A stretch of DNA of 64,000 nucleotides, from the NCBI RefSeq assembly GCF_002024165.1, contig NZ_MWQN01000001.1, forward strand, positions 6,386,001 through 6,450,000, given 5' to 3'. Positions 1 through 64,000 of the stretch are shown here, piece by piece (the first letter of the stretch is position 1; every line of letters starts with the position of its first letter). Origin of the DNA: Embleya scabrispora. Its GTDB lineage: Bacteria > Actinomycetota > Actinomycetes > Streptomycetales > Streptomycetaceae. A program made the position numbers and the translations under genes. Under the pieces are notes generated by a model. That model saw nothing but the letters and a program-made list of their open reading frames with translations. It made no database searches and was not told the DNA's origin.

Positions 1-902
1 CGGGTCAGCACGGTGTAGCCGGCGGCGAAGCGGGCCTCGTCCTGGGGCTGGACGTCGCTGATCGCGTCCACTTGGCCGGACTCCAGGCTGCCGGCGCGCA
101 CCCCGGACTCGGGCACGATCTTGAACACCAGCCGATCCAGGTACGCCTCGCCCGGGTGGGCGAACAGCGACGAGCCCCAGCCGTACCCGGTGCGCTTGGC
201 CAACTCCACGCTCTGGTTCGGCTTGTACGAGCGCAGCGTGAACGGGCCCGAGCCGACCAGGTCGCCCTGGCAGCGCTGTTCGGGCGTCTTGGCGAGGGTG
301 GCGGGGGAGAGCAGGCCCAGTGACATGGTCGAGGTGGCCTGGAGGAACTGGGCGCTGGGCGCCGCGAATTCCACGCGCACGGTGGTCGGGTCGAGCACCG
401 CGGTGCCCCGGTAGCCGGCGAGGTAGCTGCTCGCCACGGTCGCCTTTGCGCCCAGCGCGAGCACCGCGTCGAAGTTGGCCTTGACCGCCGCGCCGTCCAG
501 CGGGGCGCCGTCGGCGAAGGTCACCCCCGGGCGCAGGTGGAAGGTGAACGCGGTGGCCTGCGGGTTCACCTCCCACGAGGTGGCCAGCCACGGCTTGATC
601 TCGCCGGTGCGCCCGTCCTGGTCGGTCAGCGAGTCGACGAGTTGGCGGCCCACGTTCAGGCTCGCGTTGGTGCCGAACTGCTGCGGGTCCAGGCACGTGG
701 GGTCGGCGGCCAGCGCGAAGGTGAGCGTGCCGCCGGCCTTCGGCGGGCCGACCTCGACGGAACTCGCCGAAGGGCCGCCGGCGCCGTTGCAGGCGGCGAC
801 CAGGGCCAGGGCGGCGGTCGCGGCGGCGCCGGAGCCGGCGACGCGGCGCAGTCTTCGGACGTGGGCGGAGGCGGGGTCGGCGGCGAATCGCGAAAGGCGC
901 AT
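1..902 (-). CDS. ABC transporter solute-binding lipoprotein, family 5 (5' part, runs off the window)
   Basis: About 300 codons are visible; the C-terminal part lies beyond base 1. The product starts MRLSRFAAD, has a long Arg-rich n-region, a hydrophobic stretch and a lipobox LVAAC (residues 34-38), so Cys38 is the likely lipidated residue. The mature part has the features of SBP_bac_5 peptide/nickel binding proteins: GGTLTFALAADPTCLDPQ, then a segment with FTFHLRPGVTFADGAPLDGAAVKANFDAV, then LVGSGPFTLRSY. It should capture a peptide or similar ligand outside the membrane for an ABC importer, whose permease genes are not in view. The ATG at 902 follows GGAG with 6-7 nt spacing. The ligand cannot be told from sequence. 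Confidence 0.88.
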   Translation of the reverse strand, partial: MRLSRFAADPASAHVRRLRRVAGSGAAATAALALVAACNGAGGPSASSVEVGPPKAGGTLTFALAADPTCLDPQQFGTNASLNVGRQLVDSLTDQDGRTGEIKPWLATSWEVNPQATAFTFHLRPGVTFADGAPLDGAAVKANFDAVLALGAKATVASSYLAGYRGTAVLDPTTVRVEFAAPSAQFLQATSTMSLGLLSPATLAKTPEQRCQGDLVGSGPFTLRSYKPNQSVELAKRTGYGWGSSLFAHPGEAYLDRLVFKIVPESGVRAGSLESGQVDAISDVQPQDEARFAAGYTVLT

Positions 903-1493
903 GTATATCTCCGGGCAGGACGAATTCACGCGGCGGCGCGCGGGATTTCGGGCAGGCGATATCCATCGATGCACGCGCGCGCGGCGGCGTGTGAAACCCG
1001 ACGGAAATCGGGCCGGCGCGGGACGCGGCGCATCGAGGGCAGGAATGTGGAACGGCGGGCGGACGCCCCGCGATCACCGGTGTCGGCGGGATCGACGAGG
1101 GGGGTCCGGCGGCGGAGCGGGCCGGTCCGCGGCGGTCAGCGAGCCCGACAGGCCGAGCTGTGGACCCGGCCGAAATCGACATGCCTGCGCGTGCACAGGG
1201 GAGTTCGCGGGCGGTGCACGGCCGCGCCCGGCGGCGCGACGGCCTCGACACGCCGCGAGGAGACCCCCGGCGTGGAGGCGGTGACCGGCACCACGAGCGT
1301 CATGACGTCCTTCGACAACAATGGATCGATATCCGTACCGGCGAGAGCCTATCGAGTCCGCAGTGGCGACAACAAGTGGTAATTCCGCTTTTCGGCGCGG
1401 GTATGCGAAAACCCGCATCCGGCGGGCAATACCCGCGGCCCCGGCGCCGCGATATCGCCGGCGCCGGCGCCGCACCGCGCGGCCGCCGACGGC
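903..1493. other. Intergenic spacer upstream of the solute-binding protein gene
   Basis: 591 bp between two minus-strand genes. It must hold the promoter of the lipoprotein gene and the terminator of the reductase gene. The open frames crossing it are Arg-rich and unlike any protein I know, so I call no gene. Apart from the hairpins at 1397-1436 and some alternating GGCGCC/GATATC sequence around 1440-1475 I see nothing specific. Confidence 0.5.
1397..1436 (-). terminator. Two small hairpins downstream of the reductase gene
   Basis: GCGGGT (1397-1402) pairs with ACCCGC (1411-1416) across 8 nt, and GCGGG (1422-1426) pairs with CCCGC (1432-1436) across 5 nt. They lie 58-97 nt past the stop codon of the minus-strand reductase. 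The stems are short, so the terminator call is tentative. Confidence 0.35.
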
Positions 1494-2474
1494 CTACGGG
1501 ACGTCGGAGGAGTGGCCGGGAAAGACGTGCGCCGAGGGGTCGATCACGGTCATCGCGTTGTTGACGGCGGTTGCCGCCTCGCCGAAGCCGGTGGCGATCA
1601 GCTTGACCTTGCCGTCGTAGTCGACGATGTCGCCGGCGGCGAACACCCGCTCCAGGTTGGTGCGCATCGCCTGGTTCACCACGATGTGCCGCTTGCGCTG
1701 CTCCAGGCCCCAGTGGGTCATCGGGCCCAGGTCCGCGATGAAGCCGAGCGCGGCCACCACCGCCTGAACCGGCAGGGTGCGTACCGCGCCGTCGAGTTTG
1801 CCGACCACATCCGCCGCCCGCACCTGCCCGTTGCCGTGCAGCGCGGTGACCTCGGCGGAGGTGATCACCTCGGTGGTGGAGGCCAACACCCGCCGCACGG
1901 TGTGCTCGTGCGCGCGGAACTTGTCCCGCCGGTGGACCAGCGTGATCGACTTGGCGATCGGCTCCAGGCTGGTCGCCCAGTCGAACGCCGAGTCGCCGCC
2001 GCCCACGATCAACACGTCGAGTCCGGCCAGATCGGCCAGGCGCGGCACGAAGTAGCGCACACCCTCGCCGGTGAACGCGTCGGCCGCCGGCAGCGGGCGC
2101 GGACTGAAGGTGCCGATGCCGCCGCTGATCAACACCACCTTGGTGCGCACCACCAACCCGTTCGCGCAGGTGACGGTGACACCCTCCTCGTCCTGCGCCA
2201 ACTGCTCGGCGCGGTGCCCGAGGAGGTAGTTCGGCTCGAACGGGGCGGCCTGTTCGACCAGCGCGTCGACCAGGTCCTGGCCCTTGATCGCGGGGAAGCC
2301 CGCGACATCGTAGATCATCTTCTCCGGGTACATCGCGGAGATCTGCCCGCCGGGTTCGGGCAGCGAGTCGACGAGCGCGGTGCGCAGGCCCCGGAAACCC
2401 GCGTAGTAGGCGGCGTACAGGCCCGTCGGGCCCGCGCCGACGACGAGCAGATCGGTGTCGACGGTGGTGGACAC
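1494..2474 (-). CDS. Ferredoxin/flavodoxin-NADP+ reductase, thioredoxin-reductase-like (FNR type 2)
   Basis: 326 residues, cytoplasmic FAD/NAD(P)H flavoprotein expected to move electrons between NADPH and ferredoxin or flavodoxin. N-terminal FAD-binding motif VVGAGPTGLYAAYYAG (about residues 11-26), then EPGGQISAMYPEK. The second dinucleotide fold is LIVGGGDSAFDWA, and the C-terminal FAD motif is AAGDIVDYDGKVKLIATGFGE. There is no CxxC redox-active pair, which separates it from thioredoxin reductase and fits the YumC-type FNR. GTG start at 2474 preceded by GGAAGGAG at 5 nt. A 3Fe-4S-type ferredoxin at 21897-22184 could be a partner but is not linked to it. Confidence 0.9.
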   Translation of the reverse strand: MSTTVDTDLLVVGAGPTGLYAAYYAGFRGLRTALVDSLPEPGGQISAMYPEKMIYDVAGFPAIKGQDLVDALVEQAAPFEPNYLLGHRAEQLAQDEEGVTVTCANGLVVRTKVVLISGGIGTFSPRPLPAADAFTGEGVRYFVPRLADLAGLDVLIVGGGDSAFDWATSLEPIAKSITLVHRRDKFRAHEHTVRRVLASTTEVITSAEVTALHGNGQVRAADVVGKLDGAVRTLPVQAVVAALGFIADLGPMTHWGLEQRKRHIVVNQAMRTNLERVFAAGDIVDYDGKVKLIATGFGEAATAVNNAMTVIDPSAHVFPGHSSDVP

Positions 2475-2604
2475 ACGCGCTCCTTCCCGAGCGGGGTTGC
2501 CCGGACACTAGCCCAAGGACACACGGGCTTCTCCGAGTTCGTGCCCCGCGTCACACGAACGGAAGCACCGACCGCGCGCGAGGTAGCCCAACGGTGGGCA
2601 AAAG

Positions 2605-2624
2605 TCCATACGTGGCCGTATGGA
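2605..2624. promoter_or_regulatory. Inverted repeat TCCATACG-N4-CGTATGGA, possible operator
   Basis: Perfect 8-bp arms separated by TGGC, located between the reductase gene and the weak short ORF at 2675, about 37 bp upstream of a TAGGGT -10 candidate (2662-2667). Position and symmetry suggest a regulator-binding site; no regulator gene is adjacent. Confidence 0.4.
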
Positions 2625-2674
2625 AACCGTGGAACTTGTTCTCATCCGGCCCGCCGGTCGTTAGGGTCCCGTCC

Positions 2675-3027
2675 ATGGAGTTCTCCTGCGCGCCGCGGCG
2701 ACGATCGGCGCTTCGGCGCAGATCGCGATGGGCGCCGACCACGGCCGCGCCCGGCCTCGGCGCCACGGCCCGCCCCGGGTTAGCCCCACGGCCGCACCGC
2801 CCGCCCGCGCCGCGCCCGGTCGACTCACCCTCACGGGCGAAGGCGAACGCGTGTGCGGCAAACTGGCGGCGCCCGCGCACCGCGGCGTGATCGAGGTCGC
2901 CTGCCGGCGGCTCGGTCTCGATCCGGTACGCGAGTTCGCGGTGCCGCGCCCGAGGGGCGAGGCGGCCGCACCGACCGATCCGCTTCGAGCCCGTTCGAAT
3001 CCCGCACGACCGCGAGGACGCACATGA
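2675..3027 (+). other. Possible short or frame-disrupted gene upstream of the 3024 hypothetical gene
   Basis: A TAGGGT -10 box (2662-2667) sits 7 nt before an ATG at 2675, the same spacing as at convincing leaderless genes in this window. That frame stops at 2890 after about 71 residues rich in Arg, Pro and Ala. A different frame, open from ATG 2728, looks more protein-like near its end (GRLTLTGEGERVCGKL, then RGVIEVACRRLGLDP) and stops at 3025-3027, overlapping the next start as ATGA. A single frameshift between about 2680 and 2730 would join promoter, start and coupled end. This may be a decayed gene, two tiny ORFs or no gene; I do not recognise the peptide. Confidence 0.25.
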
Positions 3028-3644
3028 CCCTGTTCCCCGGCAGGGACTCCGACGTCACCACCGCCGTCGCCGCTCTGCTGGCGAAGTGCCGACTGTCGAT
3101 ACCCCGCACCTGGATACTCACCGCGCTCGACTACGCGTGGCACGACGAGCGCCCCGTCGTGGTCCTGCGCCATCAACCCGCCGGCGATCCGCGCCCCGGC
3201 GGCGCACACGCCAGCGTGGTGGTCGACCGCGCCGACGGCACCCTGCTGGGCTGGACCCGGCTGGACGGCCCGCGTCCGGGGCCGCTGCCCGGCACCGAGG
3301 AGGCGCACGCCGCCGCCGAGGCGTTTTGGCACCACGTCGATCCGCTGCACGCCGAGGGGCTGACCGTGCAGTGGGTCGCCCAGCACGACGAGACCATCGC
3401 CACCACGTCCGGCCGGGCCGGCGCGGTGAGCGGAATGAGGGTCAACGCGCGTCACATCAACGGGCTCTACACGTGGGCGGTGCTCGCGGGCGACCTGTCC
3501 GTGCTCACCTACGAGCGCGACGTGCAATGGGACGAGCGGGCCGCCCGGCGGCGCACCCAGATGTGGCTGCACGACCGCTGGCGGGCCGCCGTGGACGGCA
3601 CCGCACCGGCTCCCGGCGCGCCGTACGCACCGGCCCGTCGCTGA
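3024..3644 (+). CDS. Hypothetical protein
   Basis: 206 residues, not recognised. Starts MTLFPGRDSDVTTAVAALL; no signal peptide, membrane segment or obvious catalytic motif. A Trp-rich second half contains AEAFWHHVDPLHAEGLTV, then ARHINGLYTWAVLAGDLSVLTYERDVQWDERAARRRTQMWLHDRW, resembling small soluble actinobacterial proteins of unknown function. The ATG at 3024 overlaps the TGA of the upstream weak ORF (ATGA). The gene ends just before a UUCG-capped terminator. High G/C third-position use and strand-consistent spacing support a real gene. Confidence 0.72.
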   Translation: MTLFPGRDSDVTTAVAALLAKCRLSIPRTWILTALDYAWHDERPVVVLRHQPAGDPRPGGAHASVVVDRADGTLLGWTRLDGPRPGPLPGTEEAHAAAEAFWHHVDPLHAEGLTVQWVAQHDETIATTSGRAGAVSGMRVNARHINGLYTWAVLAGDLSVLTYERDVQWDERAARRRTQMWLHDRWRAAVDGTAPAPGAPYAPARR

Positions 3645-3699
3645 CTTCGTACCGAATCAACTCCCGGAAAATTCCGGCAAGTTCATCAAACCCCCAGCT

Positions 3700-3725
3700 C
3701 ACGCGGGTCCTTCGGGGCCCGCGTG
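3700..3725 (+). terminator. UUCG-capped terminator
   Basis: CACGCGGGTCC (3700-3710), loop TTCG, GGGCCCGCGTG (3715-3725): an 11-bp stem with one G-U pair and a UUCG tetraloop, followed by a short T-rich stretch (GTTTTC). It separates the hypothetical gene from the chitinase promoter. Confidence 0.75.
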
Positions 3726-3752
3726 CGGCGTTTTCGGCGCCGGGCACGATGG

Positions 3753-3810
3753 TTGGTCCAGACCATTTTGGTACAGACCATTGACCTCTGGTCCAGACCT
3801 TTCCTACGCT
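3753..3810 (+). promoter_or_regulatory. Chitinase promoter with three TGGTCnAGACC(A/T) boxes (DasR-type sites)
   Basis: TGGTCCAGACCA at 3754-3765, TGGTACAGACCA at 3769-3780 and TGGTCCAGACCT at 3789-3800. These match the core of the DasR-responsive element and the direct repeats known at Streptomyces chitinase promoters. A -35 TTGACC (3781-3786) and -10 TACGCT (3805-3810) are separated by 18 bp, so box 2 ends at the -35 and box 3 lies in the spacer. Expected behaviour is repression by a GntR-family DasR protein and induction by chitin-derived amino sugars. Confidence 0.82.
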
Positions 3811-3899
3811 CACGGAACCCGCGGTGGGGTGCTCGTCGAATCGTTTCCCCACCGGCAGGTGCACGTCCCCGCATGTCTGGCCCCACTCGAGGAGCACCC

Positions 3900-5744
3900 T
3901 TGAGCACAGGAACCAAACAACGCACCACCCTGTCCCGACGCACTCTCGTCGCCATGATGAGCGCCCTGCTGCTTCCCCTGGCGGCAATGGTCGGCCTCGC
4001 GTCCCCCGCACAGGCCGCCGGCACCACCGCGACGTTCGTCAAGACCTCCGACTGGGGCTCCGGCTTCGGCGGAAGCTGGACCGTCAAGAACACCGGCACC
4101 GCCGCGATCAGCTCGTGGACCCTGGAATGGGACTTCCCCGCCGGCACCGCCGTCGGCTCGTCCTGGGACGCCACCGTCACGCGCACCGGCGACCACTACA
4201 GCGCCAAGAACGTCGGCTGGAACGGCACCGTCGCCCCCGGCGCCTCGGTGACCTTCGGCTTCAACGGCACCGGCCCGGGCAACCCGACGGGCTGTAAGAT
4301 CAACGGCGCCTCCTGCGACGGGGGCCCCACCAACCCCGGCGACAACCCGCCATCGGCGCCCGGTACGCCCGTGGCGAGCAACGTCGGCGACAACGGCGCC
4401 ACGCTCACCTGGAGCGCGGCGACCGACGACCACGGCGTCAAGAACTACGACGTGCTGCGCGGCGGCACCAAGGTCGCCACCGTCGCCACGACCACCTACA
4501 CCGACGGCGGCCTCGCCGCGGGCACCGACTACACCTACACCGTCGTCGCCCGCGACAACGCCGACCAGACCGGCCCGGCCAGCGCCCCGGTCACCGTGCA
4601 CACCACCGGCGGCGGCAACCCCGGCGGCGGAAACGCGGTCAAGCTCGGCTACTTCACCAACTGGGGCATCTACGGCCGCAACTACAACGTGAAGAACATC
4701 GTCACGTCCGGCTCGGCCGCCAAGATCACCCACATCAACTACGCCTTCGGCAACGTCCAGGGCGGCAAGTGCACCATCGGCGACTCCTACGCCGACTACG
4801 ACAAGGCGTTCACCGCCGATCAAAGCGTCAGCGGCGTCGCCGACAACTGGGAGCAGCCGCTGCGCGGCAACTTCAACCAGTTGCGCCAGCTCAAGGCCAA
4901 GTACCCCAACATCAAGGTCCTGTGGTCCTTCGGCGGCTGGACCTGGTCCGGCGGCTTCGGCCAGGCCGCGGCCAACCCCGCCGCGTTCGCCGAATCCTGC
5001 TACAACCTGGTCGAAGACCCGCGCTGGGCCGACGTGTTCGACGGCATCGACCTCGACTGGGAATACCCCAACGCGTGCGGCCTGACCTGCGACACCAGCG
5101 GCGCCGCGTCGATCAAGACGCTGCTCGCGGCCACCCGCGCCAAGTTCGGTGCCAACAACCTGGTCACCGCGGCGATCACCGCCGACGCCTCCTCGGCCGG
5201 CAAGATCGACGCGGCCGACTACGGCGGCGCCTCCGCGTCCGTCGACTGGTACAACGTGATGACGTACGACTTCTTCGGCGCCTGGGACGCCAAGGGCCCC
5301 ACCGCCCCCCACTCGCCGCTGACCTCGTACACCGGCATCCCCAAGGACGGCTTCAACTCCTCGGACGCCATCGCCAAGCTCAAGACCAAGGGCGTACCGG
5401 CGAGCAAGCTCCTCCTCGGCATCGGCTTCTACGGCCGCGGCTGGACCGGCGTCACCCAGGACACGCCCGGCGGCACCGCCACCGGCGCCGCCCCGGGCAC
5501 CTACGAGGCCGGCATCGAGGACTACAAGGTGCTCAAGAGCAGCTGCCCCACCACCGGACTCGTGGCCGGCACCGCCTACGCCAAGTGCGGCAGCAACTGG
5601 TGGAGCTACGACACCCCGGCCACCGTCGCCTCCAAGATGCACTGGGCCAAGGCGCAGAACCTGCGCGGCGCGTTCTTCTGGGAGTTCAGCGGTGACACCA
5701 CCAACGGCGAACTCGCGGCCGCGATCCACAACGGCCTGGGCTAG
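3900..5744 (+). CDS. Secreted chitinase: CBM2, fibronectin III and GH18 domains
   Basis: 614 residues from a TTG start at 3900, preceded by GAGGAG (3889-3894). Twin-arginine-like signal (SRRTLVAMMSALLLPLAA...) with likely cleavage near AQA-A (about residues 37-40). A CBM2-type cellulose/chitin-binding module (about 42-140) is followed by an Fn3 domain (about 153-240), a Gly-rich linker and a GH18 catalytic domain (about 250-614). The GH18 signature DGIDLDWE is at residues 381-388; Glu388 is the expected acid/base. It hydrolyses chitin to oligosaccharides outside the cell and resembles the Streptomyces ChiC type. Regulation is implied by the three DasR-type boxes upstream. An alternative ATG at 3954 would cut into the signal peptide. 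Confidence 0.93.
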   Translation: MSTGTKQRTTLSRRTLVAMMSALLLPLAAMVGLASPAQAAGTTATFVKTSDWGSGFGGSWTVKNTGTAAISSWTLEWDFPAGTAVGSSWDATVTRTGDHYSAKNVGWNGTVAPGASVTFGFNGTGPGNPTGCKINGASCDGGPTNPGDNPPSAPGTPVASNVGDNGATLTWSAATDDHGVKNYDVLRGGTKVATVATTTYTDGGLAAGTDYTYTVVARDNADQTGPASAPVTVHTTGGGNPGGGNAVKLGYFTNWGIYGRNYNVKNIVTSGSAAKITHINYAFGNVQGGKCTIGDSYADYDKAFTADQSVSGVADNWEQPLRGNFNQLRQLKAKYPNIKVLWSFGGWTWSGGFGQAAANPAAFAESCYNLVEDPRWADVFDGIDLDWEYPNACGLTCDTSGAASIKTLLAATRAKFGANNLVTAAITADASSAGKIDAADYGGASASVDWYNVMTYDFFGAWDAKGPTAPHSPLTSYTGIPKDGFNSSDAIAKLKTKGVPASKLLLGIGFYGRGWTGVTQDTPGGTATGAAPGTYEAGIEDYKVLKSSCPTTGLVAGTAYAKCGSNWWSYDTPATVASKMHWAKAQNLRGAFFWEFSGDTTNGELAAAIHNGLG

Positions 5745-5748
5745 CCCC

Positions 5749-5778
5749 GAAGGCGCGGCCACGAACGCGGCCGCCTTC
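5749..5778 (+). terminator. Hairpin just after chitinase stop
   Basis: GAAGGCG (5749-5755) pairs with CGCCTTC (5772-5778), starting 5 nt after the chitinase stop codon. Probably works with the stronger hairpin at 5798-5833. Confidence 0.5.
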
Positions 5779-5797
5779 ACCGCTTCGTGACCGCACG

Positions 5798-5833
5798 GTC
5801 GTGACCGGGCCCACCGGGGTGCCCGGTCACGAC
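5798..5833 (+). terminator. Strong 13-bp stem terminator after chitinase
   Basis: GTCGTGACCGGGC (5798-5810) and GCCCGGTCACGAC (5821-5833) form a perfect 13-bp stem with a 10-nt loop, then a C-rich tail. Without a U tract it fits the usual high-GC actinomycete terminator form. Confidence 0.7.
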
Positions 5834-5943
5834 ACCCCCCGAGCGGGCCCGCCGTCCACCGGCGCGGACGACGGGTTCGGCACAAACCGCGCGGGCGAGG
5901 TCCCAGGACCCCGCCCGCGCGGCCGTCCGCTTACCCTGGCCCG

Positions 5944-6546
5944 GTGAAACCCGCGCACCCCACCCGCCTCGACCTCGGCCTGCGCGCCCGCACCGAAGGC
6001 CCGGCCGCCGCCGCGGGCCCCACCGTGAAGCCGGCGCGCCACCCGGACATCGAGACCCGCGCCGACCTGGAGACCCTCCTGCGCCGGTTCTACCGAGCCG
6101 CCTTCGCGGACCCCCTCATCGGCGCCCACTTCACCGAGATCGCGGGCACCGACCTCGAGACCCACCTGCCGCGGATCACCGACTTCTGGGATCGCGCCCT
6201 GCTACGCGGCGCCGACTACCGAGGCGACCCGCTCGCCGTCCACCGCGCCCTGCACGAGGCCGCCCCCCTGACCGCCCGCCACTTCGGCCGCTGGCTCCAG
6301 CTGTGGCACGCCACGGTGGACGGCGCCCACACGGGCACCCGCGCGGAGCGCGCCAAATCCCAGGCCGAACGCATCGCCCAAGCCATGCTCCGCCGCCTCC
6401 CCACCCCCGACACGCCGGCCGAGCGGCCCCGAGGCGGCTTCATCCCGCTGAGCACCCTGCACCTGCGCCACCCCGACACCGGACACAACGCGCCGGGCTC
6501 GGCCCCCACGGCGCGCTCGCGGCGAGAGGCCGATCGCGCCCGCTGA
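5944..6546 (+). CDS. Group III truncated haemoglobin
   Basis: 200 residues: a globin core at about 36-150 with an N-terminal extension and a polar C-terminal tail. The core DIETRADLETLLRRFYRAAF, then DPLIGAHF and HLPRITDFWD, matches group III (P-type) truncated haemoglobins. His113 in TARHFGRWLQLW is the expected proximal haem ligand. These proteins bind O2, NO or H2O2; the exact role is unknown. GTG start at 5944 lies 6 nt after a TACCCT -10 box (5932-5937), consistent with a leaderless message. The tail after about residue 155 is Pro/Arg-rich and unusual for the family. Confidence 0.85.
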   Translation: MKPAHPTRLDLGLRARTEGPAAAAGPTVKPARHPDIETRADLETLLRRFYRAAFADPLIGAHFTEIAGTDLETHLPRITDFWDRALLRGADYRGDPLAVHRALHEAAPLTARHFGRWLQLWHATVDGAHTGTRAERAKSQAERIAQAMLRRLPTPDTPAERPRGGFIPLSTLHLRHPDTGHNAPGSAPTARSRREADRAR

Positions 6547-6588
6547 CCCGGCGGGCGGCGCGTGGCGCGGCCGGCGGCGGCCGAGGAC

Positions 6589-8022
6589 TCAGACCGTGAC
6601 CGTGACCGTGTAGCGCCCGGGCGTCGGCGTGGTGATGCGGGCCGTGTCGTCGCGTTGCTCCGTGCGGGCGCGGCCGGGGCCCGACACCCGGACCGTCGGG
6701 GGCTTGGCGTACACCTCCTTCGGGAGGGTGATCTCCGTGGGCGCGTCGGCGCCTCGGCGGGTGGTGAAGGTCAGCGTGTAGGTGCGGGTGTCCGCGTCGT
6801 AGCGGTAGCTCTCCGGGTTTCCGGCCACGACGCGCGCAAAGGGCTGGATCAGCAGCCTGTTGTTGGGCTTCATGCGGCCGTCGGCGTCGAAGGTGCAGTA
6901 GCCGCCGCCGTCGCACCACTGCCAGCCGGCCCAGCCGGTGCCGAAGCGGTCCATGGCGGCGGTCATGCGCCGGTAGAACAGCGCGATGTTGGGCAGCGAC
7001 TGGTCGGGCGGGCCCCACTCGCCCACGATCAGCGGGAGTTCGTTCGCCCTGGGATAGGCGGTGATCGCGGCCTCGTAGTTCTCGATGAAGCCGCCGGCCG
7101 GGTCGTAGTCGGCGCCGGTCTCCATCGCGCTCTCGTAGAAGTGCGGGGCATAGGCGACCTTGTCGTCGCTGATCGGGCCGAGCGCGGTGGGCACGCCGAG
7201 GCCGACGATCGGGGTCGGCTCGACGAAGATCCAGTTGCGCCGGTCGACGAGGCGAATGGCGTCGGCGAGCCGATTCCACGTGTCGGTGATCTGCGTCGAT
7301 TCGAGCCGGGCGGCGGCGGTGGGGATGTCCTCGCCGTCGCGGAAGCGGCCCATCGGCTCGTTCATCAGGTCGTAGCCGAGCACCGCGGGATGCCGGCCGA
7401 AGGCCGCGGCGACCCTGGTCCACATGGCCGCCTGCGCGCGCCGCAGATCACGATCCTCATACAGATGATCGAACGCGGCCTGCACGCCGGGCGTGTAGTA
7501 CTCGGCGAACCAGTCGCCGGGCACCGGCTCGTACGGCAGGCCCTCGTCGCGCGTGGTCCACTCGGGATTGCCGCGGTGATCGGAGAAGTACGGCCCGTAC
7601 ACGTCCTGGTGCGCGTCGAGGATCACCTTGACGCGGTACTTGTCGGCCCAGTCGAGAATGCGGCCGACGCGGGCGAGATAGTCGCGGTCGTACCGGCCCG
7701 GACGCGGCTCCAGGTCGTCCCAGAAGAACAACACCCGGGCGAGGTTGAAGCCGCGCGAGGACAGTTCGCGGAACTGGTTCTCGGTGACGTCCTCGAACGC
7801 CCGCGCGCCGCGGTGTGCCTTGTCGCCGATGTTGAAGCCGCGCCACTGGGTGGCCCGCCCGTGCTCGTCGGCGATGAAGGTGCGCTCGCCGACGGTGATC
7901 TTGTCGGGGCCGCGGCCGTGGTGCCCGCCCTGCGCGTACGCCGGGCCGGGCAGACCCGCCAGGAGCAGGCCGCAGGCCAGTGTCGCGGCGCCGAGCAGTC
8001 GGGTGCGGATGGGGACGCGCAT
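6589..8022 (-). CDS. Secreted glycoside hydrolase family 5, endoglycoceramidase-like
   Basis: 477 residues. Sec signal MRVPIRTRLLGAATLACGLL.. with probable cleavage after AYA (residue 30). The catalytic TIM barrel contains RGFNIGDKAH, LDAHQDVYG, YDLMNEP (Glu222, acid/base) and LIVGEWGPP (Glu335, nucleophile). The LDAHQDVYG and MNEP context is characteristic of endoglycoceramidases and related GH5 enzymes that cut glycosphingolipid glycans from ceramide. A C-terminal beta domain (about 385-477) ends in TPGRYTVTVTV. ATG at 8022 follows GGAGG. The exact substrate is inferred; other GH5 activities are possible. It is convergent with the globin gene and divergent from the nuclease gene. Confidence 0.85.
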   Translation of the reverse strand: MRVPIRTRLLGAATLACGLLLAGLPGPAYAQGGHHGRGPDKITVGERTFIADEHGRATQWRGFNIGDKAHRGARAFEDVTENQFRELSSRGFNLARVLFFWDDLEPRPGRYDRDYLARVGRILDWADKYRVKVILDAHQDVYGPYFSDHRGNPEWTTRDEGLPYEPVPGDWFAEYYTPGVQAAFDHLYEDRDLRRAQAAMWTRVAAAFGRHPAVLGYDLMNEPMGRFRDGEDIPTAAARLESTQITDTWNRLADAIRLVDRRNWIFVEPTPIVGLGVPTALGPISDDKVAYAPHFYESAMETGADYDPAGGFIENYEAAITAYPRANELPLIVGEWGPPDQSLPNIALFYRRMTAAMDRFGTGWAGWQWCDGGGYCTFDADGRMKPNNRLLIQPFARVVAGNPESYRYDADTRTYTLTFTTRRGADAPTEITLPKEVYAKPPTVRVSGPGRARTEQRDDTARITTPTPGRYTVTVTV

Positions 8023-8193
8023 GGAACCTCCGTCGGAACGAGGGGGAGGGGACGGGGAAGGCGTGCGTGGAGGCGCGGGCCGGATACCGCGCCTCGCGGA
8101 GCCGGACTCTACTGACTGGTAGTCGCGATGGACAGGGCCTTCGACCCGCGCGGGGCGCACAGGGTGTCGCCGTGCGCGCATAGGGTGTGCGGC

Positions 8194-9105
8194 ATGAGTG
8201 CCAGCCCCTCCGAAGCCGCCGACATCGTGTCGGCCGATGTCGATCCCGCCGCCGCGCCGAGTGTCACGGTGCCCGCCCAGGCCGGTGCGCCGGAGTCGCG
8301 GCCGCCGGTGTCGTTGTCGCCGTCGCGGGCCGCCGACTTCATGCAGTGCCCACTGCTGTATCGGCTGCGGGTGATCGACAAGCTGCCGGAGAAGCCGAGC
8401 GCGGCGGCCACGCGCGGCACGGTGGTGCACACCGTCCTGGAGAAGCTGTTCGACCTCCCCAGCGGGCAGCGCACGCCGGAGCGGGCGGTGGCGATGGTGC
8501 GGCCGGCGTGGGACGCGCTGTTGGCCGAGCGGCCGGAGCTGGCCGAGTTGTTCGGCGAGGACGCCGCGGGACTGGGCACGTGGCTGGCCGACGCCGACAA
8601 GCTGGTGGAGCGCTACTTCACGCTGGAGGACCCCAACCGCCTGGAGCCCGCCCGGCGCGAGCTCTACGTGCAGACCACGCTGGAGGACGGCCTGGTGCTG
8701 CGCGGGGTCGTGGACCGGCTCGACGTGGCGCCGGCGGGCGATCTGCGGGTGGTGGACTACAAGACGGGCAAGGCGCCGTCGCCGATGTTCCAGGACAAGC
8801 CGCTGTTCCAGATGAAGTTCTACGCCCTGGTGTTGTGGCGCCAACACGGCCGGGTGCCGCGCCGGTTGCAACTGGTCTACCTGGGCAGCGGCGACGTGAT
8901 CACCTACGACCCGGACGAGGGCGAACTGCTCGCGGTCGAGCGCAAGCTGCGCGCGCTGTGGGAGGCGATCGACCTGGCCACGCGCACGGGCCAGTGGCTG
9001 CCGCGCAGGTCGAAGTTGTGCGGCTGGTGCGACCACCGGGAGGTGTGCCCCGAGTTCGGTGGCACACCCCCGGTGTATCCGCTGCCGGTGGTGCCGGCCC
9101 CGTAG
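8194..9105 (+). CDS. RecB-family PD-(D/E)XK nuclease with Fe-S cysteines
   Basis: 303 residues. The catalytic core is GVVDRLDVAPAGDLRVVDYKTGKAP, with the Asp-Lys pair of the PD-(D/E)XK fold. A cysteine in ADFMQCPLLYRLR near the start plus KLCGWCDHREVCPEF near the end give the C...CxxCx5C arrangement of the AddB/Cas4-type Fe-S nucleases. It is a free-standing exonuclease domain without a helicase, as is common in actinobacteria; a repair role is likely but the partner is unknown. ATG 8194 lies 7 nt after TAGGGT (8181-8186), so translation is probably leaderless. A frame extension upstream to 8128 lacks support. Confidence 0.88.
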   Translation: MSASPSEAADIVSADVDPAAAPSVTVPAQAGAPESRPPVSLSPSRAADFMQCPLLYRLRVIDKLPEKPSAAATRGTVVHTVLEKLFDLPSGQRTPERAVAMVRPAWDALLAERPELAELFGEDAAGLGTWLADADKLVERYFTLEDPNRLEPARRELYVQTTLEDGLVLRGVVDRLDVAPAGDLRVVDYKTGKAPSPMFQDKPLFQMKFYALVLWRQHGRVPRRLQLVYLGSGDVITYDPDEGELLAVERKLRALWEAIDLATRTGQWLPRRSKLCGWCDHREVCPEFGGTPPVYPLPVVPAP

Positions 9106-9131
9106 CGGTCCGGCCGGGCCGGGCGGGGCGC

Positions 9132-9809
9132 TCAGATGGCGCCGGGGCGCACCAGGCCGCTCTCGTAGGCGTAGACGGCGGCCTGGACCCGGTCGCGCAG
9201 GCCGAGTTTGGTCAGCACGTGGCCCACATGCGTCTTGACGGTGGTCTCGCTGACGTACAACTCGGCGGCGATCTCCGCGTTGGACATCCCGCGCGCGACC
9301 AGGCGCAGCACCTCCACCTCGCGCTCGGTGAGCATCGCGAGCGTGTCGGGGGTGGGGTCCTCGGCGGAGGGCAGCCGGGCGGCGTACATGTCGAGCAGGC
9401 GCCGGGTGATGCTGGGCGCGAGCAGCGCCTCGCCCTCGGCGATGACCCGGATGGCGGCGACGAGGTCGTCGGCGGGCACGTCCTTGAGGAGGAAGCCGCT
9501 GGCTCCCGCGCGCAGCGCCTCGACCACGTACTCGTCGAGGTCGAACGTGGTGAGCACCAGGACGCGGGCGGCGTTCTCCCCGTCGCGGCCCGATCCGGCG
9601 ATCCGGCGGGTGGCCTCGACGCCGTCCATCCGGGGCATGCGGATGTCCATCAGCACCACGTCGGGCTGTAGGGCGCGGACCTGTTCGACGGCCTGTTCGC
9701 CGTCGGCGGCCTCGCCGACGACGGCGATGTCGGGCTCGGCCTCCAGGATCATCCGGAAGCCGGTGCGCAGCAGCGGCTGATCGTCGACCAGGATGACGCG
9801 GATCGTCAT
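9132..9809 (-). CDS. NarL/LuxR-family response regulator
   Basis: 225 residues: receiver domain 1-120 with acidic pair Asp9-Asp10, phospho-acceptor Asp55 (VVLMDIRMP) and Lys in LLKDVPA. A C-terminal LuxR helix-turn-helix contains [36 protein letters not shown]. Its first base overlaps the end of the kinase gene by 4 nt (9806-9809), so the pair is translationally coupled. It should be phosphorylated by that kinase and bind DNA as a dimer; targets are unknown. The gene is convergent with the RecB-like nuclease. Confidence 0.95.
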
Positions 9810-11179
9810 GGGCGGGTCTGCTCCAGTCGGTCGGGGGCGACACCGTCCGGCGGGGCGGCGGTGTCGGTGGGGTTCGTGGCGGACAGGGGGATGCGGGCGA
9901 GGACTTCGAAGCCGTCCTGGGCGCGGGGTCCCGCGTACAGGCGTCCACCGTAGAGGGAGACCCTCTCACGCATGCCGAGCAGGCCGTGTCCGGTGCGCTC
10001 GCCCGTGGGCGCGGTGCTGCCGCCGCGGCCGTCGTCGGCGACGCGCACCAGCAGTTCGGTGCGGCTGTAGCGCAGCAGCACCCGGGCCTCGGCGGGGCCG
10101 GCGTGCTTGAGCGTGTTCGTGAGGGCTTCCTGGACGATCCGGTAGGCGGCCAGGTCGATGCCGGGCGGCAGGGCGCAGGGGGCGCCCTCCAGGGACAGCT
10201 CGACGGGCAGCCCGGCCTCGCGGACCTGGGTGACGAGGGTGTCGAGTTGGTCCAGGCCGGGCTGGGGGGCGTTGTGTCCCTCGTTGGGACCGCCGACGGC
10301 GTCGGTGGTGTCGCGCAGGATGCCGACGAGGCGGCGCATCTCGACGAGGGCGCCGCGGCCGGTCTGTTCCACGGCCGCCATCGCCTCCTTCGCCCGGTCG
10401 GGGTTGCGCGCGACCATGCGCTGCGCGGCGGAGGCCTGCACGGTCATCACCGAGACGTGGTGGGCGACGACGTCGTGCAGTTCGCGGGCGATGCGGCCGC
10501 GCTCCTCGGCGATCGCCGCGCGGGTGTCGGCTTCGCGGGTGCGCTCCAGGCGCTCGGCGCGGGCCTCGAGCTCGGCGGTGTAGGCGCGGCGGAAGCCGAC
10601 GCTGCGGGCGAAGGCCCAGACGGCGAAGATCGCGGCGAGGTTGGCCACCACGTCGAGGAAGACGACGTCGCTGTCGCGCAGCGCGAGCCAGACGACGGTG
10701 GCGCTCTCGGTGAAGCCGAGCGCGACGGCGGCCGGCACCCGGGAGCGGCCGACGGCGACCGCGTACAGCGCGACGATCTGGCCGATGCCGGCGCCCGCGG
10801 ACTCGTAGTGCGCGCCGGCGAGGAGCAGCCCGGCGGCGCTGACCGCGACGAGCACCCGCAGCGAGTGTGCGCCGCGCCACAGCAGCGGCACGGCGGTCAG
10901 CAGGGCGAGCAGCACGCCCCACACGTCGGGGTCGCGCACCTCGCGCAGGCCGAGCTCGCGAAAGTACAGGCCGCCGACGGCGAACACCGACAGCAGGACC
11001 ACCAGGGCCAGGTCGAGCACGGTGGGGCGCGGCCACGGCTGACGCGCGTCGCGGCCGAGTTCGTGGACGATGTCGGCGAGGCGGGCCCGTGGTCGCACGA
11101 CCCGGGGCGCGAGGTCGCTCGGGGCGGGTCGGTCTGAGGTCCCGGCGGGGGTGTCCGGGTCGGGGGTCACGGCGCGCAC
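9806..11179 (-). CDS. Membrane sensor histidine kinase (HisKA_3 type)
   Basis: 457 residues. The N-terminal half (about 50-190) is a hydrophobic input region with four to six membrane helices and short loops. The dimerisation/phosphoacceptor domain contains [19 protein letters not shown] (His in ELHD). The ATPase domain has a shortened form: [14 protein letters not shown] (N box) and [19 protein letters not shown] (G boxes). Such kinases pair with NarL-type regulators, as here. GTG start at 11179 lies 7 nt downstream of a TACCGT -10 box (11192-11187 on this strand), so the transcript is probably leaderless. The signal sensed is unknown. Confidence 0.93.
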
Positions 11180-11592
11180 GTCTCTTACGGTAGGGCCCCC
11201 GGCCGGGGGTTTTGACCCCCCGGGGGCCCGGTCTCGTCCCCTGGGAGGAGCGGTGGGGCGATCTCCTCCCAGGGGCGGAGTCGCGGTCCGTACTCAACGG
11301 TGTGGCGGGGCGCGCGAGGGAGTGCGGGACAACGCGAGGGACTTCCCTGAAGCCCCGCCCTTTCCGATCGCGAACACTGGACATCACACGGGGAACCCGG
11401 CAACGGGAACCACGGGCAGTACTACGGGGGTAGTACTACGGGGGTCCGATTCCTTCGGGGATCGGGCGGAGCACGACCGGGAGGCCTCTCGGCGGTCACG
11501 GGGACGGGGGAAACCGCCGCCGGGAGGTCGACAGGACCGACGGGGAACTGCGGGTCGGAGCACGGGGGCTCCGATTCGGGGGAGCACGGGAA

Positions 11593-11660
11593 CCGCGATT
11601 CGGGGGAATCGCGGGGACCGGACCCGGGAGTAGGGCAACCGCGGTTCGGGGGAACCGCGG
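11593..11660. repeat. Two GGGG-loop hairpins with covarying stems
   Basis: CCGCGATTC-GGGG-GAATCGCGG at 11593-11614 and CCGCGGTTC-GGGG-GAACCGCGG at 11639-11660. Both have perfect 9-bp stems. The two copies differ at one stem position on each side (A-T pair versus G-C pair), a compensatory change, while the loop is identical. Partial relatives lie at 11557-11585. Confidence 0.7.
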
Positions 11661-11695
11661 GGAACCGGGAAACAGTACGGGGGCAACACGGGGAT

Positions 11696-11733
11696 GTGGG
11701 AGCGGGCGGGCCTTCGGGCCCGCCCGCTCCCAC
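11696..11733 (-). terminator. Perfect 17-bp UUCG-capped terminator of the HAD gene
   Basis: GTGGGAGCGGGCGGGCC (11696-11712), TTCG, GGCCCGCCCGCTCCCAC (11717-11733). It starts 43 nt past the stop codon of the minus-strand HAD hydrolase; its symmetry lets it work in both directions. Confidence 0.8.
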
Positions 11734-11776
11734 CTGTTTGCGGGTGTGCCGGCCGCGGGCGCGGCGGCGCCGCCCG

Positions 11777-12481
11777 TCAGCGGGCGACGCGGGCCCGGGC
11801 CAGGTCGCGCAGATACGCGAGGTCGACCTCTTCGAGGGAGCCGACCACGGTGCGCGTGGGCGCGGGCGGGATGGGCGTCATGCTCGGCACGGCCAGCACG
11901 GCACACCCGGCGGCCTCGCCGGCGGCGATCCCGGTGGGCGAGTCCTCGACGACCACGCAGGCCCAGGGTTCGGCGTCGAGCCGGCGGGCCGCGGTCAGGT
12001 ACGGGTCGGGGTGCGGCTTGGTGCGCGCGATCTCGTCGCCGGCGAGGGTGAGGCGGAAGTGGTGCGCGCCGATCGAGGGCAGTACGGCGTCCACGATCAC
12101 CCGCTGCGAGGCGGTGACGAGCGCGCACGGCACGCCCGCGTCGTCGACCTCGGCGAGCAGTCGTTTGGCGCCGGGCCGCAGGTCGACGCCGTCGCGCAGG
12201 CGGCGCACCATGTCGGCGTTGATCCGCTGCTCCAGTTCGCCGGGCGCCACCTCCAGGCCGGAGACCGAGATCAGGTAGGCGACCGCGCGCTCCATGGGGC
12301 TGCCGAGCAGGTGCTCGGCGTGTTGCGCGGTGAGCGTGAAGCCGAGGTCGGCCATCACCGCGGTCTCGGTGGCGAACCAGTGGCGTTCGGTGTCGACCAG
12401 GGTGCCGTCCATGTCGAACAGGACGGCTTGGAGGCCGTGGCCCGGGCGGGCTCCGGTGGTGGTCGTCAGCGCTGCCGTCAT
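11777..12481 (-). CDS. HAD-superfamily phosphatase (beta-phosphoglucomutase/phosphoglycolate phosphatase-like)
   Basis: 234 residues. HAD motif I FDMDGTLVDTE carries the nucleophile Asp and the acid/base Asp. Motif II is ALVTAS, motif III Lys is in ARTKPHPDPY, and motif IV is VVVEDSPTGIAAGEAAG. A helical cap lies between motifs I and II. It should hydrolyse a small phosphorylated metabolite in the cytoplasm; the cap type matches the beta-PGM/GPH group but the substrate cannot be deduced. It lies 128 bp downstream of the RlmA-like gene on the same strand, beyond that gene's terminator hairpin, so it is probably a separate transcript. Confidence 0.88.
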   Translation of the reverse strand: MTAALTTTTGARPGHGLQAVLFDMDGTLVDTERHWFATETAVMADLGFTLTAQHAEHLLGSPMERAVAYLISVSGLEVAPGELEQRINADMVRRLRDGVDLRPGAKRLLAEVDDAGVPCALVTASQRVIVDAVLPSIGAHHFRLTLAGDEIARTKPHPDPYLTAARRLDAEPWACVVVEDSPTGIAAGEAAGCAVLAVPSMTPIPPAPTRTVVGSLEEVDLAYLRDLARARVAR

Positions 12482-12565
12482 CGGGTGGCCGCCTCTCCGC
12501 CGGTTCGCGGCGTGGTGCTGTGGATGGGGTGGGGAAATCTCCTCACGCGGGTTCTCCAGGGGTCG

Positions 12566-12591
12566 GATCCGCCGGTTGGCTCCGGCGGGTC
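12566..12591 (-). terminator. Terminator of the RlmA-like gene
   Basis: GATCCGCCGG (12566-12575) pairs with CCGGCGGGTC (12582-12591) with one G-U pair and a 6-nt loop, 18 nt beyond the stop codon. Confidence 0.6.
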
Positions 12592-12609
12592 CTCGATTGT
12601 GCGGCGTCG

Positions 12610-13458
12610 TCAGGCATTGGGCAACCGCCGAACGGGGTCGTATGCGGAAACGGTGATCGAAGCGGTCACGACCTGCGGGTTCGCCAGTGCGGCGAGCCGG
12701 GTGCGCAGGCGCTCGGGGTCGGTGTGCCAGGCGCTGGGGCCCATCGCGACCACGGTGGCGATCGCGGCGTGATCCAGCGTCATGGGGTAGGTCAGGGTCC
12801 GCCGGGCGCGCACGGTGAACCAGGGGGCGAGTTTGGCGTCGATCCGCTCCTGCTTGTCCGCGTCGACGCGCAGCAGGTCGAGGGCGGGGACGAGTTCGCC
12901 CAGGTGTCCGGGGGCGGGGGCGGCGACGATCAGGGCGCCCTCGGGATCGAGGACGCGGTGCAACTCGGGCGGGTTGCGCGGGGCGAACACGTTGAGTACC
13001 CGGGCGGCGACGCCGTCGCGCACCGGCAGCGGGCGCCAGGCGTCGCAGACGGCCGCGCCCATGCGGGGGTGGGCGCGGGCGGCGCGGCGCAGCGCGTATT
13101 TGGAGATGTCCAGGGCCAGCCCGTGGCGGTCAGGCAGCGCGTCGAGGACACGCGCGAGGTGGTGTCCGGTGCCGGCGCCGACGTCGACGAGGACGCCGGG
13201 CGGCGCGTCGGCGCAGGCGGCGGCGAGCGCGTCGCCGAGCCGGTCGTAGTGGCCGGCGCCGAGGAAGTCGACCCGGGCGGCGACCATCGCTGCGGTGTCG
13301 GCGGTGCCGGTCGGCCCGGCGCCGGTGAGCAGGTTGACGTAGCCCTGGCGGGCGATGTCGAAGGTGTGCCCGGCGGCGCAGCGCAGGCCGGTGTCTTCCC
13401 CCGCCAGGTCGGCGCCGCAGTGCGGGCAGGCGAGGGTTCGCAGGACGTCGCCGAGCAT
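12610..13458 (-). CDS. 23S rRNA (guanine-N1)-methyltransferase, RlmA family
   Basis: 282 residues. The N-terminal zinc finger has CPHCGADL then LRCAAGHTFD (Cys, Cys, Cys, His), followed by QGYVNLLTGA, a signature of RlmA. The SAM-binding Rossmann domain starts at VLVDVGAGTGHHLARVL. RlmA proteins methylate N1 of G745 (RlmAI) or G748 (RlmAII) in 23S rRNA helix 35; Streptomyces members of the second type (TlrB) contribute to macrolide resistance. Which G is modified here is not decidable by eye. ATG at 13458 follows GAGG; longer frame upstream has no ribosome site and overlaps the metH terminator. Confidence 0.88.
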   Translation of the reverse strand: MLGDVLRTLACPHCGADLAGEDTGLRCAAGHTFDIARQGYVNLLTGAGPTGTADTAAMVAARVDFLGAGHYDRLGDALAAACADAPPGVLVDVGAGTGHHLARVLDALPDRHGLALDISKYALRRAARAHPRMGAAVCDAWRPLPVRDGVAARVLNVFAPRNPPELHRVLDPEGALIVAAPAPGHLGELVPALDLLRVDADKQERIDAKLAPWFTVRARRTLTYPMTLDHAAIATVVAMGPSAWHTDPERLRTRLAALANPQVVTASITVSAYDPVRRLPNA

Positions 13459-13475
13459 GTGCCTCGTTCGGGCCG

Positions 13476-13517
13476 CCGGTCCCGGCCGGGGCGGACGGCG
13501 CCCCGGTCCGGGACCGG
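13476..13517 (-). terminator. Terminator of metH
   Basis: An 18-bp stem with a single bulged base (13476-13493 against 13499-13517) immediately after the metH stop codon at 13532. It separates metH from the RlmA-like gene. Confidence 0.72.
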
Positions 13518-13531
13518 TGTGGACGGGTGGG

Positions 13532-16500
13532 TCAGCGGGCGTTGAAGTAGTTCGCCTCGGGGTGGTGGAGCACGATGGCGTCGGTGGACTGTTCGGGGTG
13601 CAGCTGGAACTCCTCGGACAGTTCGACGCCGATGCGCTCGGGCCCCAGCAACGCGGTGATCTTGGCCCGGTCCTCGAGATCGGGGCAGGCGCCGTAGCCG
13701 AGCGAGAAGCGGGCGCCGCGGTAGTGCAGCTTGAGCATGCCGTCGAGGTCGGCGGGATCCTCGCCGGCGAAGCCGAGTTCGGCGCGCACACGCGCGTGCC
13801 AGTATTCGGCCAGGGCCTCGGCGAGTTGTACGGACAGCCCGTGCAGTTCGAGGTAGTCGCGGTAGGAGTTCTCCGCGAACAGCTCCGCGGTGGCGCCGGA
13901 CAGGCGCGGGCCCATCGTGGCGATCTGGAAGCCGACCACGTCGATCTCGCCGGACTCCTCCGGGCGGAAGAAGTCGGCCAGGCACAGGTGCCGGTCGCGG
14001 CGCTGGCGCGGGAAGGTGAAGCGGGTGCGCTCGTTGCCGGCGTCGTCGAGCACGATCAGATCGTCGCCCTTGGACACGCACGGGAAGTAGCCGTAGACCA
14101 CGCCCGCGTCGAGGAGGTTGTCGGTGACGATGCGGTCGAGCCAGTAGCGCAGGCGCGGGCGGCCCTCGGTCTCGACGAGTTCCTCGTAGGAGGGCCCGTC
14201 GCCGCCGCGCGTGGGCTTGAGGCCCCACTGGCCCATGAAGGTGGCGCGCTCGTCCAGCCAGGACGCGTAGTCGTTCAACTGGATGCCCTTGACCACGCGG
14301 TCGCCCCAGAACGGCGGGGTGGGCACGGGGTTGTCGATCGCCACGTCGGAGCGCGCCGGCATCTCCTCGGGCTCGGTCTCGATCACCTTGGCCGCGGCGA
14401 CCTTGCGCCGGCGCAGCGCGGGCAGCTCCACCCCGGGCACGCCGCGCTTGACACCCATCAGCGCGTCCATCAGGCGCAGGCCCTCGAAGGCGTCGCGGGC
14501 GTAGCGGACCTCGCCGGCGTAGATGTCGTACAGGTCCTCTTCGACGTAGGCGCGGGTCAGGGCGGCGCCGCCGAGGATGACGGGGTAACCGGCGGCCAGG
14601 CCGCGGGTGTTCAGCTCCTGGAGGTTTTCCTTCATGATCACGGTGGACTTGACCAGCAGACCGGACATCCCGATCACGTCGGCGCGGTGTTCCTCGGCGG
14701 CGTCGAGGATGGCGGACACCGGCTGCTTGATGCCGATGTTGACCACGTTGTAGCCGTTGTTGGACAGGATGATGTCGACGAGGTTCTTGCCGATGTCGTG
14801 CACGTCGCCCTTGACGGTGGCGAGCACGATGGTGCCCTTGCCGTCCTCGCCCTCGACCTTTTCGATGTGCGGTTCCAGATGCGCGACGGCGGACTTCATC
14901 ACCTCGGCGGACTGGAGCACGAACGGCAGCTGCATCTGGCCGGAGCCGAACAGCTCGCCGACGACCTTCATGCCGGCCAGGAGGGTGTCGTTGATGATCA
15001 CCAGCGCGCTGCGCTCGCGCAGCGCCTCGTCGAGGTCCTCCTCGAGGCCGGCGCGCTCGCCGTCGATGATCCGCCGCTCCAGGCGTTCGTTCAGCGGCAG
15101 CGCGGCCAACTCCTGGGCGCGGGTGGCGCGCACCGACTTGGCGTCGACGCCGGCGAACAGCTCCAGGAAGCGCTGGAGCGGGTCGTAGCCCTCGCGCCGG
15201 CGGTCGTAGACCATGTCGAGGGCGACCTCGCGCTGCTCCTCGGGGATGCGCGCCATCGGCAGGATCTTGCTGGCGTGCACGATCGCCGAGTCGAGGCCGG
15301 CTTCGATGCACTCGTTGAGGAAGACCGAGTTGAGCACGATGCGCGCGGCCGGGTTGAGGCCGAAGGAGACGTTGGACAGGCCGAGAGTGGTCTGCACCTC
15401 GGGGTGGCGGCGCTTGATCTCGCGGATCGCCTCGATGGTCTCGATGCCGTCGCGGCGGGTCTCCTCCTGGCCCGTGCCGATGGGGAAGGTGAGCGCGTCG
15501 ATGATGATGTCGGAGACCTTGATCCCCCACTCCTCGGTGAGGGCGGTGATCAGCCGCTCGGCGACGCGGACCTTCCATTCGGCGGTACGGGCCTGGCCCT
15601 CCTCGTCGATGGTCAGCGCGACCACGGCCGCGCCGTGCTCCTTGACCAGCGGCATGATGCGCCGGAAGCGGGAGGTGGGCCCGTCGCCGTCCTCGTAGTT
15701 GACCGAGTTGACCACGGCGCGGCCGCCGAGCAGTTCGAGGCCGGCTTCGAGCACCTCGGGCTCGGTGGAGTCGAGCATGATCGGCAGGGTGGAGGCGGTG
15801 GCGAGACGGCCGGCGAGTTCGCGCATGTCGGCGACGCCGTCGCGGCCGACGTAGTCGATGTTGAGGTCGAGCATGTGCGCGCCGTCGCGGGTCTGGTCGC
15901 GGGCGATGTCGAGGCAGTCGTCGTAGCGGCCTTCGAGCATGGCCTCGCGGAACGCCTTGGAGCCGTTGGCGTTGGTGCGCTCGCCGATGGACAGGTACGA
16001 CAGGTCCTGGCGGAAGGGCACCGACTGGTACAGCGACGCGGCGGCGGGCTCGTGGCGGGGGTTGCGCGGGGTCAGCTCGCGCCCGTGCACCCGCTCGACC
16101 ACGGCCTTCAGGTGCGCGGGGGTGGTGCCGCAGCAGCCGCCGACCAGGGCCAGGCCGTAGTCGCGGGTGAACGTGTCGTGCGCGTCGGCCAGTTCGTCGG
16201 GGCTGAGCGGGTAGTGCGCGCCGTCCTTGGTCAGGATCGGCAGGCCCGCGTTGGGCATCGCGGTGACCCCGATGCCGGCGTGCTTGGACAGGTGGCGCAG
16301 GTGCTCGCTCATCTCGACCGGGCCGGTGGCGCAGTTGAGGCCGATGAAGTCGATGCCCAGCGGCTCCAGCGCGGTGAGCGCGGCGCCGATCTCGGAGCCC
16401 ATCAGCATGGCGCCGGTGGTCTCGACGGTGACCTGGGCGAAGATCGGCAGGTCGACGCCCGCCTTCTTCAGGGCGCGCTGGGCGCCGATGATGGACGCCT

Positions 16501-17008
16501 TGGTCTGCAGCAGGTCCTGGCTGGTCTCGATGAGCAGGGCGTGCGCGCCGCCGTCGATCAGGCCTGCGGCGTTGACCTCGAACGCGTCGCGCAGCGTGGC
16601 GAAGGGCACGTGGCCCAGGCTGGGCAGCTTGGTGCCGGGGCCGATCGAGCCGAGCACCCAGCGGGGGCGGTCGGGCGTGGTGTAGCCGTCGGCGACTTCG
16701 CGGGCGATCCGGGCGCCGGCTTCGGCGAGTTCGTAGATCCGGTCCTGGATGTCGTACTCGCCCAGGTTGCCGAGGTTGGCGCCGAAGGTGTTGGTTTCGA
16801 CGCAGTCCACGCCGACGTCGAAGTATTCCTTGTGCACGTTGCGCACGATGTCGGGTCGGGTGACGTTCAGGACCTCGTTGCAGCCTTCGTGGCCCTGGAA
16901 ATCGTCCAGGCTGGGATCCTGGGCCTGGAGCATGGTTCCCATCGCTCCATCGGCGACGACGACGCGGGTGGCGAGTGCTTCGCGAAGCTGCTGCGGGGTT
17001 GCTGTCAT
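13532..17008 (-). CDS. metH: Cobalamin-dependent methionine synthase MetH
   Basis: 1158 residues, close to the usual actinobacterial length. The homocysteine/zinc domain includes VVADGAMGTML, GLNCATGP and LVGGCCGTTP. The pterin domain has YLSIGERTNANGSK and HMLDLNIDYVGRDG. The cobalamin module has VKGDVHDIGKNLV with His737 as the lower cobalt ligand. The reactivation domain includes SLGYGACPDLEDR. It transfers a methyl group from methyltetrahydrofolate through B12 to homocysteine. ATG at 17008 follows GGAGA; further upstream codons lie in a Ser/Arg-rich stretch without homology. A TAAGCT -10 box (17088-17083) implies a leader of about 70 nt, too short for a cobalamin riboswitch. Confidence 0.97.
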   Translation of the reverse strand: MTATPQQLREALATRVVVADGAMGTMLQAQDPSLDDFQGHEGCNEVLNVTRPDIVRNVHKEYFDVGVDCVETNTFGANLGNLGEYDIQDRIYELAEAGARIAREVADGYTTPDRPRWVLGSIGPGTKLPSLGHVPFATLRDAFEVNAAGLIDGGAHALLIETSQDLLQTKASIIGAQRALKKAGVDLPIFAQVTVETTGAMLMGSEIGAALTALEPLGIDFIGLNCATGPVEMSEHLRHLSKHAGIGVTAMPNAGLPILTKDGAHYPLSPDELADAHDTFTRDYGLALVGGCCGTTPAHLKAVVERVHGRELTPRNPRHEPAAASLYQSVPFRQDLSYLSIGERTNANGSKAFREAMLEGRYDDCLDIARDQTRDGAHMLDLNIDYVGRDGVADMRELAGRLATASTLPIMLDSTEPEVLEAGLELLGGRAVVNSVNYEDGDGPTSRFRRIMPLVKEHGAAVVALTIDEEGQARTAEWKVRVAERLITALTEEWGIKVSDIIIDALTFPIGTGQEETRRDGIETIEAIREIKRRHPEVQTTLGLSNVSFGLNPAARIVLNSVFLNECIEAGLDSAIVHASKILPMARIPEEQREVALDMVYDRRREGYDPLQRFLELFAGVDAKSVRATRAQELAALPLNERLERRIIDGERAGLEEDLDEALRERSALVIINDTLLAGMKVVGELFGSGQMQLPFVLQSAEVMKSAVAHLEPHIEKVEGEDGKGTIVLATVKGDVHDIGKNLVDIILSNNGYNVVNIGIKQPVSAILDAAEEHRADVIGMSGLLVKSTVIMKENLQELNTRGLAAGYPVILGGAALTRAYVEEDLYDIYAGEVRYARDAFEGLRLMDALMGVKRGVPGVELPALRRRKVAAAKVIETEPEEMPARSDVAIDNPVPTPPFWGDRVVKGIQLNDYASWLDERATFMGQWGLKPTRGGDGPSYEELVETEGRPRLRYWLDRIVTDNLLDAGVVYGYFPCVSKGDDLIVLDDAGNERTRFTFPRQRRDRHLCLADFFRPEESGEIDVVGFQIATMGPRLSGATAELFAENSYRDYLELHGLSVQLAEALAEYWHARVRAELGFAGEDPADLDGMLKLHYRGARFSLGYGACPDLEDRAKITALLGPERIGVELSEEFQLHPEQSTDAIVLHHPEANYFNAR

Positions 17009-17356
17009 GAGAATGCGTCTCCGATGGGTGCGACGGCTGTCGGCTTGCCCGGTGCCGTCGTGACGGCTCGGGCCAGAGCGCCAGCTTAATGCGATCCTCG
17101 CCGGGAGCTCGATGGCGCGCGGGTGACGTGTCCCACTGGTCACCGTGTGGTCACGCACGTTTACCGCGCCGTTCGAGGTGCGTTGGCCGTGTGGCCGCCG
17201 GACGGGGCGCCGATTTCACTGTGGGCGAAGTCGGCGCCGGCGGGTCTGGTCGCGGGTGCCGCAACCCGTAATGTGGGGACCGTACAGCTCTCGCGGTCCC
17301 GGAGTACGGTCGGCCGCGGCGCACGGATCCCGGCCCCGGCCGGAAGGAGGCACTGG
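17009..17356. promoter_or_regulatory. Divergent promoter region of metH and the PAC2 gene
   Basis: 348 bp. Minus strand: TAAGCT -10 (17088-17083) for metH. Plus strand: TAATGT -10 (17269-17274) for the PAC2 gene, followed at the expected transcript start by a 7-bp hairpin GGGACCG/CGGTCCC (17276-17282/17294-17300). No B12-box-like conserved core was seen. Nothing else is evident. Confidence 0.5.
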
Positions 17357-18208
17357 GTGATCGAGCTCGACGACCTGCCCGAGCTGATCGACCCCGTCAT
17401 GGTGGCCGCGTTCGAGGGCTGGAACGACGCCGGCGACGCCGCTTCCGCCGCGATCGAGCACCTGGACCGGGTCTGGAAGGGCGAGGTGTTCGCGGCCCTG
17501 GACGCCGAGGACTACTACGACTTCCAGGTGAACCGGCCGACGATATGGCTCGACGGCGACACCCGGCGGATCACCTGGCCCACCACGCGGCTGTCGGTGG
17601 TCCGGCTGACCGAGCCGCGCCGTGACCTGGTGCTGGTGCACGGGATAGAGCCGAACCTGCGCTGGCGCTCGTTCTGCAACGAACTGCTGGGCTTCGCGCA
17701 CGAGTTGGGCGTGGAGACGGTGGTGGTGCTCGGTGCGATGCTGGGCGACGCGCCGCACTCGCGGCCCGTCCCGGTCAACGGGACGACCTCCGACCCTGTG
17801 GTGGCGCGCAACGTGGGGCTGGAGCAGTCGCGGTACGAGGGGCCGACCGGGATCGTGGGCGTGTTCCAGGAGGCGTGCGCGCACGCGGGCATGCCGGCGC
17901 TGACGTTCTGGGCCTCGGTTCCGCACTACGTGGCGCAGCCGCCGTCGCCGAAGGCCACACTGGCGCTGCTGCGGCGGCTGGAGGACTTCCTCGACGTCAA
18001 CGTGCCGATGGGCGAACTCGCGGAGGACGCGCGGGCGTGGCAGGTGGGCGTGGACCAACTCGCGGCCGAGGACACCGAGGTGGCCGACTACGTGCGGTCG
18101 CTGGAGGCGGCGCGGGACACCGAGGATCTGCCGGAGGCGTCGGGCGATGCGATCGCGGCGGAGTTCGAGCGGTATCTGAAGCGCAAGGGTGACCACCCGG
18201 AGGGGTGA
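17357..18208 (+). CDS. PAC2 family protein (proteasome assembly chaperone-like)
   Basis: 283 residues from GTG 17357, preceded by GGAAGGAGG with 6 nt spacing. It has the PAC2-fold features: PVMVAAFEGWNDAGDAASAAIEHL at the start, RDLVLVHGIEPNLRW, VVVLGAMLGDAPHSRPVPV, YEGPTGIVGVFQEACAHAGMPALTFWASVPHYVAQPPSPKATLALL. Members are homologous to eukaryotic/archaeal proteasome assembly chaperones, but in actinobacteria the function is not settled; its location a few kb from the proteasome genes makes a link attractive yet unproven. The last 60 residues are acidic and low in predicted structure. Confidence 0.9.
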   Translation: MIELDDLPELIDPVMVAAFEGWNDAGDAASAAIEHLDRVWKGEVFAALDAEDYYDFQVNRPTIWLDGDTRRITWPTTRLSVVRLTEPRRDLVLVHGIEPNLRWRSFCNELLGFAHELGVETVVVLGAMLGDAPHSRPVPVNGTTSDPVVARNVGLEQSRYEGPTGIVGVFQEACAHAGMPALTFWASVPHYVAQPPSPKATLALLRRLEDFLDVNVPMGELAEDARAWQVGVDQLAAEDTEVADYVRSLEAARDTEDLPEASGDAIAAEFERYLKRKGDHPEG

Positions 18209-18305
18209 AAGGCTCGCGGCCACATGGCCCCGATGGGGCTGGGACGGTGGCCCGGTGCGCCCGGCGCCGGCGGCGCGGGTCGATGGCCGGCCCCCGGCCC
18301 GGTTG

Positions 18306-18740
18306 CCCTCAAACGCCGGACGGGCTGGATGGCCCCGGGTCGCCCCGGGGGCCGGGCTGCGCCCCGCCTTGTCCTCAAGCGCCGGACGGGCTGGATGGGC
18401 CCGCGTTGCCCCGGGGCCGGGCTGCGCCCCGCTTTGTCCTCAAGCGCCGGACGGGCTGGGTTGGGCCGGCCTCCGGCCCGGTTGTCCTCAAACGCCGGAC
18501 AGGCTGAAACGGGCCTGGGTCGCCCCCGGGGCCGGGCTGCGCCCCGCTTTGTCCTCAAGCGCCGGACGGGCTGGGTTGGGCCGGCCTCCGGCCCGGTTGT
18601 CCTCAAACGCCGGACAGGCTGAAACGGGCCTGGGTCGCCCCCGAGGCCGGGCTGCGCCCCGCCTTGTCCTCAAACGCCGGACGGGCTGACAAGGGCCCGG
18701 GGTGCGCCTCGCCTTTTCCTCGAGCGCCGGACAAGCTGGG
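18306..18740. repeat. Repeat array A: eight CGCCGGACGGGCTG-type units in a convergent gap
   Basis: Units of the form TCCTCAAGCGCCGGACGGGC start at 18306, 18372, 18437, 18485, 18552, 18600, 18667 and 18717, with A/G and G/A variants. A 115-bp block (from 18413) is duplicated in tandem from 18528 and begins a third time at 18643. The core is the interspersed intergenic repeat common in streptomycetes. It fills the 617-bp gap between the converging PAC2 and M50 protease genes; frames through it are not genes. Confidence 0.9.
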
Positions 18741-18825
18741 GTTCGGTTGTTGTTGGGGGCCGGGCGTTGGGTGTGCTCGTGTCGCGGGGGGCCTGTGGGG
18801 CTGGGGATCCGGTGGTGGCGGGCGT

Positions 18826-20001
18826 TCAGGCGCGCATCATGGCCACGAACGCGTGCTCCACGTCCGTCCGGGCCAGGACTCCGTACACCCGCCCATCCGG
18901 CTCCACGACCAGATACTCGCTCGCGGGAGCGCCCCGCATCGCCACCAACAACTCCTCACCCGCCAGATCCGCCGGCACCCGCATCCCCTCGGCCAGATCC
19001 CGCGCCAACGCCCCCACCGCCACCCACGGCCGGCGATGCTCCGGCGTCGCCAACACCGCCGCCTCGCGCACCAGCGCGACCGGATCCCCGCCCCCGTCCA
19101 CCACGACCAGCCCCCGCGCCCCCTCCTCGTGCGCCCGCCGCAGCGCCTCCGCCAACGGCACGCTCGCCGCCACCGGAATCGCCCGCCGCGTCAACACCCG
19201 CACCCGCAACTGCGGCAACCGCTCGCGCAACCGCTCCGCCCGCAGCGACTGCACCGCCCCCGCCCACATGAAACCGGCCACCAACGCGCCGAAGATCATC
19301 GTGTACGTACGCGCGCCCGCATCCGCCCCCAACGACCACGTCACCGCGGCGACCAGCACCACCACCGCCAGCACCCGCCCCGCCCACGACGCCGCGATCG
19401 TGCCCGCCAACGGCCGCCCGCTGACCCGCCACACCACCGCCCGCAACATCCGGCCACCGTCCAACGGCAGCCCCGGCAGCAGATTGAACGCCGCCACCAG
19501 CAGATTGGACACCGCCAACAACGCGATCATCCGCCCCGCCAACGTATCCACGTGCAACGCCAGGCCGATGACCCAGAACCCGCCGCCCAGCACCAACGAC
19601 AACGCCGGCCCCGCCGCCGACACCAGGAACTCGTGCCGCGCCGTCTCCGGCTTGTCGATCTCCGACACCCCGCCCAGGAACTGGATCGTGATCCGCCGCA
19701 CCGGCAGACCGAGCCGCAGCGCCGTCACCGCGTGCGCCAACTCGTGCACCAGCACCGACAGGTACAACAACACCGCGAAGCCGAACGACAACACGAACCG
19801 CCACGGCCCCAGATCCGGGAACAGACTCTCGAACGTCGGCGCGAACAACACGGTGATCACCGCCGCGATCACGAACCACGTCGGCGCCACATAGACCGGC
19901 ACCCCGAACGGGCGCCCCATGAGCAGGCCACGCCTCGGCTCCCGGCGCGGAGCCTCGTCCTGCCGCACCCGGCGTCCCTGCGGCCTGCTCGAATCAGTCA
20001 C
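18826..20001 (-). CDS. Site-2 protease family (M50) membrane metalloprotease with CBS pair
   Basis: 391 residues from GTG 20001. About six membrane helices; the zinc site is HELAH in LSVLVHELAHAVTAL, with the third ligand region FNLLPGLPLDGGRMLRA. The C-terminal half carries two CBS-type repeats (VRVLTRRAIPVAASVPLAEALRRA.. and ..YLVVEPDGRVYGVLARTDVEHAF). It is similar to SpoIVFB-type intramembrane proteases of actinobacteria; the substrate is unknown. A TAGCAT -10 (20014-20009) lies 7 nt before the GTG, suggesting a leaderless message; an in-frame ATG at 20019 would overlap that promoter. The gene is divergent from trmI. Confidence 0.88.
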   Translation of the reverse strand: MTDSSRPQGRRVRQDEAPRREPRRGLLMGRPFGVPVYVAPTWFVIAAVITVLFAPTFESLFPDLGPWRFVLSFGFAVLLYLSVLVHELAHAVTALRLGLPVRRITIQFLGGVSEIDKPETARHEFLVSAAGPALSLVLGGGFWVIGLALHVDTLAGRMIALLAVSNLLVAAFNLLPGLPLDGGRMLRAVVWRVSGRPLAGTIAASWAGRVLAVVVLVAAVTWSLGADAGARTYTMIFGALVAGFMWAGAVQSLRAERLRERLPQLRVRVLTRRAIPVAASVPLAEALRRAHEEGARGLVVVDGGGDPVALVREAAVLATPEHRRPWVAVGALARDLAEGMRVPADLAGEELLVAMRGAPASEYLVVEPDGRVYGVLARTDVEHAFVAMMRA

Positions 20002-20096
20002 GGTCAAGATGCTATGCAACCGAGCCCCGGTTCGACCCCCATGGGCCCCGGACCCACGCGTCGGAGCGTCGCCGCCGACCGACTAGGCTGACCCCC

Positions 20097-21005
20097 ATGT
20101 CCGAACCGACCGGTACCGCGCGCAGGCGCGGACCCTTCCAGGTCGGGGACCAGGTTCAGCTGACCGATCCCAAGGGCCGCCACCACACCTTCACCCTCGA
20201 AGCGGGCAAGGCGTTCCACACCCACAAGGGCTCGTTTCAACACGACGCGCTGATCGGCGCCCCCGAAGGAACCGTCGTACGGTCCACCGGGAACACCGAC
20301 TACCTCGCGCTGCGACCTCTGCTCCCCGACTTCGTCCTGTCCATGCCCCGCGGCGCCGCGGTGATCTACCCCAAGGACGCCGGCCAGATCCTCGCGATGG
20401 CCGACATCTTCGCCGGCGCCCGCGTCGTCGAGGCCGGCGTCGGCTCCGGGGCGCTGAGCACCTTCCTGCTCCGCGCCATCGGCGACAGCGGGCAGCTCGC
20501 CTCCTACGAACGCCGACAGGACTTCGCGGACATCGCCCGCAAGAACGTCGAACGCTACTTCGGCGCCCCCCACCCCGCGTGGAAGCTGACCGTCGGCGAC
20601 CTCCAGGACAACCTCGTCGAGACCGACGTCGACCGCGTCATCCTCGACATGCTCGCGCCCTGGGAATGCCTCGACGCGGTCTACAAGGCGCTCGCCCCCG
20701 GCGGCCTGGTGTGCTGCTACGTGGCCACCACCACGCAGCTCTCGCGCACCGTGGAGACCATGCGGGTGATGAACTGCTTCACCGAACCGCAGCCGTTCGA
20801 GTCGATGGTGCGCTCCTGGCACGTCGAGGGCCTCGCGGTGCGCCCCGACCACCGGATGATCGGGCACACCGGCTTCCTGGTCACCGCCCGCCGGTTGGCC
20901 GACGGGGTCGAGCCGCCGCTGCGCCGGCGCCGCCCGTCCAAGGGCTCCTACGGCGACGACTACGCCGGCCCCGGCGCGGAGGCGGGCGACCCGGCGGCAT
21001 CCTGA
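20097..21005 (+). CDS. trmI: tRNA (adenine-N1)-methyltransferase TrmI
   Basis: 302 residues. N-terminal RGPFQVGDQVQLTDPKGRHHTFTL and the SAM-binding motif VVEAGVGSGALSTFLLRAIG, then LDMLAPWECLDAVYKALAPGGLVCCYVATTTQLSRTVETM, are typical of the tRNA m1A58 methyltransferase that works as a tetramer on the T-loop. ATG at 20097 lies 7 nt after TAGGCT (20084-20089), a leaderless arrangement. It opens the gene string leading to the proteasome cluster, where it is usually found in actinobacteria. Family length is normal; the tail after about residue 275 is polar and variable. Confidence 0.95.
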   Translation: MSEPTGTARRRGPFQVGDQVQLTDPKGRHHTFTLEAGKAFHTHKGSFQHDALIGAPEGTVVRSTGNTDYLALRPLLPDFVLSMPRGAAVIYPKDAGQILAMADIFAGARVVEAGVGSGALSTFLLRAIGDSGQLASYERRQDFADIARKNVERYFGAPHPAWKLTVGDLQDNLVETDVDRVILDMLAPWECLDAVYKALAPGGLVCCYVATTTQLSRTVETMRVMNCFTEPQPFESMVRSWHVEGLAVRPDHRMIGHTGFLVTARRLADGVEPPLRRRRPSKGSYGDDYAGPGAEAGDPAAS

Positions 21006-21104
21006 CCCGCCGTCAGCGATGCGTCGAACCGCCGGTAATGGTTGAGACAAGGCGGGCCGGAAACCCTGTACCGGGGCCCGGCCCGCCGCCTATCGTCATC
21101 CACC

Positions 21105-21863
21105 GTGGCGGACGATCACACCGAGAACCGGCCCGTGCGCGGCGACAGTCCCCGCGGGCTCGCGACCACCGACGGACCACCCGACACCCCGGTCCCCCCG
21201 CACCGCGAGATACCCGACGTGCGCAACGGCATCGCCTTCGCCGCCGCCGGCATCGTGTTCCTGTTCGTCGTCGCGACCGGCCTGGTCATCTGGGCCGCCG
21301 CGTCCCTCGACGGCGGCATACCCGGCGTCACCGCACCGGCCCGAGACCGCCCCAACCAGCAGGACCCCCCGGCCGCGCCGCGCACCCTCGAACCCACCCA
21401 CGCCGGCACCACCACCGAGCAGGGGCGAAAACCGGCCGGCCCCTCCACCGAGACGGTGCAGGCCGCACCGCTCGCGGGCAACCGCCGACCCGCCGGCGGG
21501 CCGAGCGCCGCCGAACTCTCCGGACTCGCCCTCCCGCTCGACTGCCCCGGCGTGGGCACCCGCATCGAGAGCGTGCTGACCGACCCCGACGGGCCCACCG
21601 TGGTCCGCGTCACCTGCGCGGCCGGCTCCGGCAGCCCGCCCACCGCGCTGCTCGCCTACGCCTGGGACGCCGGTGCGCCGCGCCTGGTGGCCACCCTCCT
21701 CGGCACCGACGAGGGCCTGCTCGTCGACGACCTCACCCGCGCCGGCGACACGATCACCGCACAGGCGCAGGGCTGGTCCGCGCCCACCATCCCGCGCTGC
21801 TGCCCCGACACGAGCACGACACTGCGCTGGCGACTGACTCCACTGGGTGCCCAACGGATCTGA
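21105..21863 (+). CDS. Hypothetical single-pass membrane protein
   Basis: 252 residues from GTG 21105, which lies 8 nt after a TATCGT -10 candidate (21091-21096). A Pro-rich cytoplasmic head (about 1-40) is followed by one membrane helix, GIAFAAAGIVFLFVVATGLVIWAAA. Then a low-complexity Pro/Thr linker (70-145) and a C-terminal domain with four cysteines (DCPGVG, VTCAAG, RCCPDTS), which could form disulfides outside the cell. I do not recognise a family beyond streptomycete hypothetical proteins at this locus. The domain ends LRWRLTPLGAQRI, like small secreted LppP/LprE-type modules, but this is only a resemblance. Confidence 0.8.
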   Translation: MADDHTENRPVRGDSPRGLATTDGPPDTPVPPHREIPDVRNGIAFAAAGIVFLFVVATGLVIWAAASLDGGIPGVTAPARDRPNQQDPPAAPRTLEPTHAGTTTEQGRKPAGPSTETVQAAPLAGNRRPAGGPSAAELSGLALPLDCPGVGTRIESVLTDPDGPTVVRVTCAAGSGSPPTALLAYAWDAGAPRLVATLLGTDEGLLVDDLTRAGDTITAQAQGWSAPTIPRCCPDTSTTLRWRLTPLGAQRI

Positions 21864-21896
21864 CGCGTCACCAGACACGAGGCCACAAAGCGGAAT

Positions 21897-22184
21897 TCAG
21901 GAGGCTTCCGGCCCGAATACCTCGACTCCGTCGGAAACACGACGCATGTGGATGCATTCCCCCGGACACTTGCGTGTGGCGTCGATCACGTCCACGAGCA
22001 GCGGCGCGGGCACCGGAACCACCGCGCCCGGCTCCGTGCGCAGCTCGTCGTCCGCGCCCTTGACGTACGCCAGCCCGTCGATGTCCAGCTCGAAGACCTC
22101 CCGCGCGTACTGGACGCAGATGCCGTCCCCGGTGCAGAGATCCTGATCGATCCAGACCTCGAGGGGTTCGTTTTCCGCGGACAT
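21897..22184 (-). CDS. Small [3Fe-4S]/[4Fe-4S] ferredoxin
   Basis: 95 residues. Cluster ligands are Cys17 and Cys23 in DLCTGDGICVQ and Cys73 in RKCPGECI; Asp20 replaces the middle cysteine of the usual CxxCxxC, so a [3Fe-4S] or Asp-ligated [4Fe-4S] cluster is expected. It is a one-electron carrier of the type that serves cytochromes P450 or similar oxidoreductases. ATG at 22184 follows AGAGAGG; the frame extends upstream but lacks a ribosome site. It is divergent from arc, a neighbourhood conserved in related genomes as I remember it; partner enzyme unknown. Confidence 0.88.
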   Translation of the reverse strand: MSAENEPLEVWIDQDLCTGDGICVQYAREVFELDIDGLAYVKGADDELRTEPGAVVPVPAPLLVDVIDATRKCPGECIHMRRVSDGVEVFGPEAS

Positions 22185-22340
22185 ACGGCCTCTCTCTTCA
22201 CCGATTCGTACCGACACGCGACCAACAGACCCTACTCGCGCCTGCTTCCCGACGCGGTCGGGTGGGTATCTGATCCTCACAAGCGTGGGGGCAATCGCAC
22301 GGGTGAAGATCGGACACGCCCGGACAGTCTTGCTGATCAA

Positions 22341-22372
22341 GGGGTTTCAACCCCTCCTGCCATAGGTAGGGT
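22341..22372 (+). promoter_or_regulatory. Probable arc promoter with hairpin
   Basis: GGGGT-TTCA-ACCCC (22341-22354) precedes a TAGGGT -10 box (22367-22372). The inferred transcript start near 22379 gives a leader of about 30 nt carrying the strong ribosome site AGGAGGAGG (22392-22400). The hairpin could be a -35-region operator. Confidence 0.4.
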
Positions 22373-22408
22373 CGGAGACGTCGCAGCTCCCAGGAGGAGG
22401 TGAGGGCC

Positions 22409-24175
22409 GTGGCAGTCCACGACGACGACATGAACCGTGGTGGGAGGCCGGCTCGGGGTACGGACGACCTCGTAAGCCAGGTTTCTTTTCTAGAGCAGGA
22501 AGTCGCCGTCCTGCGTCGCAAGCTCGCCGACTCACCGCGCCAGAGCCGTTTGCTCGAGGAGCGGGTCGTCGATCTTCAGACGTCCTTGGCCGGCATGACC
22601 ACACAAAACGAGCGACTGGTCGCGACCTTGCGAGAGGCCCGCGATCAGATCGTGGCCCTCAAGGAGGAAGTGGACCGACTCGCCCAACCCCCCTCGGGGT
22701 TCGGCGTGTTCCTACAGGCCAACGAGGACGGCACGGCCGACATCTTCACCGGCGGGCGCAAGCTGCGCGTGAACGTCAGCCCCAACATCGAGCCCGACGA
22801 ACTCCGGCGTGGCCAAGAGGTCATGCTCAACGAGGCCATGAACGTCGTCGACGCCATGGAGTACGAGCTGATCGGCGACGTCGTGATGCTCAAGGAACTC
22901 CTCGAGGACGGCGAACGCGCCCTGGTCATCGGGCACACCGACGAGGAGCGCGTGGTGCGCCTCGCCGAGCCGCTGCTCGACGCCCCGCTGCGCGCGGGCG
23001 ACTCGCTCCTGCTCGACTCCCGGTCGGGCTACGTGTACGAGCGCGTGCCCAAGAGCGAGGTCGAGGAACTGGTCCTCGAAGAGGTCCCGGACATCGACTA
23101 CACCAAGATCGGCGGTCTGCGGAACCAGATCGAGATGATCCGCGACGCGGTGGAACTGCCCTACCTCCACCCCGACCTGTTCAAGGAACACGAGCTGCGC
23201 CCGCCCAAGGGCATCCTGCTCTACGGTCCGCCCGGCTGCGGCAAGACACTGATCGCCAAGGCCGTGGCCAACTCCCTCGCGAAGAAGGTCGCCGAGGCCC
23301 AGGGCAACGAACAGGGCAAGAGCTACTTCCTCAACATCAAGGGCCCCGAACTCCTCAACAAGTACGTCGGCGAGACCGAGCGGCACATCCGCCTGGTCTT
23401 CCAGCGGGCCCGCGAGAAGGCCAGCGAGGGCACCCCCGTCATCGTCTTCTTCGACGAGATGGACTCGCTCTTCCGCACCCGCGGCTCGGGCGTCAGCTCG
23501 GACGTGGAGAACACCATCGTCCCCCAGCTGCTGTCCGAGATCGACGGCGTGGAGGGCCTGGAAAACGTCATCGTCATCGGCGCCTCCAACCGCGAGGACA
23601 TGATCGACCCGGCCATCCTGCGCCCGGGCCGACTCGACGTGAAGATCAAGATCGAGCGTCCCGACGCCGAGGCGGCCAAGGACATCTTCGCGAAGTACCT
23701 CAAGGTCTCGCTGCCGCTGCACGACGACGACCTGGCCGAACACGACGGCAACCGCGACTCCACGGTCACCGGGATGATCCAGGTCGCGGTGGAGCGGATG
23801 TACTCGGAGAACGAGGAGAACCGCTTCCTGGAGGTCACCTACGCCAACGGTGACAAGGAGACCCTGTACTTCAAGGACTTCAACTCCGGCGCGATGATCG
23901 AGAACATCGTGGGCCGCGCGAAGAAGATGGCGATCAAGGACTTCCTGGAGCACCGCCAAAAGGGCATCCGGGTGGCCCACCTGCTCGCCGCGTGCGTCGA
24001 CGAGTTCAAGGAGAACGAGGACCTGCCCAACACCACCAACCCCGACGACTGGGCCCGGATCTCCGGCAAGAAGGGCGAGCGGATCGTCTACATCCGCACC
24101 CTGGTCTCGGGCAAGCAGGGCGACGAGGCCGGGCGCTCCATCGACACGGTGGCCAACACCGGTCAGTACCTCTGA
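22409..24175 (+). CDS. arc: Proteasome-associated AAA+ ATPase ARC/Mpa
   Basis: 588 residues from GTG 22409, spaced 8 nt from AGGAGGAGG; another GTG at 22400 overlaps that site. An N-terminal coiled coil (about 15-80, recognises Pup) precedes tandem OB folds (about 85-225) and the AAA module with Walker A GPPGCGKT (Lys279), Walker [11 protein letters not shown] (Glu350) and [17 protein letters not shown]. The C terminus ends GQYL, the motif that docks into the 20S proteasome. The hexamer unfolds pupylated proteins and feeds them to PrcBA. It is followed by a very strong terminator, so dop is transcribed separately. Confidence 0.98.
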
Positions 24176-24203
24176 TCCCCATCGAGCATCGATTGACCAC
24201 CGC

Positions 24204-24242
24204 CGCCGCGACCCGTGTTCCGGTCGAACACGGGTCGCGGCG
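24204..24242 (+). terminator. 17-bp stem terminator between arc and dop
   Basis: The 17-nt arms 24204-24220 and 24226-24242 pair perfectly across a 5-nt loop (CGGTC), core CCGCGACCCGTGTTC. It begins 28 nt after the arc stop codon. Confidence 0.82.
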
Positions 24243-24324
24243 CCGTGCCGGCACGACACTTCCGCACAGGGCAAAAGTTCCGGCCGTATCCCCAAGGCAA
24301 TCCAACGGCAATAGGCTCGGCAGC

Positions 24325-24399
24325 ATGACCAGGGTGTACCCCGACCACGGAGAGTGCGGGACGGGTACCGGCCGGGTGAGGGACGAGGGGGTCGCATGA
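24325..24399 (+). CDS. Leaderless 24-codon ORF coupled to dop
   Basis: Reads [20 protein letters not shown] then EGVA and stops. Its ATG is 7 nt after a TAGGCT -10 box (24312-24317), the spacing of the other leaderless genes in this window. Its TGA (24397-24399) overlaps the dop ATG as ATGA. The predicted transcript therefore starts at this small ORF, and dop would be reached by translational coupling. It could be a regulatory leader peptide or simply a way to deliver ribosomes; I know no homologue. The alternative is that the messenger starts further in and the ORF is chance. Confidence 0.45.
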
Positions 24400-25901
24400 C
24401 CGTCCGGCGTGTGATGGGCATCGAAACCGAGTACGGGATCTCCGTACCCGGACATCCGAACGCCAACGCGATGTTGACGTCTTCCCAGATCGTGAACGCG
24501 TACGCCGCAGCGATGCAGCGGGCCCGCCGGGCCCGCTGGGACTTCGAGGAGGAGAATCCGCTGCGCGACGCGCGCGGGTTCGACCTGGCGCGCGAATTGG
24601 CCGACTCGAGCCAGCTGACCGACGAGGACGTCGGTCTGGCCAACGTGATCCTGACCAACGGCGCTCGGCTCTACGTCGACCACGCCCACCCGGAGTACAG
24701 CGCGCCCGAGACCACCAACCCACGCGACGCGGTGATCTGGGACAAGGCCGGCGAGCGGATCATGGCCGAGGCCGCACGGCGCGCCGGCGAGCTGCCCGGC
24801 GGGCAGCAGATCCTGCTCTACAAGAACAACACCGACAACAAGGGCGCGTCCTATGGCACGCATGAGAACTACCTCATGCAGCGCGCCACGCCGTTCGCGG
24901 ACATCGTTCGGCACCTGACCCCGTTCTTCGTCTCCCGGCAGGTGATCTGCGGCGCGGGCCGGGTGGGGATCGGCCAGGACGGCTCCACGCACGGCTTCCA
25001 GATCAGCCAGCGCGCGGACTACTTCGAGGTCGAGGTCGGCCTGGAGACCACGCTCAAGCGGCCGATCATCAACACGCGCGACGAACCGCACGCGGACGCG
25101 GAGAAGTACCGGCGCCTGCACGTGATCATCGGCGATGCCAACCTGTCCGAGGTGTCCACCTACCTCAAGCTCGGCACCACCGCGCTGGTCCTGTCGATGA
25201 TCGAGGACCGCTTCCTGGGCAACGACCTGACCGTCGACCAACCGGTGCGCACGCTGCACGAGGTCTCCCACGACCCGACCCTCAAACAGCTGATCACGCT
25301 GCGCAGCGGCCGGAAGCTGACCGCGATCCAGCTCCAGCTCGAATACCTCGAGTTGGCCCGGAAGTACGTCGAGAACCGGTTCGGCAAGGACGTCGACGCC
25401 GACACCACCGACGTGCTCGACCGCTGGGAGTCGGTGCTCGCCCGCCTGGAGACCGACCCGATGTCGCTGGCGCGCGAGCTGGACTGGGTGGCCAAGCTCC
25501 AACTCCTGGAGGGCTACCGGCAGCGGGACGCCCTCGACTGGGACGCGCCGAGGCTGCACCTGGTCGACCTCCAGTACGCCGACGTACGGCCCGACAAGGG
25601 GCTGTACAACAAGCTGGAGGACCGCTTCGAGCGGATCGCCGGCGAGGCCGAGGTGCAGCGCGCGGTGCATCTGCCGCCGGAGGACACCAGGGCCTACTTC
25701 CGCGGCCGGTGTCTGGAGCAGTACGCCGACGAGGTCGCGGCGGCCTCGTGGGACTCGGTGATCTTCGACGTCGCCGGTCACGACTCGCTCCAGCGCGTGC
25801 CCACCCTGGAGCCGCTGCGCGGGACGAAGGCCCACGTGAAGGACCTGCTCGACCGCTGCCGCACCGCCGAGGATCTGGTCCGCGCGCTTACGGGTGGGTG
25901 A
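24396..25901 (+). CDS. dop: Depupylase/Pup deamidase Dop
   Basis: 501 residues, the usual length. The N-terminal [21 protein letters not shown] begins the glutamine-synthetase-like fold; the conserved Glu in ETEYG coordinates Mg-ATP. Other hallmarks are the 40-residue Dop insertion loop after about residue 40 ([20 protein letters not shown]), the acid [11 protein letters not shown] segment, [19 protein letters not shown], and [21 protein letters not shown]. It cleaves the isopeptide bond between Pup and substrate, and in species whose Pup ends in Gln it also deamidates it. ATG 24396 is overlapped by the small ORF above. Two hairpins and a palindrome separate it from pup. Confidence 0.97.
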
Positions 25902-25907
25902 CCTCGC

Positions 25908-26013
25908 CCGTTCGCGGGAACAAAGCGAACGGACGGATAAATCGTGTTCCGGAACACCGGGCATCCGACACTCGTTGGCACTTACACCCCCGATCCTTCG
26001 GGATCGGGGGTGT
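25908..26013 (+). terminator. Tandem hairpins between dop and pup, flanking a 14-bp palindrome
   Basis: CCGTTCGC (25908-25915) pairs with GCGAACGG (25925-25932) across 9 nt. A second hairpin, ACACCCCCGATCC-TTCG-GGATCGGGGGTGT (25984-26013), has a perfect 13-bp stem with a UUCG loop. Between them is the palindrome GTGTTCCGGAACAC (25944-25957), which could be an operator. The second hairpin may act as terminator or attenuator ahead of pup. Confidence 0.7.
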
Positions 26014-26076
26014 GGATCCTCCGGGGAATGGATAAGCACCGGTTCAAGGAAATGATCTCAAGGTGGGGTGAGTGAC

Positions 26077-26286
26077 ATGGCCACTAAGGACAGCGGCGGT
26101 CAACAGCGCGCGACAAAGCGCTCGGAAGAGGTTGAGGAGACCACCGCCGAAGCCCAGTCCGACGTGCAGGAACGGCACGAAAAGTTGACGGATGACGTCG
26201 ACGCGGTATTGGACGAAATCGACGAGGTGCTCGAGGAGAATGCCGAGGAATTTGTGCGCGGGTTTGTGCAGAAAGGTGGGGAATAG
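26077..26286 (+). CDS. pup: Prokaryotic ubiquitin-like protein Pup
   Basis: 69 residues, MATKDSGGQQ...ENAEEFVRGFVQKGGE. The coiled-coil-prone middle (DVDAVLDEIDEVLEENAEEFVRGF) binds ARC and the C-terminal GGE is the conjugation end. The codons GGT GGG GAA TAG encode Glu directly, so PafA could use it without Dop deamidation. ATG 26077 follows AAGGTGGGG at 8 nt; an in-frame GTG at 26068 overlaps that site. Only 6 bp separate it from the endonuclease VII-like gene, so they are probably co-transcribed. Confidence 0.97.
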   Translation: MATKDSGGQQRATKRSEEVEETTAEAQSDVQERHEKLTDDVDAVLDEIDEVLEENAEEFVRGFVQKGGE

Positions 26287-26292
26287 CACCAA

Positions 26293-26898
26293 ATGTCCGA
26301 TTTGAAATCGGGCAAGGAATGCCCTGATTGCAAGGCATGGAAGCCTGCTCAGGATTTCAGGCGCAGCGCAGGGAATCCTGACGGGCTTTCGTGGTATTGC
26401 CGCGAGTGCTTCCGCAGGCGGGATGCGGATTCGTACCGCGCCCGGCGGGAGCGTGCTGGATTCAAGGTGCGACCCAAAATCGACGTGCCGGATGGGCATA
26501 AACGCTGTCCGAAATGTGAAGAGATCAAACCGCATTCCGAATGGCATAAAAGTTCCCGACAATGGGACGGTTTGGCGGCGGCCTGTAAGGCCTGTCGTAA
26601 GGTCGAAAGTCGAGCCGGGCATCTCAAGCGCAAGTACGGCATGACCGAGGCGGATTATCGGGCCATGCTCGCCGAGCAAATGGGTGTATGTCCGATCTGT
26701 CAGTCCACCAGGCCCGAGCACGTCGATCATGATCACGAAACCGGTAGGGTCCGAGCCGTACTCTGCTTCAACTGCAATGCCGCACTGGGCATGTTCAAGG
26801 ATCGACCCGACGCGTTGCGCCGGGCCGCAACCTATGTGGAAGGGATCGTGTGGAAGCCAACACTCGTGGCACCGGGCGTCTACCGGCTGCCTTCCTGA
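26293..26898 (+). CDS. Endonuclease VII-like HNH protein with two extra zinc ribbons
   Basis: 201 residues. Two tandem similar modules have CxxC pairs at 10/13+36/39 and 72/75+98/101, each with a central DGL (residues 30-32, 92-94). The C-terminal nuclease domain has Cys133/Cys136, [16 protein letters not shown] and Cys158/Cys161 ([11 protein letters not shown]), the zinc-HNH motif of recombination endonuclease VII. Third-position G/C use is clearly lower than in neighbours, a sign of foreign or phage origin. It lies between pup and prcB and overlaps prcB by 49 bp, so it is expressed with the proteasome genes. Target (branched DNA, nicks) and link to protein degradation are unknown. Confidence 0.9.
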
Positions 26899-27695
26899 CC
26901 CCCGGGTCGTCCTCGTTCGCCGAATTCCTCGACGCGTATCGGCCCGAGCTCTTGCCCGCGCGTAGGACGCCGCCGCTGCAGCCCGTGACGATCGAGGCGC
27001 CGCACGGTACGACGATCGTGACCGCGACGTTCGACGGCGGCGTGGTGATGGCCGGCGACCGGCGGGCCACGATGGGGAACCTGATCGCACAGCGGGACAT
27101 CGAGAAGGTGTTCCCGGCCGACGAGTACTCGGTCGTGGGTATCGCCGGCACCGCCGGGCTCGCGGTCGAGATGGTCCGGCTGTTCCAGGTCGAACTCGAG
27201 CACTACGAGAAGATCGAGGGCACCACGCTCTCGCTGGAGGGCAAGGCCAACCGGCTGTCGCAGATGATCCGCGGCAACCTCGGCATGGCCATGCAGGGCC
27301 TCGCGGTGGTGCCGCTGTTCGCCGGCTTCGACGTGGACGGCGGAGTCGGGCGGATCTTCAGCTACGACGTCACCGGCGGCCGGTCGGAGGAGCACGGCTT
27401 CCACGCGGTGGGTTCGGGCTCGCTGTTCGCCCGGGGCGCGCTGAAGAAGCTGTACCGCTCCGGCCTGGACGCCGACGGCATCGTCCAGGTGTGCATCCAG
27501 GCGCTCTACGACGCGGCCGACGACGACTCGGCCACCGGTGGTCCCGACCTGACCCGGCGGATCTTCCCGGTGGTCACCCTGGTGACCGAGGACGGCATCC
27601 GCCGGCTCTCGTCCGATGAGGTCGGCGCCATCGTCCGGACCGTGGTGAACGCCCGTATGGACGCCCCGGACGGCCCGACCGCCCCGCTGACCTGA
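26850..27695 (+). CDS. prcB: 20S proteasome beta subunit precursor PrcB
   Basis: 281 residues. A 53-residue propeptide ends at HG, and autocatalytic cleavage would expose Thr54 ([24 protein letters not shown]) as the N-terminal nucleophile; the Asp and Lys/Arg of the active site are in FDGG and AGDRRATMG. The catalytic beta ring degrades proteins fed by ARC. GTG start at 26850 lies inside the end of the upstream nuclease gene and follows GGAAGGG (26838-26844), implying coupled translation. Length and propeptide match Streptomyces PrcB. Confidence 0.97.
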
Positions 27696-27759
27696 CGTCG
27701 ATGTCGACGACCCCACCAGCCGACCCTTCGCGACCGGCTTCGACGAAAAGGACTCCACG

Positions 27760-28539
27760 GTGACGACGCCCTTCTATGTGTCGCCGCAGCAGGCCATGGC
27801 GGACCGGGCCGACTATGCCCGCAAGGGCATCGCCCGGGGCCGCAGCGTGGTCGTGCTGACTTACGCGGACGGCATCCTGTTCGTGGCGGAGAACTACTCT
27901 CGCGCCCTGCACAAGATCAGTGAGATCTACGACCGCATCGCGTTCGCCGCGGTGGGCAAGTACAACGAGTTCGAGAACCTGCGGATCGGCGGCGTGCGCT
28001 ACGCCGACATCCGGGGCTATTCGTACGCGCGCAACGACGTCACCGCCCGCGGCCTGGCGAACGTGTACGCGCAGACGCTGGGCACGATCTTCTCCAGCGG
28101 GGGGGAGAAGCCCTACGAGGTGGAACTGATCGTCGCCGAGGTGGGCGCCGCGCCCGAGGACGACCAGATCTATCGGCTCACCTACGACGGTTCGGTCGCC
28201 GACGAGCACAACTACGTGGCGATGGGCGGCAACGTCGAGCAGATCACCGACCAGCTCAAGCGCCGGCACCGCGAGGGGCTGTCGCTGGAGGAGGCGCTCA
28301 AGGTGGCGGTCGACGCCCTCTCGCGTGACGGTGTCGGGGAGAAGCGCTCCATCACGGCCTCGCAGCTGGAGGTCGCGACGCTGGATCGCACCAGGCCGCA
28401 GCAGCGCAAGTTCAAGCGTCTGGTGGGCGGTCAGCTGAACCGCCTGCTCGGCGAGGTCGAGCCGACCGGCGAGGCGGCGGCGGAGGAGGGGGCGGCCGAG
28501 GCCGCGCCGGAGACCGCTTCCGAGGCCGGCGAGGAGTAG
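27760..28539 (+). CDS. prcA: 20S proteasome alpha subunit PrcA
   Basis: 259 residues. The N-terminal [45 protein letters not shown] is the gate and H0 helix of bacterial alpha subunits, and the fold continues through [32 protein letters not shown]. An acidic Ala/Glu-rich tail (about 230-259) is typical of actinobacterial PrcA. The alpha rings cap the beta rings and receive the ARC GQYL tail. GTG start after AAAAGGA; 64 bp from prcB. A bidirectional terminator follows. Confidence 0.97.
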
Positions 28540-28588
28540 CCGCGCGGCTTTTCCGCTGCCGGGCGCCCCGTCCGCCCGGATCCCGTCA

Positions 28589-28623
28589 CAGGGCCCGTAC
28601 ACCGCCTCGGTGTGCGGGCCCTG
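28589..28623. terminator. Bidirectional terminator between prcA and lacI-type gene
   Basis: CAGGGCCCGTACACCG (28589-28604) pairs with CGGTGTGCGGGCCCTG (28608-28623): 16 bp with one G-U and a 3-nt loop, lying between convergent genes. Confidence 0.78.
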
Positions 28624-28650
28624 ACGCGTGTGGCCGGTGTCGGTGCGGGA

Positions 28651-29673
28651 TCAGGCCGGCACCGGGCGCGCGGTGGAGCCGCGGATCACCAGTTCGCCGG
28701 GCAGGACCACGTCCGGGCCCGCGTCGCCGGTGTCGAGCAGGTCGAGGAGCGCGGTCATGCCGCGAGCGCCCAGTTCGACGGCGGGCAGCCGGAAGGTGGT
28801 CAGTTCGGGCTCGACCACGCGCGCGTAGCGCATGTCGTCGAAGCCGGTGACGGACAGGTCTTCGGGCACCCGCAGGCCCAGCGTGCGGGCGGCCTTGTAG
28901 GCGCCGGCCGCCTGGAGGTCGTCGTCGCAGACCAGCACGGTGGGTCGGGCGGGCGCGGCGAGCAGGCGCAGCGCCGCCTCGCGCCCGCCGCCCAGGGTCA
29001 GCGGGGCGCACGCCTCGGCGATCACCTCGGCGGGGCCGAGCGCGGCGCGGAAGGCCGCGTCGCGGGCCTCGAACGTCCAGGTCCGCACCGTGGCGCGCAG
29101 CCGGGCCACGCGCCGGTGGCCGAGGCCGACCACGTGCTCCGCGATCGTGCGCATGCCCTCGGCGACGTCGTGGTTGACCGTCGGCAGGCCGTGTCCGGGT
29201 TCGCTGTCGAGCATGACCAGGGGCAGGTGGCCGGTGCCGGGTCCGGCGGAGCGCAGCACGTCGAGCGGTTCGGCGGCCATCGAGGAGGCGAGTACGCCGT
29301 CGATGGCGGCGGGGGAGAAGGCGTTGGGGGCCAGGTCGGCGCCGTCGAGGGTGGGGTAGACGACGACGCCGAAGTCGCGTTCGGCCGCCACCCGGGCGGC
29401 GCCGCTGTGCACGGCGCCGAAGAACGGCGAGGTGAGCACCGGTACGACGAGCATCACGGTGCGGGTGCGGCCCAGGCGCAGTGACCGCGCCGAGGTGTTG
29501 GGCCGGTAGCCGAGGGCCGCGGCCGCGTCGCGCACGGTCTCGACGGTGGCGGGGGAGACCCGGCCGCGCCATTTGCCGGCGAGGACGAGGGACACGGTGG
29601 ACTGCGACACGCGGGCGTGTCGGGCGACGTCCTTGCTGGTCGGGCGGCCGGCGGGGGGCGGGGGCGACGACAC
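28651..29673 (-). CDS. LacI-family transcriptional regulator
   Basis: 340 residues from GTG 29673 (preceded by GAGGTC). Helix-turn-helix near the start: PTSKDVARHARVSQSTVSLVLAGKWRGRVSPATVETVRDAAAALGYRPNTSARSLRLGRT, with the hinge helix at its end. The periplasmic-binding-like sensor domain follows, ending LGARGMTALLDLLDTGDAGPDVVLPGELVIRGSTARP. It is divergent from the MFS gene, and a 16-bp palindrome with a central CG lies at the MFS promoter, the usual LacI-type operator form. It probably represses that transporter; the effector is unknown. A longer frame to 29784 lacks a ribosome site. Confidence 0.9.
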   Translation of the reverse strand: MSSPPPPAGRPTSKDVARHARVSQSTVSLVLAGKWRGRVSPATVETVRDAAAALGYRPNTSARSLRLGRTRTVMLVVPVLTSPFFGAVHSGAARVAAERDFGVVVYPTLDGADLAPNAFSPAAIDGVLASSMAAEPLDVLRSAGPGTGHLPLVMLDSEPGHGLPTVNHDVAEGMRTIAEHVVGLGHRRVARLRATVRTWTFEARDAAFRAALGPAEVIAEACAPLTLGGGREAALRLLAAPARPTVLVCDDDLQAAGAYKAARTLGLRVPEDLSVTGFDDMRYARVVEPELTTFRLPAVELGARGMTALLDLLDTGDAGPDVVLPGELVIRGSTARPVPA

Positions 29674-29797
29674 GGTGACCTCGGGCGGCAAAGTCGGGGC
29701 GGGGTGACGGGTTCGGGCCCGGCGGGGTGGCGGGGCGGGGTCCAGCCTAGAACGCGCTTGCCATGCGGCCGAGCGGGCGGGCACAGTGATACGGGAT

Positions 29798-29813
29798 AGT
29801 CATACGTATGACT
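29798..29813. promoter_or_regulatory. Palindrome AGTCATACGTATGACT, probable LacI-type operator
   Basis: A 16-bp perfect palindrome with central CpG, overlapping a GATAGT -10-like element (29795-29800) and lying 5 bp before the MFS ATG at 29819. Position fits repression of the MFS gene by the divergent LacI-family protein. Confidence 0.55.
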
Positions 29814-29818
29814 TCGGG

Positions 29819-31093
29819 ATGAGCGGACGTGTCGGGTACGGCACGGGAGGGTGGTACCCGCGGATGCGGACCTATCTGGAACTGCTGCGCGTGCCCTACG
29901 CGGGGCGGCTGCTCGGCGGGACCCTGTTCGGGCGACTGCCCAACGGCATGGGCGCGTTGGCGGTGCTGCTGCTGGTGCGCGCGGACGGCGGCGGGTACGG
30001 CCTGGCGGGTGCGTTGTCCGCGGTGTACGGGCTGGCCGGTGCGGCGGGGCAGCCGGTGCTCGGGCGGTGGATGGACCGGCGCGGGCAGACCCGGGTGCTG
30101 ATCGGTTCGGCGACGGTGTCCGCGCTGGCGTACGTCGTGTTCGCGCTGGTGGGCGCCCATCCGCTTCCCGTGGCGGTGGCGGCGGTCCTGGTGGCGGGCT
30201 TCACCACGCCGCCGCTGGAGGCCGGGCTGCGGGCGCTGTGGCCCTCGGTGCTCACCCCCGAGCGGGTGCAGGCGGCCTACGCGCTGGACGCGGCCGCCCA
30301 GGAGGTGCTGTTCACCGTGGGGCCGCTGATCGTGGTGGTCCTCGTACAGCTGGGCTCGGCGCAGCTGGCCGTCGTGTCGACCGGGCTGGTCGGTGTCGTG
30401 GGCACGCTGATCGTGGCCACCTCCCACCCGTCGCGGGTCTGGCGCGGCGAGCCGCACACGCCGCACTGGGCCGGGGCGCTGCGCTCGCCCGGGCTGCGCG
30501 TGGTGCTGCCCGCCTTCGCGCTGGCCGGGATCGCGCTGGGCGTGTTGAGCGTGGCGGCGGTGGCGTACGCCGACCGCGAGGGCTCGGACGCGCTGTCGGG
30601 GATGTTCCTGGCGGCGATGTCGTTCGGCGCGCTCCTGGGCGGTCTCGTGCACGGCGTACGGGCCTGGCGTACCCCGCCGGCCCGCCGGTTGTTGTGGTTC
30701 ATGGGGTGGCTGACGGTGTGTTACCTGCCGCTGATCGTGGTGCCCGGGCCGTGGGTGATGATGCCGTTGGCGGTGTTGTCGGGGGTGTTCCTGGCGCCGG
30801 CGATCGCGTGCGTGTTCACGCTGATCGACGAGTTGGCGCCGCGCGGCACGGTGACCGAGGCGTTCGCGTGGCTGGTGGCCGCGATGGGCGCGGGTGCGGC
30901 GCTCGGCATGGCGCTGGCGGGCTGGGCCGGCGAAGTGGCCGGCGCGCGGGGTGCGTTCGCGGTCGCGGGGGTCGGCGCGGGGCTCGGATTGCTGGTATTG
31001 CTGGCCGGTCGGGGCCGGCTGATCCCAAACGTGATCCGGCTCGGAAAAACCGCCGACGCGGAGTTGTCCCGGAACGGCGCGTCGTCGGCGTAA
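29819..31093 (+). CDS. MFS transporter
   Basis: About 424 residues with roughly twelve hydrophobic helices; the first begins at PYAGRLLGGTLFGRLPNGMGALAVLLLV. The MFS loop motif is seen in LGRWMDRRGQTRVLIGS (between helices 2 and 3). The substrate is unknown; efflux or sugar uptake are both possible given the neighbouring LacI regulator. ATG 29819 is 5 nt after the palindromic operator; an in-frame ATG at 29864 (MRTYLELLRVPY) is an equally good start. Only 9 bp separate it from pafA, but pafA has its own TAATGT -10 box. Confidence 0.88.
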   Translation: MSGRVGYGTGGWYPRMRTYLELLRVPYAGRLLGGTLFGRLPNGMGALAVLLLVRADGGGYGLAGALSAVYGLAGAAGQPVLGRWMDRRGQTRVLIGSATVSALAYVVFALVGAHPLPVAVAAVLVAGFTTPPLEAGLRALWPSVLTPERVQAAYALDAAAQEVLFTVGPLIVVVLVQLGSAQLAVVSTGLVGVVGTLIVATSHPSRVWRGEPHTPHWAGALRSPGLRVVLPAFALAGIALGVLSVAAVAYADREGSDALSGMFLAAMSFGALLGGLVHGVRAWRTPPARRLLWFMGWLTVCYLPLIVVPGPWVMMPLAVLSGVFLAPAIACVFTLIDELAPRGTVTEAFAWLVAAMGAGAALGMALAGWAGEVAGARGAFAVAGVGAGLGLLVLLAGRGRLIPNVIRLGKTADAELSRNGASSA

Positions 31094-31102
31094 TGTTGCA
31101 GC

Positions 31103-32464
31103 ATGGACCGCCGCATCTTCGGGCTGGAGAACGAGTACGGCGTCACCTGTACGTTCCGGGGGCAGCGCAGGCTCTCCCCGGACGAGGTGGCGCGGTACCT
31201 CTTCCGCCGAGTCGTTTCGTGGGGCCGAAGCAGCAATGTCTTCCTACGCAATGGGGCCCGGCTGTATCTGGACGTGGGCAGCCACCCCGAATACGCGACG
31301 CCCGAGTGCGACTCGGTGCCGGAACTTGTCGTGCACGACAAGGCCGGTGAGCGCATTCTCGAGGGTCTTCTCGTCGACGCCGAACGTCGGCTGCACGAAG
31401 AGGGCATCGCGGGTGACGTGTATCTCTTCAAGAACAACACCGATTCCGCCGGCAACTCCTACGGTTGCCACGAGAACTATTGTGTGGCGCGGCACGGGGA
31501 ATTCTCCCGGCTCGCCGACGTGCTCATCCCGTTCCTGGTGACCCGTCAGATGTTGTGCGGCGCGGGCAAGGTGCTCCAGACGCCGCGCGGTGCGGTGTAC
31601 TGCGTGAGTCAGCGCGCCGAACACATTTGGGAGGGCGTCAGTTCCGCCACGACCCGTTCCCGTCCGATAATCAACACGCGCGACGAACCGCATGCCGACG
31701 CCGAGCGCTATCGGCGGCTGCATGTCATCGTCGGCGACTCCAACATGGCCGAGCCCACCACGCTGCTCAAGGTCGGCTCGACCGACCTGGTGCTGCGGAT
31801 GATCGAGGCCGGGATCGTCATGCGCGACCTGACCCTGGAGAACCCGATCCGGGCGATCCGCGAGGTCAGCCACGACATGACCGGCTCGCGCAAGGTGCGG
31901 CTGGCCAACGGCCGCGAGGCCAGCGCGTTGGACATCCAGCGCGAATACCTGACCAAGGCGCAGGAGTTCGCCGATCGCCGGGGCATCCGCACCGGCACGG
32001 TCGAGAAGGTGCTCGATCTGTGGGAGCGCACCCTCGAGGCGATCGACTCCGGCAATCTCGACCTGGTCGGGCGCGAGATCGACTGGGTGATCAAGTATCA
32101 GCTGATCGAGCGCTACCGGGCCAAGCACAACCTGCCCATGTCCTCGCCGCGGGTGGCGCAGATAGACCTCGCCTACCACGACATCCACCGGCGCCGAGGG
32201 CTCTACTACCTGATGGAGCGACGCGGACAGGTCGATCGGATCGGCAACGACCTGAAGATCTTCGAGGCGAAGTCGCTGCCGCCGCAGACCACTCGGGCGC
32301 GGCTGCGCGGCGAGTTCATCAAGAAGGCCCAGGAGCAGCGGCGCGACTTCACCGTCGACTGGGTGCACCTCAAGCTCAACGACCAGGCGCAGCGCACCGT
32401 GCTGTGCAAGGACCCCTTCCGGTCGGTGGACGACCGCGTGGAGAAGTTGATCGCCAGCATGTGA
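31103..32464 (+). CDS. pafA: Pup-protein ligase PafA
   Basis: 453 residues. [38 protein letters not shown] carries the ATP/Mg-binding ENEYG motif, and [40 protein letters not shown] and [21 protein letters not shown] define the carboxylate-amine ligase fold shared with Dop, without the Dop loop. It phosphorylates the C-terminal Glu of Pup and joins it to substrate lysines. ATG 31103 lies 6 nt after TAATGT (31091-31096), which overlaps the MFS stop, so an independent leaderless transcript is likely. A terminator follows at 32490. Confidence 0.97.
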
Positions 32465-32489
32465 GCCGGCCGGCATGTGAGACGAGGCA

Positions 32490-32529
32490 GCCGCCCACCC
32501 CCTCCCGACGTCGGGAGGCGGTGGGCGGC
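32490..32529 (+). terminator. Terminator after pafA
   Basis: GCCGCCCACC (32490-32499) pairs with GGTGGGCGGC (32520-32529); after one C-C mismatch the inner CCTCCCGA/TCGGGAGG pairs continue. It starts 26 nt past the pafA stop. Confidence 0.75.
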
Positions 32530-32544
32530 CGGCATGCTGGATCG

Positions 32545-33381
32545 ATGGTCGATACACCTGCATGGGACATCGCTCCGCCCGTCTTCGAGCTCGACGGGGT
32601 GGACGTGTGGGCGCACGGGCCCGCCGGGCGCACCGACATGCTCGTCGGCGTGGACTGGACGGTTCGCGAGGGCGAGCGCTGGGCGCTGCTGGGGCACAAC
32701 GGCGCGGGCAAGAGCACGATCCTGGCGCTGGCCGGCGCGCTGCGCTTTCCGGGCAACGGCGCGGTGACGGTGCTGGGCAAGCGGCTCGGCAAGGTCGACG
32801 TGCGCGAGGTCCGGGCGCAGGTGGGGGCGGTCAACGCGGCGCTGCGGGTGCCCGAATACCTGACGGTGACCGACTACGTGCTCACCGGCGCGAGCGGCAC
32901 GGTGCAGCCCCTGTACGGCAAGTACGGGCCGGCCGAACACGCCCGGGCGGCGGAGTTGATCGCGCTGCTCGGCCTGGAGCGGTTGGCGCGGCGCGAGATC
33001 GCGGTGTGTTCGCAGGGCGAGCGCGGCCGGGCCCGGATCGCCCGGGCGCTGATGCCCGATCCGAGGCTGCTGCTGCTCGACGAGCCGGCCAACGCGCTCG
33101 ATCTGCCCAGCCGCGAGGAACTGCTCGAGGCGATCGACTCGCTGACGCGCGAATATCCGCGATTGACCCTGGTGATCGTGACCCACCACCTGGAGGAGTT
33201 GCCGACGGCGGTCTCCCACGCGTTGCTGCTGCGGCGCGGTGCGACGGTGGCCTCGGGGCCGGTGCGCGAGGTGATGACCGACGCCAACCTCAGTGAGTGC
33301 TTCGGGATTCCGCTGACGGTGCGCGCCGAGGACGGGCGCTGGGCGGCGCGGCTGCGCCGGCCGGGTCGCGAGGTCGCCTGA
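32545..33381 (+). CDS. Stand-alone ABC transporter ATP-binding protein
   Basis: 278 residues. Walker A GHNGAGKST, a Q-loop region (VGAVNAALRVPEYLTVTDYV), a degenerate signature CSQGERGRARIARAL in place of LSGGQ, Walker B RLLLLDEPANALDLP and the His switch VIVTHHLEELP. The CSQGE signature is typical of the ModF/YlmA-type ATPases that have no dedicated permease nearby; no membrane partner is encoded next to it. Cytoplasmic; role unknown. ATG 32545 sits 6 nt after a CATGCT -10-like box, just past the pafA terminator. Confidence 0.9.
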   Translation: MVDTPAWDIAPPVFELDGVDVWAHGPAGRTDMLVGVDWTVREGERWALLGHNGAGKSTILALAGALRFPGNGAVTVLGKRLGKVDVREVRAQVGAVNAALRVPEYLTVTDYVLTGASGTVQPLYGKYGPAEHARAAELIALLGLERLARREIAVCSQGERGRARIARALMPDPRLLLLDEPANALDLPSREELLEAIDSLTREYPRLTLVIVTHHLEELPTAVSHALLLRRGATVASGPVREVMTDANLSECFGIPLTVRAEDGRWAARLRRPGREVA

Positions 33382-33464
33382 ACGCGATTGTCGTCTTCAC
33401 GTCGCCCTCACATCGGGACCCCATAGAGTGTCCCGGTCCTTGTCCATCTCAGCAGAGGAACATC

Positions 33465-34373
33465 GTGCGCCGTCTCGCTGCGCTCCTTCTGGTCCCCGCA
33501 CTGGCCTTCACCGCGGTCGCGTGTGGCGATGACGACGGAGGAAAAACCGTTACACCCATCGTGACCGGTGCCTTCGGGCAGAAGCCGGACATCAAGATCC
33601 CCAAGGGGAAGTCCGGCGACAAGACGACGACCAAGATCCTCATCGAGGGCACCGGCGACGTGATCAAGGATAAGGATTACGTCGTCGCGGACACCGTCGG
33701 CAAGAACTGGGACGGCACGGACGCGGGCAACTCGTACGACACCAAGACCCCCGAGGTCTTCCAGGCGGGCAGCCAGGAGCTCCTGAAGGAGATCGGGCAG
33801 GGGATAATCGGCAAGAAGGTCGGCACCCGGATGCTCGTGGTGGTCCCGGCCAAGGTCACTCAGGAAAAGCAGGCCGTCGTGCTGATGCTGGACCTGAAGT
33901 CGACCAAGACGATCGACGGCAAGGCCGAGGCCAAGGGCGCCGCGGTGACCCCGCCGGCCGGTCTGCCGGTGGCGAAGGTCGAGTCGGGCAAGGCCGCGGA
34001 GATCTCCATCCCGCCGGGCACCACCGCGCCGACCAAGCTGGTCGTGCAGCCGCTGATCGAGGGCACCGGCCCGGTGGTCCAAAAGGGCCAGACGCTGGTG
34101 GCGCAGTACACCGGCGCGCTCTTCGACAAGGGCACCAAGTTCGACTCGTCGTGGGACCACGGCGGCGCGACCGCGTTCAAGATCGGTGTCGGCCAGGTCG
34201 TGCCAGGGTGGGACGAGGGTCTGGTGGGCCAGAAGGTCGGCAGCCGCGTCCTGCTGGTGCTGCCGGCGGACAAGGGCTACGGCGCCGAGGGCAAGCCGCC
34301 GACCATCCCGGCCAACTCGACGCTGGTGTTCGTCGTGGACATCGTCGACGCGCTGGGCGGTACGGCCGCCTGA
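33465..34373 (+). CDS. Lipoprotein with tandem FKBP-type peptidyl-prolyl isomerase domains
   Basis: 302 residues from GTG 33465 (RBS AGAGGAA). Signal MRRLAALLLVPALAFTAVAC with lipobox AVAC (17-20), so Cys20 is the lipidated residue. Two FKBP-like domains follow: the first (about 65-150) has lost the canonical YTG..F..G core (VVADTVGKNWDGTDAGNSYDT); the second (about 200-300) has YTGALFDKGTKFDSSWDHGG, VVPGWDEGLVGQKVGSRVLLVLP and GKPPTIPANSTLVFVVDIVDAL. It should assist folding of exported proteins outside the membrane. TAGAGT at 33424-33429 is a -10 candidate. It lies next to a cytoplasmic FKBP. Confidence 0.92.
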   Translation: MRRLAALLLVPALAFTAVACGDDDGGKTVTPIVTGAFGQKPDIKIPKGKSGDKTTTKILIEGTGDVIKDKDYVVADTVGKNWDGTDAGNSYDTKTPEVFQAGSQELLKEIGQGIIGKKVGTRMLVVVPAKVTQEKQAVVLMLDLKSTKTIDGKAEAKGAAVTPPAGLPVAKVESGKAAEISIPPGTTAPTKLVVQPLIEGTGPVVQKGQTLVAQYTGALFDKGTKFDSSWDHGGATAFKIGVGQVVPGWDEGLVGQKVGSRVLLVLPADKGYGAEGKPPTIPANSTLVFVVDIVDALGGTAA

Positions 34374-34454
34374 CGGCTCGGGCAGTGACCGAACCGGGCC
34401 GGTGGCCCGGTACGTTGGACCGGATTCAGCACTCGAACGGATACGGATACCGCA

Positions 34455-34832
34455 GTGAGCAAGCTTACGAAGCCCGAGATCGACTTCCCCGAGGGCGGCG
34501 TGCCCGCCGACCTGGAGATCACCGAGATCTGGGAGGGCGACGGCCCGGTGGCCCAGGCCGGCCAGGACGTCAGCGTGCACTACGTCGGCGTGTCGTTCTC
34601 CTCCGGTGAGGAGTTCGACGCGTCCTGGAACCGCGGTCGGCCGCTGGACTTCCGGCTCGGTGTCGGTCAGGTCATCGAGGGCTGGGACCGCGGCGTGCAG
34701 GGGATGAAGGTCGGGGGTCGGCGCAAGCTGGTCATTCCGGCGCACCTGGCGTACGGGGACCGCGGGGCGCCCGGGGCGATCGCGCCCGGCGAGACGCTGA
34801 TCTTCGTGGTGGACCTGATGAACGTGCGCTAG
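34455..34832 (+). CDS. Cytoplasmic FKBP-type peptidyl-prolyl cis-trans isomerase
   Basis: 125 residues, a single complete FKBP domain without signal: VSVHYVGVSFSSGEEFDASWNRGRPLDFRLGVGQVIEGWDRGVQGMKVGGRRKLVIPAHLAYGDRG. The conserved Tyr, Phe-Asp, Val-Ile, Trp and Tyr of the active pocket are present, so it should catalyse proline isomerisation and bind FK506-type ligands. GTG start at 34455, 81 bp after the FKBP lipoprotein, likely the same operon. A good terminator follows. Confidence 0.94.
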   Translation: MSKLTKPEIDFPEGGVPADLEITEIWEGDGPVAQAGQDVSVHYVGVSFSSGEEFDASWNRGRPLDFRLGVGQVIEGWDRGVQGMKVGGRRKLVIPAHLAYGDRGAPGAIAPGETLIFVVDLMNVR

Positions 34833-34844
34833 CCGCACGGGTGG

Positions 34845-34885
34845 ACGGCCCCGGTTCGCGCAGGCGCTGCGCGGGTCGGGGCCGT
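34845..34885 (+). terminator. Terminator after the FKBP operon
   Basis: ACGGCCCCG (34845-34853) pairs with CGGGGCCGT (34877-34885), with an internal CGCGCAG/CTGCGCG stem, followed by TTT. Confidence 0.7.
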
Positions 34886-34910
34886 TTGCGTTCCCGGCCG
34901 CCCCTGCGGG

Positions 34911-35568
34911 TCCTCATGCGCCGGACGGGCTGGGGGGCTGGCGGTTCGTGGCACCGGTCAGGCCGGGTGTCGGCCGGCCTGCCGGTCCTCAAGCGCCGGA
35001 CGGGCTGTATGTGCGGTTGGGCTGGTGTGCGTGGCCGTGGGCTGTGCCGGCTGCCCCTGCTGGACCAGGCCGGTGTCGGCCGGCCTGCGGCCTGCTGTCC
35101 TCAAGCGCCGGACGGGCTGTATGTGCGGTTGGGCTGGTGTGCGTGGCCGTGGGCCGTGCCGGCTGTCCTTGCTGGACCGGGTCGGGTGTCGGCCGGCCTG
35201 CGGCCTGCTGTCCTCAAACGCCGGACGGGCTGTATGTGCGGTTGGGCTGGTTGTGCCCGGCGAGCTGTATGTGCCCGTTGGGCTGGGTGTGTGCGGCAGG
35301 CGGGCTGTGCCGGTCTCTTGCGGGTTGGACCGGGTCGGGTGTTGGCCGGCCTGCGGCCTGCTGTCCTCAAGCGCCGGACGGGCTGGATGTGCCCGGGCGG
35401 GCGGTATGTGCCGGTTGGGCCCGGCGGGCTGTGTGCCGGGCGGGTTGCATGTGCCGGTTGGGCTGAGTGCGTGCGGCAGGTGGGCTGTGTTGGGGTCTTC
35501 GCAGGGTGGACCGGGTCGGGTGTTGGCCGGCCTGTGGCCTGCTGTGCTCGAACGCCGGACGGGCTGGA
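34911..35568. repeat. Repeat array B: six CGCCGGACGGGCTG-type units in a convergent gap
   Basis: Units start at 34911, 34986, 35098, 35211, 35364 and 35545. Between the second, third and fourth the whole 112-113 bp block is duplicated (TGTATGTGCGGTTGGGCTGG and following sequence are shared). The array fills the gap between the converging FKBP and DUF3866 genes; long frames across it are Cys/Gly-rich artefacts. Confidence 0.9.
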
Positions 35569-35587
35569 TGTGCCCGGGTGGGGTGGG

Positions 35588-36673
35588 TCAGGTGGGGAGG
35601 TGGGTTGCGGCCCAGTGGCCGGCTGCTGCTGCGGCCAGGAAGTAGGCGTGGTCGGCTTCCAGGGGGCGGCCCATGGTGGACAGGCGGGCCGGGCTTGATT
35701 GGAGGGCTTCGTTCAGGCCCTCGGTGGGTTCGATGTGGATTCGGTGGCGGGCGCGGAGGGGGGCGATGTCGGTCGCCACCCGCGTGGCCAGGGGCTCGGG
35801 CAGGGCCGGGACGATCACGTCCGCCGCGGCCAGGGCGACTCGGCCGTATGCGGTGAGACTGTGGTGCGAGACGCCGCGGTGGCGTTCGCGGCCGTCGGCG
35901 TCGGAGATGCGCAGTGACGCGACCGGGCGGCCGCCGAGGGTGGCGATCGCGTTGATCGCCTCACCCGCCGCGACCCCGGAGAAGCCCCACCGGGTGCCGG
36001 TGCCCAGGTTGCCCGGGCCCTGCGCGACGATCGCCACGTCGGCGCGTTCGACATGGCGCGCGGCCAGCAGGCCGGTGTGCAGGGTGACCGCCTCCAGGTC
36101 GCCGCCCAGCGCCTGGCCGACGGTGATCGAGGCGGCCAGCCATCCGTGCGTGCGCAGCGTGTCGACGGTCATCGAGAACCACAGCGGCAGTGTGCCGCCG
36201 TCGGTCATCACGTACACCACCCGCGCGTCCGGTCGCGCGGCGCGGATCCCGGCGCAGATCGCGGGCAGCGCCGAGTGCAGGTCGGCGACCACCACCGGCA
36301 TGCCGTCGAGCGAGTCGGCCGCGCTCAGCGCGGCGTGGTGCGGCGAGTCCTGCTCGTCGACGCCGAGCACCACCGCCTGCATCGGGGTGTAGCGGGCCTT
36401 GACCACGTGCCCGGGCCCGGCCGGCGGGTCCGCGGGCAGCCGCTCGGGCAGCGCCACCACCAGCGCGTAGCCGCCGGTGCCCAGGCCCATGTCCTGCGCG
36501 GTGGTGTTGAGCAGCACCGCGTCGCCGACCTCGGGGGTGCCGGTCAGGTGCGGGTAGGCGATCGCGCGCACCACGCGGGCGGGCTCCGGTTCGGGCACCG
36601 CCACCGTCACCTCCACGGCCCCGCGCCAGGCCCGTCGGATCGCCGTCACTTCGCCGCGTCGCCAGGTGATCAC
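35588..36673 (-). CDS. DUF3866 family protein
   Basis: 361 residues from GTG 36673, which lies 8 nt after a TAGGCT -10 (36687-36682 on this strand). The N-terminal beta-rich part (VITWRRGEVTAIRRAWRGAVEVTV..) is followed by an alpha/beta domain with LNTTAQDMGLGTGGYALVVA, ADLHSALPAICAGIRAARPDARVVYVMTDGG and ADVAIVAQGPGNLGTGTRWGFSGVAAGEAINA. The family is actinobacterial, often next to pafBC, and has no assigned biochemistry. It is divergent from pafB. Confidence 0.88.
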   Translation of the reverse strand: MITWRRGEVTAIRRAWRGAVEVTVAVPEPEPARVVRAIAYPHLTGTPEVGDAVLLNTTAQDMGLGTGGYALVVALPERLPADPPAGPGHVVKARYTPMQAVVLGVDEQDSPHHAALSAADSLDGMPVVVADLHSALPAICAGIRAARPDARVVYVMTDGGTLPLWFSMTVDTLRTHGWLAASITVGQALGGDLEAVTLHTGLLAARHVERADVAIVAQGPGNLGTGTRWGFSGVAAGEAINAIATLGGRPVASLRISDADGRERHRGVSHHSLTAYGRVALAAADVIVPALPEPLATRVATDIAPLRARHRIHIEPTEGLNEALQSSPARLSTMGRPLEADHAYFLAAAAAGHWAATHLPT

Positions 36674-36800
36674 GGTCCGGGAGCCTAACGGCGCCGGCCT
36701 GCGGCGGGCGAACTCGGGGGGCAGATCGGCGGGCGGGACCACCCCGCGCGCCGAACGCGGTACGGTCGGGGCTGCGCCGTGTGGGAGGGACTGGGATCTG

Positions 36801-37784
36801 ATGGCGATTCCGAAGCAGGAGCGGTTGGTGAGTCTGGTCATGTGCCTGCTCGCCGCCCGTCGCTACGTCACCAAGGAAGAGTTGCGGCAGTCGATCGAGT
36901 CGTATCGGCTGTGCACGTCCGACGAGGCCTTCGACCGCATGTTCGAGCGGGACAAGGACGACGTACGCGAACTCGGCTTCATCGTCGAGACCGGTGCCAA
37001 CGACCCGCTGATCGAGTCGGCCGACGGCTACCGCATCCGTCCCGAGGCGAACACGCTGCCCCCGGTGGAGCTGGACCCGGAGGAGGCCGCCGCCCTCGCC
37101 CTGGCCGCCGGCGCCTGGCAGCAGTCCGCGCTGGCCGGCGCAGCCACCGGCGCGCTGTACAAGCTCAAGGCCGCCGGCGTGGAGATCGACTCGGCCCCGC
37201 TGACCAGCGTCGAGCCCAGGGTCACCGCCCGCGAACCGGCGTTCGGCCCGCTCCTGGACGCGCTGCGCACCCGCCGGCCGATCCAGTTCGGCTACCGCCG
37301 CTCGGGCGCCGCGGAGGTCACCGCGCGCGTGGTCGAGCCGTGGGGGATGAGCTGCTGGCGCGGCCGCTGGTACCTGGTGGGCTTTGCCCGGGACCGGGGC
37401 GAGCAGCGGGTGTTCCGGCTGGACCGGATCGCCGACAAGCCCAAGCCGAAGCCGTTGAAGGAGCCGTTCTCGGCCGAGGTGCCGGCGAAGGTGGACGTGC
37501 GCGCCCAGGTCGCCCGCTTCGCCGGCGAGGGCGGCGAGGGCATCGCCCGGATCCGGGTGCGTACCGGCGCGGGGTTCCCGCTGCGGGCGCGCGCTAGCGC
37601 GGTGCGTCCGGCCGGCGAGGGCTGGGACGAGTTGGAGCTGAGTCACGGACACGGACTGCACCACTGGCTCGCCGAGTTCGGCCCCGACGTGGTCGTGCTC
37701 GAGCCGCCCCACCTGCGCGACGCCGTGGTCGCGCAACTGCGCGAGGCCGCCGGAACGGCGACGGGACAGGTGAAGGTCGGATGA
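36801..37784 (+). CDS. pafB: WYL-domain regulator PafB
   Basis: 327 residues. N-terminal winged helix (MAIPKQERLVSLVMCLLAARRYVTKEELRQSIESYRLC), then a linker and a WYL domain with GMSCWRGRWYLVGFARDRGEQRVFRLDRI, and a C-terminal extension. With PafC it forms the heterodimer that activates DNA-damage genes in mycobacteria; WYL domains are thought to sense a nucleic-acid ligand. ATG 36801 follows GGGAGGGA. Its stop overlaps pafC by 4 nt (ATGA). Confidence 0.94.
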   Translation: MAIPKQERLVSLVMCLLAARRYVTKEELRQSIESYRLCTSDEAFDRMFERDKDDVRELGFIVETGANDPLIESADGYRIRPEANTLPPVELDPEEAAALALAAGAWQQSALAGAATGALYKLKAAGVEIDSAPLTSVEPRVTAREPAFGPLLDALRTRRPIQFGYRRSGAAEVTARVVEPWGMSCWRGRWYLVGFARDRGEQRVFRLDRIADKPKPKPLKEPFSAEVPAKVDVRAQVARFAGEGGEGIARIRVRTGAGFPLRARASAVRPAGEGWDELELSHGHGLHHWLAEFGPDVVVLEPPHLRDAVVAQLREAAGTATGQVKVG

Positions 37785-38746
37785 GCAACGCGATCGACGA
37801 CACCCGACGGCTGCTGTCCCTGGTGGCCTACCTGCGCGAGCGCCCGGGCACCCAACTCGACGACGTGGCGCGCGCCTTCGGCCTGCCGGTGAGCCAGGTC
37901 GAGGCGGATCTGGGCACCCTGCACATGTGCGGCACCAGCTTCATGGCCGACGACCTCCTGGAGCCGCACGTCGACTTCGAGGGCCGGGTCTTCCTGGACA
38001 ACGCCGACGCCCCGGTGCGCCCGGTGCGCCTGGCCCCGCACGAGGCGTTGGCGCTGCTGGTGGCGCTGCGCGCGCTGGCCGGGCTGTCCGGGCTGCGTGA
38101 GCGGGACAAGGTCGCGCTCGGCCGGGTGACCGCCAAGCTGGAGGACGCGGCCGGCGAGGCGGCGCGCGCCGCCGAGGGGGTGACCGTCGAGTTCGAGGGC
38201 GACGACGCGGCCCAGGAGTCGGCGTTCGCCACGATGGACCGCGCGGTGAGCGAGAAGCGCCGGTTGCGGCTGCGCTACTACGTGCCGCGCCGGGACGAGA
38301 TCACCGAGCGCGAGGTGGACCCGATCCGCCTGGTCCTGGTCGACGGACACACCTACCTGGTGGCGTGGTGTCGCCAGGCCGAGGGGCGCCGGTTGTTCCG
38401 CCTCGACCGGGTCGCCGAGGCGGTGCTGCTGGACGAGGCGTCCGAGCCGCAGCCGATCGAACCGCTCGACCTGGCCGACGGCTTCGCGCCGACCGCCGCC
38501 GACGGCATCGAGGTGGTGCTCGAACTCGGGCCCGGCGGACGCTGGGTCACCGAGTACTACCGCTACGACAAGGTCGAGGAGTTGGCCGACGGCGGTCTGC
38601 GCCTGACCCTGCGCACGCCCGACCCCGCCGGGATCCGCCGGCTGGCGCTGCGTCTGGGCGGACACGGCAGGGTGATCTCCCCGCCGGAGCTGGTCGACGA
38701 TGTACGACGCACCGCGTCGGCCGCGCTCGCGGCCTACGCGGAATAG
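37781..38746 (+). CDS. pafC: WYL-domain regulator PafC
   Basis: 321 residues. The N-terminal HTH is degenerate (DTRRLLSLVAYLRERPGTQLDDVARAFGLPVSQVEADLGTL), and the WYL domain holds DPIRLVLVDGHTYLVAWCRQAEGRRLFRLDRV (V in place of W, as in PafC proteins). Partner of PafB, translationally coupled to it through ATGA at 37781-37784. A 17-bp stem terminator follows the stop. Confidence 0.94.
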   Translation: MSNAIDDTRRLLSLVAYLRERPGTQLDDVARAFGLPVSQVEADLGTLHMCGTSFMADDLLEPHVDFEGRVFLDNADAPVRPVRLAPHEALALLVALRALAGLSGLRERDKVALGRVTAKLEDAAGEAARAAEGVTVEFEGDDAAQESAFATMDRAVSEKRRLRLRYYVPRRDEITEREVDPIRLVLVDGHTYLVAWCRQAEGRRLFRLDRVAEAVLLDEASEPQPIEPLDLADGFAPTAADGIEVVLELGPGGRWVTEYYRYDKVEELADGGLRLTLRTPDPAGIRRLALRLGGHGRVISPPELVDDVRRTASAALAAYAE

Positions 38747-38753
38747 ACCGAGC

Positions 38754-38806
38754 GGCCGGGTCCGGGGGCGACTGTCCAAAAACGGCACACGCCCCCGGAT
38801 CCGGCC
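38754..38806 (+). terminator. Terminator after pafBC
   Basis: A 17-bp stem, 38754-38770 against 38790-38806 (GGCCGGGTCCGGGGGCG core, one G-U pair), with a 19-nt A-rich loop. Confidence 0.78.
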
Positions 38807-38865
38807 CGCCGGCACCTCCCGGTACCACCGACGACAACCTTCCCGACCTTGCGAGGAGGCCCACG

Positions 38866-39069
38866 GTGTCGACGTTCACGGCGCGCTGCCCGGTATGCGG
38901 ACGGGTGGAGCTGACGGCGGATCAGCTACGGCTGGTGCTGCGACCGAACAAGTCCTTCTATCTCTTCCGCTGCCCCACCTGCGCGGACTCGGTGCGCCGC
39001 CCGGCCGGTGAGCGCATCGTCGAACTGCTCACCGACGGCGGGGTGTCGTCCATGCAGGTGGCACGCTGA
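38866..39069 (+). CDS. Small zinc-ribbon protein
   Basis: 67 residues from GTG 38866 with strong GAGGAGG site. Two CxxC knuckles, RCPVCGRVEL and FRCPTCADSV, 26 residues apart, predict one structural zinc. The rest (LTADQLRLVLRPNKSFYLF, GERIVELLTDGGV) suggests a compact soluble fold. Function unknown; small proteins of this kind occur between pafC and tatA in related genomes. Confidence 0.82.
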   Translation: MSTFTARCPVCGRVELTADQLRLVLRPNKSFYLFRCPTCADSVRRPAGERIVELLTDGGVSSMQVAR

Positions 39070-39102
39070 AGCGGGGCCTCCGCGGGCTGTTAGGGTCGCC
39101 GC

Positions 39103-39330
39103 ATGTTGCCGTGGGTCCTGCTCTTCCTCGTGCTCGTGCTCGTCGGACTCGGCGTCCTCGCCTGGTTCGCCGTGCGGTTGTTCGGTGACGTACGCCGATT
39201 GGGCAAAACGGTCGCGGACGCCGCCGACCGGTTGTCCGTGGCGGCGGCCGAACTCGACGAGGCGGGCCGCCCCGCGGCGCGAGACGACGTCGTACCGCAC
39301 GCGCGGTCCGCGTCCGCGCACCGGCACTGA
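39103..39330 (+). CDS. Small single-pass membrane protein
   Basis: 75 residues: N-terminal membrane helix MLPWVLLFLVLVLVGLGVLAWF, then an amphipathic stretch (GDVRRLGKTVADAADRLSVAAAEL) and a His/Arg-rich tail. ATG 39103 lies 6 nt after TAGGGT (39091-39096), so it is probably leaderless. Resembles DUF948-type or BdrC-like small membrane proteins; function unknown. A weak hairpin follows at 39340-39356. Confidence 0.72.
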   Translation: MLPWVLLFLVLVLVGLGVLAWFAVRLFGDVRRLGKTVADAADRLSVAAAELDEAGRPAARDDVVPHARSASAHRH

Positions 39331-39459
39331 TTCGCCCGCGTGACCCCTGGGGGTTACGCCCGGTGCAGTTGTTCGCCACCATTGCGTTGCACGTGCGTCA
39401 TCCGCACCGGCGTACGATCGAACCCGTAACCCCCCGGCCCCGGCAATGAGGTACTGACT

Positions 39460-39741
39460 ATGTTTGGCAAGCTCGGTTGGCCCGAGATCATCCTGATCCT
39501 GGTTGTCGTCGTGCTGTTGTTCGGCGCCAAGCGTCTGCCGGACACGGCGCGGGCGCTGGGTCGCTCGCTGCGCATCCTCAAGAGCGAGACCAAGGCGATG
39601 AAGGAGGACGGGGCGGCCGAGGCCCCCGCGTCCGACAAGAGCGCCAAGACCACCGAGGCGCCGCCGCGCACCATCTCGGCCGCTCCGGGCGATGTGAACG
39701 AGGCGCGGCCGGTCGGCGAGCCCGACCACAACCGTCGCTGA
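39460..39741 (+). CDS. tatA: Sec-independent translocase subunit TatA
   Basis: 93 residues: [47 protein letters not shown] shows the short membrane helix, the FGxxRLP hinge and the amphipathic helix of TatA/E, then a charged disordered tail. It oligomerises to form the Tat export pore. ATG follows GAGG; tatC starts 35 bp downstream. No tatB is adjacent, as usual in actinobacteria. Confidence 0.95.
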
Positions 39742-39775
39742 GTCCGTACGCGCCCTATAGGAGTCGGCCCTCAAG

Positions 39776-40726
39776 GTGCTTGACAAGGCAGGGCGCGGAC
39801 GACAGTCCGGCCCGAAACAAAAGAAGATCAAGGACGCCGAGGGGCGCATGCCCCTGATGGAGCACTTGCGCGAGTTGCGCAATCGCCTCGTCAAGGCGCT
39901 CCTGGCCATCATCGTCGTGACCATCGTCGCCGCGTTCTTCTACGAGGACATCGGCCGCTTCCTGGTCCATCCCGTCTGCGATCTCAAGGACGTCAAGGGC
40001 ACGGGCGTCACCAAGTGTGGCCAGGGCGTCCTGGTCCAGCAGGGCGTGCTCTCGCCGTTCTCGATGGCCTTGAAGATCTCGTTGGCCACCGGCATCATCG
40101 CGGCCTCACCGATCTGGCTCTACCAGATGTGGGCCTTCCTGGCGCCGGGGCTGCACAAGCACGAGAAGAAGTACTCGCTGGCCTTCGTCGGCGTGGGTGT
40201 CCCGCTCTTCCTGGGCGGCGCCTACTTCTCGTACTGGATCCTGCCGCACGCCCTGCAGGTGCTCCTCGACTTCACCCTCGCGGACGCCAGCAACCAGATC
40301 CAGTTGGACGACTACCTCAACTTCGTCATCCGCATGGTCGTGGTCTTCGGCATCGCCTGTGAGCTGCCGCTCGTGCTGATCATGCTGAACATCGGCGGGG
40401 TCGTCACCGCGAAGCAACTCGCGAGCTGGTGGCGCTGGGTGGTGATGGGCATCTTCGTCTTCGGCGCGGTGGCCACCCCCACCACGGACCCGCTGACGAT
40501 GATCCTGCTGTCCATCCCGATCACGATCCTGTACGGGATCGCGCTGATCGTGGCCTGGATCAACGACCGCCGACGCGGCAAACGGCGCGAGGAAGTGCTC
40601 GGCGCCGACCTCGACGACGACGAGGCGTCGGTCCTGGACACCTCGGTACGCCCCGTCGAGCGTCCGAGCGCGGTCGGGGACGACTCGGGCCCCGGTTCCG
40701 CCACCAGGGTGGACGACATCACCTGA
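39776..40726 (+). CDS. tatC: Sec-independent translocase subunit TatC
   Basis: 316 residues from GTG 39776. Six membrane helices; the N-terminal signature MPLMEHLRELRNRLVKALLAI contains the conserved Glu that binds the twin-arginine signal, and the periplasmic loop has FSMALKISLATGI...PIWLYQMWAFLAPGLHKHEKK. The C-terminal cytoplasmic tail (about 265-316) is long and acidic. It recognises Tat substrates, such as the chitinase above with its SRR signal (inference). Confidence 0.95.
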   Translation: MLDKAGRGRQSGPKQKKIKDAEGRMPLMEHLRELRNRLVKALLAIIVVTIVAAFFYEDIGRFLVHPVCDLKDVKGTGVTKCGQGVLVQQGVLSPFSMALKISLATGIIAASPIWLYQMWAFLAPGLHKHEKKYSLAFVGVGVPLFLGGAYFSYWILPHALQVLLDFTLADASNQIQLDDYLNFVIRMVVVFGIACELPLVLIMLNIGGVVTAKQLASWWRWVVMGIFVFGAVATPTTDPLTMILLSIPITILYGIALIVAWINDRRRGKRREEVLGADLDDDEASVLDTSVRPVERPSAVGDDSGPGSATRVDDIT

Positions 40727-40751
40727 GTCCGGTGGGCTACTCTCGCGCCTT

Positions 40752-41639
40752 GTGTCTCGGGAGATCGCAATATTCGTCAACCCCACCGCGGGCCGCGGGC
40801 GCGGCCTGAAGGCCGCGTCGATCGCCGCCGACCTGCTGCGCGACCGGGGGCTGACGCCGCACCAGGTGTCGGCTCCCGGTGTCGCGGAGGGCATCGCCCG
40901 GCTGCGTGCGGTGGTGCGCACGGGTGTGGACGCGGTGGTCGCGGTCGGCGGCGACGGCACGGTCGCGGCCGCGCTGCAGGCGGTCGCCGGCACGCCGACG
41001 CCGCTGGGCGTGATACCGATCGGCTCCGGCAACGACTTCGCCCGCGCGCTGGATGTGCCGCTGGGCGACGTGGCCGCGGCGGCCCGCGTGGTGGCGGATC
41101 GGCACATCCGCCCGGTGGACCTGGGCCGGGTCGGCGAGCGCTGGTTCGGCACGATCCTGTGCACCGGCTTCGACTCGCGGGTCAACGAGCGGGCCAACCG
41201 GATGACCTGGGCGGGCGGGCGGACCCGCTACAACGCGGCGCTGCTGGGCGAGTTGGGCGCGCTGAAGGCGATCGACTACGAGCTGGAACTGGACGGCAAG
41301 CCGTTCCGGGTCGAGGCCACGCTGATCGCGGTCGGCAACGGTCGCTCCTACGGCGGCGGCATGCGGATGTGCCCGGGCGCCGATCTCGCCGACGGGCTGT
41401 TCGACATAACGGTGGTGGCCGCGTGTGGGCGGGCCGAACTGTTGCGGGTGTTCCCCAAGGTCTACGGCGGGCGGCACGTGAGCCATCCCCTGGTCACCGT
41501 GCACCGGGCCGCCACCGTGTCACTGACCGCGCGCGGGCTCAGCGGCTGGGCCGACGGAGAGCGCCTGGGCGCGCTGCCGCTGACCGCGGACTGCGTACCG
41601 GCCGCGGTGCGGGCGCTGGTTCCGGCTCCGGCCGGGTGA
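40752..41639 (+). CDS. Diacylglycerol/lipid kinase family protein
   Basis: 295 residues from GTG 40752, 8 nt after TACTCT (40738-40743). The catalytic domain has IFVNPTAGRGRG, the nucleotide motif VAVGGDGTVAAALQA and GVIPIGSGNDFARALDVP, all typical of DagK/YegS kinases. Second domain with GNGRSYGGGMRMCPGADLADGLFDITVV. It probably phosphorylates diacylglycerol or a similar lipid at the membrane; the exact substrate is uncertain. Confidence 0.92.
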   Translation: MSREIAIFVNPTAGRGRGLKAASIAADLLRDRGLTPHQVSAPGVAEGIARLRAVVRTGVDAVVAVGGDGTVAAALQAVAGTPTPLGVIPIGSGNDFARALDVPLGDVAAAARVVADRHIRPVDLGRVGERWFGTILCTGFDSRVNERANRMTWAGGRTRYNAALLGELGALKAIDYELELDGKPFRVEATLIAVGNGRSYGGGMRMCPGADLADGLFDITVVAACGRAELLRVFPKVYGGRHVSHPLVTVHRAATVSLTARGLSGWADGERLGALPLTADCVPAAVRALVPAPAG

Positions 41640-41782
41640 GCCGGGCCCCGAACGCGGCGGGGTCGACCCGGCGGGGGCGGATCGTACGGGTGTGCCTCGG
41701 TCGATCGTTCGACCCGGCGGTCGGCAAGATCGAAAAAAGGTGATCACAGTCGTCGGTCGCGGCCGGTAGTCTGCTTGACGAG

Positions 41783-44554
41783 ATGCCTCTCGATCCCGCA
41801 CGCGGCACGGACCGCGATACCCAGATGTCCCCGGCCGAGCACTACGCGGCCGCCCGGCGCCGTGCCGCCGACGAACGCACGAGTCTGCACGCGTTCCGCG
41901 AGCAGTACCCCTTCGGCCTCGACGGCTTCCAGGTCGAGGCCTGCCGCGCCCTGGAGGCCGGCAAGGGGGTCCTGGTCGCCGCGCCCACCGGTTCGGGCAA
42001 GACCGTGGTCGGCGAGTTCGCCGTGCACCTGGCCCTCGAACAGGGCCGCAAGTGCTTCTACACCACGCCGATCAAGGCGCTGTCGAACCAGAAGTTCGCC
42101 GACTTCCAAAAGCTCTACGGCGCGGCCAACGTGGGCCTGCTCACCGGCGACAACTCGGTCAACGCCGACGCCCCGGTGATCGTGATGACCACCGAGGTCC
42201 TGCGCAACATGCTCTACGCGTCCTCGAACGCGCTCGCGGGCCTGGGCTACGTGGTCATGGACGAGGTGCACTACCTCTCCGACCGCTTCCGCGGCGCGGT
42301 GTGGGAAGAGGTGATCATCCACCTCCCCGAATCGGTCACCCTGGTCTCGCTCTCGGCGACGGTCAGCAACGCCGAGGAGTTCGGCGACTGGCTGGGCACC
42401 GTGCGCGGCGACACCGAGGTCGTGGTCTCCGAGCACCGCCCGGTGCCGCTGTGGCAGCACGTGATCGCGGGCAACCGCACCTACGACCTGTTCACCGACG
42501 AGAACCACACCGAGGTCAACCCCGAGCTGGTGCGCCTGGGGCGGATGGAGAGCGAGCGGGCCGGTCGCCCGCAGGACCGCTACCGGCGCAACCGCGGCCA
42601 GGAGACCCGGCCGGTGCGCAGCCGGATCTGGACGCCCAGCCGCGCCGAGGTGATCGACCGGCTCGACGCCGAGGGCCTGCTGCCGGCGATCACCTTCATC
42701 TTCAGCCGCAAGGGCTGCGAGGCCGCGGTCCAGCAGTGCCTGCACGCGGGTCTGCGGCTCAACGGCGACGCGGAGCGGGCCGAGGTGCGCACGATCGTCG
42801 AGGCGCGCACCACCGGCATCCCCGACGAGGACCGGCACGTCCTGGGCTACCACTCCTGGCTCGACGCGCTCCAGCGCGGCATCGCCGCACACCACGCGGG
42901 CATGTTGCCGACCTTCAAGGAGGTCGTCGAGGAGTTGTTCGTCAAGGGCCTGGTCAAGGCGGTCTTCGCGACCGAGACGCTGGCCCTGGGGATCAACATG
43001 CCCGCCCGTTCGGTGGTGCTGGAGAAGCTGGTCAAGTGGAACGGCGAGACGCACGCCGACCTGACGGCGGGCGAGTACACCCAGCTCACCGGCCGCGCCG
43101 GGCGACGCGGCATCGACATCGAGGGCCACGCGGTGGTGCTGTGGCACCAGGGCTTCGACGCGGCCCACCTGGCCGGCCTGGCGGGCACCCGCACGTATCC
43201 GCTGCGGTCCTCCTTCAAGCCGTCCTACAACATGGCGGTCAACCTGGTCGGCCAGGTCGGCCGGCACCGCTCGCGCGAGCTGTTGGAGACCTCGTTCGCG
43301 CAGTTCCAGGCGGACCGCTCGGTGGTCGGGCTGACCCGCCAGGTGCAGCGCAACGAGGAGGGCCTGGCCGGCTACCGCGAGGCGATGACCTGCCACCTCG
43401 GCGACTTCGCCGAATACGGGAGCCTGCGGCGCGCGCTCAAGGACCGCGAGAGCGAACTGGCCCGCGAGGGCGCCGTCCAGCGCCGGGCCGCGGCCGCCGC
43501 GTCGCTGGAGAAGCTCAAGTCGGGCGACATCATCATGGTGCCCACCGGCAAGTACGCGGGCCTGGCCGTGATCCTGGACCCCGGCACCGACCAGGGCCCG
43601 GAGGGGCCGCGCCCGTTCGTGCTCACCGTGGACCGCCAGGTCCGCCGGCTGGCCGGGATCGACTTCCCCGTGCCGGTCGAGGCGATCGACCGGCTGCGCA
43701 TCCCGCGGTCGTTCAACGCGCGCAATCCGCAGTCCCGCCGCGACCTGGCATCCTCGCTGCGCACCAAGGCCGGCCACGTGGACCACCCCCGGGGGCGCAA
43801 GCAGCGCTCGCCGGCCGCCGACGACGCCGAGTTGGCCCGGCTGCGCCAAGCGATCCGGCAGCACCCGTGCCACGGCTGCGACGACCGCGAGGAGCACGCG
43901 CGCTGGGCCGAGCGCTACCACCGCCTGCTGCGGGACACGCAGGTGATCGAGAGCCGGATGAAGGGCCGCACGCACACCATCGCGCGCACCTTCGACCGGG
44001 TCTGCGCGATGCTCACCGACCTGGGCTACCTGGCGGGCGACACGGTCACCGAGGACGGGCGCCGACTGGCCCGGATCTACGCCGAGTTGGACCTGCTGAC
44101 CGCGGAGTGCCTGCGCGAGGGCCTGTGGGAGGAGCTGTCCCCGGCGGAGCTGGCCGCGTGCGCGTCCGCGCTGGTGTACGAGTCGCGTCAGCCCGACGAC
44201 GCGATGTCGCCGAAGGTGCCGGCCGGGACGACGACGTCGGCGCTGGTCGACATGGTCCGGCTGTGGGGCCACCTCGACGCGCTGGAGGGGCAGCACCACC
44301 TCGACTTCCTGCGCGAGCCGGACCTGGGCTTCGCCTGGACCGCGTACTCGTGGGCATCGGGGATGAGCCTGGACGCGGTTCTCGGCGACGCCGACCTGCC
44401 GGCCGGCGACTTCGTCCGCTGGATCAAGCAACTGGTCGACGTACTCGGCCAGATCGCCGCAGCGGCGCCCGACGACAGCAAGGTCGGCGGCACCGCCCGC
44501 AAGGCGATCGAGGGGCTGCGCCGCGGCGTGGTCGCCTACTCCTCGGTCGGCTGA
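41783..44554 (+). CDS. Ski2-like DEVH-box RNA helicase (HelY type)
   Basis: 923 residues. Walker A APTGSGKT, TTPIKALSNQK, DEVH box MDEVHYLSDRFRG, motif III SLSATVSNAEEF, motif V ATETLALGINMPA and motif VI QLTGRAGRRG, followed by the C-terminal DSHCT-type domain. The group is the actinobacterial HelY, related to yeast Mtr4/Ski2, expected to unwind structured RNA for turnover. ATG 41783 lies 10 nt after TAGTCT (41767-41772). The intervening segment HPCHGCDDREEHARWAERYHRL is characteristic. Confidence 0.94.
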   Translation: MPLDPARGTDRDTQMSPAEHYAAARRRAADERTSLHAFREQYPFGLDGFQVEACRALEAGKGVLVAAPTGSGKTVVGEFAVHLALEQGRKCFYTTPIKALSNQKFADFQKLYGAANVGLLTGDNSVNADAPVIVMTTEVLRNMLYASSNALAGLGYVVMDEVHYLSDRFRGAVWEEVIIHLPESVTLVSLSATVSNAEEFGDWLGTVRGDTEVVVSEHRPVPLWQHVIAGNRTYDLFTDENHTEVNPELVRLGRMESERAGRPQDRYRRNRGQETRPVRSRIWTPSRAEVIDRLDAEGLLPAITFIFSRKGCEAAVQQCLHAGLRLNGDAERAEVRTIVEARTTGIPDEDRHVLGYHSWLDALQRGIAAHHAGMLPTFKEVVEELFVKGLVKAVFATETLALGINMPARSVVLEKLVKWNGETHADLTAGEYTQLTGRAGRRGIDIEGHAVVLWHQGFDAAHLAGLAGTRTYPLRSSFKPSYNMAVNLVGQVGRHRSRELLETSFAQFQADRSVVGLTRQVQRNEEGLAGYREAMTCHLGDFAEYGSLRRALKDRESELAREGAVQRRAAAAASLEKLKSGDIIMVPTGKYAGLAVILDPGTDQGPEGPRPFVLTVDRQVRRLAGIDFPVPVEAIDRLRIPRSFNARNPQSRRDLASSLRTKAGHVDHPRGRKQRSPAADDAELARLRQAIRQHPCHGCDDREEHARWAERYHRLLRDTQVIESRMKGRTHTIARTFDRVCAMLTDLGYLAGDTVTEDGRRLARIYAELDLLTAECLREGLWEELSPAELAACASALVYESRQPDDAMSPKVPAGTTTSALVDMVRLWGHLDALEGQHHLDFLREPDLGFAWTAYSWASGMSLDAVLGDADLPAGDFVRWIKQLVDVLGQIAAAAPDDSKVGGTARKAIEGLRRGVVAYSSVG

Positions 44555-44676
44555 GCGGGCGGCGCCCCGCCGCGACGCGCCGGATTGTGCCGATCCGCCG
44601 AGCGGCCACACGCCGGGTCGGTACGGTCGCGTACGGTGCGGGACGAACGTGTTCCCCCAGCCCAGGAGGTCCCACC

Positions 44677-46101
44677 GTGCGGATCGACGAGTATCAGTCC
44701 CATGACGCCACCGGACTCGCGGGCCTGATCGCCCGCGGGGAGGTGACCGCGGACGAGGTGCTCGACGTCGCCTTCGCCGCGATCAAGGAACGCGAACCCG
44801 CCCTGGGCGCGGTGGTCGCGCTGTGCGAGGAACAGGCCCGCTCCGCCGTCGCGGGCCTGTTGCCCGGTGTGCTGGCCGGGGTGCCGTACCTGATCAAGGA
44901 CCTCGAGTGCGACGTGGCCGGCACGCCCACCACCAACGGCTCGCGCCTGTTCGCGGGCGCGCCGGCGAAGCGGGACAGCACCCTGGTCACCCGGTTGCGG
45001 GTGGCGGGCGTATTGATCGTGGGCAAGTCCAACACCCCCGAGTTCGGCCTGGGCACCACCACCGAGTCGGGCCTGTTCGGTCCCGCGCACAACCCCTGGC
45101 GGCTCGATCACAGCGCCGGCGGCTCCAGCGGCGGCTCGGCGGCGGCGGTCGCGGCGGGCATGGTGCCGGTCGCGCACGCCACCGACGGGGGCGGCTCGAT
45201 CCGGATCCCGGCCTCGTGCTGCGGGCTGTTCGGCCTCAAGCCGAGCCGGGGCCGGGTCACCGCCGGGCCCGACCGCGGCGAGTCGTGGGCCGGGCTCTCG
45301 GTGGCGCACGCGGTCACCCGCACGGTCCGCGACAGCGCGACGCTGCTCGATGTCACCGGCACTCCGGAGCCGGGCGACCCCTACCACGCGCCGCAGCCCG
45401 TGGGCCCGTACGCCGCCGAGGTGGGCACGGACCCGGGGCGGTTGCGGATCGGGCTGATCCTGAACCCCGTGGACGCCGACGTGCTCGTGGACGGCGAGTG
45501 CACCCGGGCCGCGCAGGAGGCGGCGGCGCTGTGCGAGGCGCTGGGGCACGACGTGGAGCCGGTCGAGTGGCCGGACACGCTGACCCGGCCCGGCGAGGTG
45601 ATCGCGCCGATCAGCGCCGCGCACATGGCGCGCATGGTGGACCTGCGACTGGCCGAGGTGGGGCGCGAGTTGCGGCCCGGCGATCTGGACGCGGCCACCG
45701 AGTTGATCGTGGAGAAGGGCCGGCGGCTGACACTGGCGCGCTACCTGGCCGCGGTGGACACGATGCACACCATCGGGCGGGCGGTGACCCGGCTGACCGG
45801 GCGCTTCGACGTGCTGCTCACCCCGACGATGGCGGTGGTGCCGCCGAAGTTGGGCGAGTTGGACCCCAACCGCGATCCGCGGGCCGCGCTGGCGGGGATG
45901 CGCGGGATGGCGGCGTTCACCGGTTTGTTCAACGTCACCGGGCAGCCGGCCATGTCGGTGCCGCTGGGCAACACGGCCGACGGGATGCCGGTGGGCGTGC
46001 AGTTCGCGGGCCGCTACGGCGACGAGACCACGCTGCTGCGCCTTGCCGGACAGTTGGAGGCGGCGGCGCCGTGGGCGGGTACGGCGCGCGCCCCGCGTTA
46101 G
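44677..46101 (+). CDS. Amidase-signature family hydrolase
   Basis: 474 residues from GTG 44677, ribosome site AGGAGGT at 6 nt. Catalytic triad of the family visible: Lys74 (YLIKDLE), cis-Ser in [12 protein letters not shown] (about 150) and nucleophile Ser174 ([16 protein letters not shown]). Hydrolyses an amide bond; similar proteins include 6-aminohexanoate cyclic dimer hydrolase and fatty amide hydrolases. GatA is unlikely because there is no gatC/gatB nearby and the sequence context differs. Convergent with the sigma-factor gene. Confidence 0.92.
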
Positions 46102-46140
46102 CGGTTGCCCGTCGGCGGGCGCCGGCTCGGGGCGCGCGGC

Positions 46141-47889
46141 TCAGCGTCGGCACAGGGTGTAGTGCGAGCCGTTCCTGCCCTTGATCTCGGTGCACTCGGC
46201 GGTGGAGCCGGCCGGCATCAGCGGCGCGGCCAGGGCACTGGGCACGGTGATGGTCGGGTTCTCGCACCACTTGCCGCCGCCGTTGTCGCACCGGAAGCCG
46301 ACCTTGTCGTCGTCGGCCCGGAACTCCTTGTTGTTCGCCACCAGTGTCGGGCCGGAGCGGGTGGGCTTGACGGTCGGCGCGGGCCGGGTCGGCGGGCGGG
46401 TCGTGGGCGCCGGGCGCGGCGAGGCGGCCGGCGGGGTCGGCGCGGGTGACTCCACCTCGGCCGGCTCGGGCGGCTCGGGTTGTGGGGGCGGGGTCTCGGC
46501 GGCGGGGGGCGGGGCCGGTGGCAGTGGGGCCGGTGCGGAGGCGGCGACCGGCGGGGACGGGTGCTTCGGCTTGGGCTTGTCGGTGTCCACCAGGGCGAAC
46601 GCGGCGACCGCGACGGCGACCACCACCCCGCCCGCGATCAGCGTCGAGCGGCCGGCCGTCTGCCCGCCCTGCGTCGCGCCCTTGACCGCGGCGGTGCCCA
46701 CGCCCGCCCCCGCCGCCGCGCCGCCGGCCGCGGCGGCGCCCGCGGCCACGCCGCTCGCGACGCCGCCCGCGCCGGTGGCCCCGACGGCCAGGCCGAGTCC
46801 GCCGGCCACCGCCGCCCCCGCCGCGGCGGCGCCGGCGGCCGCCGCGGTACCGCTGAGGAAGATCGGCGCGGTGATGCCGATCAGGGCGAGTGCGATCGGC
46901 CCGTACCGGTCGCGCACGTCGGCCATCTCCGCGTAGGTGTCGTGACACCTGCTGCACTTCTTCAGGTGCGCGTCGATGGTCTCCCGGCGTCGCTCCGAGT
47001 CCATGCGGTTGCGCAGGTGCCGGCCGTAGTGCCGGGTGAACTTCCGGCACTTCTCGTCGTCGACACCGCCGGTGGCGAACGCCACGAAGTAGTTGTCCTT
47101 GAGTTCCTGGCGGGCCCGCTCCAGGATCTTGCGCACGTTGTCCGGGTTCTCGCCGACCAACGGGGCGACCTGGACGGCCTGTTCGCCCTCGATGTCCACG
47201 TGCCACAACACCGTCCGGGAGCGCTCGGGCAACTCCTGGAACGCCTGGTACGCCAGTCGCGTGTCGTCGGCCCTCACCAGGGGATCCTGGTTCTCGCACG
47301 CCGATTCGAACAGGGCGAAGTCCTCGGTGAGCCATTCGCGCCGGTTGTTCCTGGTCCAGCTGATCGCCAGGTGGCGCACGGTGGTGAGCAGGTAGGCCCG
47401 GAACGCCTCCCGGGGGCCGCGGCCCGCCCGCAGCGCCTCGAGGGTGGCCGCGAACGCGTCGGCGCACAGGTCGTCGGCGGCCTCGGGGGTGCGGGTGCAG
47501 GTGCGGGCGAAGGCGCGCACCGAGCGCACGTGCCGCTGGTAGAGCAGGCCGTAGGCGTTGGCGTCGCCGGCGCGCACCCGGTCGGCCAACTCCAGGTCCG
47601 AGGGCCCCTCGAACACGGGTACGGCCTCGTCGTCCGGTGGACGCCAAGGGGCGTCGCCGCCCGATGCGGGCGTGAAGGGGTCGGCCGCTGCGGCGTGGGC
47701 CGACCCGGGCTGGGCCGGTTCGGCTGCGGCCGGCTCGGCGGGCCCGAGGTCGCCGTCGTACGCCCGAGGGTGATGCACGCCGCGCTGGCCGGGGACGAAG
47801 GGGGCGCCTGCTCCGGTCGCCTCCGCGGCACCGCCGCCCGCGTCGGCGCCGCTGGGGTCCGGGGTCGCCGAGTCGTCCTCGCGTGCCAC
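46141..47889 (-). CDS. ECF sigma factor fused to a zinc anti-sigma domain and membrane anchor
   Basis: 582 residues from GTG 47889 (AAGGGGG upstream). After an acidic/Pro-rich N-terminal segment (1-85) come sigma region 2 (about 90-165: DLELADRVRAGDANAYGLLYQRHV, RTPEAADDLCADAF) and region 4 (about 205-265: FQELPERSRTVLWHVDIEGEQAVQVAPLVG). Then His308-x3-Cys312-x2-Cys315 (HLKKCSRC), the ZAS anti-sigma motif; a long Ala/Gly hydrophobic region and a membrane helix TLIAGGVVVAVAVAAFALV; a Pro-rich linker; and a C-terminal Cys-containing domain (about 520-582). This resembles ECF52-type sigma factors, whose own C terminus is thought to hold them inactive at the membrane. Signal and target unknown. 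Confidence 0.88.
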   Translation of the reverse strand: MAREDDSATPDPSGADAGGGAAEATGAGAPFVPGQRGVHHPRAYDGDLGPAEPAAAEPAQPGSAHAAAADPFTPASGGDAPWRPPDDEAVPVFEGPSDLELADRVRAGDANAYGLLYQRHVRSVRAFARTCTRTPEAADDLCADAFAATLEALRAGRGPREAFRAYLLTTVRHLAISWTRNNRREWLTEDFALFESACENQDPLVRADDTRLAYQAFQELPERSRTVLWHVDIEGEQAVQVAPLVGENPDNVRKILERARQELKDNYFVAFATGGVDDEKCRKFTRHYGRHLRNRMDSERRRETIDAHLKKCSRCHDTYAEMADVRDRYGPIALALIGITAPIFLSGTAAAAGAAAAGAAVAGGLGLAVGATGAGGVASGVAAGAAAAGGAAAGAGVGTAAVKGATQGGQTAGRSTLIAGGVVVAVAVAAFALVDTDKPKPKHPSPPVAASAPAPLPPAPPPAAETPPPQPEPPEPAEVESPAPTPPAASPRPAPTTRPPTRPAPTVKPTRSGPTLVANNKEFRADDDKVGFRCDNGGGKWCENPTITVPSALAAPLMPAGSTAECTEIKGRNGSHYTLCRR

Positions 47890-48015
47890 CGTTTGCCCCC
47901 TTGTGCCCTTGCCGTGCCCGATCGTTCGCACAGCATCGTGACCATCCGGCCACGGTCTGTCCAGAAGCGGCGACCCTCGGCAAGACACCCGGAGTGCGCT
48001 CCGGCGCAGGTGGTG

Positions 48016-48128
48016 CGGTACGGGCGCGGATGGTCGAGGTCCGCGCCCGTACCGACGGTGGAACCGCACCCGGGGTGACGCTGCGTCGTTCGGGTGACGA
48101 ACGGAGATACGAAGAGGTGGTTCGTCAC
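48016..48128 (-). terminator. Two hairpins between the GGDEF-like and sigma-factor genes
   Basis: GTGACGAAC (48094-48102) pairs with GTTCGTCAC (48120-48128), starting 5 nt past the stop of the GGDEF-like gene. Farther on, CGGTACGGGCGCGGA (48016-48030) and its complement (48040-48054) form a perfect 15-bp stem with a 9-nt loop. Together they should isolate the sigma-factor gene from upstream transcription. Confidence 0.72.
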
Positions 48129-48132
48129 GGTG

Positions 48133-48861
48133 CTATCGCCCCGTCGGGCCCGGCGTGGTGGTCAGGCGCACGCTCGACCTGGGGATCCTCGGCGCGCCGC
48201 CGGGCGCTCCGCCGGGGCCGTCCAGCGGGTCGACGGGGGCGCGGCACAACCGGTCGAGCCGGTCCGGCAGTTCCGGGTCGTCGCCGTCGAGCAGCGCCAT
48301 CAGTCGGCCGGGCGGCACCGCGTAGGCGAGGTCGCCCAGGGCCCGCTCCAGGTGGCGGGCGGTGAGCAGCAGGTGGCGCAGGTGTCCCCACAGCAGCGAC
48401 TCGGGCACCTCCAGGCGCACCACGACGATGCGCACGTGTTCGCCGGCGGCGGTGCGTTCGACGAGGCGCTGCTGGAGGAGGGCGGCCGAGGGGAGTTCGG
48501 TGATCGGGTCGGTGCCGGGGGGCAGGGTGCCGGGCGGGTTGGCCCGGGCGCGGGTGCTCAGATAGGCCTGGACGAGTGGGCCGGGGGCGCTGTGCGCGAG
48601 GCCGCACAGGAACAGCGCGTCCAGTTCGGCCAGAGCCACGTCCAGCGGGATCTCGGCGGCGGCCCGGTCCCGGGCCAGGGCCAGGCACGCGGCGTGGGCC
48701 TCGCCGCCGCGCACGAAGGCGTCCAGGCACTGCTCGACGGCGTCGCTGTGCCAGGCGACCCGGGCGGGCCAACCGGCCCGCAGGGTCACCCGCTGCCACT
48801 CGCCTCGGAGCCAGTCGCGGTCGGGTTGGGCGGTGATCGGGGTGTCACACTCGGTACGCAT
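48133..48861 (-). CDS. Hypothetical protein with degenerate GGDEF-like segment
   Basis: 242 residues. The N-terminal half is helical (DWLRGEWQRVTLRAGWPARVAWHSDAVEQCLDAF...LVQAYLSTRAR). From about residue 118 the stretch TDPITELPSAALLQQRLVERTAAGEHVRIVVVRLEV resembles the start of a GGDEF domain (DPLTGLPNR...), but no GGDEF active-site motif follows, so it should not make cyclic-di-GMP. It may be a structural or regulatory remnant. ATG 48861; next gene downstream is the membrane-tethered sigma factor, 243 bp away beyond two hairpins. Confidence 0.72.
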   Translation of the reverse strand: MRTECDTPITAQPDRDWLRGEWQRVTLRAGWPARVAWHSDAVEQCLDAFVRGGEAHAACLALARDRAAAEIPLDVALAELDALFLCGLAHSAPGPLVQAYLSTRARANPPGTLPPGTDPITELPSAALLQQRLVERTAAGEHVRIVVVRLEVPESLLWGHLRHLLLTARHLERALGDLAYAVPPGRLMALLDGDDPELPDRLDRLCRAPVDPLDGPGGAPGGAPRIPRSSVRLTTTPGPTGR

Positions 48862-49015
48862 GGCGGTCTAGAGGAGCCTTTGCGACGAACGTGACAAAGT
48901 TCGCCGAAGATTTCTCGAATGTGGCCCAGGTCACATTCATGCCCGCGCGCCCGGCGCGTTGCGGAGCGACCCTTTCGAGTGGCCGGCCGCCGTCCTTACG
49001 TGGAGATTCCGGGCA

Positions 49016-49945
49016 TCACCGGCGGGCGGCGAGCACGTCGAGCAACCGGTGCACCGGACCGGTGAGGCCCCACTGCCGCCGCAACGTGTCCAGCGCCCGC
49101 GGATCGGCCGGTTCGGTGGGCAGCGGCCGGTCCCACTCGGCCGCCGGCGGCAGCGGGACGTCGCGCACCACGCGCACCACACCGGGCGCCACGTCGAGGT
49201 AGTCGCTCGCCTCGACGATCCGCGCCCGCCGGGCCGGAGTGAGCCTGGCCCGGGGGTCGGCCGCCGCCCGGCGCACCCCCGCCAGGTCGCCGTATTCGAC
49301 GATCAACTGGGCGGCGGTCTTGTCCCCGATGCCCTTGACCCCCGGCAGCCCGTCGCTGGCGTCGCCGCGCAGCGTGGCGAAGTCGGCGTAGGCCGAGGCG
49401 GGTACGCCGTAGCGGGCCAGCACCGCCGCCTCGTCGATCACCTCGTGCGCGGCCACGCCCTTGACCGTGTAGAGCACCCGGACCGAGCGCGCGTCGTCGA
49501 CGAGTTGGAACAGGTCCCGGTCGCCGGTGACGATGTCCACCGCCGTCGGCGCGCGGGTGGCCAGCGTGGCGATCACGTCGTCGGCCTCGAAGCCCGCGAC
49601 CCCCACGCGCGGAATGCCCAGCGCGTCCAACGCCTGCTCGATCACCGGCACCTGCGGAGCGAGCGTGTCCGGGATCTCCTCCTCGTCGGGACCGGCCTCC
49701 TCGGCGACTCGATGCGCCTTGTAGGAGGGGATCGCGTCGACCCGGAACTGCGGCCGCCAGTCGGCGTCCATGCACGCGACCAGCCGGGTCGGCTCACGGT
49801 CCTCGACCAGGCGGGTGATGAAGTCGAGCAGGCCGCGCACGGCGTTGACGGGCGTGCCGTCGGGGGCCTTGACGGATTCCGGGACGCCGAAGTAGGCGCG
49901 GAAGTACAGGGACGCGGTGTCGAGGAGCATCAGACGTTCGGTCAC
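49016..49945 (-). CDS. 5'-3' exonuclease (FEN/Pol I N-terminal type)
   Basis: 309 residues from GTG 49945, 7 nt after a CATGAT -10 candidate (49958-49953 on this strand). Metal-binding acids are in LMLLDTASLYFRAYFG, CMDAD, AGFEADDVIATLA and DIVTGDRDLFQLVDD; the helix-hairpin-helix part is GDASDGLPGVKGIGDKTAAQLI. A stand-alone homologue of the DNA polymerase I 5' nuclease domain, acting on flaps or RNA primers. Common in streptomycetes in addition to polA. An in-frame ATG at 49957 overlaps the promoter. Confidence 0.92.
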   Translation of the reverse strand: MTERLMLLDTASLYFRAYFGVPESVKAPDGTPVNAVRGLLDFITRLVEDREPTRLVACMDADWRPQFRVDAIPSYKAHRVAEEAGPDEEEIPDTLAPQVPVIEQALDALGIPRVGVAGFEADDVIATLATRAPTAVDIVTGDRDLFQLVDDARSVRVLYTVKGVAAHEVIDEAAVLARYGVPASAYADFATLRGDASDGLPGVKGIGDKTAAQLIVEYGDLAGVRRAAADPRARLTPARRARIVEASDYLDVAPGVVRVVRDVPLPPAAEWDRPLPTEPADPRALDTLRRQWGLTGPVHRLLDVLAARR

Positions 49946-50026
49946 GAGCCCGATCATGCCGCACCGGACCGACGCGGAACCCGATCCGCGCGCGTCGCGC
50001 GAGCCCGCCGCCCTCCGGCGCCGCCG

Positions 50027-50401
50027 TCAGTCGGCGAACTCGTCCAGGACTTCCTGAAGGGTGTCACGCACCCCCAGGACGTCGATCAGACCGGTCATCC
50101 GCAACGTCGCCCGCACGTTGCGGTCGGGCGCGGCAAGCCGCAACTCGCCGGAGAACGCGTGCATCGACTTGAACGCGTCTATCAGCACCCCCAGGCCGAC
50201 CGAGTCGCAGAAGTTCAGCCCGGTGGCGTCCACCACCACCCGGCGACACCCGCCGTCGATCAACTCGATCAGGGTGCGGTGCAACAACGGGGCATTGTGC
50301 AGGTCCAGTTCGCCGGCCAGGTGGACGACCGCACAACCGCGCCAGATCGTCACCCCGGTGACGGGATGTTCCTGCCCGAGGGTGCCCAAGCGCGCGATCA
50401 T
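50027..50401 (-). CDS. STAS-domain anti-anti-sigma factor
   Basis: 124 residues, a single STAS fold: VVHLAGELDLHNAPLLHRTLIELIDGGCRRVVVDATGLNFCDSVGLGVLIDAFK. Ser67 in CDSVGLG is the residue phosphorylated by an RsbW/SpoIIAB-type kinase in this family. The unphosphorylated form would bind its anti-sigma kinase and free a sigma factor; no kinase or sigma gene is next to it. ATG at 50401 follows AAAGG. Terminator of the upstream gene at 50568-50585. Confidence 0.92.
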   Translation of the reverse strand: MIARLGTLGQEHPVTGVTIWRGCAVVHLAGELDLHNAPLLHRTLIELIDGGCRRVVVDATGLNFCDSVGLGVLIDAFKSMHAFSGELRLAAPDRNVRATLRMTGLIDVLGVRDTLQEVLDEFAD

Positions 50402-50567
50402 GGCTGCGACCTTTCACCGGCCGGACGTACCGCCGCGCCGATACGGCGCCGGCAATGGGCATTGTGGGCCATCCGGCGTGGTGCCGGACAGCCCCTCAAC
50501 GGGTCGTTTTTTGCGCGGTGCGCCGAACGGGTGGGTCTTGTCCGGGTAACGGCAGGTCGGTTCGGGT

Positions 50568-50585
50568 GCCGACGGCCGCGTCGGC
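50568..50585 (-). terminator. Terminator of the PLP-enzyme gene
   Basis: GCCGACG-GCCG-CGTCGGC (50568-50585), a 7-bp stem with 4-nt loop, 22 nt past the stop codon. Confidence 0.5.
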
Positions 50586-50607
50586 CCCGGCCTTTCCGTT
50601 CCCCGGC

Positions 50608-51849
50608 CTACAGGAACGTGTGGCCCTCGCCCCGATACGTGGGCACCGTACGCACCACCCGGTCGCCCTCGACCAGATGCAGCGCGTCGAAACGTTCGCA
50701 CAACTCGCCCGCCTTCGCGTGCCGGAACCACACCGAGTCGCCGATCCGCAGATCGTCGGCCGCAGCGCCGCGCAGCGGGGTCTGCACCTCGCCCGCGGCC
50801 TCCTGCGCGTGGTAGGTCAGGCCCGCGGGCAGATACGGCTGGGGCAGCCGGTCGGGCGCGGGCACGCCGGACGCGGGGTAGCCGCCGCCGAGCACGGTCA
50901 CGCAGCCGTGGCCGGGGCGGCGCACCACCGGCAGGGCGAACAGCGCGGCGGGTCGGCCCCGGAAGGCGGTGTAGTGGTCGAACAGGCGCGGCTGGAACAG
51001 CCCGGATCCCGCCGCGACCTCGGTGATCGAGGTCTCCGCCACGGTGCGCTCCACGCTGCCGGTACCGCCGCCGTTGACGAACTCCAGCGGCGCGACCGCC
51101 CGTACCGCGCGCACGATGTCCGCCCGGCGTCGGCTCAGTTCGGCGCCCGCACGCGCCTGCATCGCCCGCACGACCCGGCCGTAGAGCGCGCGGCCCTCGG
51201 GCGCGTCGCCGACACCCGCGATGTGCGCCTCGTAGGCCATCAGGCCGACCAGCCGAAAACCCGGCCGCCGCCCGACCGCCTCGGCGACCGCGGCCACCTG
51301 CTCCGGGGTGCGCAGCGGCGAGCGGTGCGCGCCGATGTGCACCCGGCCGCCGAGCAGTTGCCAGGAGGTGTCGATGTCCAGGCACACCCGCACCTCGGCC
51401 CGGGGCCGCACGTCGGCGAGCGCGCGCTCGATCAGGTCCAACTGCGCCGGGTCGTCGATCATGACCGTCACCCGCGCGGCGGCCTCCGCGTCGGCGGCCA
51501 GCCGGCGATACGCCGCGCGGTCCACGGAGGGGTAGGCCACCAGGATGTCGGTGACGCCCTCGGCCGCCAGCCACAGCCCCTCGGGCAGGGTGAAGGCCAT
51601 CACGCCGCGGTAGCCGTCCAGGGCCAGCACCTCGCGCAGCAGCGGCAGGCAGCGCACCGACTTGCTGGCCACCCGCACCGGCGTGCCCGCCGCCCGGCGC
51701 ACCAGGTCTGCGGCGTTGGCCCGGAAGGCGTCCAGGTCGACGATCGCGAGGGGGGCGTCCAGGTGCGCGGTGGCCCGGTCGTAGCGGGACCGGTCGGCGC
51801 TCGCGGTCGGAGCGGGAGCGGACACGGGGGGCGCGGCGGCGGAGACCAT
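50608..51849 (-). CDS. PLP-dependent amino-acid deaminase/aldolase (alanine racemase N-terminal fold)
   Basis: 413 residues from ATG 51849. APLAIVDLDAFRANAADLVRRAAGTPVRVASKSVRC holds the probable PLP lysine in ASKSVRC. The TIM-barrel continues through VCLDIDTSWQLLGGRVHIGAHRSPL, LVGLMAYEAHIAGVGD and EFVNGGGTGSVERT, and a C-terminal beta domain has GDSVWFRHAKAGELCERFDALHLVEGDRVV. It belongs with D-threonine aldolase/D-serine dehydratase-like proteins; substrate unknown. ATG 51888 in frame would overlap a palindrome (TACCGATCGGTA, 51873-51884) that looks like promoter sequence. Confidence 0.86.
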   Translation of the reverse strand: MVSAAAPPVSAPAPTASADRSRYDRATAHLDAPLAIVDLDAFRANAADLVRRAAGTPVRVASKSVRCLPLLREVLALDGYRGVMAFTLPEGLWLAAEGVTDILVAYPSVDRAAYRRLAADAEAAARVTVMIDDPAQLDLIERALADVRPRAEVRVCLDIDTSWQLLGGRVHIGAHRSPLRTPEQVAAVAEAVGRRPGFRLVGLMAYEAHIAGVGDAPEGRALYGRVVRAMQARAGAELSRRRADIVRAVRAVAPLEFVNGGGTGSVERTVAETSITEVAAGSGLFQPRLFDHYTAFRGRPAALFALPVVRRPGHGCVTVLGGGYPASGVPAPDRLPQPYLPAGLTYHAQEAAGEVQTPLRGAAADDLRIGDSVWFRHAKAGELCERFDALHLVEGDRVVRTVPTYRGEGHTFL

Positions 51850-51997
51850 TGCCGCAGCCTGCCAGATCGCCGTACCGATCGGTAGCACTCGCCGGTAGGA
51901 CTTCCGCGGGTGGGGCCGGTGGGCTCGTCGGCGGCCCGTGCCCGCCTGCGGCCGAGTCGCGCCGAACCGTGCGGTGACGGTGCGTTAGCTTGATCGC

Positions 51998-53521
51998 ATG
52001 AGTTCCCCCGAGCGTGTGCGGGCGCTCGACCTGATCGACCGCGTCCTGGACCCGGGCAGCTTCCGGGCCTGGAACGACCCGCTGCCGACGCTCGCCGCCC
52101 CGGACCCGGACTACGCGGCCGAACTGGCGGCGGCCCGCGAGCGCACCGGCCTGGACGAGGCGCTGGTCACCGGCGAGGGCCGGATCCACGCACGCCGGGT
52201 CGCGGTGGTGGCCTGCGAGTTCGACTTCCTGGCCGGCTCGATCGGCGTCGCGGGAGCGGAACGGCTCACCCTCGCGGTCGAGCGCGCCACCGCCGAGGGC
52301 CTGCCGCTGGTCGCCTCGCCCACCTCGGGCGGCACCCGCATGCAGGAGGGCACCGTCGCGTTCCTGCAAATGGTCAAGATCTCCGCGGCGGTGGCCGCGC
52401 ACCGCGCCGCGGGCCTGCCGTACCTGGTCTACCTGCGCCACCCCACCACGGGCGGCGTGTTCGCGTCCTGGGGCTCGCTCGGCCACGTCACCGCCGCCCA
52501 GCCCGGCGCGCTGATCGGCTTCCTCGGGCCGCGCGTGTACCAGGCCCTGCACGATCGCGCGTTCCCCGGCGGGGTCCAGGTCGCGGAGAACCTGTACGAG
52601 CACGGGCTGATCGACGCGGTGGTGCCGCCGGAGGAGCTGCGCCGGGTGGCGATCCGGGTCCTCGACGTGCTCGGCCCCGACACCGCGCCGCCCGCGCCGC
52701 CGGGACCGACCGCCGAGGTCTCCGCCGAGCCGCTGCCCGACGTGCCGGCCTGGACGTCGGTGCGGCGCTCGCGCGATCCGCGCCGCCCGGGCCTGCGCAC
52801 GCTGCTGCGACACGGCGCGCGCTCGGTCACCCCGCTGCGCGGGACGGGGGAGGGGGAGAGCGAACCGGCGCTGCGGCTGGCGCTGGCCCGATTCGGGGTC
52901 GAGGGCGGCCCCGGCGCGCCGTGCGTGGTGCTGGGCCAGGACCGCACCCGGCAGAGCGAACACGGCCCGTTCGGCCCGGCGGGGCTGCGCCAGGCCCGGC
53001 GCGGCATGCGGCTCGCGGCCGAGTTGGGACTGCCGCTGGTGACCGTGGTGGACACCGCCGGGGCGGCGCTGTCCCCGGAGGCGGAGGAGGGCGGCTTGGC
53101 CGGCGAGATCGCCCGGTGCCTGGCCGAACTGGTTCTGCTGCCCGCGCCGACCGTATGCCTCCTGCTCGGCCAAGGCTCCGGCGGCGGCGCCCTCGCGCTG
53201 CTGCCCGCCGACCGGGTCGTCTGCGCCCAACACGGCTGGCTGTCGCCGCTGCCCCCCGAGGGCGCGTCGGCGATCCTGTACCGCACGACGGATCGCGCCG
53301 CCGAGATCGCCGGCCGCCAGGGCATCCGAGCCGCCGACCTGCACCACAACGCCATCGTCGACCGCGTGGTCCCCGAACACCCGGACGCGGCCACCGAACC
53401 CGTGGCCTTCATCCACCGAATCGCCGAAGCCCTCCGCGAGGAACTCGACACGTTGCGAACCATGGATCCCGCGACCCGCTTGGCGAGGAGGCGATCGCGC
53501 TACCGAAGATTGGGCCTGTGA
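51998..53521 (+). CDS. Fused acetyl/acyl-CoA carboxylase carboxyltransferase (AccD-AccA type)
   Basis: 507 residues. The N-terminal crotonase-like half contains RVAVVACEFDFLAGSIGVAGAERLTLAVERATAEGLPLVASPTSGGTRMQEG and GHVTAAQPGALIGFLGPRV (beta-like). The C-terminal half has RGMRLAAELGLPLVTVVDTAGAALSPEAEEGGLAGEIARCLAEL and LLLGQGSGGGALALLPADRVV (alpha-like). It should transfer carboxyl from biotin to an acyl-CoA. There is no N-terminal zinc finger as in E. coli AccD and no biotin carboxylase nearby. ATG 51998 lies 6 nt after TAGCTT (51986-51991). Confidence 0.93.
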   Translation: MSSPERVRALDLIDRVLDPGSFRAWNDPLPTLAAPDPDYAAELAAARERTGLDEALVTGEGRIHARRVAVVACEFDFLAGSIGVAGAERLTLAVERATAEGLPLVASPTSGGTRMQEGTVAFLQMVKISAAVAAHRAAGLPYLVYLRHPTTGGVFASWGSLGHVTAAQPGALIGFLGPRVYQALHDRAFPGGVQVAENLYEHGLIDAVVPPEELRRVAIRVLDVLGPDTAPPAPPGPTAEVSAEPLPDVPAWTSVRRSRDPRRPGLRTLLRHGARSVTPLRGTGEGESEPALRLALARFGVEGGPGAPCVVLGQDRTRQSEHGPFGPAGLRQARRGMRLAAELGLPLVTVVDTAGAALSPEAEEGGLAGEIARCLAELVLLPAPTVCLLLGQGSGGGALALLPADRVVCAQHGWLSPLPPEGASAILYRTTDRAAEIAGRQGIRAADLHHNAIVDRVVPEHPDAATEPVAFIHRIAEALREELDTLRTMDPATRLARRRSRYRRLGL

Positions 53522-54895
53522 CCACGGGGGCGGGGGACCCCGGTCACAGACGCCCACCCGACGTGGCATTCCGGAACGCGAGCGGGGATCAGGCCGCGAG
53601 CGAAGCAGCGTGTCGGGTGCGAGCGAAGCAGCGTGTCAGGGTCGTGGCGCAGCAAGGCGGAGAATCGGGGTCGTGTCGGCGGCGGTGCTTTTTGTTGGGC
53701 GCTTCGCGCCGGCTCGCGAGGGACCACTTTTCTGCTCCCCCGCTTCGCTCCTCCGCAGAAAAGCGGCCCCTCGCTCGGGGTCGGCTGTCCCTCCGCTTCG
53801 CTCCGGGCCATCCGACCCACAAAACCGCGGCTCCGCCGCTCTCCGCGCTTCGCGCGTCGATCGCGTGGGCGGCCCGGGTCGTGGGCGCTGACGCGCCATG
53901 GGGGTGAGGGGTGGGGAGGCCAGGTTCGCGAGGCGGCGCGGGTCCCACGCCGCCTGGTCACCGTCGCGATGTGGGCCTTGCCCGGTGACCCGAGTCGTTG
54001 GTGTATCCCGTCGGCGCGTCAGCGCCCACGACCCTGGTCGAGGTGGTGATCGACGCGCGCAGCGCGGAGAGCGGCGGAGCCGCCGTTTGTTTTTTTGGGC
54101 TGGGCGACCCGGAGCGAAGCGGAGGGGCGCACAGCCGCGAGCGGGGTGCCGCTTTTCTGCGGAGGAGCGAAGCGGGGGAGCAGAAAAGCGGTGCCTCGCG
54201 AGCCGGCGCGAAGCGCCCAACAAAAAGCACCGCTGCGGGACACGACTTTGGCCGCTAGGGCGGCTTGTGCCGCGAGCCTGGTTGCTTCGTTCGCCTGCGC
54301 CGCCCTCCAGGCTCCGCGCCTTGCTCGCCCCGCGACTCCGGCCGGCCCCCGGTGGCCTCCGGGGCGCGGTCGGGACGGTTGTGCAGCGGTTTCTCCTCCG
54401 CTTCGCTCCGTCGGGCGCGGAGGCGCGGGACGCCGCCGCTGCGGCGGCGCCTCGGGGTACCGGCTCCGCTCCGCTCCACCGAGGCACCTTCGTCCGCCCG
54501 CCCAGCCCCCGACGTCCAGGTTGCCTCGTGCCGTTGGTGTGTCGAACCCAGCCGCAGGGCAACTGGGTGACTCTGGATTCACTCGAATGGATGAGCGTGG
54601 TGGGAGTCCCCAACGGCAAATCCCGCCGGATCTACGCTGAACGCGGTTCGGGATCCGGGCCGGTATCAGCCCGACCCGTCCGAGCACGGGCCAGGACGGG
54701 CCGGCTCGGCCCGGCGCCTCGTCCGGCCTTCCGGGGCCGTGGCGGCTCGATCGCGCCGTCGCGGGTCGGGTGCGGGGCGGGCGAGCCGGACCTCGGTAGG
54801 GGGGTCGCGGGTCGGCAAGTGGTCGCCGACCCGCGATGCTCCCGGGGCCGGTCCGGGGTGGTGGCGGCGGTCGGTCGGTGGCCTACAGTCGACGG
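53522..54895. other. Gene-free structured region
   Basis: 1374 bp between two plus-strand genes. It carries a direct repeat of GCGAGCGAAGCAGCGTGTC (53596-53614, 53619-53637), the long inverted repeat (separate entry), five copies of CCGCTTCGCTCC or its complement (53741, 53793, 54111, 54164, 54398) and further hairpins at 54274-54314 and 54449-54485. Reading frames through it have biased, repeat-driven compositions and no recognisable domain. The promoter of the SseB-like gene is at its right end (TACAGT 54884-54889). Confidence 0.7.
53682..54233. repeat. Long imperfect inverted repeat with nested hairpins
   Basis: Left arm 53682-53897 (216 nt) and right arm 54013-54233 (221 nt) are diverged reverse complements, separated by 115 nt. 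Best-conserved stretch: GCGGTGCTTTTTGTTGGGCG on the left against its complement ending at 54233, continuing through CTTCGCGCCGGCTCGCGAGG. Inside each arm is a hairpin: CCRCTTTTCTGC/GCAGAAAAGCGG at 53724-53735/53755-53766 (one mismatch) and 54149-54160/54180-54191 (perfect). The spacer has two hairpins of its own (AGGCGGCG/CGCCGCCT and GGTCACCG/CGGTGACC). Purpose unknown. Confidence 0.88.
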
Positions 54896-55633
54896 GTGGA
54901 TTTCAGCGGCAAGAGCATTCCCGACACCGGATTCCCCGACGACGACGGCAGCGCCCACCCCGCGCTGGCACGGGCGCTGGCGGCGCCGGAGGTGGACGAC
55001 GAGGCGGTCTCCCGAGCCCTGTGCGAGGCGCGACTGCTGGTCCCGGTGGTGGCGATCCTGACCGAGGAGGAGGACGTCGCGCCGGGGGAGTTGCGGCGGG
55101 AGAAGTCCAGCGACATGGCGGTGCCCACGATCCAGGGCCCGGACGGGCGCCGGGCGCTGCCGGCGTTCACCTCGGTCGCGGCGCTGGCGCGGTGGCGGGC
55201 GGACGCCCGGCCGATCCCGGTCGAGGCCGCGCGTGCCGCGCACGCCGCGTACGCGGAGGAGGCGGACACGCTGTTGCTCGACCTGGCCGGGCCGTATCCG
55301 TACGAGGTGTCGGGCAGTCGGCTGCGGGCGGTGGCGGAGGGGCGGGCGCATCTGGCTCCGCACCGGGACCCGGAGGTGCTGGGCGCGGTGCGGGAGGCGG
55401 TGCACTCCGAGCGTGCGGTGTCGGCGGTGTACCTGACCGAGGGCGGCGGCAACGATCTGACGCTGAGCCTGGTGGCGGCGGCGTCACCGATCGAGGTGAC
55501 GGAGGCCGCGCGGCGGATCGTGGGGCGGTTGGCCGAGGACGACGTGGTCCGGGCCCGGCTGGATCGTGGGCTCGACCTGGCGATGTTGCCGCCGGGCGCT
55601 TCGCTGGAGGCGGAGCCGCTCTTCTCGCGATAA
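54896..55633 (+). CDS. SseB-family protein
   Basis: 245 residues from GTG 54896, 7 nt after TACAGT (54884-54889). VDFSGKSIPDTGFPDDDGSAHPALARALAAPEVDDEAVSRALCEARLLVPVVAI and the following LPAFTSVAALARWRADARPIPVEAARAA are typical of the SseB N-terminal domain common in actinobacteria. The second half (VREAVHSERAVSAVYLTEGGGNDLTLSLVAA) matches the SseB C-terminal-like region. Soluble, function not established. Upstream is the structured region; downstream is repeat array C. Confidence 0.85.
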   Translation: MDFSGKSIPDTGFPDDDGSAHPALARALAAPEVDDEAVSRALCEARLLVPVVAILTEEEDVAPGELRREKSSDMAVPTIQGPDGRRALPAFTSVAALARWRADARPIPVEAARAAHAAYAEEADTLLLDLAGPYPYEVSGSRLRAVAEGRAHLAPHRDPEVLGAVREAVHSERAVSAVYLTEGGGNDLTLSLVAAASPIEVTEAARRIVGRLAEDDVVRARLDRGLDLAMLPPGASLEAEPLFSR

Positions 55634-55648
55634 ACGCGACCGGGGTCG

Positions 55649-56060
55649 TCCTCAAGCGCCGGACGGGCTGAGTGGGTCCGCTCGGTTTCGTGGCGCTTTG
55701 CCGGCGCTCACTCGCCCGATGGGCCGTGGGCCGGTTGGGCTCCGGGCCGGGCTGCGCCCCGCTTGTCCTCAAGCGCCGGACGGGCTGAGGGGGTTTGCTC
55801 GGCCTGAATGGATCTGCGCGGTCCGCGGTTCGTGGTGCTTTGCGGGTGCTCATTCGCCGGGTGGGCCGGTTGGGCTCCGGGCCGGGCTGCGCCCTGCTTG
55901 TCCTCAAGCGCCGGACGGGCTGAGGGGGTTTGCTCGGCCTGAATGGATCTGCGCGGTCCGCGGTTCGTGGTGCTTTGCGGGTGCTCATTCGCCGGGTGGG
56001 CCGGTTGGGCTCCGGGTCGGGCTGCGCCCTGCTTGTCCTCAAGCGTCGGATGGGCTTTGG
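55649..56060. repeat. Repeat array C: four CGCCGGACGGGCTG-type units with a 135-bp tandem duplication
   Basis: Units start at 55649, 55766, 55901 and 56036. The 135-bp block 55766-55900 is repeated almost exactly at 55901-56035. It fills the gap between the converging SseB-like and DUF1844 genes, as arrays A and B do at their own convergent gaps. No gene is called here. Confidence 0.9.
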
Positions 56061-56109
56061 TCTGTTCGGCCGAAGTGTCAGATGGGCTGAGGGGGTTGTT
56101 TGCTTGGGT

Positions 56110-56134
56110 GCCGGGCCGGGGGGGGCGGCCCGGC
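56110..56134 (-). terminator. Terminator of the DUF1844 gene
   Basis: GCCGGGCCG (56110-56118) pairs with CGGCCCGGC (56126-56134) around a loop of seven G, 7 nt past the stop codon. Confidence 0.65.
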
Positions 56135-56140
56135 TTTGGG

Positions 56141-56509
56141 TTAGTGGACTGGGCCGGTGAGTTTTTCGCCTGGGCCCTTTCCTGGGGCGTCCGGGTATGT
56201 GGAGGCTTCGCGGAAGGCCGACTGGAGGGTTTTGAGGCCGTCGCGCAGGGGGGCCGCGTGGTAGGAGCCGACCTCCGGGGCCGCGGCGGTGACCAGGCCC
56301 GCCAGAGCGGTGATCAGTTTGCGGGCCTCGTCGAGGTCCTTGTGCGCCTCGCCGTCCTCGGCCAGGCCCAGTTTGACCGCCGCCGCGCTCATCAGGTGGA
56401 CGGACAGCGTGGTGATGACCTCGACGGCCGGCACGTCCGCGATGTCGCGGGTCATGACGTCGACGTCGTCGGCCGGGCCGGGTGCAATATGGGGGGCGCT
56501 CTCGCTCAT
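56141..56509 (-). CDS. DUF1844 family protein
   Basis: 122 residues: MSESAPHIAPGPADDVDVMTRDIADVPAVEVITTLSVHLMSAAAVKLGLAEDGEAHKDLDEARKLITALAGLVTAAAPEVGSYHAAPLRDGLKTLQSAFREAS. The HLMSAAAVKLGL and DLDEARKLITALAGL helices define the family; function unknown. It is divergent from infC, an arrangement common in actinobacteria. ATG 56509. Confidence 0.9.
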   Translation of the reverse strand: MSESAPHIAPGPADDVDVMTRDIADVPAVEVITTLSVHLMSAAAVKLGLAEDGEAHKDLDEARKLITALAGLVTAAAPEVGSYHAAPLRDGLKTLQSAFREASTYPDAPGKGPGEKLTGPVH

Positions 56510-56578
56510 GGGGACCAGTCTCGGCCATGCCCCCGAATCGGGGAACAACGGGGCCCTTCGGCATGTTCGAGCCAGTGG

Positions 56579-56884
56579 TAGAGTGGTGTATCGACCGACC
56601 GGGCATCTGCATGCCCGGCCTGCAAGCGGAGGCTCCGTCTCCCACCCGATCGACCTCACGGACGACGGGTACCGGTCCGGTGCGACGCACATTCGTGTGC
56701 GTCCGTTCCACGTTCGCCGCCCTCCGGGCGGCTTCGTCAGCCGGTGGTGGAGCCTCGCATGCAACCGTGCGAGGCTTTTTCGCGTTGCCTGGATGGCTGC
56801 GCGCGGAACCTGGCTCGGGGGGAAGTAACACCGAGACACATGTGACCGCTTCGCCCGCGGTCGCTTCAGGTATGAGGAGGCCCC
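56579..56884 (+). promoter_or_regulatory. Structured leader of the infC operon
   Basis: A TAGAGT -10 candidate (56579-56584) implies a transcript with about 295 nt before infC. It contains CCGGGCAT-CTGC-ATGCCCGG (56599-56618), GACGCACA-TTCG-TGTGCGTC (56684-56703), GCCGCCC-TCC-GGGCGGC (56716-56732) and then a U-tailed terminator (56751-56780). The layout suggests control by premature termination of the infC-rpmI-rplT transcript. No sequence match to the known L20 leaders is evident to me. Confidence 0.6.
56751..56780 (+). terminator. Intrinsic terminator inside the infC leader
   Basis: AGCCTCGCA (56751-56759) pairs with TGCGAGGCT (56768-56776), loop 8 nt, followed by a run of five T (56776-56780). 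It is the only hairpin with a clear U tract I noticed in the window, and it lies upstream of infC rather than behind a gene. Confidence 0.78.
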
Positions 56885-57580
56885 ATCAGCGCCGAGCCCC
56901 GCATCAACGACCGGATTCGCGTCCCCGAGGTGCGACTCGTTGGTCCTGGCGGCGAGCAGGTCGGAATCGTCCCGCTGGCCAAGGCCATGGAACTTGCCCA
57001 GGAGTACGACCTCGACCTCGTAGAGGTCGCGGCCAACGCCCGGCCGCCGGTCTGCAAGCTCATGGACTACGGCAAGTTCAAGTACGAGTCGGCCATGAAG
57101 GCCCGTGAGGCGCGCAAGAACCAGGCGCACACGGTCATCAAGGAGATGAAGCTCCGGCCGAAGATCGACCCGCACGACTACGACACCAAGAAGGGTCACG
57201 TCGAGCGGTTCCTGAAGCAGGGCGACAAGGTCAAGATCACGATCATGTTCCGTGGTCGCGAGCAGTCCCGGCCCGAACTGGGCTACCGACTGCTGCAGCG
57301 TCTCGCGACGGACGTCCAGGAGCTCGGGTTCATCGAATCGAACCCGAAGCAGGACGGCCGCAACATGATCATGGTTCTCGGCCCGCACAAGAAGAAGACC
57401 GAGGCCATGGCCGAGGCTCGCGAGGCCCAGGCGGCGCGCAAGGACGCGCGTCGGGTGGCCGTCGAGTCCGGGGACGAACGCCCCGACGAGTCGGAAGCCG
57501 GCAGGGCCGAGGCCGCCGCTCAGGTCGCCGAAGCCCCCGTCGAGTCCGACGCGGAGTCGAAGGCCGAAGAGCAGGTCTGA
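56885..57580 (+). CDS. infC: Translation initiation factor IF-3, with ATC start codon
   Basis: 231 residues. No ATG, GTG or TTG lies near GAGGAGG (56874-56880); an ATC at 56885 follows it and gives the family's exact N terminus (M)[30 protein letters not shown]. The N domain (1-75), linker helix and C domain with [38 protein letters not shown] are complete, then an acidic tail of about 45 residues. IF-3 prevents 70S reassociation and rejects non-standard start codons, so a rare start allows self-limitation, as known for infC elsewhere. An ATG-based start would be at 56930, cutting the conserved N terminus. Confidence 0.95.
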
Positions 57581-57620
57581 CCCGGAACGGGTCGCCCCGC
57601 GCCGATTTGCACACACACCT

Positions 57621-57649
57621 GTGCCTGCCCGGTGGTACCGGGCGGGCAC
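57621..57649 (+). promoter_or_regulatory. Hairpin between infC and rpmI
   Basis: GTGCCTGCCCGG (57621-57632) pairs with CCGGGCGGGCAC (57638-57649), 12 bp with one G-U and a 5-nt loop, 26 nt ahead of the rpmI ATG. It could be an RNA stabiliser or an L20-binding operator; no U tract. Confidence 0.4.
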
Positions 57650-57674
57650 GGCACGACGAGGAGACTGCGGCGAC

Positions 57675-57869
57675 ATGCCGAAGAACAAGACCCACAGCGG
57701 TGCCAGCAAGCGCTTTCGTATCACCGGCTCCGGCAAGGTGCTGCGCCAGCGTGCGGGTCGCCGTCACCTTCTCGAACACAAGCCCTCGACCCTGACCCGG
57801 CGCCTCGCCGGCGTCGTCGAGGTGGCCCCGGCCGACGCCAAGAAGATCAAGAAGCTGCTCAAGAAGTAG
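57675..57869 (+). CDS. rpmI: 50S ribosomal protein L35
   Basis: 64 residues, [46 protein letters not shown].., the complete L35 signature. ATG 57675 after GAGGAGA. Located between infC and rplT as in most bacteria; part of the large subunit. Confidence 0.97.
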
Positions 57870-57989
57870 TAGTAGGCAGCAGTCGTCGCACCGGCTGACG
57901 AGAACCCACCGGTCGGCGACAGGCGACGGTCCCAGACTTACCCGGGCCGCGGTCGACACACCGCGGTCTGACATCAAGGAGTTCATCAA

Positions 57990-58382
57990 GTGGCACGCGT
58001 CAAGCGGTCGGTCAACGCCCACAAGAAGCGCCGCGTCATCCTCGAGCGGGCGTCCGGCTACCGCGGCCAGCGGTCCCGTCTGTACAGGAAGGCCAAGGAG
58101 CAGGTCACCCACTCCATGGTCTACAACTACAACGACCGCAAGAAGCGGAAGGGGGACTTCCGTCAGCTGTGGATCCAGCGCATCAACGCCGCTGCCCGCC
58201 TGAACGGGATGACCTACAACCGCTTCGTGCAGGGCCTCAAGGCCGCCGGTGTGGAGATCGACCGCAAGATGCTCGCCGAGCTCGCGGTCAACGACGCCCC
58301 GGCGTTCGCCGCCCTCGTCGAGGTAGCGCAGAAGGCCCTCCCGGCCGACGTCAACGCGAAGAAGGAAGACGCCGCGGCCTGA
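57990..58382 (+). CDS. rplT: 50S ribosomal protein L20
   Basis: 130 residues from GTG 57990 ([39 protein letters not shown]). The basic N-terminal extension and the helical globular part ([47 protein letters not shown]) are complete. Binds 23S rRNA early in assembly and represses its own operon in other bacteria. AAGGAG precedes the start. Confidence 0.97.
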
Positions 58383-58455
58383 TCGTCGACCCACGTCGTC
58401 GATGTCGCAGCACTTCCCAGGCCGTTGCAGGTCGAGAGCAGAGAACGGTAACGCG

Positions 58456-59301
58456 ATGGCGAGCCCCGAGCTGACGTCCACCCGATCACCACGAGTGGCG
58501 GCGGCTCGGCGGCTCGCCAAACGCGCTTTCCGGGCCCGGGAGCGGTTGTTCCTGGCCGAGGGGCCGCAGGCGGTGCGCGAGGCGGTGGCCCTGCCGGGCA
58601 CGCTGCGCGAGATGTACATCACCCCCGAGGTGGCCGAGCGCTACCCGGATCTGGTCGCGAGCGCGCACGAGGCCCGGGTGCCGGTGTTCACCGCCACCGA
58701 CGAGGTCGTCGCCGCGATCAGCCAGACCGTCACCCCGCAGGGCGTGGTGGCGCTGTGCCGGTTCGTGGACGTTCCCCTGGAGCACGCGATGGCGGCGCGG
58801 CCGCACCTGGTCGCGGTGCTGGCCAACGTGCGCGACCCCGGCAACGCGGGCACCGTACTGCGCGCGGCCGACGCGGCCGGCGCCGAGGCGGTCGTACTCA
58901 CCGACGCGTCGGTGGACCCGTACAACCCCAAGGCCGTGCGCGCCTCGGTGGGCAGCCTCTTTCATCTGCCTGTCGTCACCGGCGCCCGGATCGAGGACAC
59001 CGTCGCCGCGCTGCGCGCCGCCGGGATGCGGATCCTGGCCGCGGACGGCGCGGGCGAGGCCGATCTGGACGGCGAACTGGACGCGGGCGCGCTGGCCGGA
59101 CCCACCGCGTGGATATTCGGCAACGAGGCGTGGGGGCTCCCCGAGGAGACCCGCGCGCTGGCCGACGCCGTGGTGCGGGTGCCGATTCACGGACGGGCCG
59201 AGAGTCTGAACCTGGCGACCGCCGCGGCCGTGTGTCTGTATGCCTCCGCCCGCGCGCAACGCGGACACGGGGGCTGCCGCTCCGGCGCGCGAAACGCGTG
59301 A
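58456..59301 (+). CDS. TrmH/SpoU-family RNA 2'-O-methyltransferase
   Basis: 281 residues from ATG 58456. N-terminal substrate-binding part (SPRVAAARRLAKRAFRARERLFLAEGPQAVREA) and the SPOUT knot with motifs VLANVRDPGNAGTVLRAADAAGAEAVVL, PTAWIFGNEAWGLPEE and VRVPIHGRAESLNLATAAAVCLY. It methylates a ribose in rRNA or tRNA, site not determined. Its position after rplT is conserved in streptomycetes as I recall. The kinase gene follows 139 bp later. Confidence 0.93.
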   Translation: MASPELTSTRSPRVAAARRLAKRAFRARERLFLAEGPQAVREAVALPGTLREMYITPEVAERYPDLVASAHEARVPVFTATDEVVAAISQTVTPQGVVALCRFVDVPLEHAMAARPHLVAVLANVRDPGNAGTVLRAADAAGAEAVVLTDASVDPYNPKAVRASVGSLFHLPVVTGARIEDTVAALRAAGMRILAADGAGEADLDGELDAGALAGPTAWIFGNEAWGLPEETRALADAVVRVPIHGRAESLNLATAAAVCLYASARAQRGHGGCRSGARNA

Positions 59302-59440
59302 CGACCCCGACGTACCCGGCTTGACCGGCCGGCGCCGGGGAACGAGGCGGTTGCGTCCGGCGCACCCGGACGGCACGCTGCGCCTTGGGATAGTGTGTCC
59401 GGCCCGGAACTCCCTCGGGCCCGAAACGGGAAGGGGGCCG

Positions 59441-61769
<2,329 letters not shown>

Positions 61770-61770
<1 letters not shown>

Positions 61771-64000
61771 TGCGGGTCCCGCTTTCGTGGTTGCGGGAGT
61801 ACGTCGACCTCCCCGCCGGCGAGTCCGGGCGCGACGTCGCCGACAAGCTCGTCGCGCTCGGCCTCGAGGTCGAGACGGTCGAACGGCTCGGCGCGGACCT
61901 CAAGGGTCCGCTCGTGGTCGGACAGGTGCTGGAGATCGAGGAACTGGAGGGCTTCAAGAAGCCGATCCGGTTCTGCAAGGTCGACGTCGGCGACGCCAAC
62001 GGCACCGGCGAGCCGCAGGAGATCGTCTGCGGCGCGCGCAACTTCGAGGTCGACGACAAGGTCGTGGTGATCCTGCCGGGCGGCGTGCTGCCCGGCCCGT
62101 TCGAGATCGCCGAGCGCAAGACCTACGGGCGCGTGTCGCGCGGGATGATCTGCTCGGCCCGCGAGCTGGGCATGGGCGACGACCACGACGGCATCATCGT
62201 GCTGCCGATCGAGGCGCAGATCGGCGCGGACGCGATCGAACTGCTCGGCCTGGTCGACGAGGTGCTCGACATCGCGGTCACCCCCGACCGCGGCTACTGC
62301 CTGTCGATGCGCGGCGTCGCCCGCGAGGCGGCGATCGCCTACGGGCAGCCGCTGCGCGACCCGGCGCTGCTGGACGTGCCCGACGCCAACGGGTACGGCT
62401 ACCCGGTGCGGGTCGAGGACGCGGCCGGGTGCGACCGGTTCGTCGCGCGCACCGTGGTCGGCGTCGACCCCGACGCGCCGTCGCCGCTGTGGGTGCAGCG
62501 CCGCGTGCAGATGAGCGGCATGCGGCCGATCTCGCTGGTCGTGGACGTGACCAACTACGTCATGCTCGAACTCGGCCAGCCGCTGCACGCCTACGACCGG
62601 GCCCGCCTGCAGGGTCCGATCGTGGTGCGCCGTGCGCAGGCCGGCGAGAAGCTGACCACCCTTGACGACGCCGAGCGCACGCTCGACCCCGAGGACCTGC
62701 TGATCTGCGACAACCGCGGACCGATCGGCCTCGCGGGCGTGATGGGCGGCGAGAGCACCGAGATCGGCGACCACACCACCGACATCGTGATCGAGGCCGC
62801 GCACTTCGACCCGGTGGCCATCGCGCGCACCGCGCGCCGACACAGGCTGTCCTCGGAGGCGTCGCGCCGGTTCGAGCGCGGCGTGGACCCCGAGGCGGCC
62901 CGCGCGGCGGCCCAGCGCGCGGTCGACCTGCTGGCCGCGCTCGGCGGCGAGCGGGCCCAGGCCGAGGCGGGCGTGACCGAGGTGGACGCGCCGCGCGAGC
63001 CGGTGCGGATCACCCTGGCCGCCGACCACGCGGCCAAGGTCGCGGGCGTGCCCTACACCCGCGAGACGGTGGCCCAGCGGCTGCAGGAGGTGGGCTGCTC
63101 GGTCGAGGGCATCGACACGCTCACCGTCGCCCCGCCGACCTGGCGGCCCGACCTGACCGACCCCAACGACCTGGCCGAAGAGGTCATCCGGTTGGAGGGC
63201 TACGACCGGGTGCCCGCCACGCTGCCGCAGGTGCCGGCCGGCCGAGGGCTGACCGCCGACCAGCGGCGCCGGCGCCGGCTGGGCCGGGCCCTGGCGGGCG
63301 CGGGCTACACCGAGGTGCTGAACTACCCGTTCCTGGGGCAGAGCGCGTTCGACGACCTCGGCCTGGCCGAGGACGACGCGCGGCGGCGCACGGTGGTGCT
63401 GGTCAACCCGATCTCCGAGGAGGAGCCGGCGCTGCGCACCACGCTGCTGCCGGGTCTGCTGGACACGCTGCGCCGCAACCTCGGGCGCGGCAACGCCGAC
63501 CTCGCGCTGTTCGAGTCGGGTGTGGTCTTCCGGCCGAACGCCTCGACCCCGCCCGCGCCCGCGCTCGCCGTGGACCGGCGGCCGAGCGAGGCGGAACTGG
63601 ACGCGCTGGCCGCGGCGTTGCCGCACCAGCCGCAGCGGATCGCGGTCGTGCTGTCCGGAGAGCGCGAGCGCTCCGGGTGGTGGGGCAAGGGCAGGCCGCA
63701 GATCTGGGCGGATGCGATCGAGGCCGCGCGGGTGGTGGCGGACGCCGTCGGGGTCGAGCTGACCGTGCGGGCGGATCGGCACGAGCCGTGGCATCCCGGG
63801 CGCTGCGCCGCGCTGGTGGCGACCGCGCCGGACGGGAGCGAGCGGGTCGTCGGGCACGCCGGCGAGCTGCACCCGAGGGTACTCAAGACGCTGCACCTGC
63901 CGGAGCGGGTCGGCGCGATGGAGTTGGACCTGGACCTGCTCGCCGCCGACCTGGACGGGGAGCACGCGGTCCAGGCCGGGCACGTCTCCTCCTACCCGCC
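61770..64000 (+). CDS. pheT: Phenylalanyl-tRNA synthetase beta subunit (3' end beyond the window)
   Basis: 743 codons are visible. [38 protein letters not shown] opens the B1 domain, then the tRNA-binding EMAP-like domain ([52 protein letters not shown]), B3/B4 editing region ([32 protein letters not shown]), B5 and the catalytic-like domain. The missing piece is the last 90 or so residues, the FDX-ACB anticodon domain. ATG 61770 overlaps the pheS stop (TGATG). Confidence 0.97.

Follow-up and report, generated by a model that had tools for sequence, protein, structure and literature searches.

Embleya scabrispora carries a family of dispersed repeats whose conserved feature is the predicted fold of one strand into six hairpins. 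We favour, at a probability of about 0.58, the reading that these are genus-specific, non-autonomous mobile elements, similar to MITEs and REPINs, which would work through a folded single strand. What was observed in favour of this reading is the dispersal of the copies, loci that differ between species in the way that gains would, fold conservation that favours one strand, and a bias of tandem arrays to the outer side of the element.

The repeat was found in a window of 64,000 nucleotides, by which we mean the whole stretch of DNA that was analysed, and is located inside one contig of the 11-Mb genome. A carboxyltransferase gene lies on one side and a gene with an SseB domain on the other. 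The gene-free gap of ~1.3 kb runs from the carboxyltransferase stop at 53521 to the start, at 54836, of an ORF taken for the next gene, and the inverted repeat is assigned no coding gene. The first-pass annotation had described long, diverged inverted arms here. These were recovered as two alignments, 53679-53824 with 54091-54236 (146 nt, 88% complementary) and 53822-53897 with 54013-54088 (76 nt, 87%), and the 115 nt spacer between the inner arms is as first noted. The hairpin nested in each arm was also found again, at 53716-53774 and 54141-54199, and its 12-bp stem, CCACTTTTCTGC/GCAGAAAAGCGG, indeed has one A.C mismatch in the left arm and is perfect in the right. In the 20 bp version of this stem there are 2 mismatches on the left and 3 on the right, and all five are G.T on the GAA strand. 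By this term we mean the folding strand with GAA loops, which is the minus strand in the left arm and the plus strand in the right. The inner-end motif is exact in both arms, at 53879-53897 and, on the minus strand, at 54013-54031. The five occurrences of CCGCTTCGCTCC are all present within 53500-54900, but the copy at 54398 lies outside the arms. The features are listed in Table 1.

Table 1. Coordinates of the repeat and its parts, in positions of the window
Feature	Position	Strand	Basis
Left arm, one complete monomer from outer to inner end	53666..53897	+	aligned with 53 other own-genome copies, some partial
Spacer, 115 bp, common to dimer loci	53898..54012		matches through arms and spacer at 12 other dimer loci
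Right arm, second monomer, inverted	54013..54247	-	repeat search; own-genome copies
H1, terminal inner hairpin GGCGC-GTCA-GCGCC	54013..54026	+	5 pairs invariant in the 80-copy alignment A1
H2, CGCGC-GNA-GCGCG (window copy: GCA)	54054..54066	+	A1 alignment, loop count
H3, GCGGC-GGAG-CCGC	54071..54084	+	A1 alignment, covariation
H4, stem with cap GCGAAGC and internal purines GGA/GGA	54097..54136	+	both sides changed in 6/12 pairs
H5, long stem (CTTTTCTGC/GCAGAAAAG) with cap GCGAAGC	54141..54199	+	both sides changed in 10/20 pairs
H6, terminal outer hairpin GGCGC-GAA-GCGCC	54205..54217	+	C(GNA)G in 75/80 rows
H5 hairpin, left arm	53716..53774	-	inverted-repeat search
Outer tandem repeat of left arm, 22-bp unit x2	53596..53640	+	repeat search; period 23, 2.0 copies in another
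CCGCTTCGCTCC occurrences	53740, 53793, 54398	+	
CCGCTTCGCTCC occurrences	54111, 54164	-	

Two neighbouring stretches are recorded here in their own right. Upstream of the SseB gene, positions 54577-54660 (TCACTCGAATGG..GGGAGTCCCC..GGCAAATCCCGCC) are conserved in three Embleya species and may possibly be a promoter or leader element; the DNA preceding them is not alignable among the same three species. Positions 56590-56782 give a sub-threshold match to the Rfam Scr1601 sRNA (50.7 bits, gathering threshold 100).

When the own genome was searched with the window repeat at least 97 matches were obtained, with 40 of 215 candidates scored. Counted genome-wide, the 27-nt outer-end motif has 55 matches against 0 for a reversed-pattern control, and the 19-nt inner-end motif has 61 against 1. 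All 55 outer ends fall within 34 loci, and of the 61 inner ends 5 come from short relatives. The 34 loci make up the family: 13 head-to-head dimers that share the 115-bp spacer, 19 single arms and 2 truncated dimers, the latter with one arm and the spacer, and with the second arm absent or shortened. At the 12 dimer loci other than that of the window, arms and spacer match it at 82-95% identity. Given that single-arm, dimer and truncated loci all exist, the repeating unit is the single arm and not the 552-bp pair. It consists of a core of ~205 bp and an outer extension of ~27 bp, and each core has two small terminal hairpins at its boundaries and four further hairpins inside. The ends of the monomer differ apart from the common 5-bp hairpin stem, and long inverted arms occur in dimers only. 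With genes called by a GC3 heuristic, a called gene overlaps the element at 8 of the 34 loci. The short relatives (L092, two in L124, L094 and L125) keep the hairpin of the inner end and part of those that follow it, without the long ones, and some are close to gene ends. At one of the 13 dimer loci (L059, 3687-5715) a tandem array beside the dimer holds six element copies and a fragment, with a period of about 317 bp and two alternating types (635 bp).

Many copies had been named beforehand as the mark of a MITE-like element, and they are found in the own genome at these 34 loci. The opposite outcome, with neither copies nor conservation, would have spoken for chance or for a decaying inverted duplication. 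The arms do differ at ~12% of positions, as such an origin would allow, but the 34 loci, the presence of the element in the genus and the covariation described below leave this explanation with practically no credence, and we take it as ruled out by the copies and the covariation. Of the first-pass suggestion of a decayed or mobile non-autonomous element, mobility is supported, with copies and empty orthologous sites in its favour, and decay is not, as the stems are kept by covariation.

The family appears to be found only in its genus. Among 61 related genomes the element is present in four, all of the genus and the own genome included. Short weak matches in nine other genomes were set aside, as the ten loci inspected by eye resembled ordinary gene DNA. 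A search of GTDB release 220 for the exact loop signature gave 47 stretches, all from Embleya or a strain of the same genus (15 from E. hyalina, 23 from E. scabrispora and 9 from Streptomyces sp. SID3343), a count that possibly excludes the own genome and misses diverged copies. An origin from phages or plasmids was rejected: there was no phage match, and the one plasmid record that matched is itself an Embleya replicon.

Relatives used for comparison were E. hyalina NBRC 13850, E. scabrispora DSM 41855 and Streptomyces sp. SID3343; their assemblies are drafts, and copies are therefore often at contig ends. In E. hyalina 20 loci were queried by joined flank fragments, with 7 left unjudged as their flanks lie on different contigs or are rearranged. 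At the 14 loci compared, which include the window locus, the element is present at 6 and lacking at 8, one of which retains a weak 37-nt end match. At L064, for example, the flanks abut in E. hyalina, and this genome has 1,361 bp there with a dimer midway. In E. scabrispora DSM 41855 12 loci were queried together with the window locus, which was judged by direct sequence reading instead of alignment; 10 of the 12 judged are without the element, and L088 was unjudged. Here L084 has copies at two facing contig ends, and at L073 a contig end carries a short weak match.

Among this genome, E. hyalina and E. scabrispora DSM 41855, five loci (L064, L075, L083, L087 and L089) are occupied in this genome alone. 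Another five (L078, L080, L081, L085 and the window locus, L058) are occupied here and in E. hyalina, and the dimer of this genome at the window locus corresponds to a single arm in E. hyalina. As several loci are empty in the sister species, copies seem to have been gained recently. The remaining two, L073 and L084, look filled in this genome and in E. scabrispora DSM 41855 but empty in E. hyalina, which points to loss or repeated insertion occurring as well. Target duplications, which the first-pass annotation had expected of a MITE-like element along with many copies, were not seen at the seven empty sites read, where the intergenic flanks are not alignable between species.

Conservation of the fold was studied in an alignment (A1) of 80 of the 85 listed copies. 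An array duplicate, L119 (a near-duplicate of L118) and the truncated L138, L142 and L143 were dropped; own matches below 200 bits, later array copies, and relatives' matches below 90 bits or short of the inner end had been omitted beforehand. In A1 the loops are constant and the stems vary in pairs. A structure of 55 pairs has 96.3% of cells paired, compared with 33-52% when it is slid, a figure favoured by drawing the structure from the same sequences, in which related copies are not independent. Changes on both sides are seen in 17 pairs and 253 cells, compared with 1-5 pairs and 4-35 cells when slid. None of 500 shuffles reaches the paired-cell percentage, the number of both-side pairs or cells, or the covariation score. 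The count of further pair types is not beyond the shuffles, 46 of which attain it. Covarying stems, one half of what had been proposed as a sign of RNA, are accordingly present.

The main reason to think that one strand folds, and that its fold appears to be selected, is the kind of imperfect pair that is tolerated. On the GAA strand G.T outnumbers A.C by 139 to 6 (46 pairs), and the same pairs would read A.C on the opposite strand. With the outer terminal hairpin and five pairs of uncertain register still included, the counts were 179 and 21. The loops are also kept. C(GNA)G caps close 314 of 320 hairpins (H2, H4, H5 and H6 in 80 copies), with C(GAA)G or C(GCA)G in 80/80 copies of H2, C(GAA)G in 80/80 of H4 and 79/80 of H5, and C(GNA)G in 75/80 of H6. 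In one E. scabrispora copy (L134, 2422-2480) the apical part of H5 is inverted, a hairpin inversion at the DNA level.

Covariation with G.U rather than A.C on one strand is also an RNA-like pattern. It could mean a structured RNA family, in which the GAA strand is transcribed, the fold of the ~205 nt RNA is functional, and the copies were multiplied like sRNA genes or 3′-UTR modules. The RNA fold of the right arm in the window agrees with this, with z at -3.2 for the GAA strand and -1.9 for its complement; the DNA fold has the same strand preference (-3.1 and -1.9). No Rfam 15 covariance model matched over the element (E up to 1, window 52000-57000). Nor is there an orientation bias with respect to neighbouring genes, with 5 loci GAA-sense and 5 TTC-sense among the 10 non-dimer or truncated-dimer loci between tandem genes, on heuristic gene calls; the same 10 loci led us to reject a cis-acting terminator or 3′-UTR element. 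The C(GNA)G loops, moreover, fit single-stranded DNA at least as well. Taken together, we consider an RNA family rather unlikely.

GNA or GNNA loops on at least 2 G-C pairs are exceptionally stable in DNA (PMC4686876), and the single-stranded Streptomyces telomere contains GCA loops with sheared G-A closing pairs (PMC4513846). For both of these reasons our reading leans to single-stranded DNA, and the folded strand probably acts as DNA.

The same likeness raises the idea that the repeats belong to the streptomycete Tap/Tpg telomere system, which recognises closely packed GNA-loop hairpins, either as copies inside the replicon or as its binding sites, since typical Streptomyces telomeres also have tightly packed palindromes and GCA loops with sheared G:A pairing (PMC4513846). 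We regard this as very improbable. The copies are located inside replicons, and the ends of the linear Embleya NBC_00888 replicon are unlike the element (best profile score 3.6 bits). Own contig ends, which need not be telomeres, score at most 7.3 bits (E 0.047). A telomere copy was rejected on these grounds, as neither these replicon ends nor the own contig ends examined gave a weighty match. The NBC_00888 ends (L181 1-130 and L182) are themselves mutually identical over the stretches read and start with TAC/GTA-loop hairpins; they look like a non-typical streptomycete telomere.

The history of individual copies is not a simple one of descent. Six loci are filled in both this genome and E. 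hyalina, and in seven comparisons the orthologous copy ranks 4 to 13 of 13 in similarity, although the flanks align at ~83-98%. Orthologues resemble one another no more closely than do copies taken at random from the two species. With flanks so well aligned, this suggests that copies are overwritten from within the genome, by gene conversion, or re-inserted. Stem types are shuffled among copies, and one copy (L066:3443) carries a half-changed stem. Overall likeness is 0.892 for single copies and 0.890 for dimer arms; within a stem class it is 0.939 for dimer arms and 0.926-0.932 for single copies.

Correction of quasi-palindromes would produce compensatory changes. The repeats might on this basis be passive, with no dedicated transposase, spread by recombination or replication errors, and their covariation could come from hairpin-templated correction in place of selection. 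The inverted apical loop and the half-changed stem fit such a process, as do orthologous copies that are not closest, and tandem arrays and internal deletions speak of local instability. What passive spread leaves unexplained is the 139:6 preference on one strand; loop letters kept across species while the stems vary and 13 dimer sites with a common spacer also argue against it. We judge it quite improbable.

Tandem repeats cluster on one side of the element. Of the 42 copies with both flanks readable, 23 have them no more than 400 bp from the outer end and 10 have them equally near the inner end (Wilcoxon p 0.015, uncorrected for relatedness). Without two dimer arms of L062 and one duplicated contig the counts are 21/39 and 10/39 (p 0.030, likewise uncorrected for relatedness). 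In 30 further copies the outer side alone was judged (22 of these are own-genome dimer arms), and 24 have tandem repeats there. Array periods near 30, or half or double of it, are frequent. A piece of the common unit, 19 bases long, has 43 matches in the genome, against 3 for a reversed-pattern control. Within 1.5 kb of an element there are 37 on its outer side and 1 on its inner side, and the other 5 are elsewhere; the 38 close matches, spread over 15 loci, all point toward the element. At L089 the repeated unit covers a gene end together with the element's outer end, so this array, at least, expanded in situ. At L083, 79-bp tandem units (2650-2980) on the element's inner side are similar to a sequence at the orthologous site in E. 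hyalina.

An excess of C over G on the GAA strand was seen on both sides of the element, in this and other sampled Embleya genomes. At loci that are not plain dimers the C-rich flanks number 20/22 inner and 17/22 outer (two of the 22 are L062 arms). Outer flanks of plain dimers give 20/22, and other genomes 27/32 inner and 23/31 outer.

No mobilising enzyme was found. None of the ten neighbouring proteins scanned is a transposase (a Pfam family was above cut-off in six). In the assembly of this genome, which is estimated to be 98.6% complete, the Y1 transposase model (PF01797, Y1_Tnp) has 0 matches, with a positive control in 5 genomes, and the reverse transcriptase model (PF00078, RVT_1) has 0 matches, with a positive control in 3. 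Movement by a resident Y1 enzyme and retro-movement by a resident reverse transcriptase were rejected on these results. The Y2 HUH transposase (PF04986) also has 0 matches here, and its control was likewise silent everywhere. In the stretches read no coding copy of an autonomous transposon sharing the ends was found, a search that diverged ends would escape. A longer autonomous relative was considered between same-strand inner ends 3.07 kb apart, where the repeats and stretches read hold only two short relatives.

For the mobile-element reading we envisage the following. The GAA strand would become single-stranded DNA, either in the course of replication or in an intermediate of transfer, and would fold into GNA-capped hairpins. 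A protein encoded elsewhere would recognise the folded unit and copy or move it to new positions between genes. With the GAA strand as template, a polymerase would first run into the outer hairpin, and stalling and slippage there would build tandem repeats chiefly on the outer side. The copies might later be homogenised by gene conversion. Several points count against this reading: the lack of a Y1_Tnp or RVT_1 match and of a visible target duplication, the order of L073 and L084, orthologues that are not closest, an RNA fold with the same strand preference, the inner-end arrays of 10/42 copies, and a count of further pair types within the range of the shuffles.

A bolder version, which we think unlikely as a whole, is that the family represents a new class of bacterial mobile DNA. 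It would move in the form of one folded strand with six hairpins, whose C(GNA)G-capped DNA mini-hairpins, with the loop type found in streptomycete telomeres, would be recognised by an enzyme that is neither Y1 nor reverse transcriptase, and it would seed one-sided minisatellites of ~30 bp by stalling replication at one end.

The family is a clear example of a dispersed element that has preserved one strand's fold through the turnover of its letters. It belongs to a genus that has linear replicons, and comparison with sister species allows its gains to be placed. Two questions thereby become accessible to experiment: what protein mobilises hairpin elements in bacteria without RAYTs, and do stable GNA hairpins cause one-sided minisatellite growth? 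It also helps to explain the long intergenic gaps and the contig breaks in Embleya assemblies. A literature search found no description of these repeats, and they are not described in the accessible part of a paper on the Embleya secondary chromosome (PMC13152386).

In comparison with known systems, this is a new family that acts like REPINs and MITEs and fits neither definition fully, because there is no RAYT match, the unit has no terminal inverted repeats and no target duplication was seen. As in MITEs, the unit is short, non-coding and dispersed in many copies (34 loci); the terminal inverted repeats of MITEs are absent from the monomer. Elements of the IS200/IS605 type have hairpins at both ends. 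The Embleya unit resembles them in having a hairpin at each end. An HUH enzyme, TnpA-REP, recognises single-stranded hairpins (PMC8266576). It differs in that this genome has no Y1 transposase match and the element no defined cleavage motif.

Typical Streptomyces telomeres have an overhang of ~300 nt, and their replication requires 167 bp (PMC4513846). They share with the Embleya element the tightly packed GNA-loop hairpins on one strand, whereas the element is internal, dispersed and unlike Embleya linear replicon ends. BrickBuilt of Porphyromonas gingivalis is a minisatellite within a MITE, with 19 intergenic copies in one species, and has a 23-nt array between leader and tail and small inverted-repeat ends (PMC4596501). 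Both families have intergenic copies and a tandem repeat joined to conserved parts, but the Embleya monomer has no inverted-repeat ends, its array is outside the core, and the fold is its conserved feature.

REPINs are dispersed, extragenic and non-autonomous; they form inverted doublets with a spacer, predicted to fold in single-stranded DNA or mRNA, and tandem clusters (PMC3116915). The Embleya repeats share the dispersal, the non-autonomy, the tandem clusters and the inverted doublets with a spacer, here at 13 dimer loci and likewise with a predicted fold. REPINs have RAYT transposases, and this Embleya genome has no Y1/RAYT match. The Embleya unit is also distinguished by its ~205 bp core with six hairpins and by its outer minisatellites. 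Finally, REPIN singlets are clearly less alike than doublets (PMC3116915), while Embleya single copies are about as alike as dimer arms.
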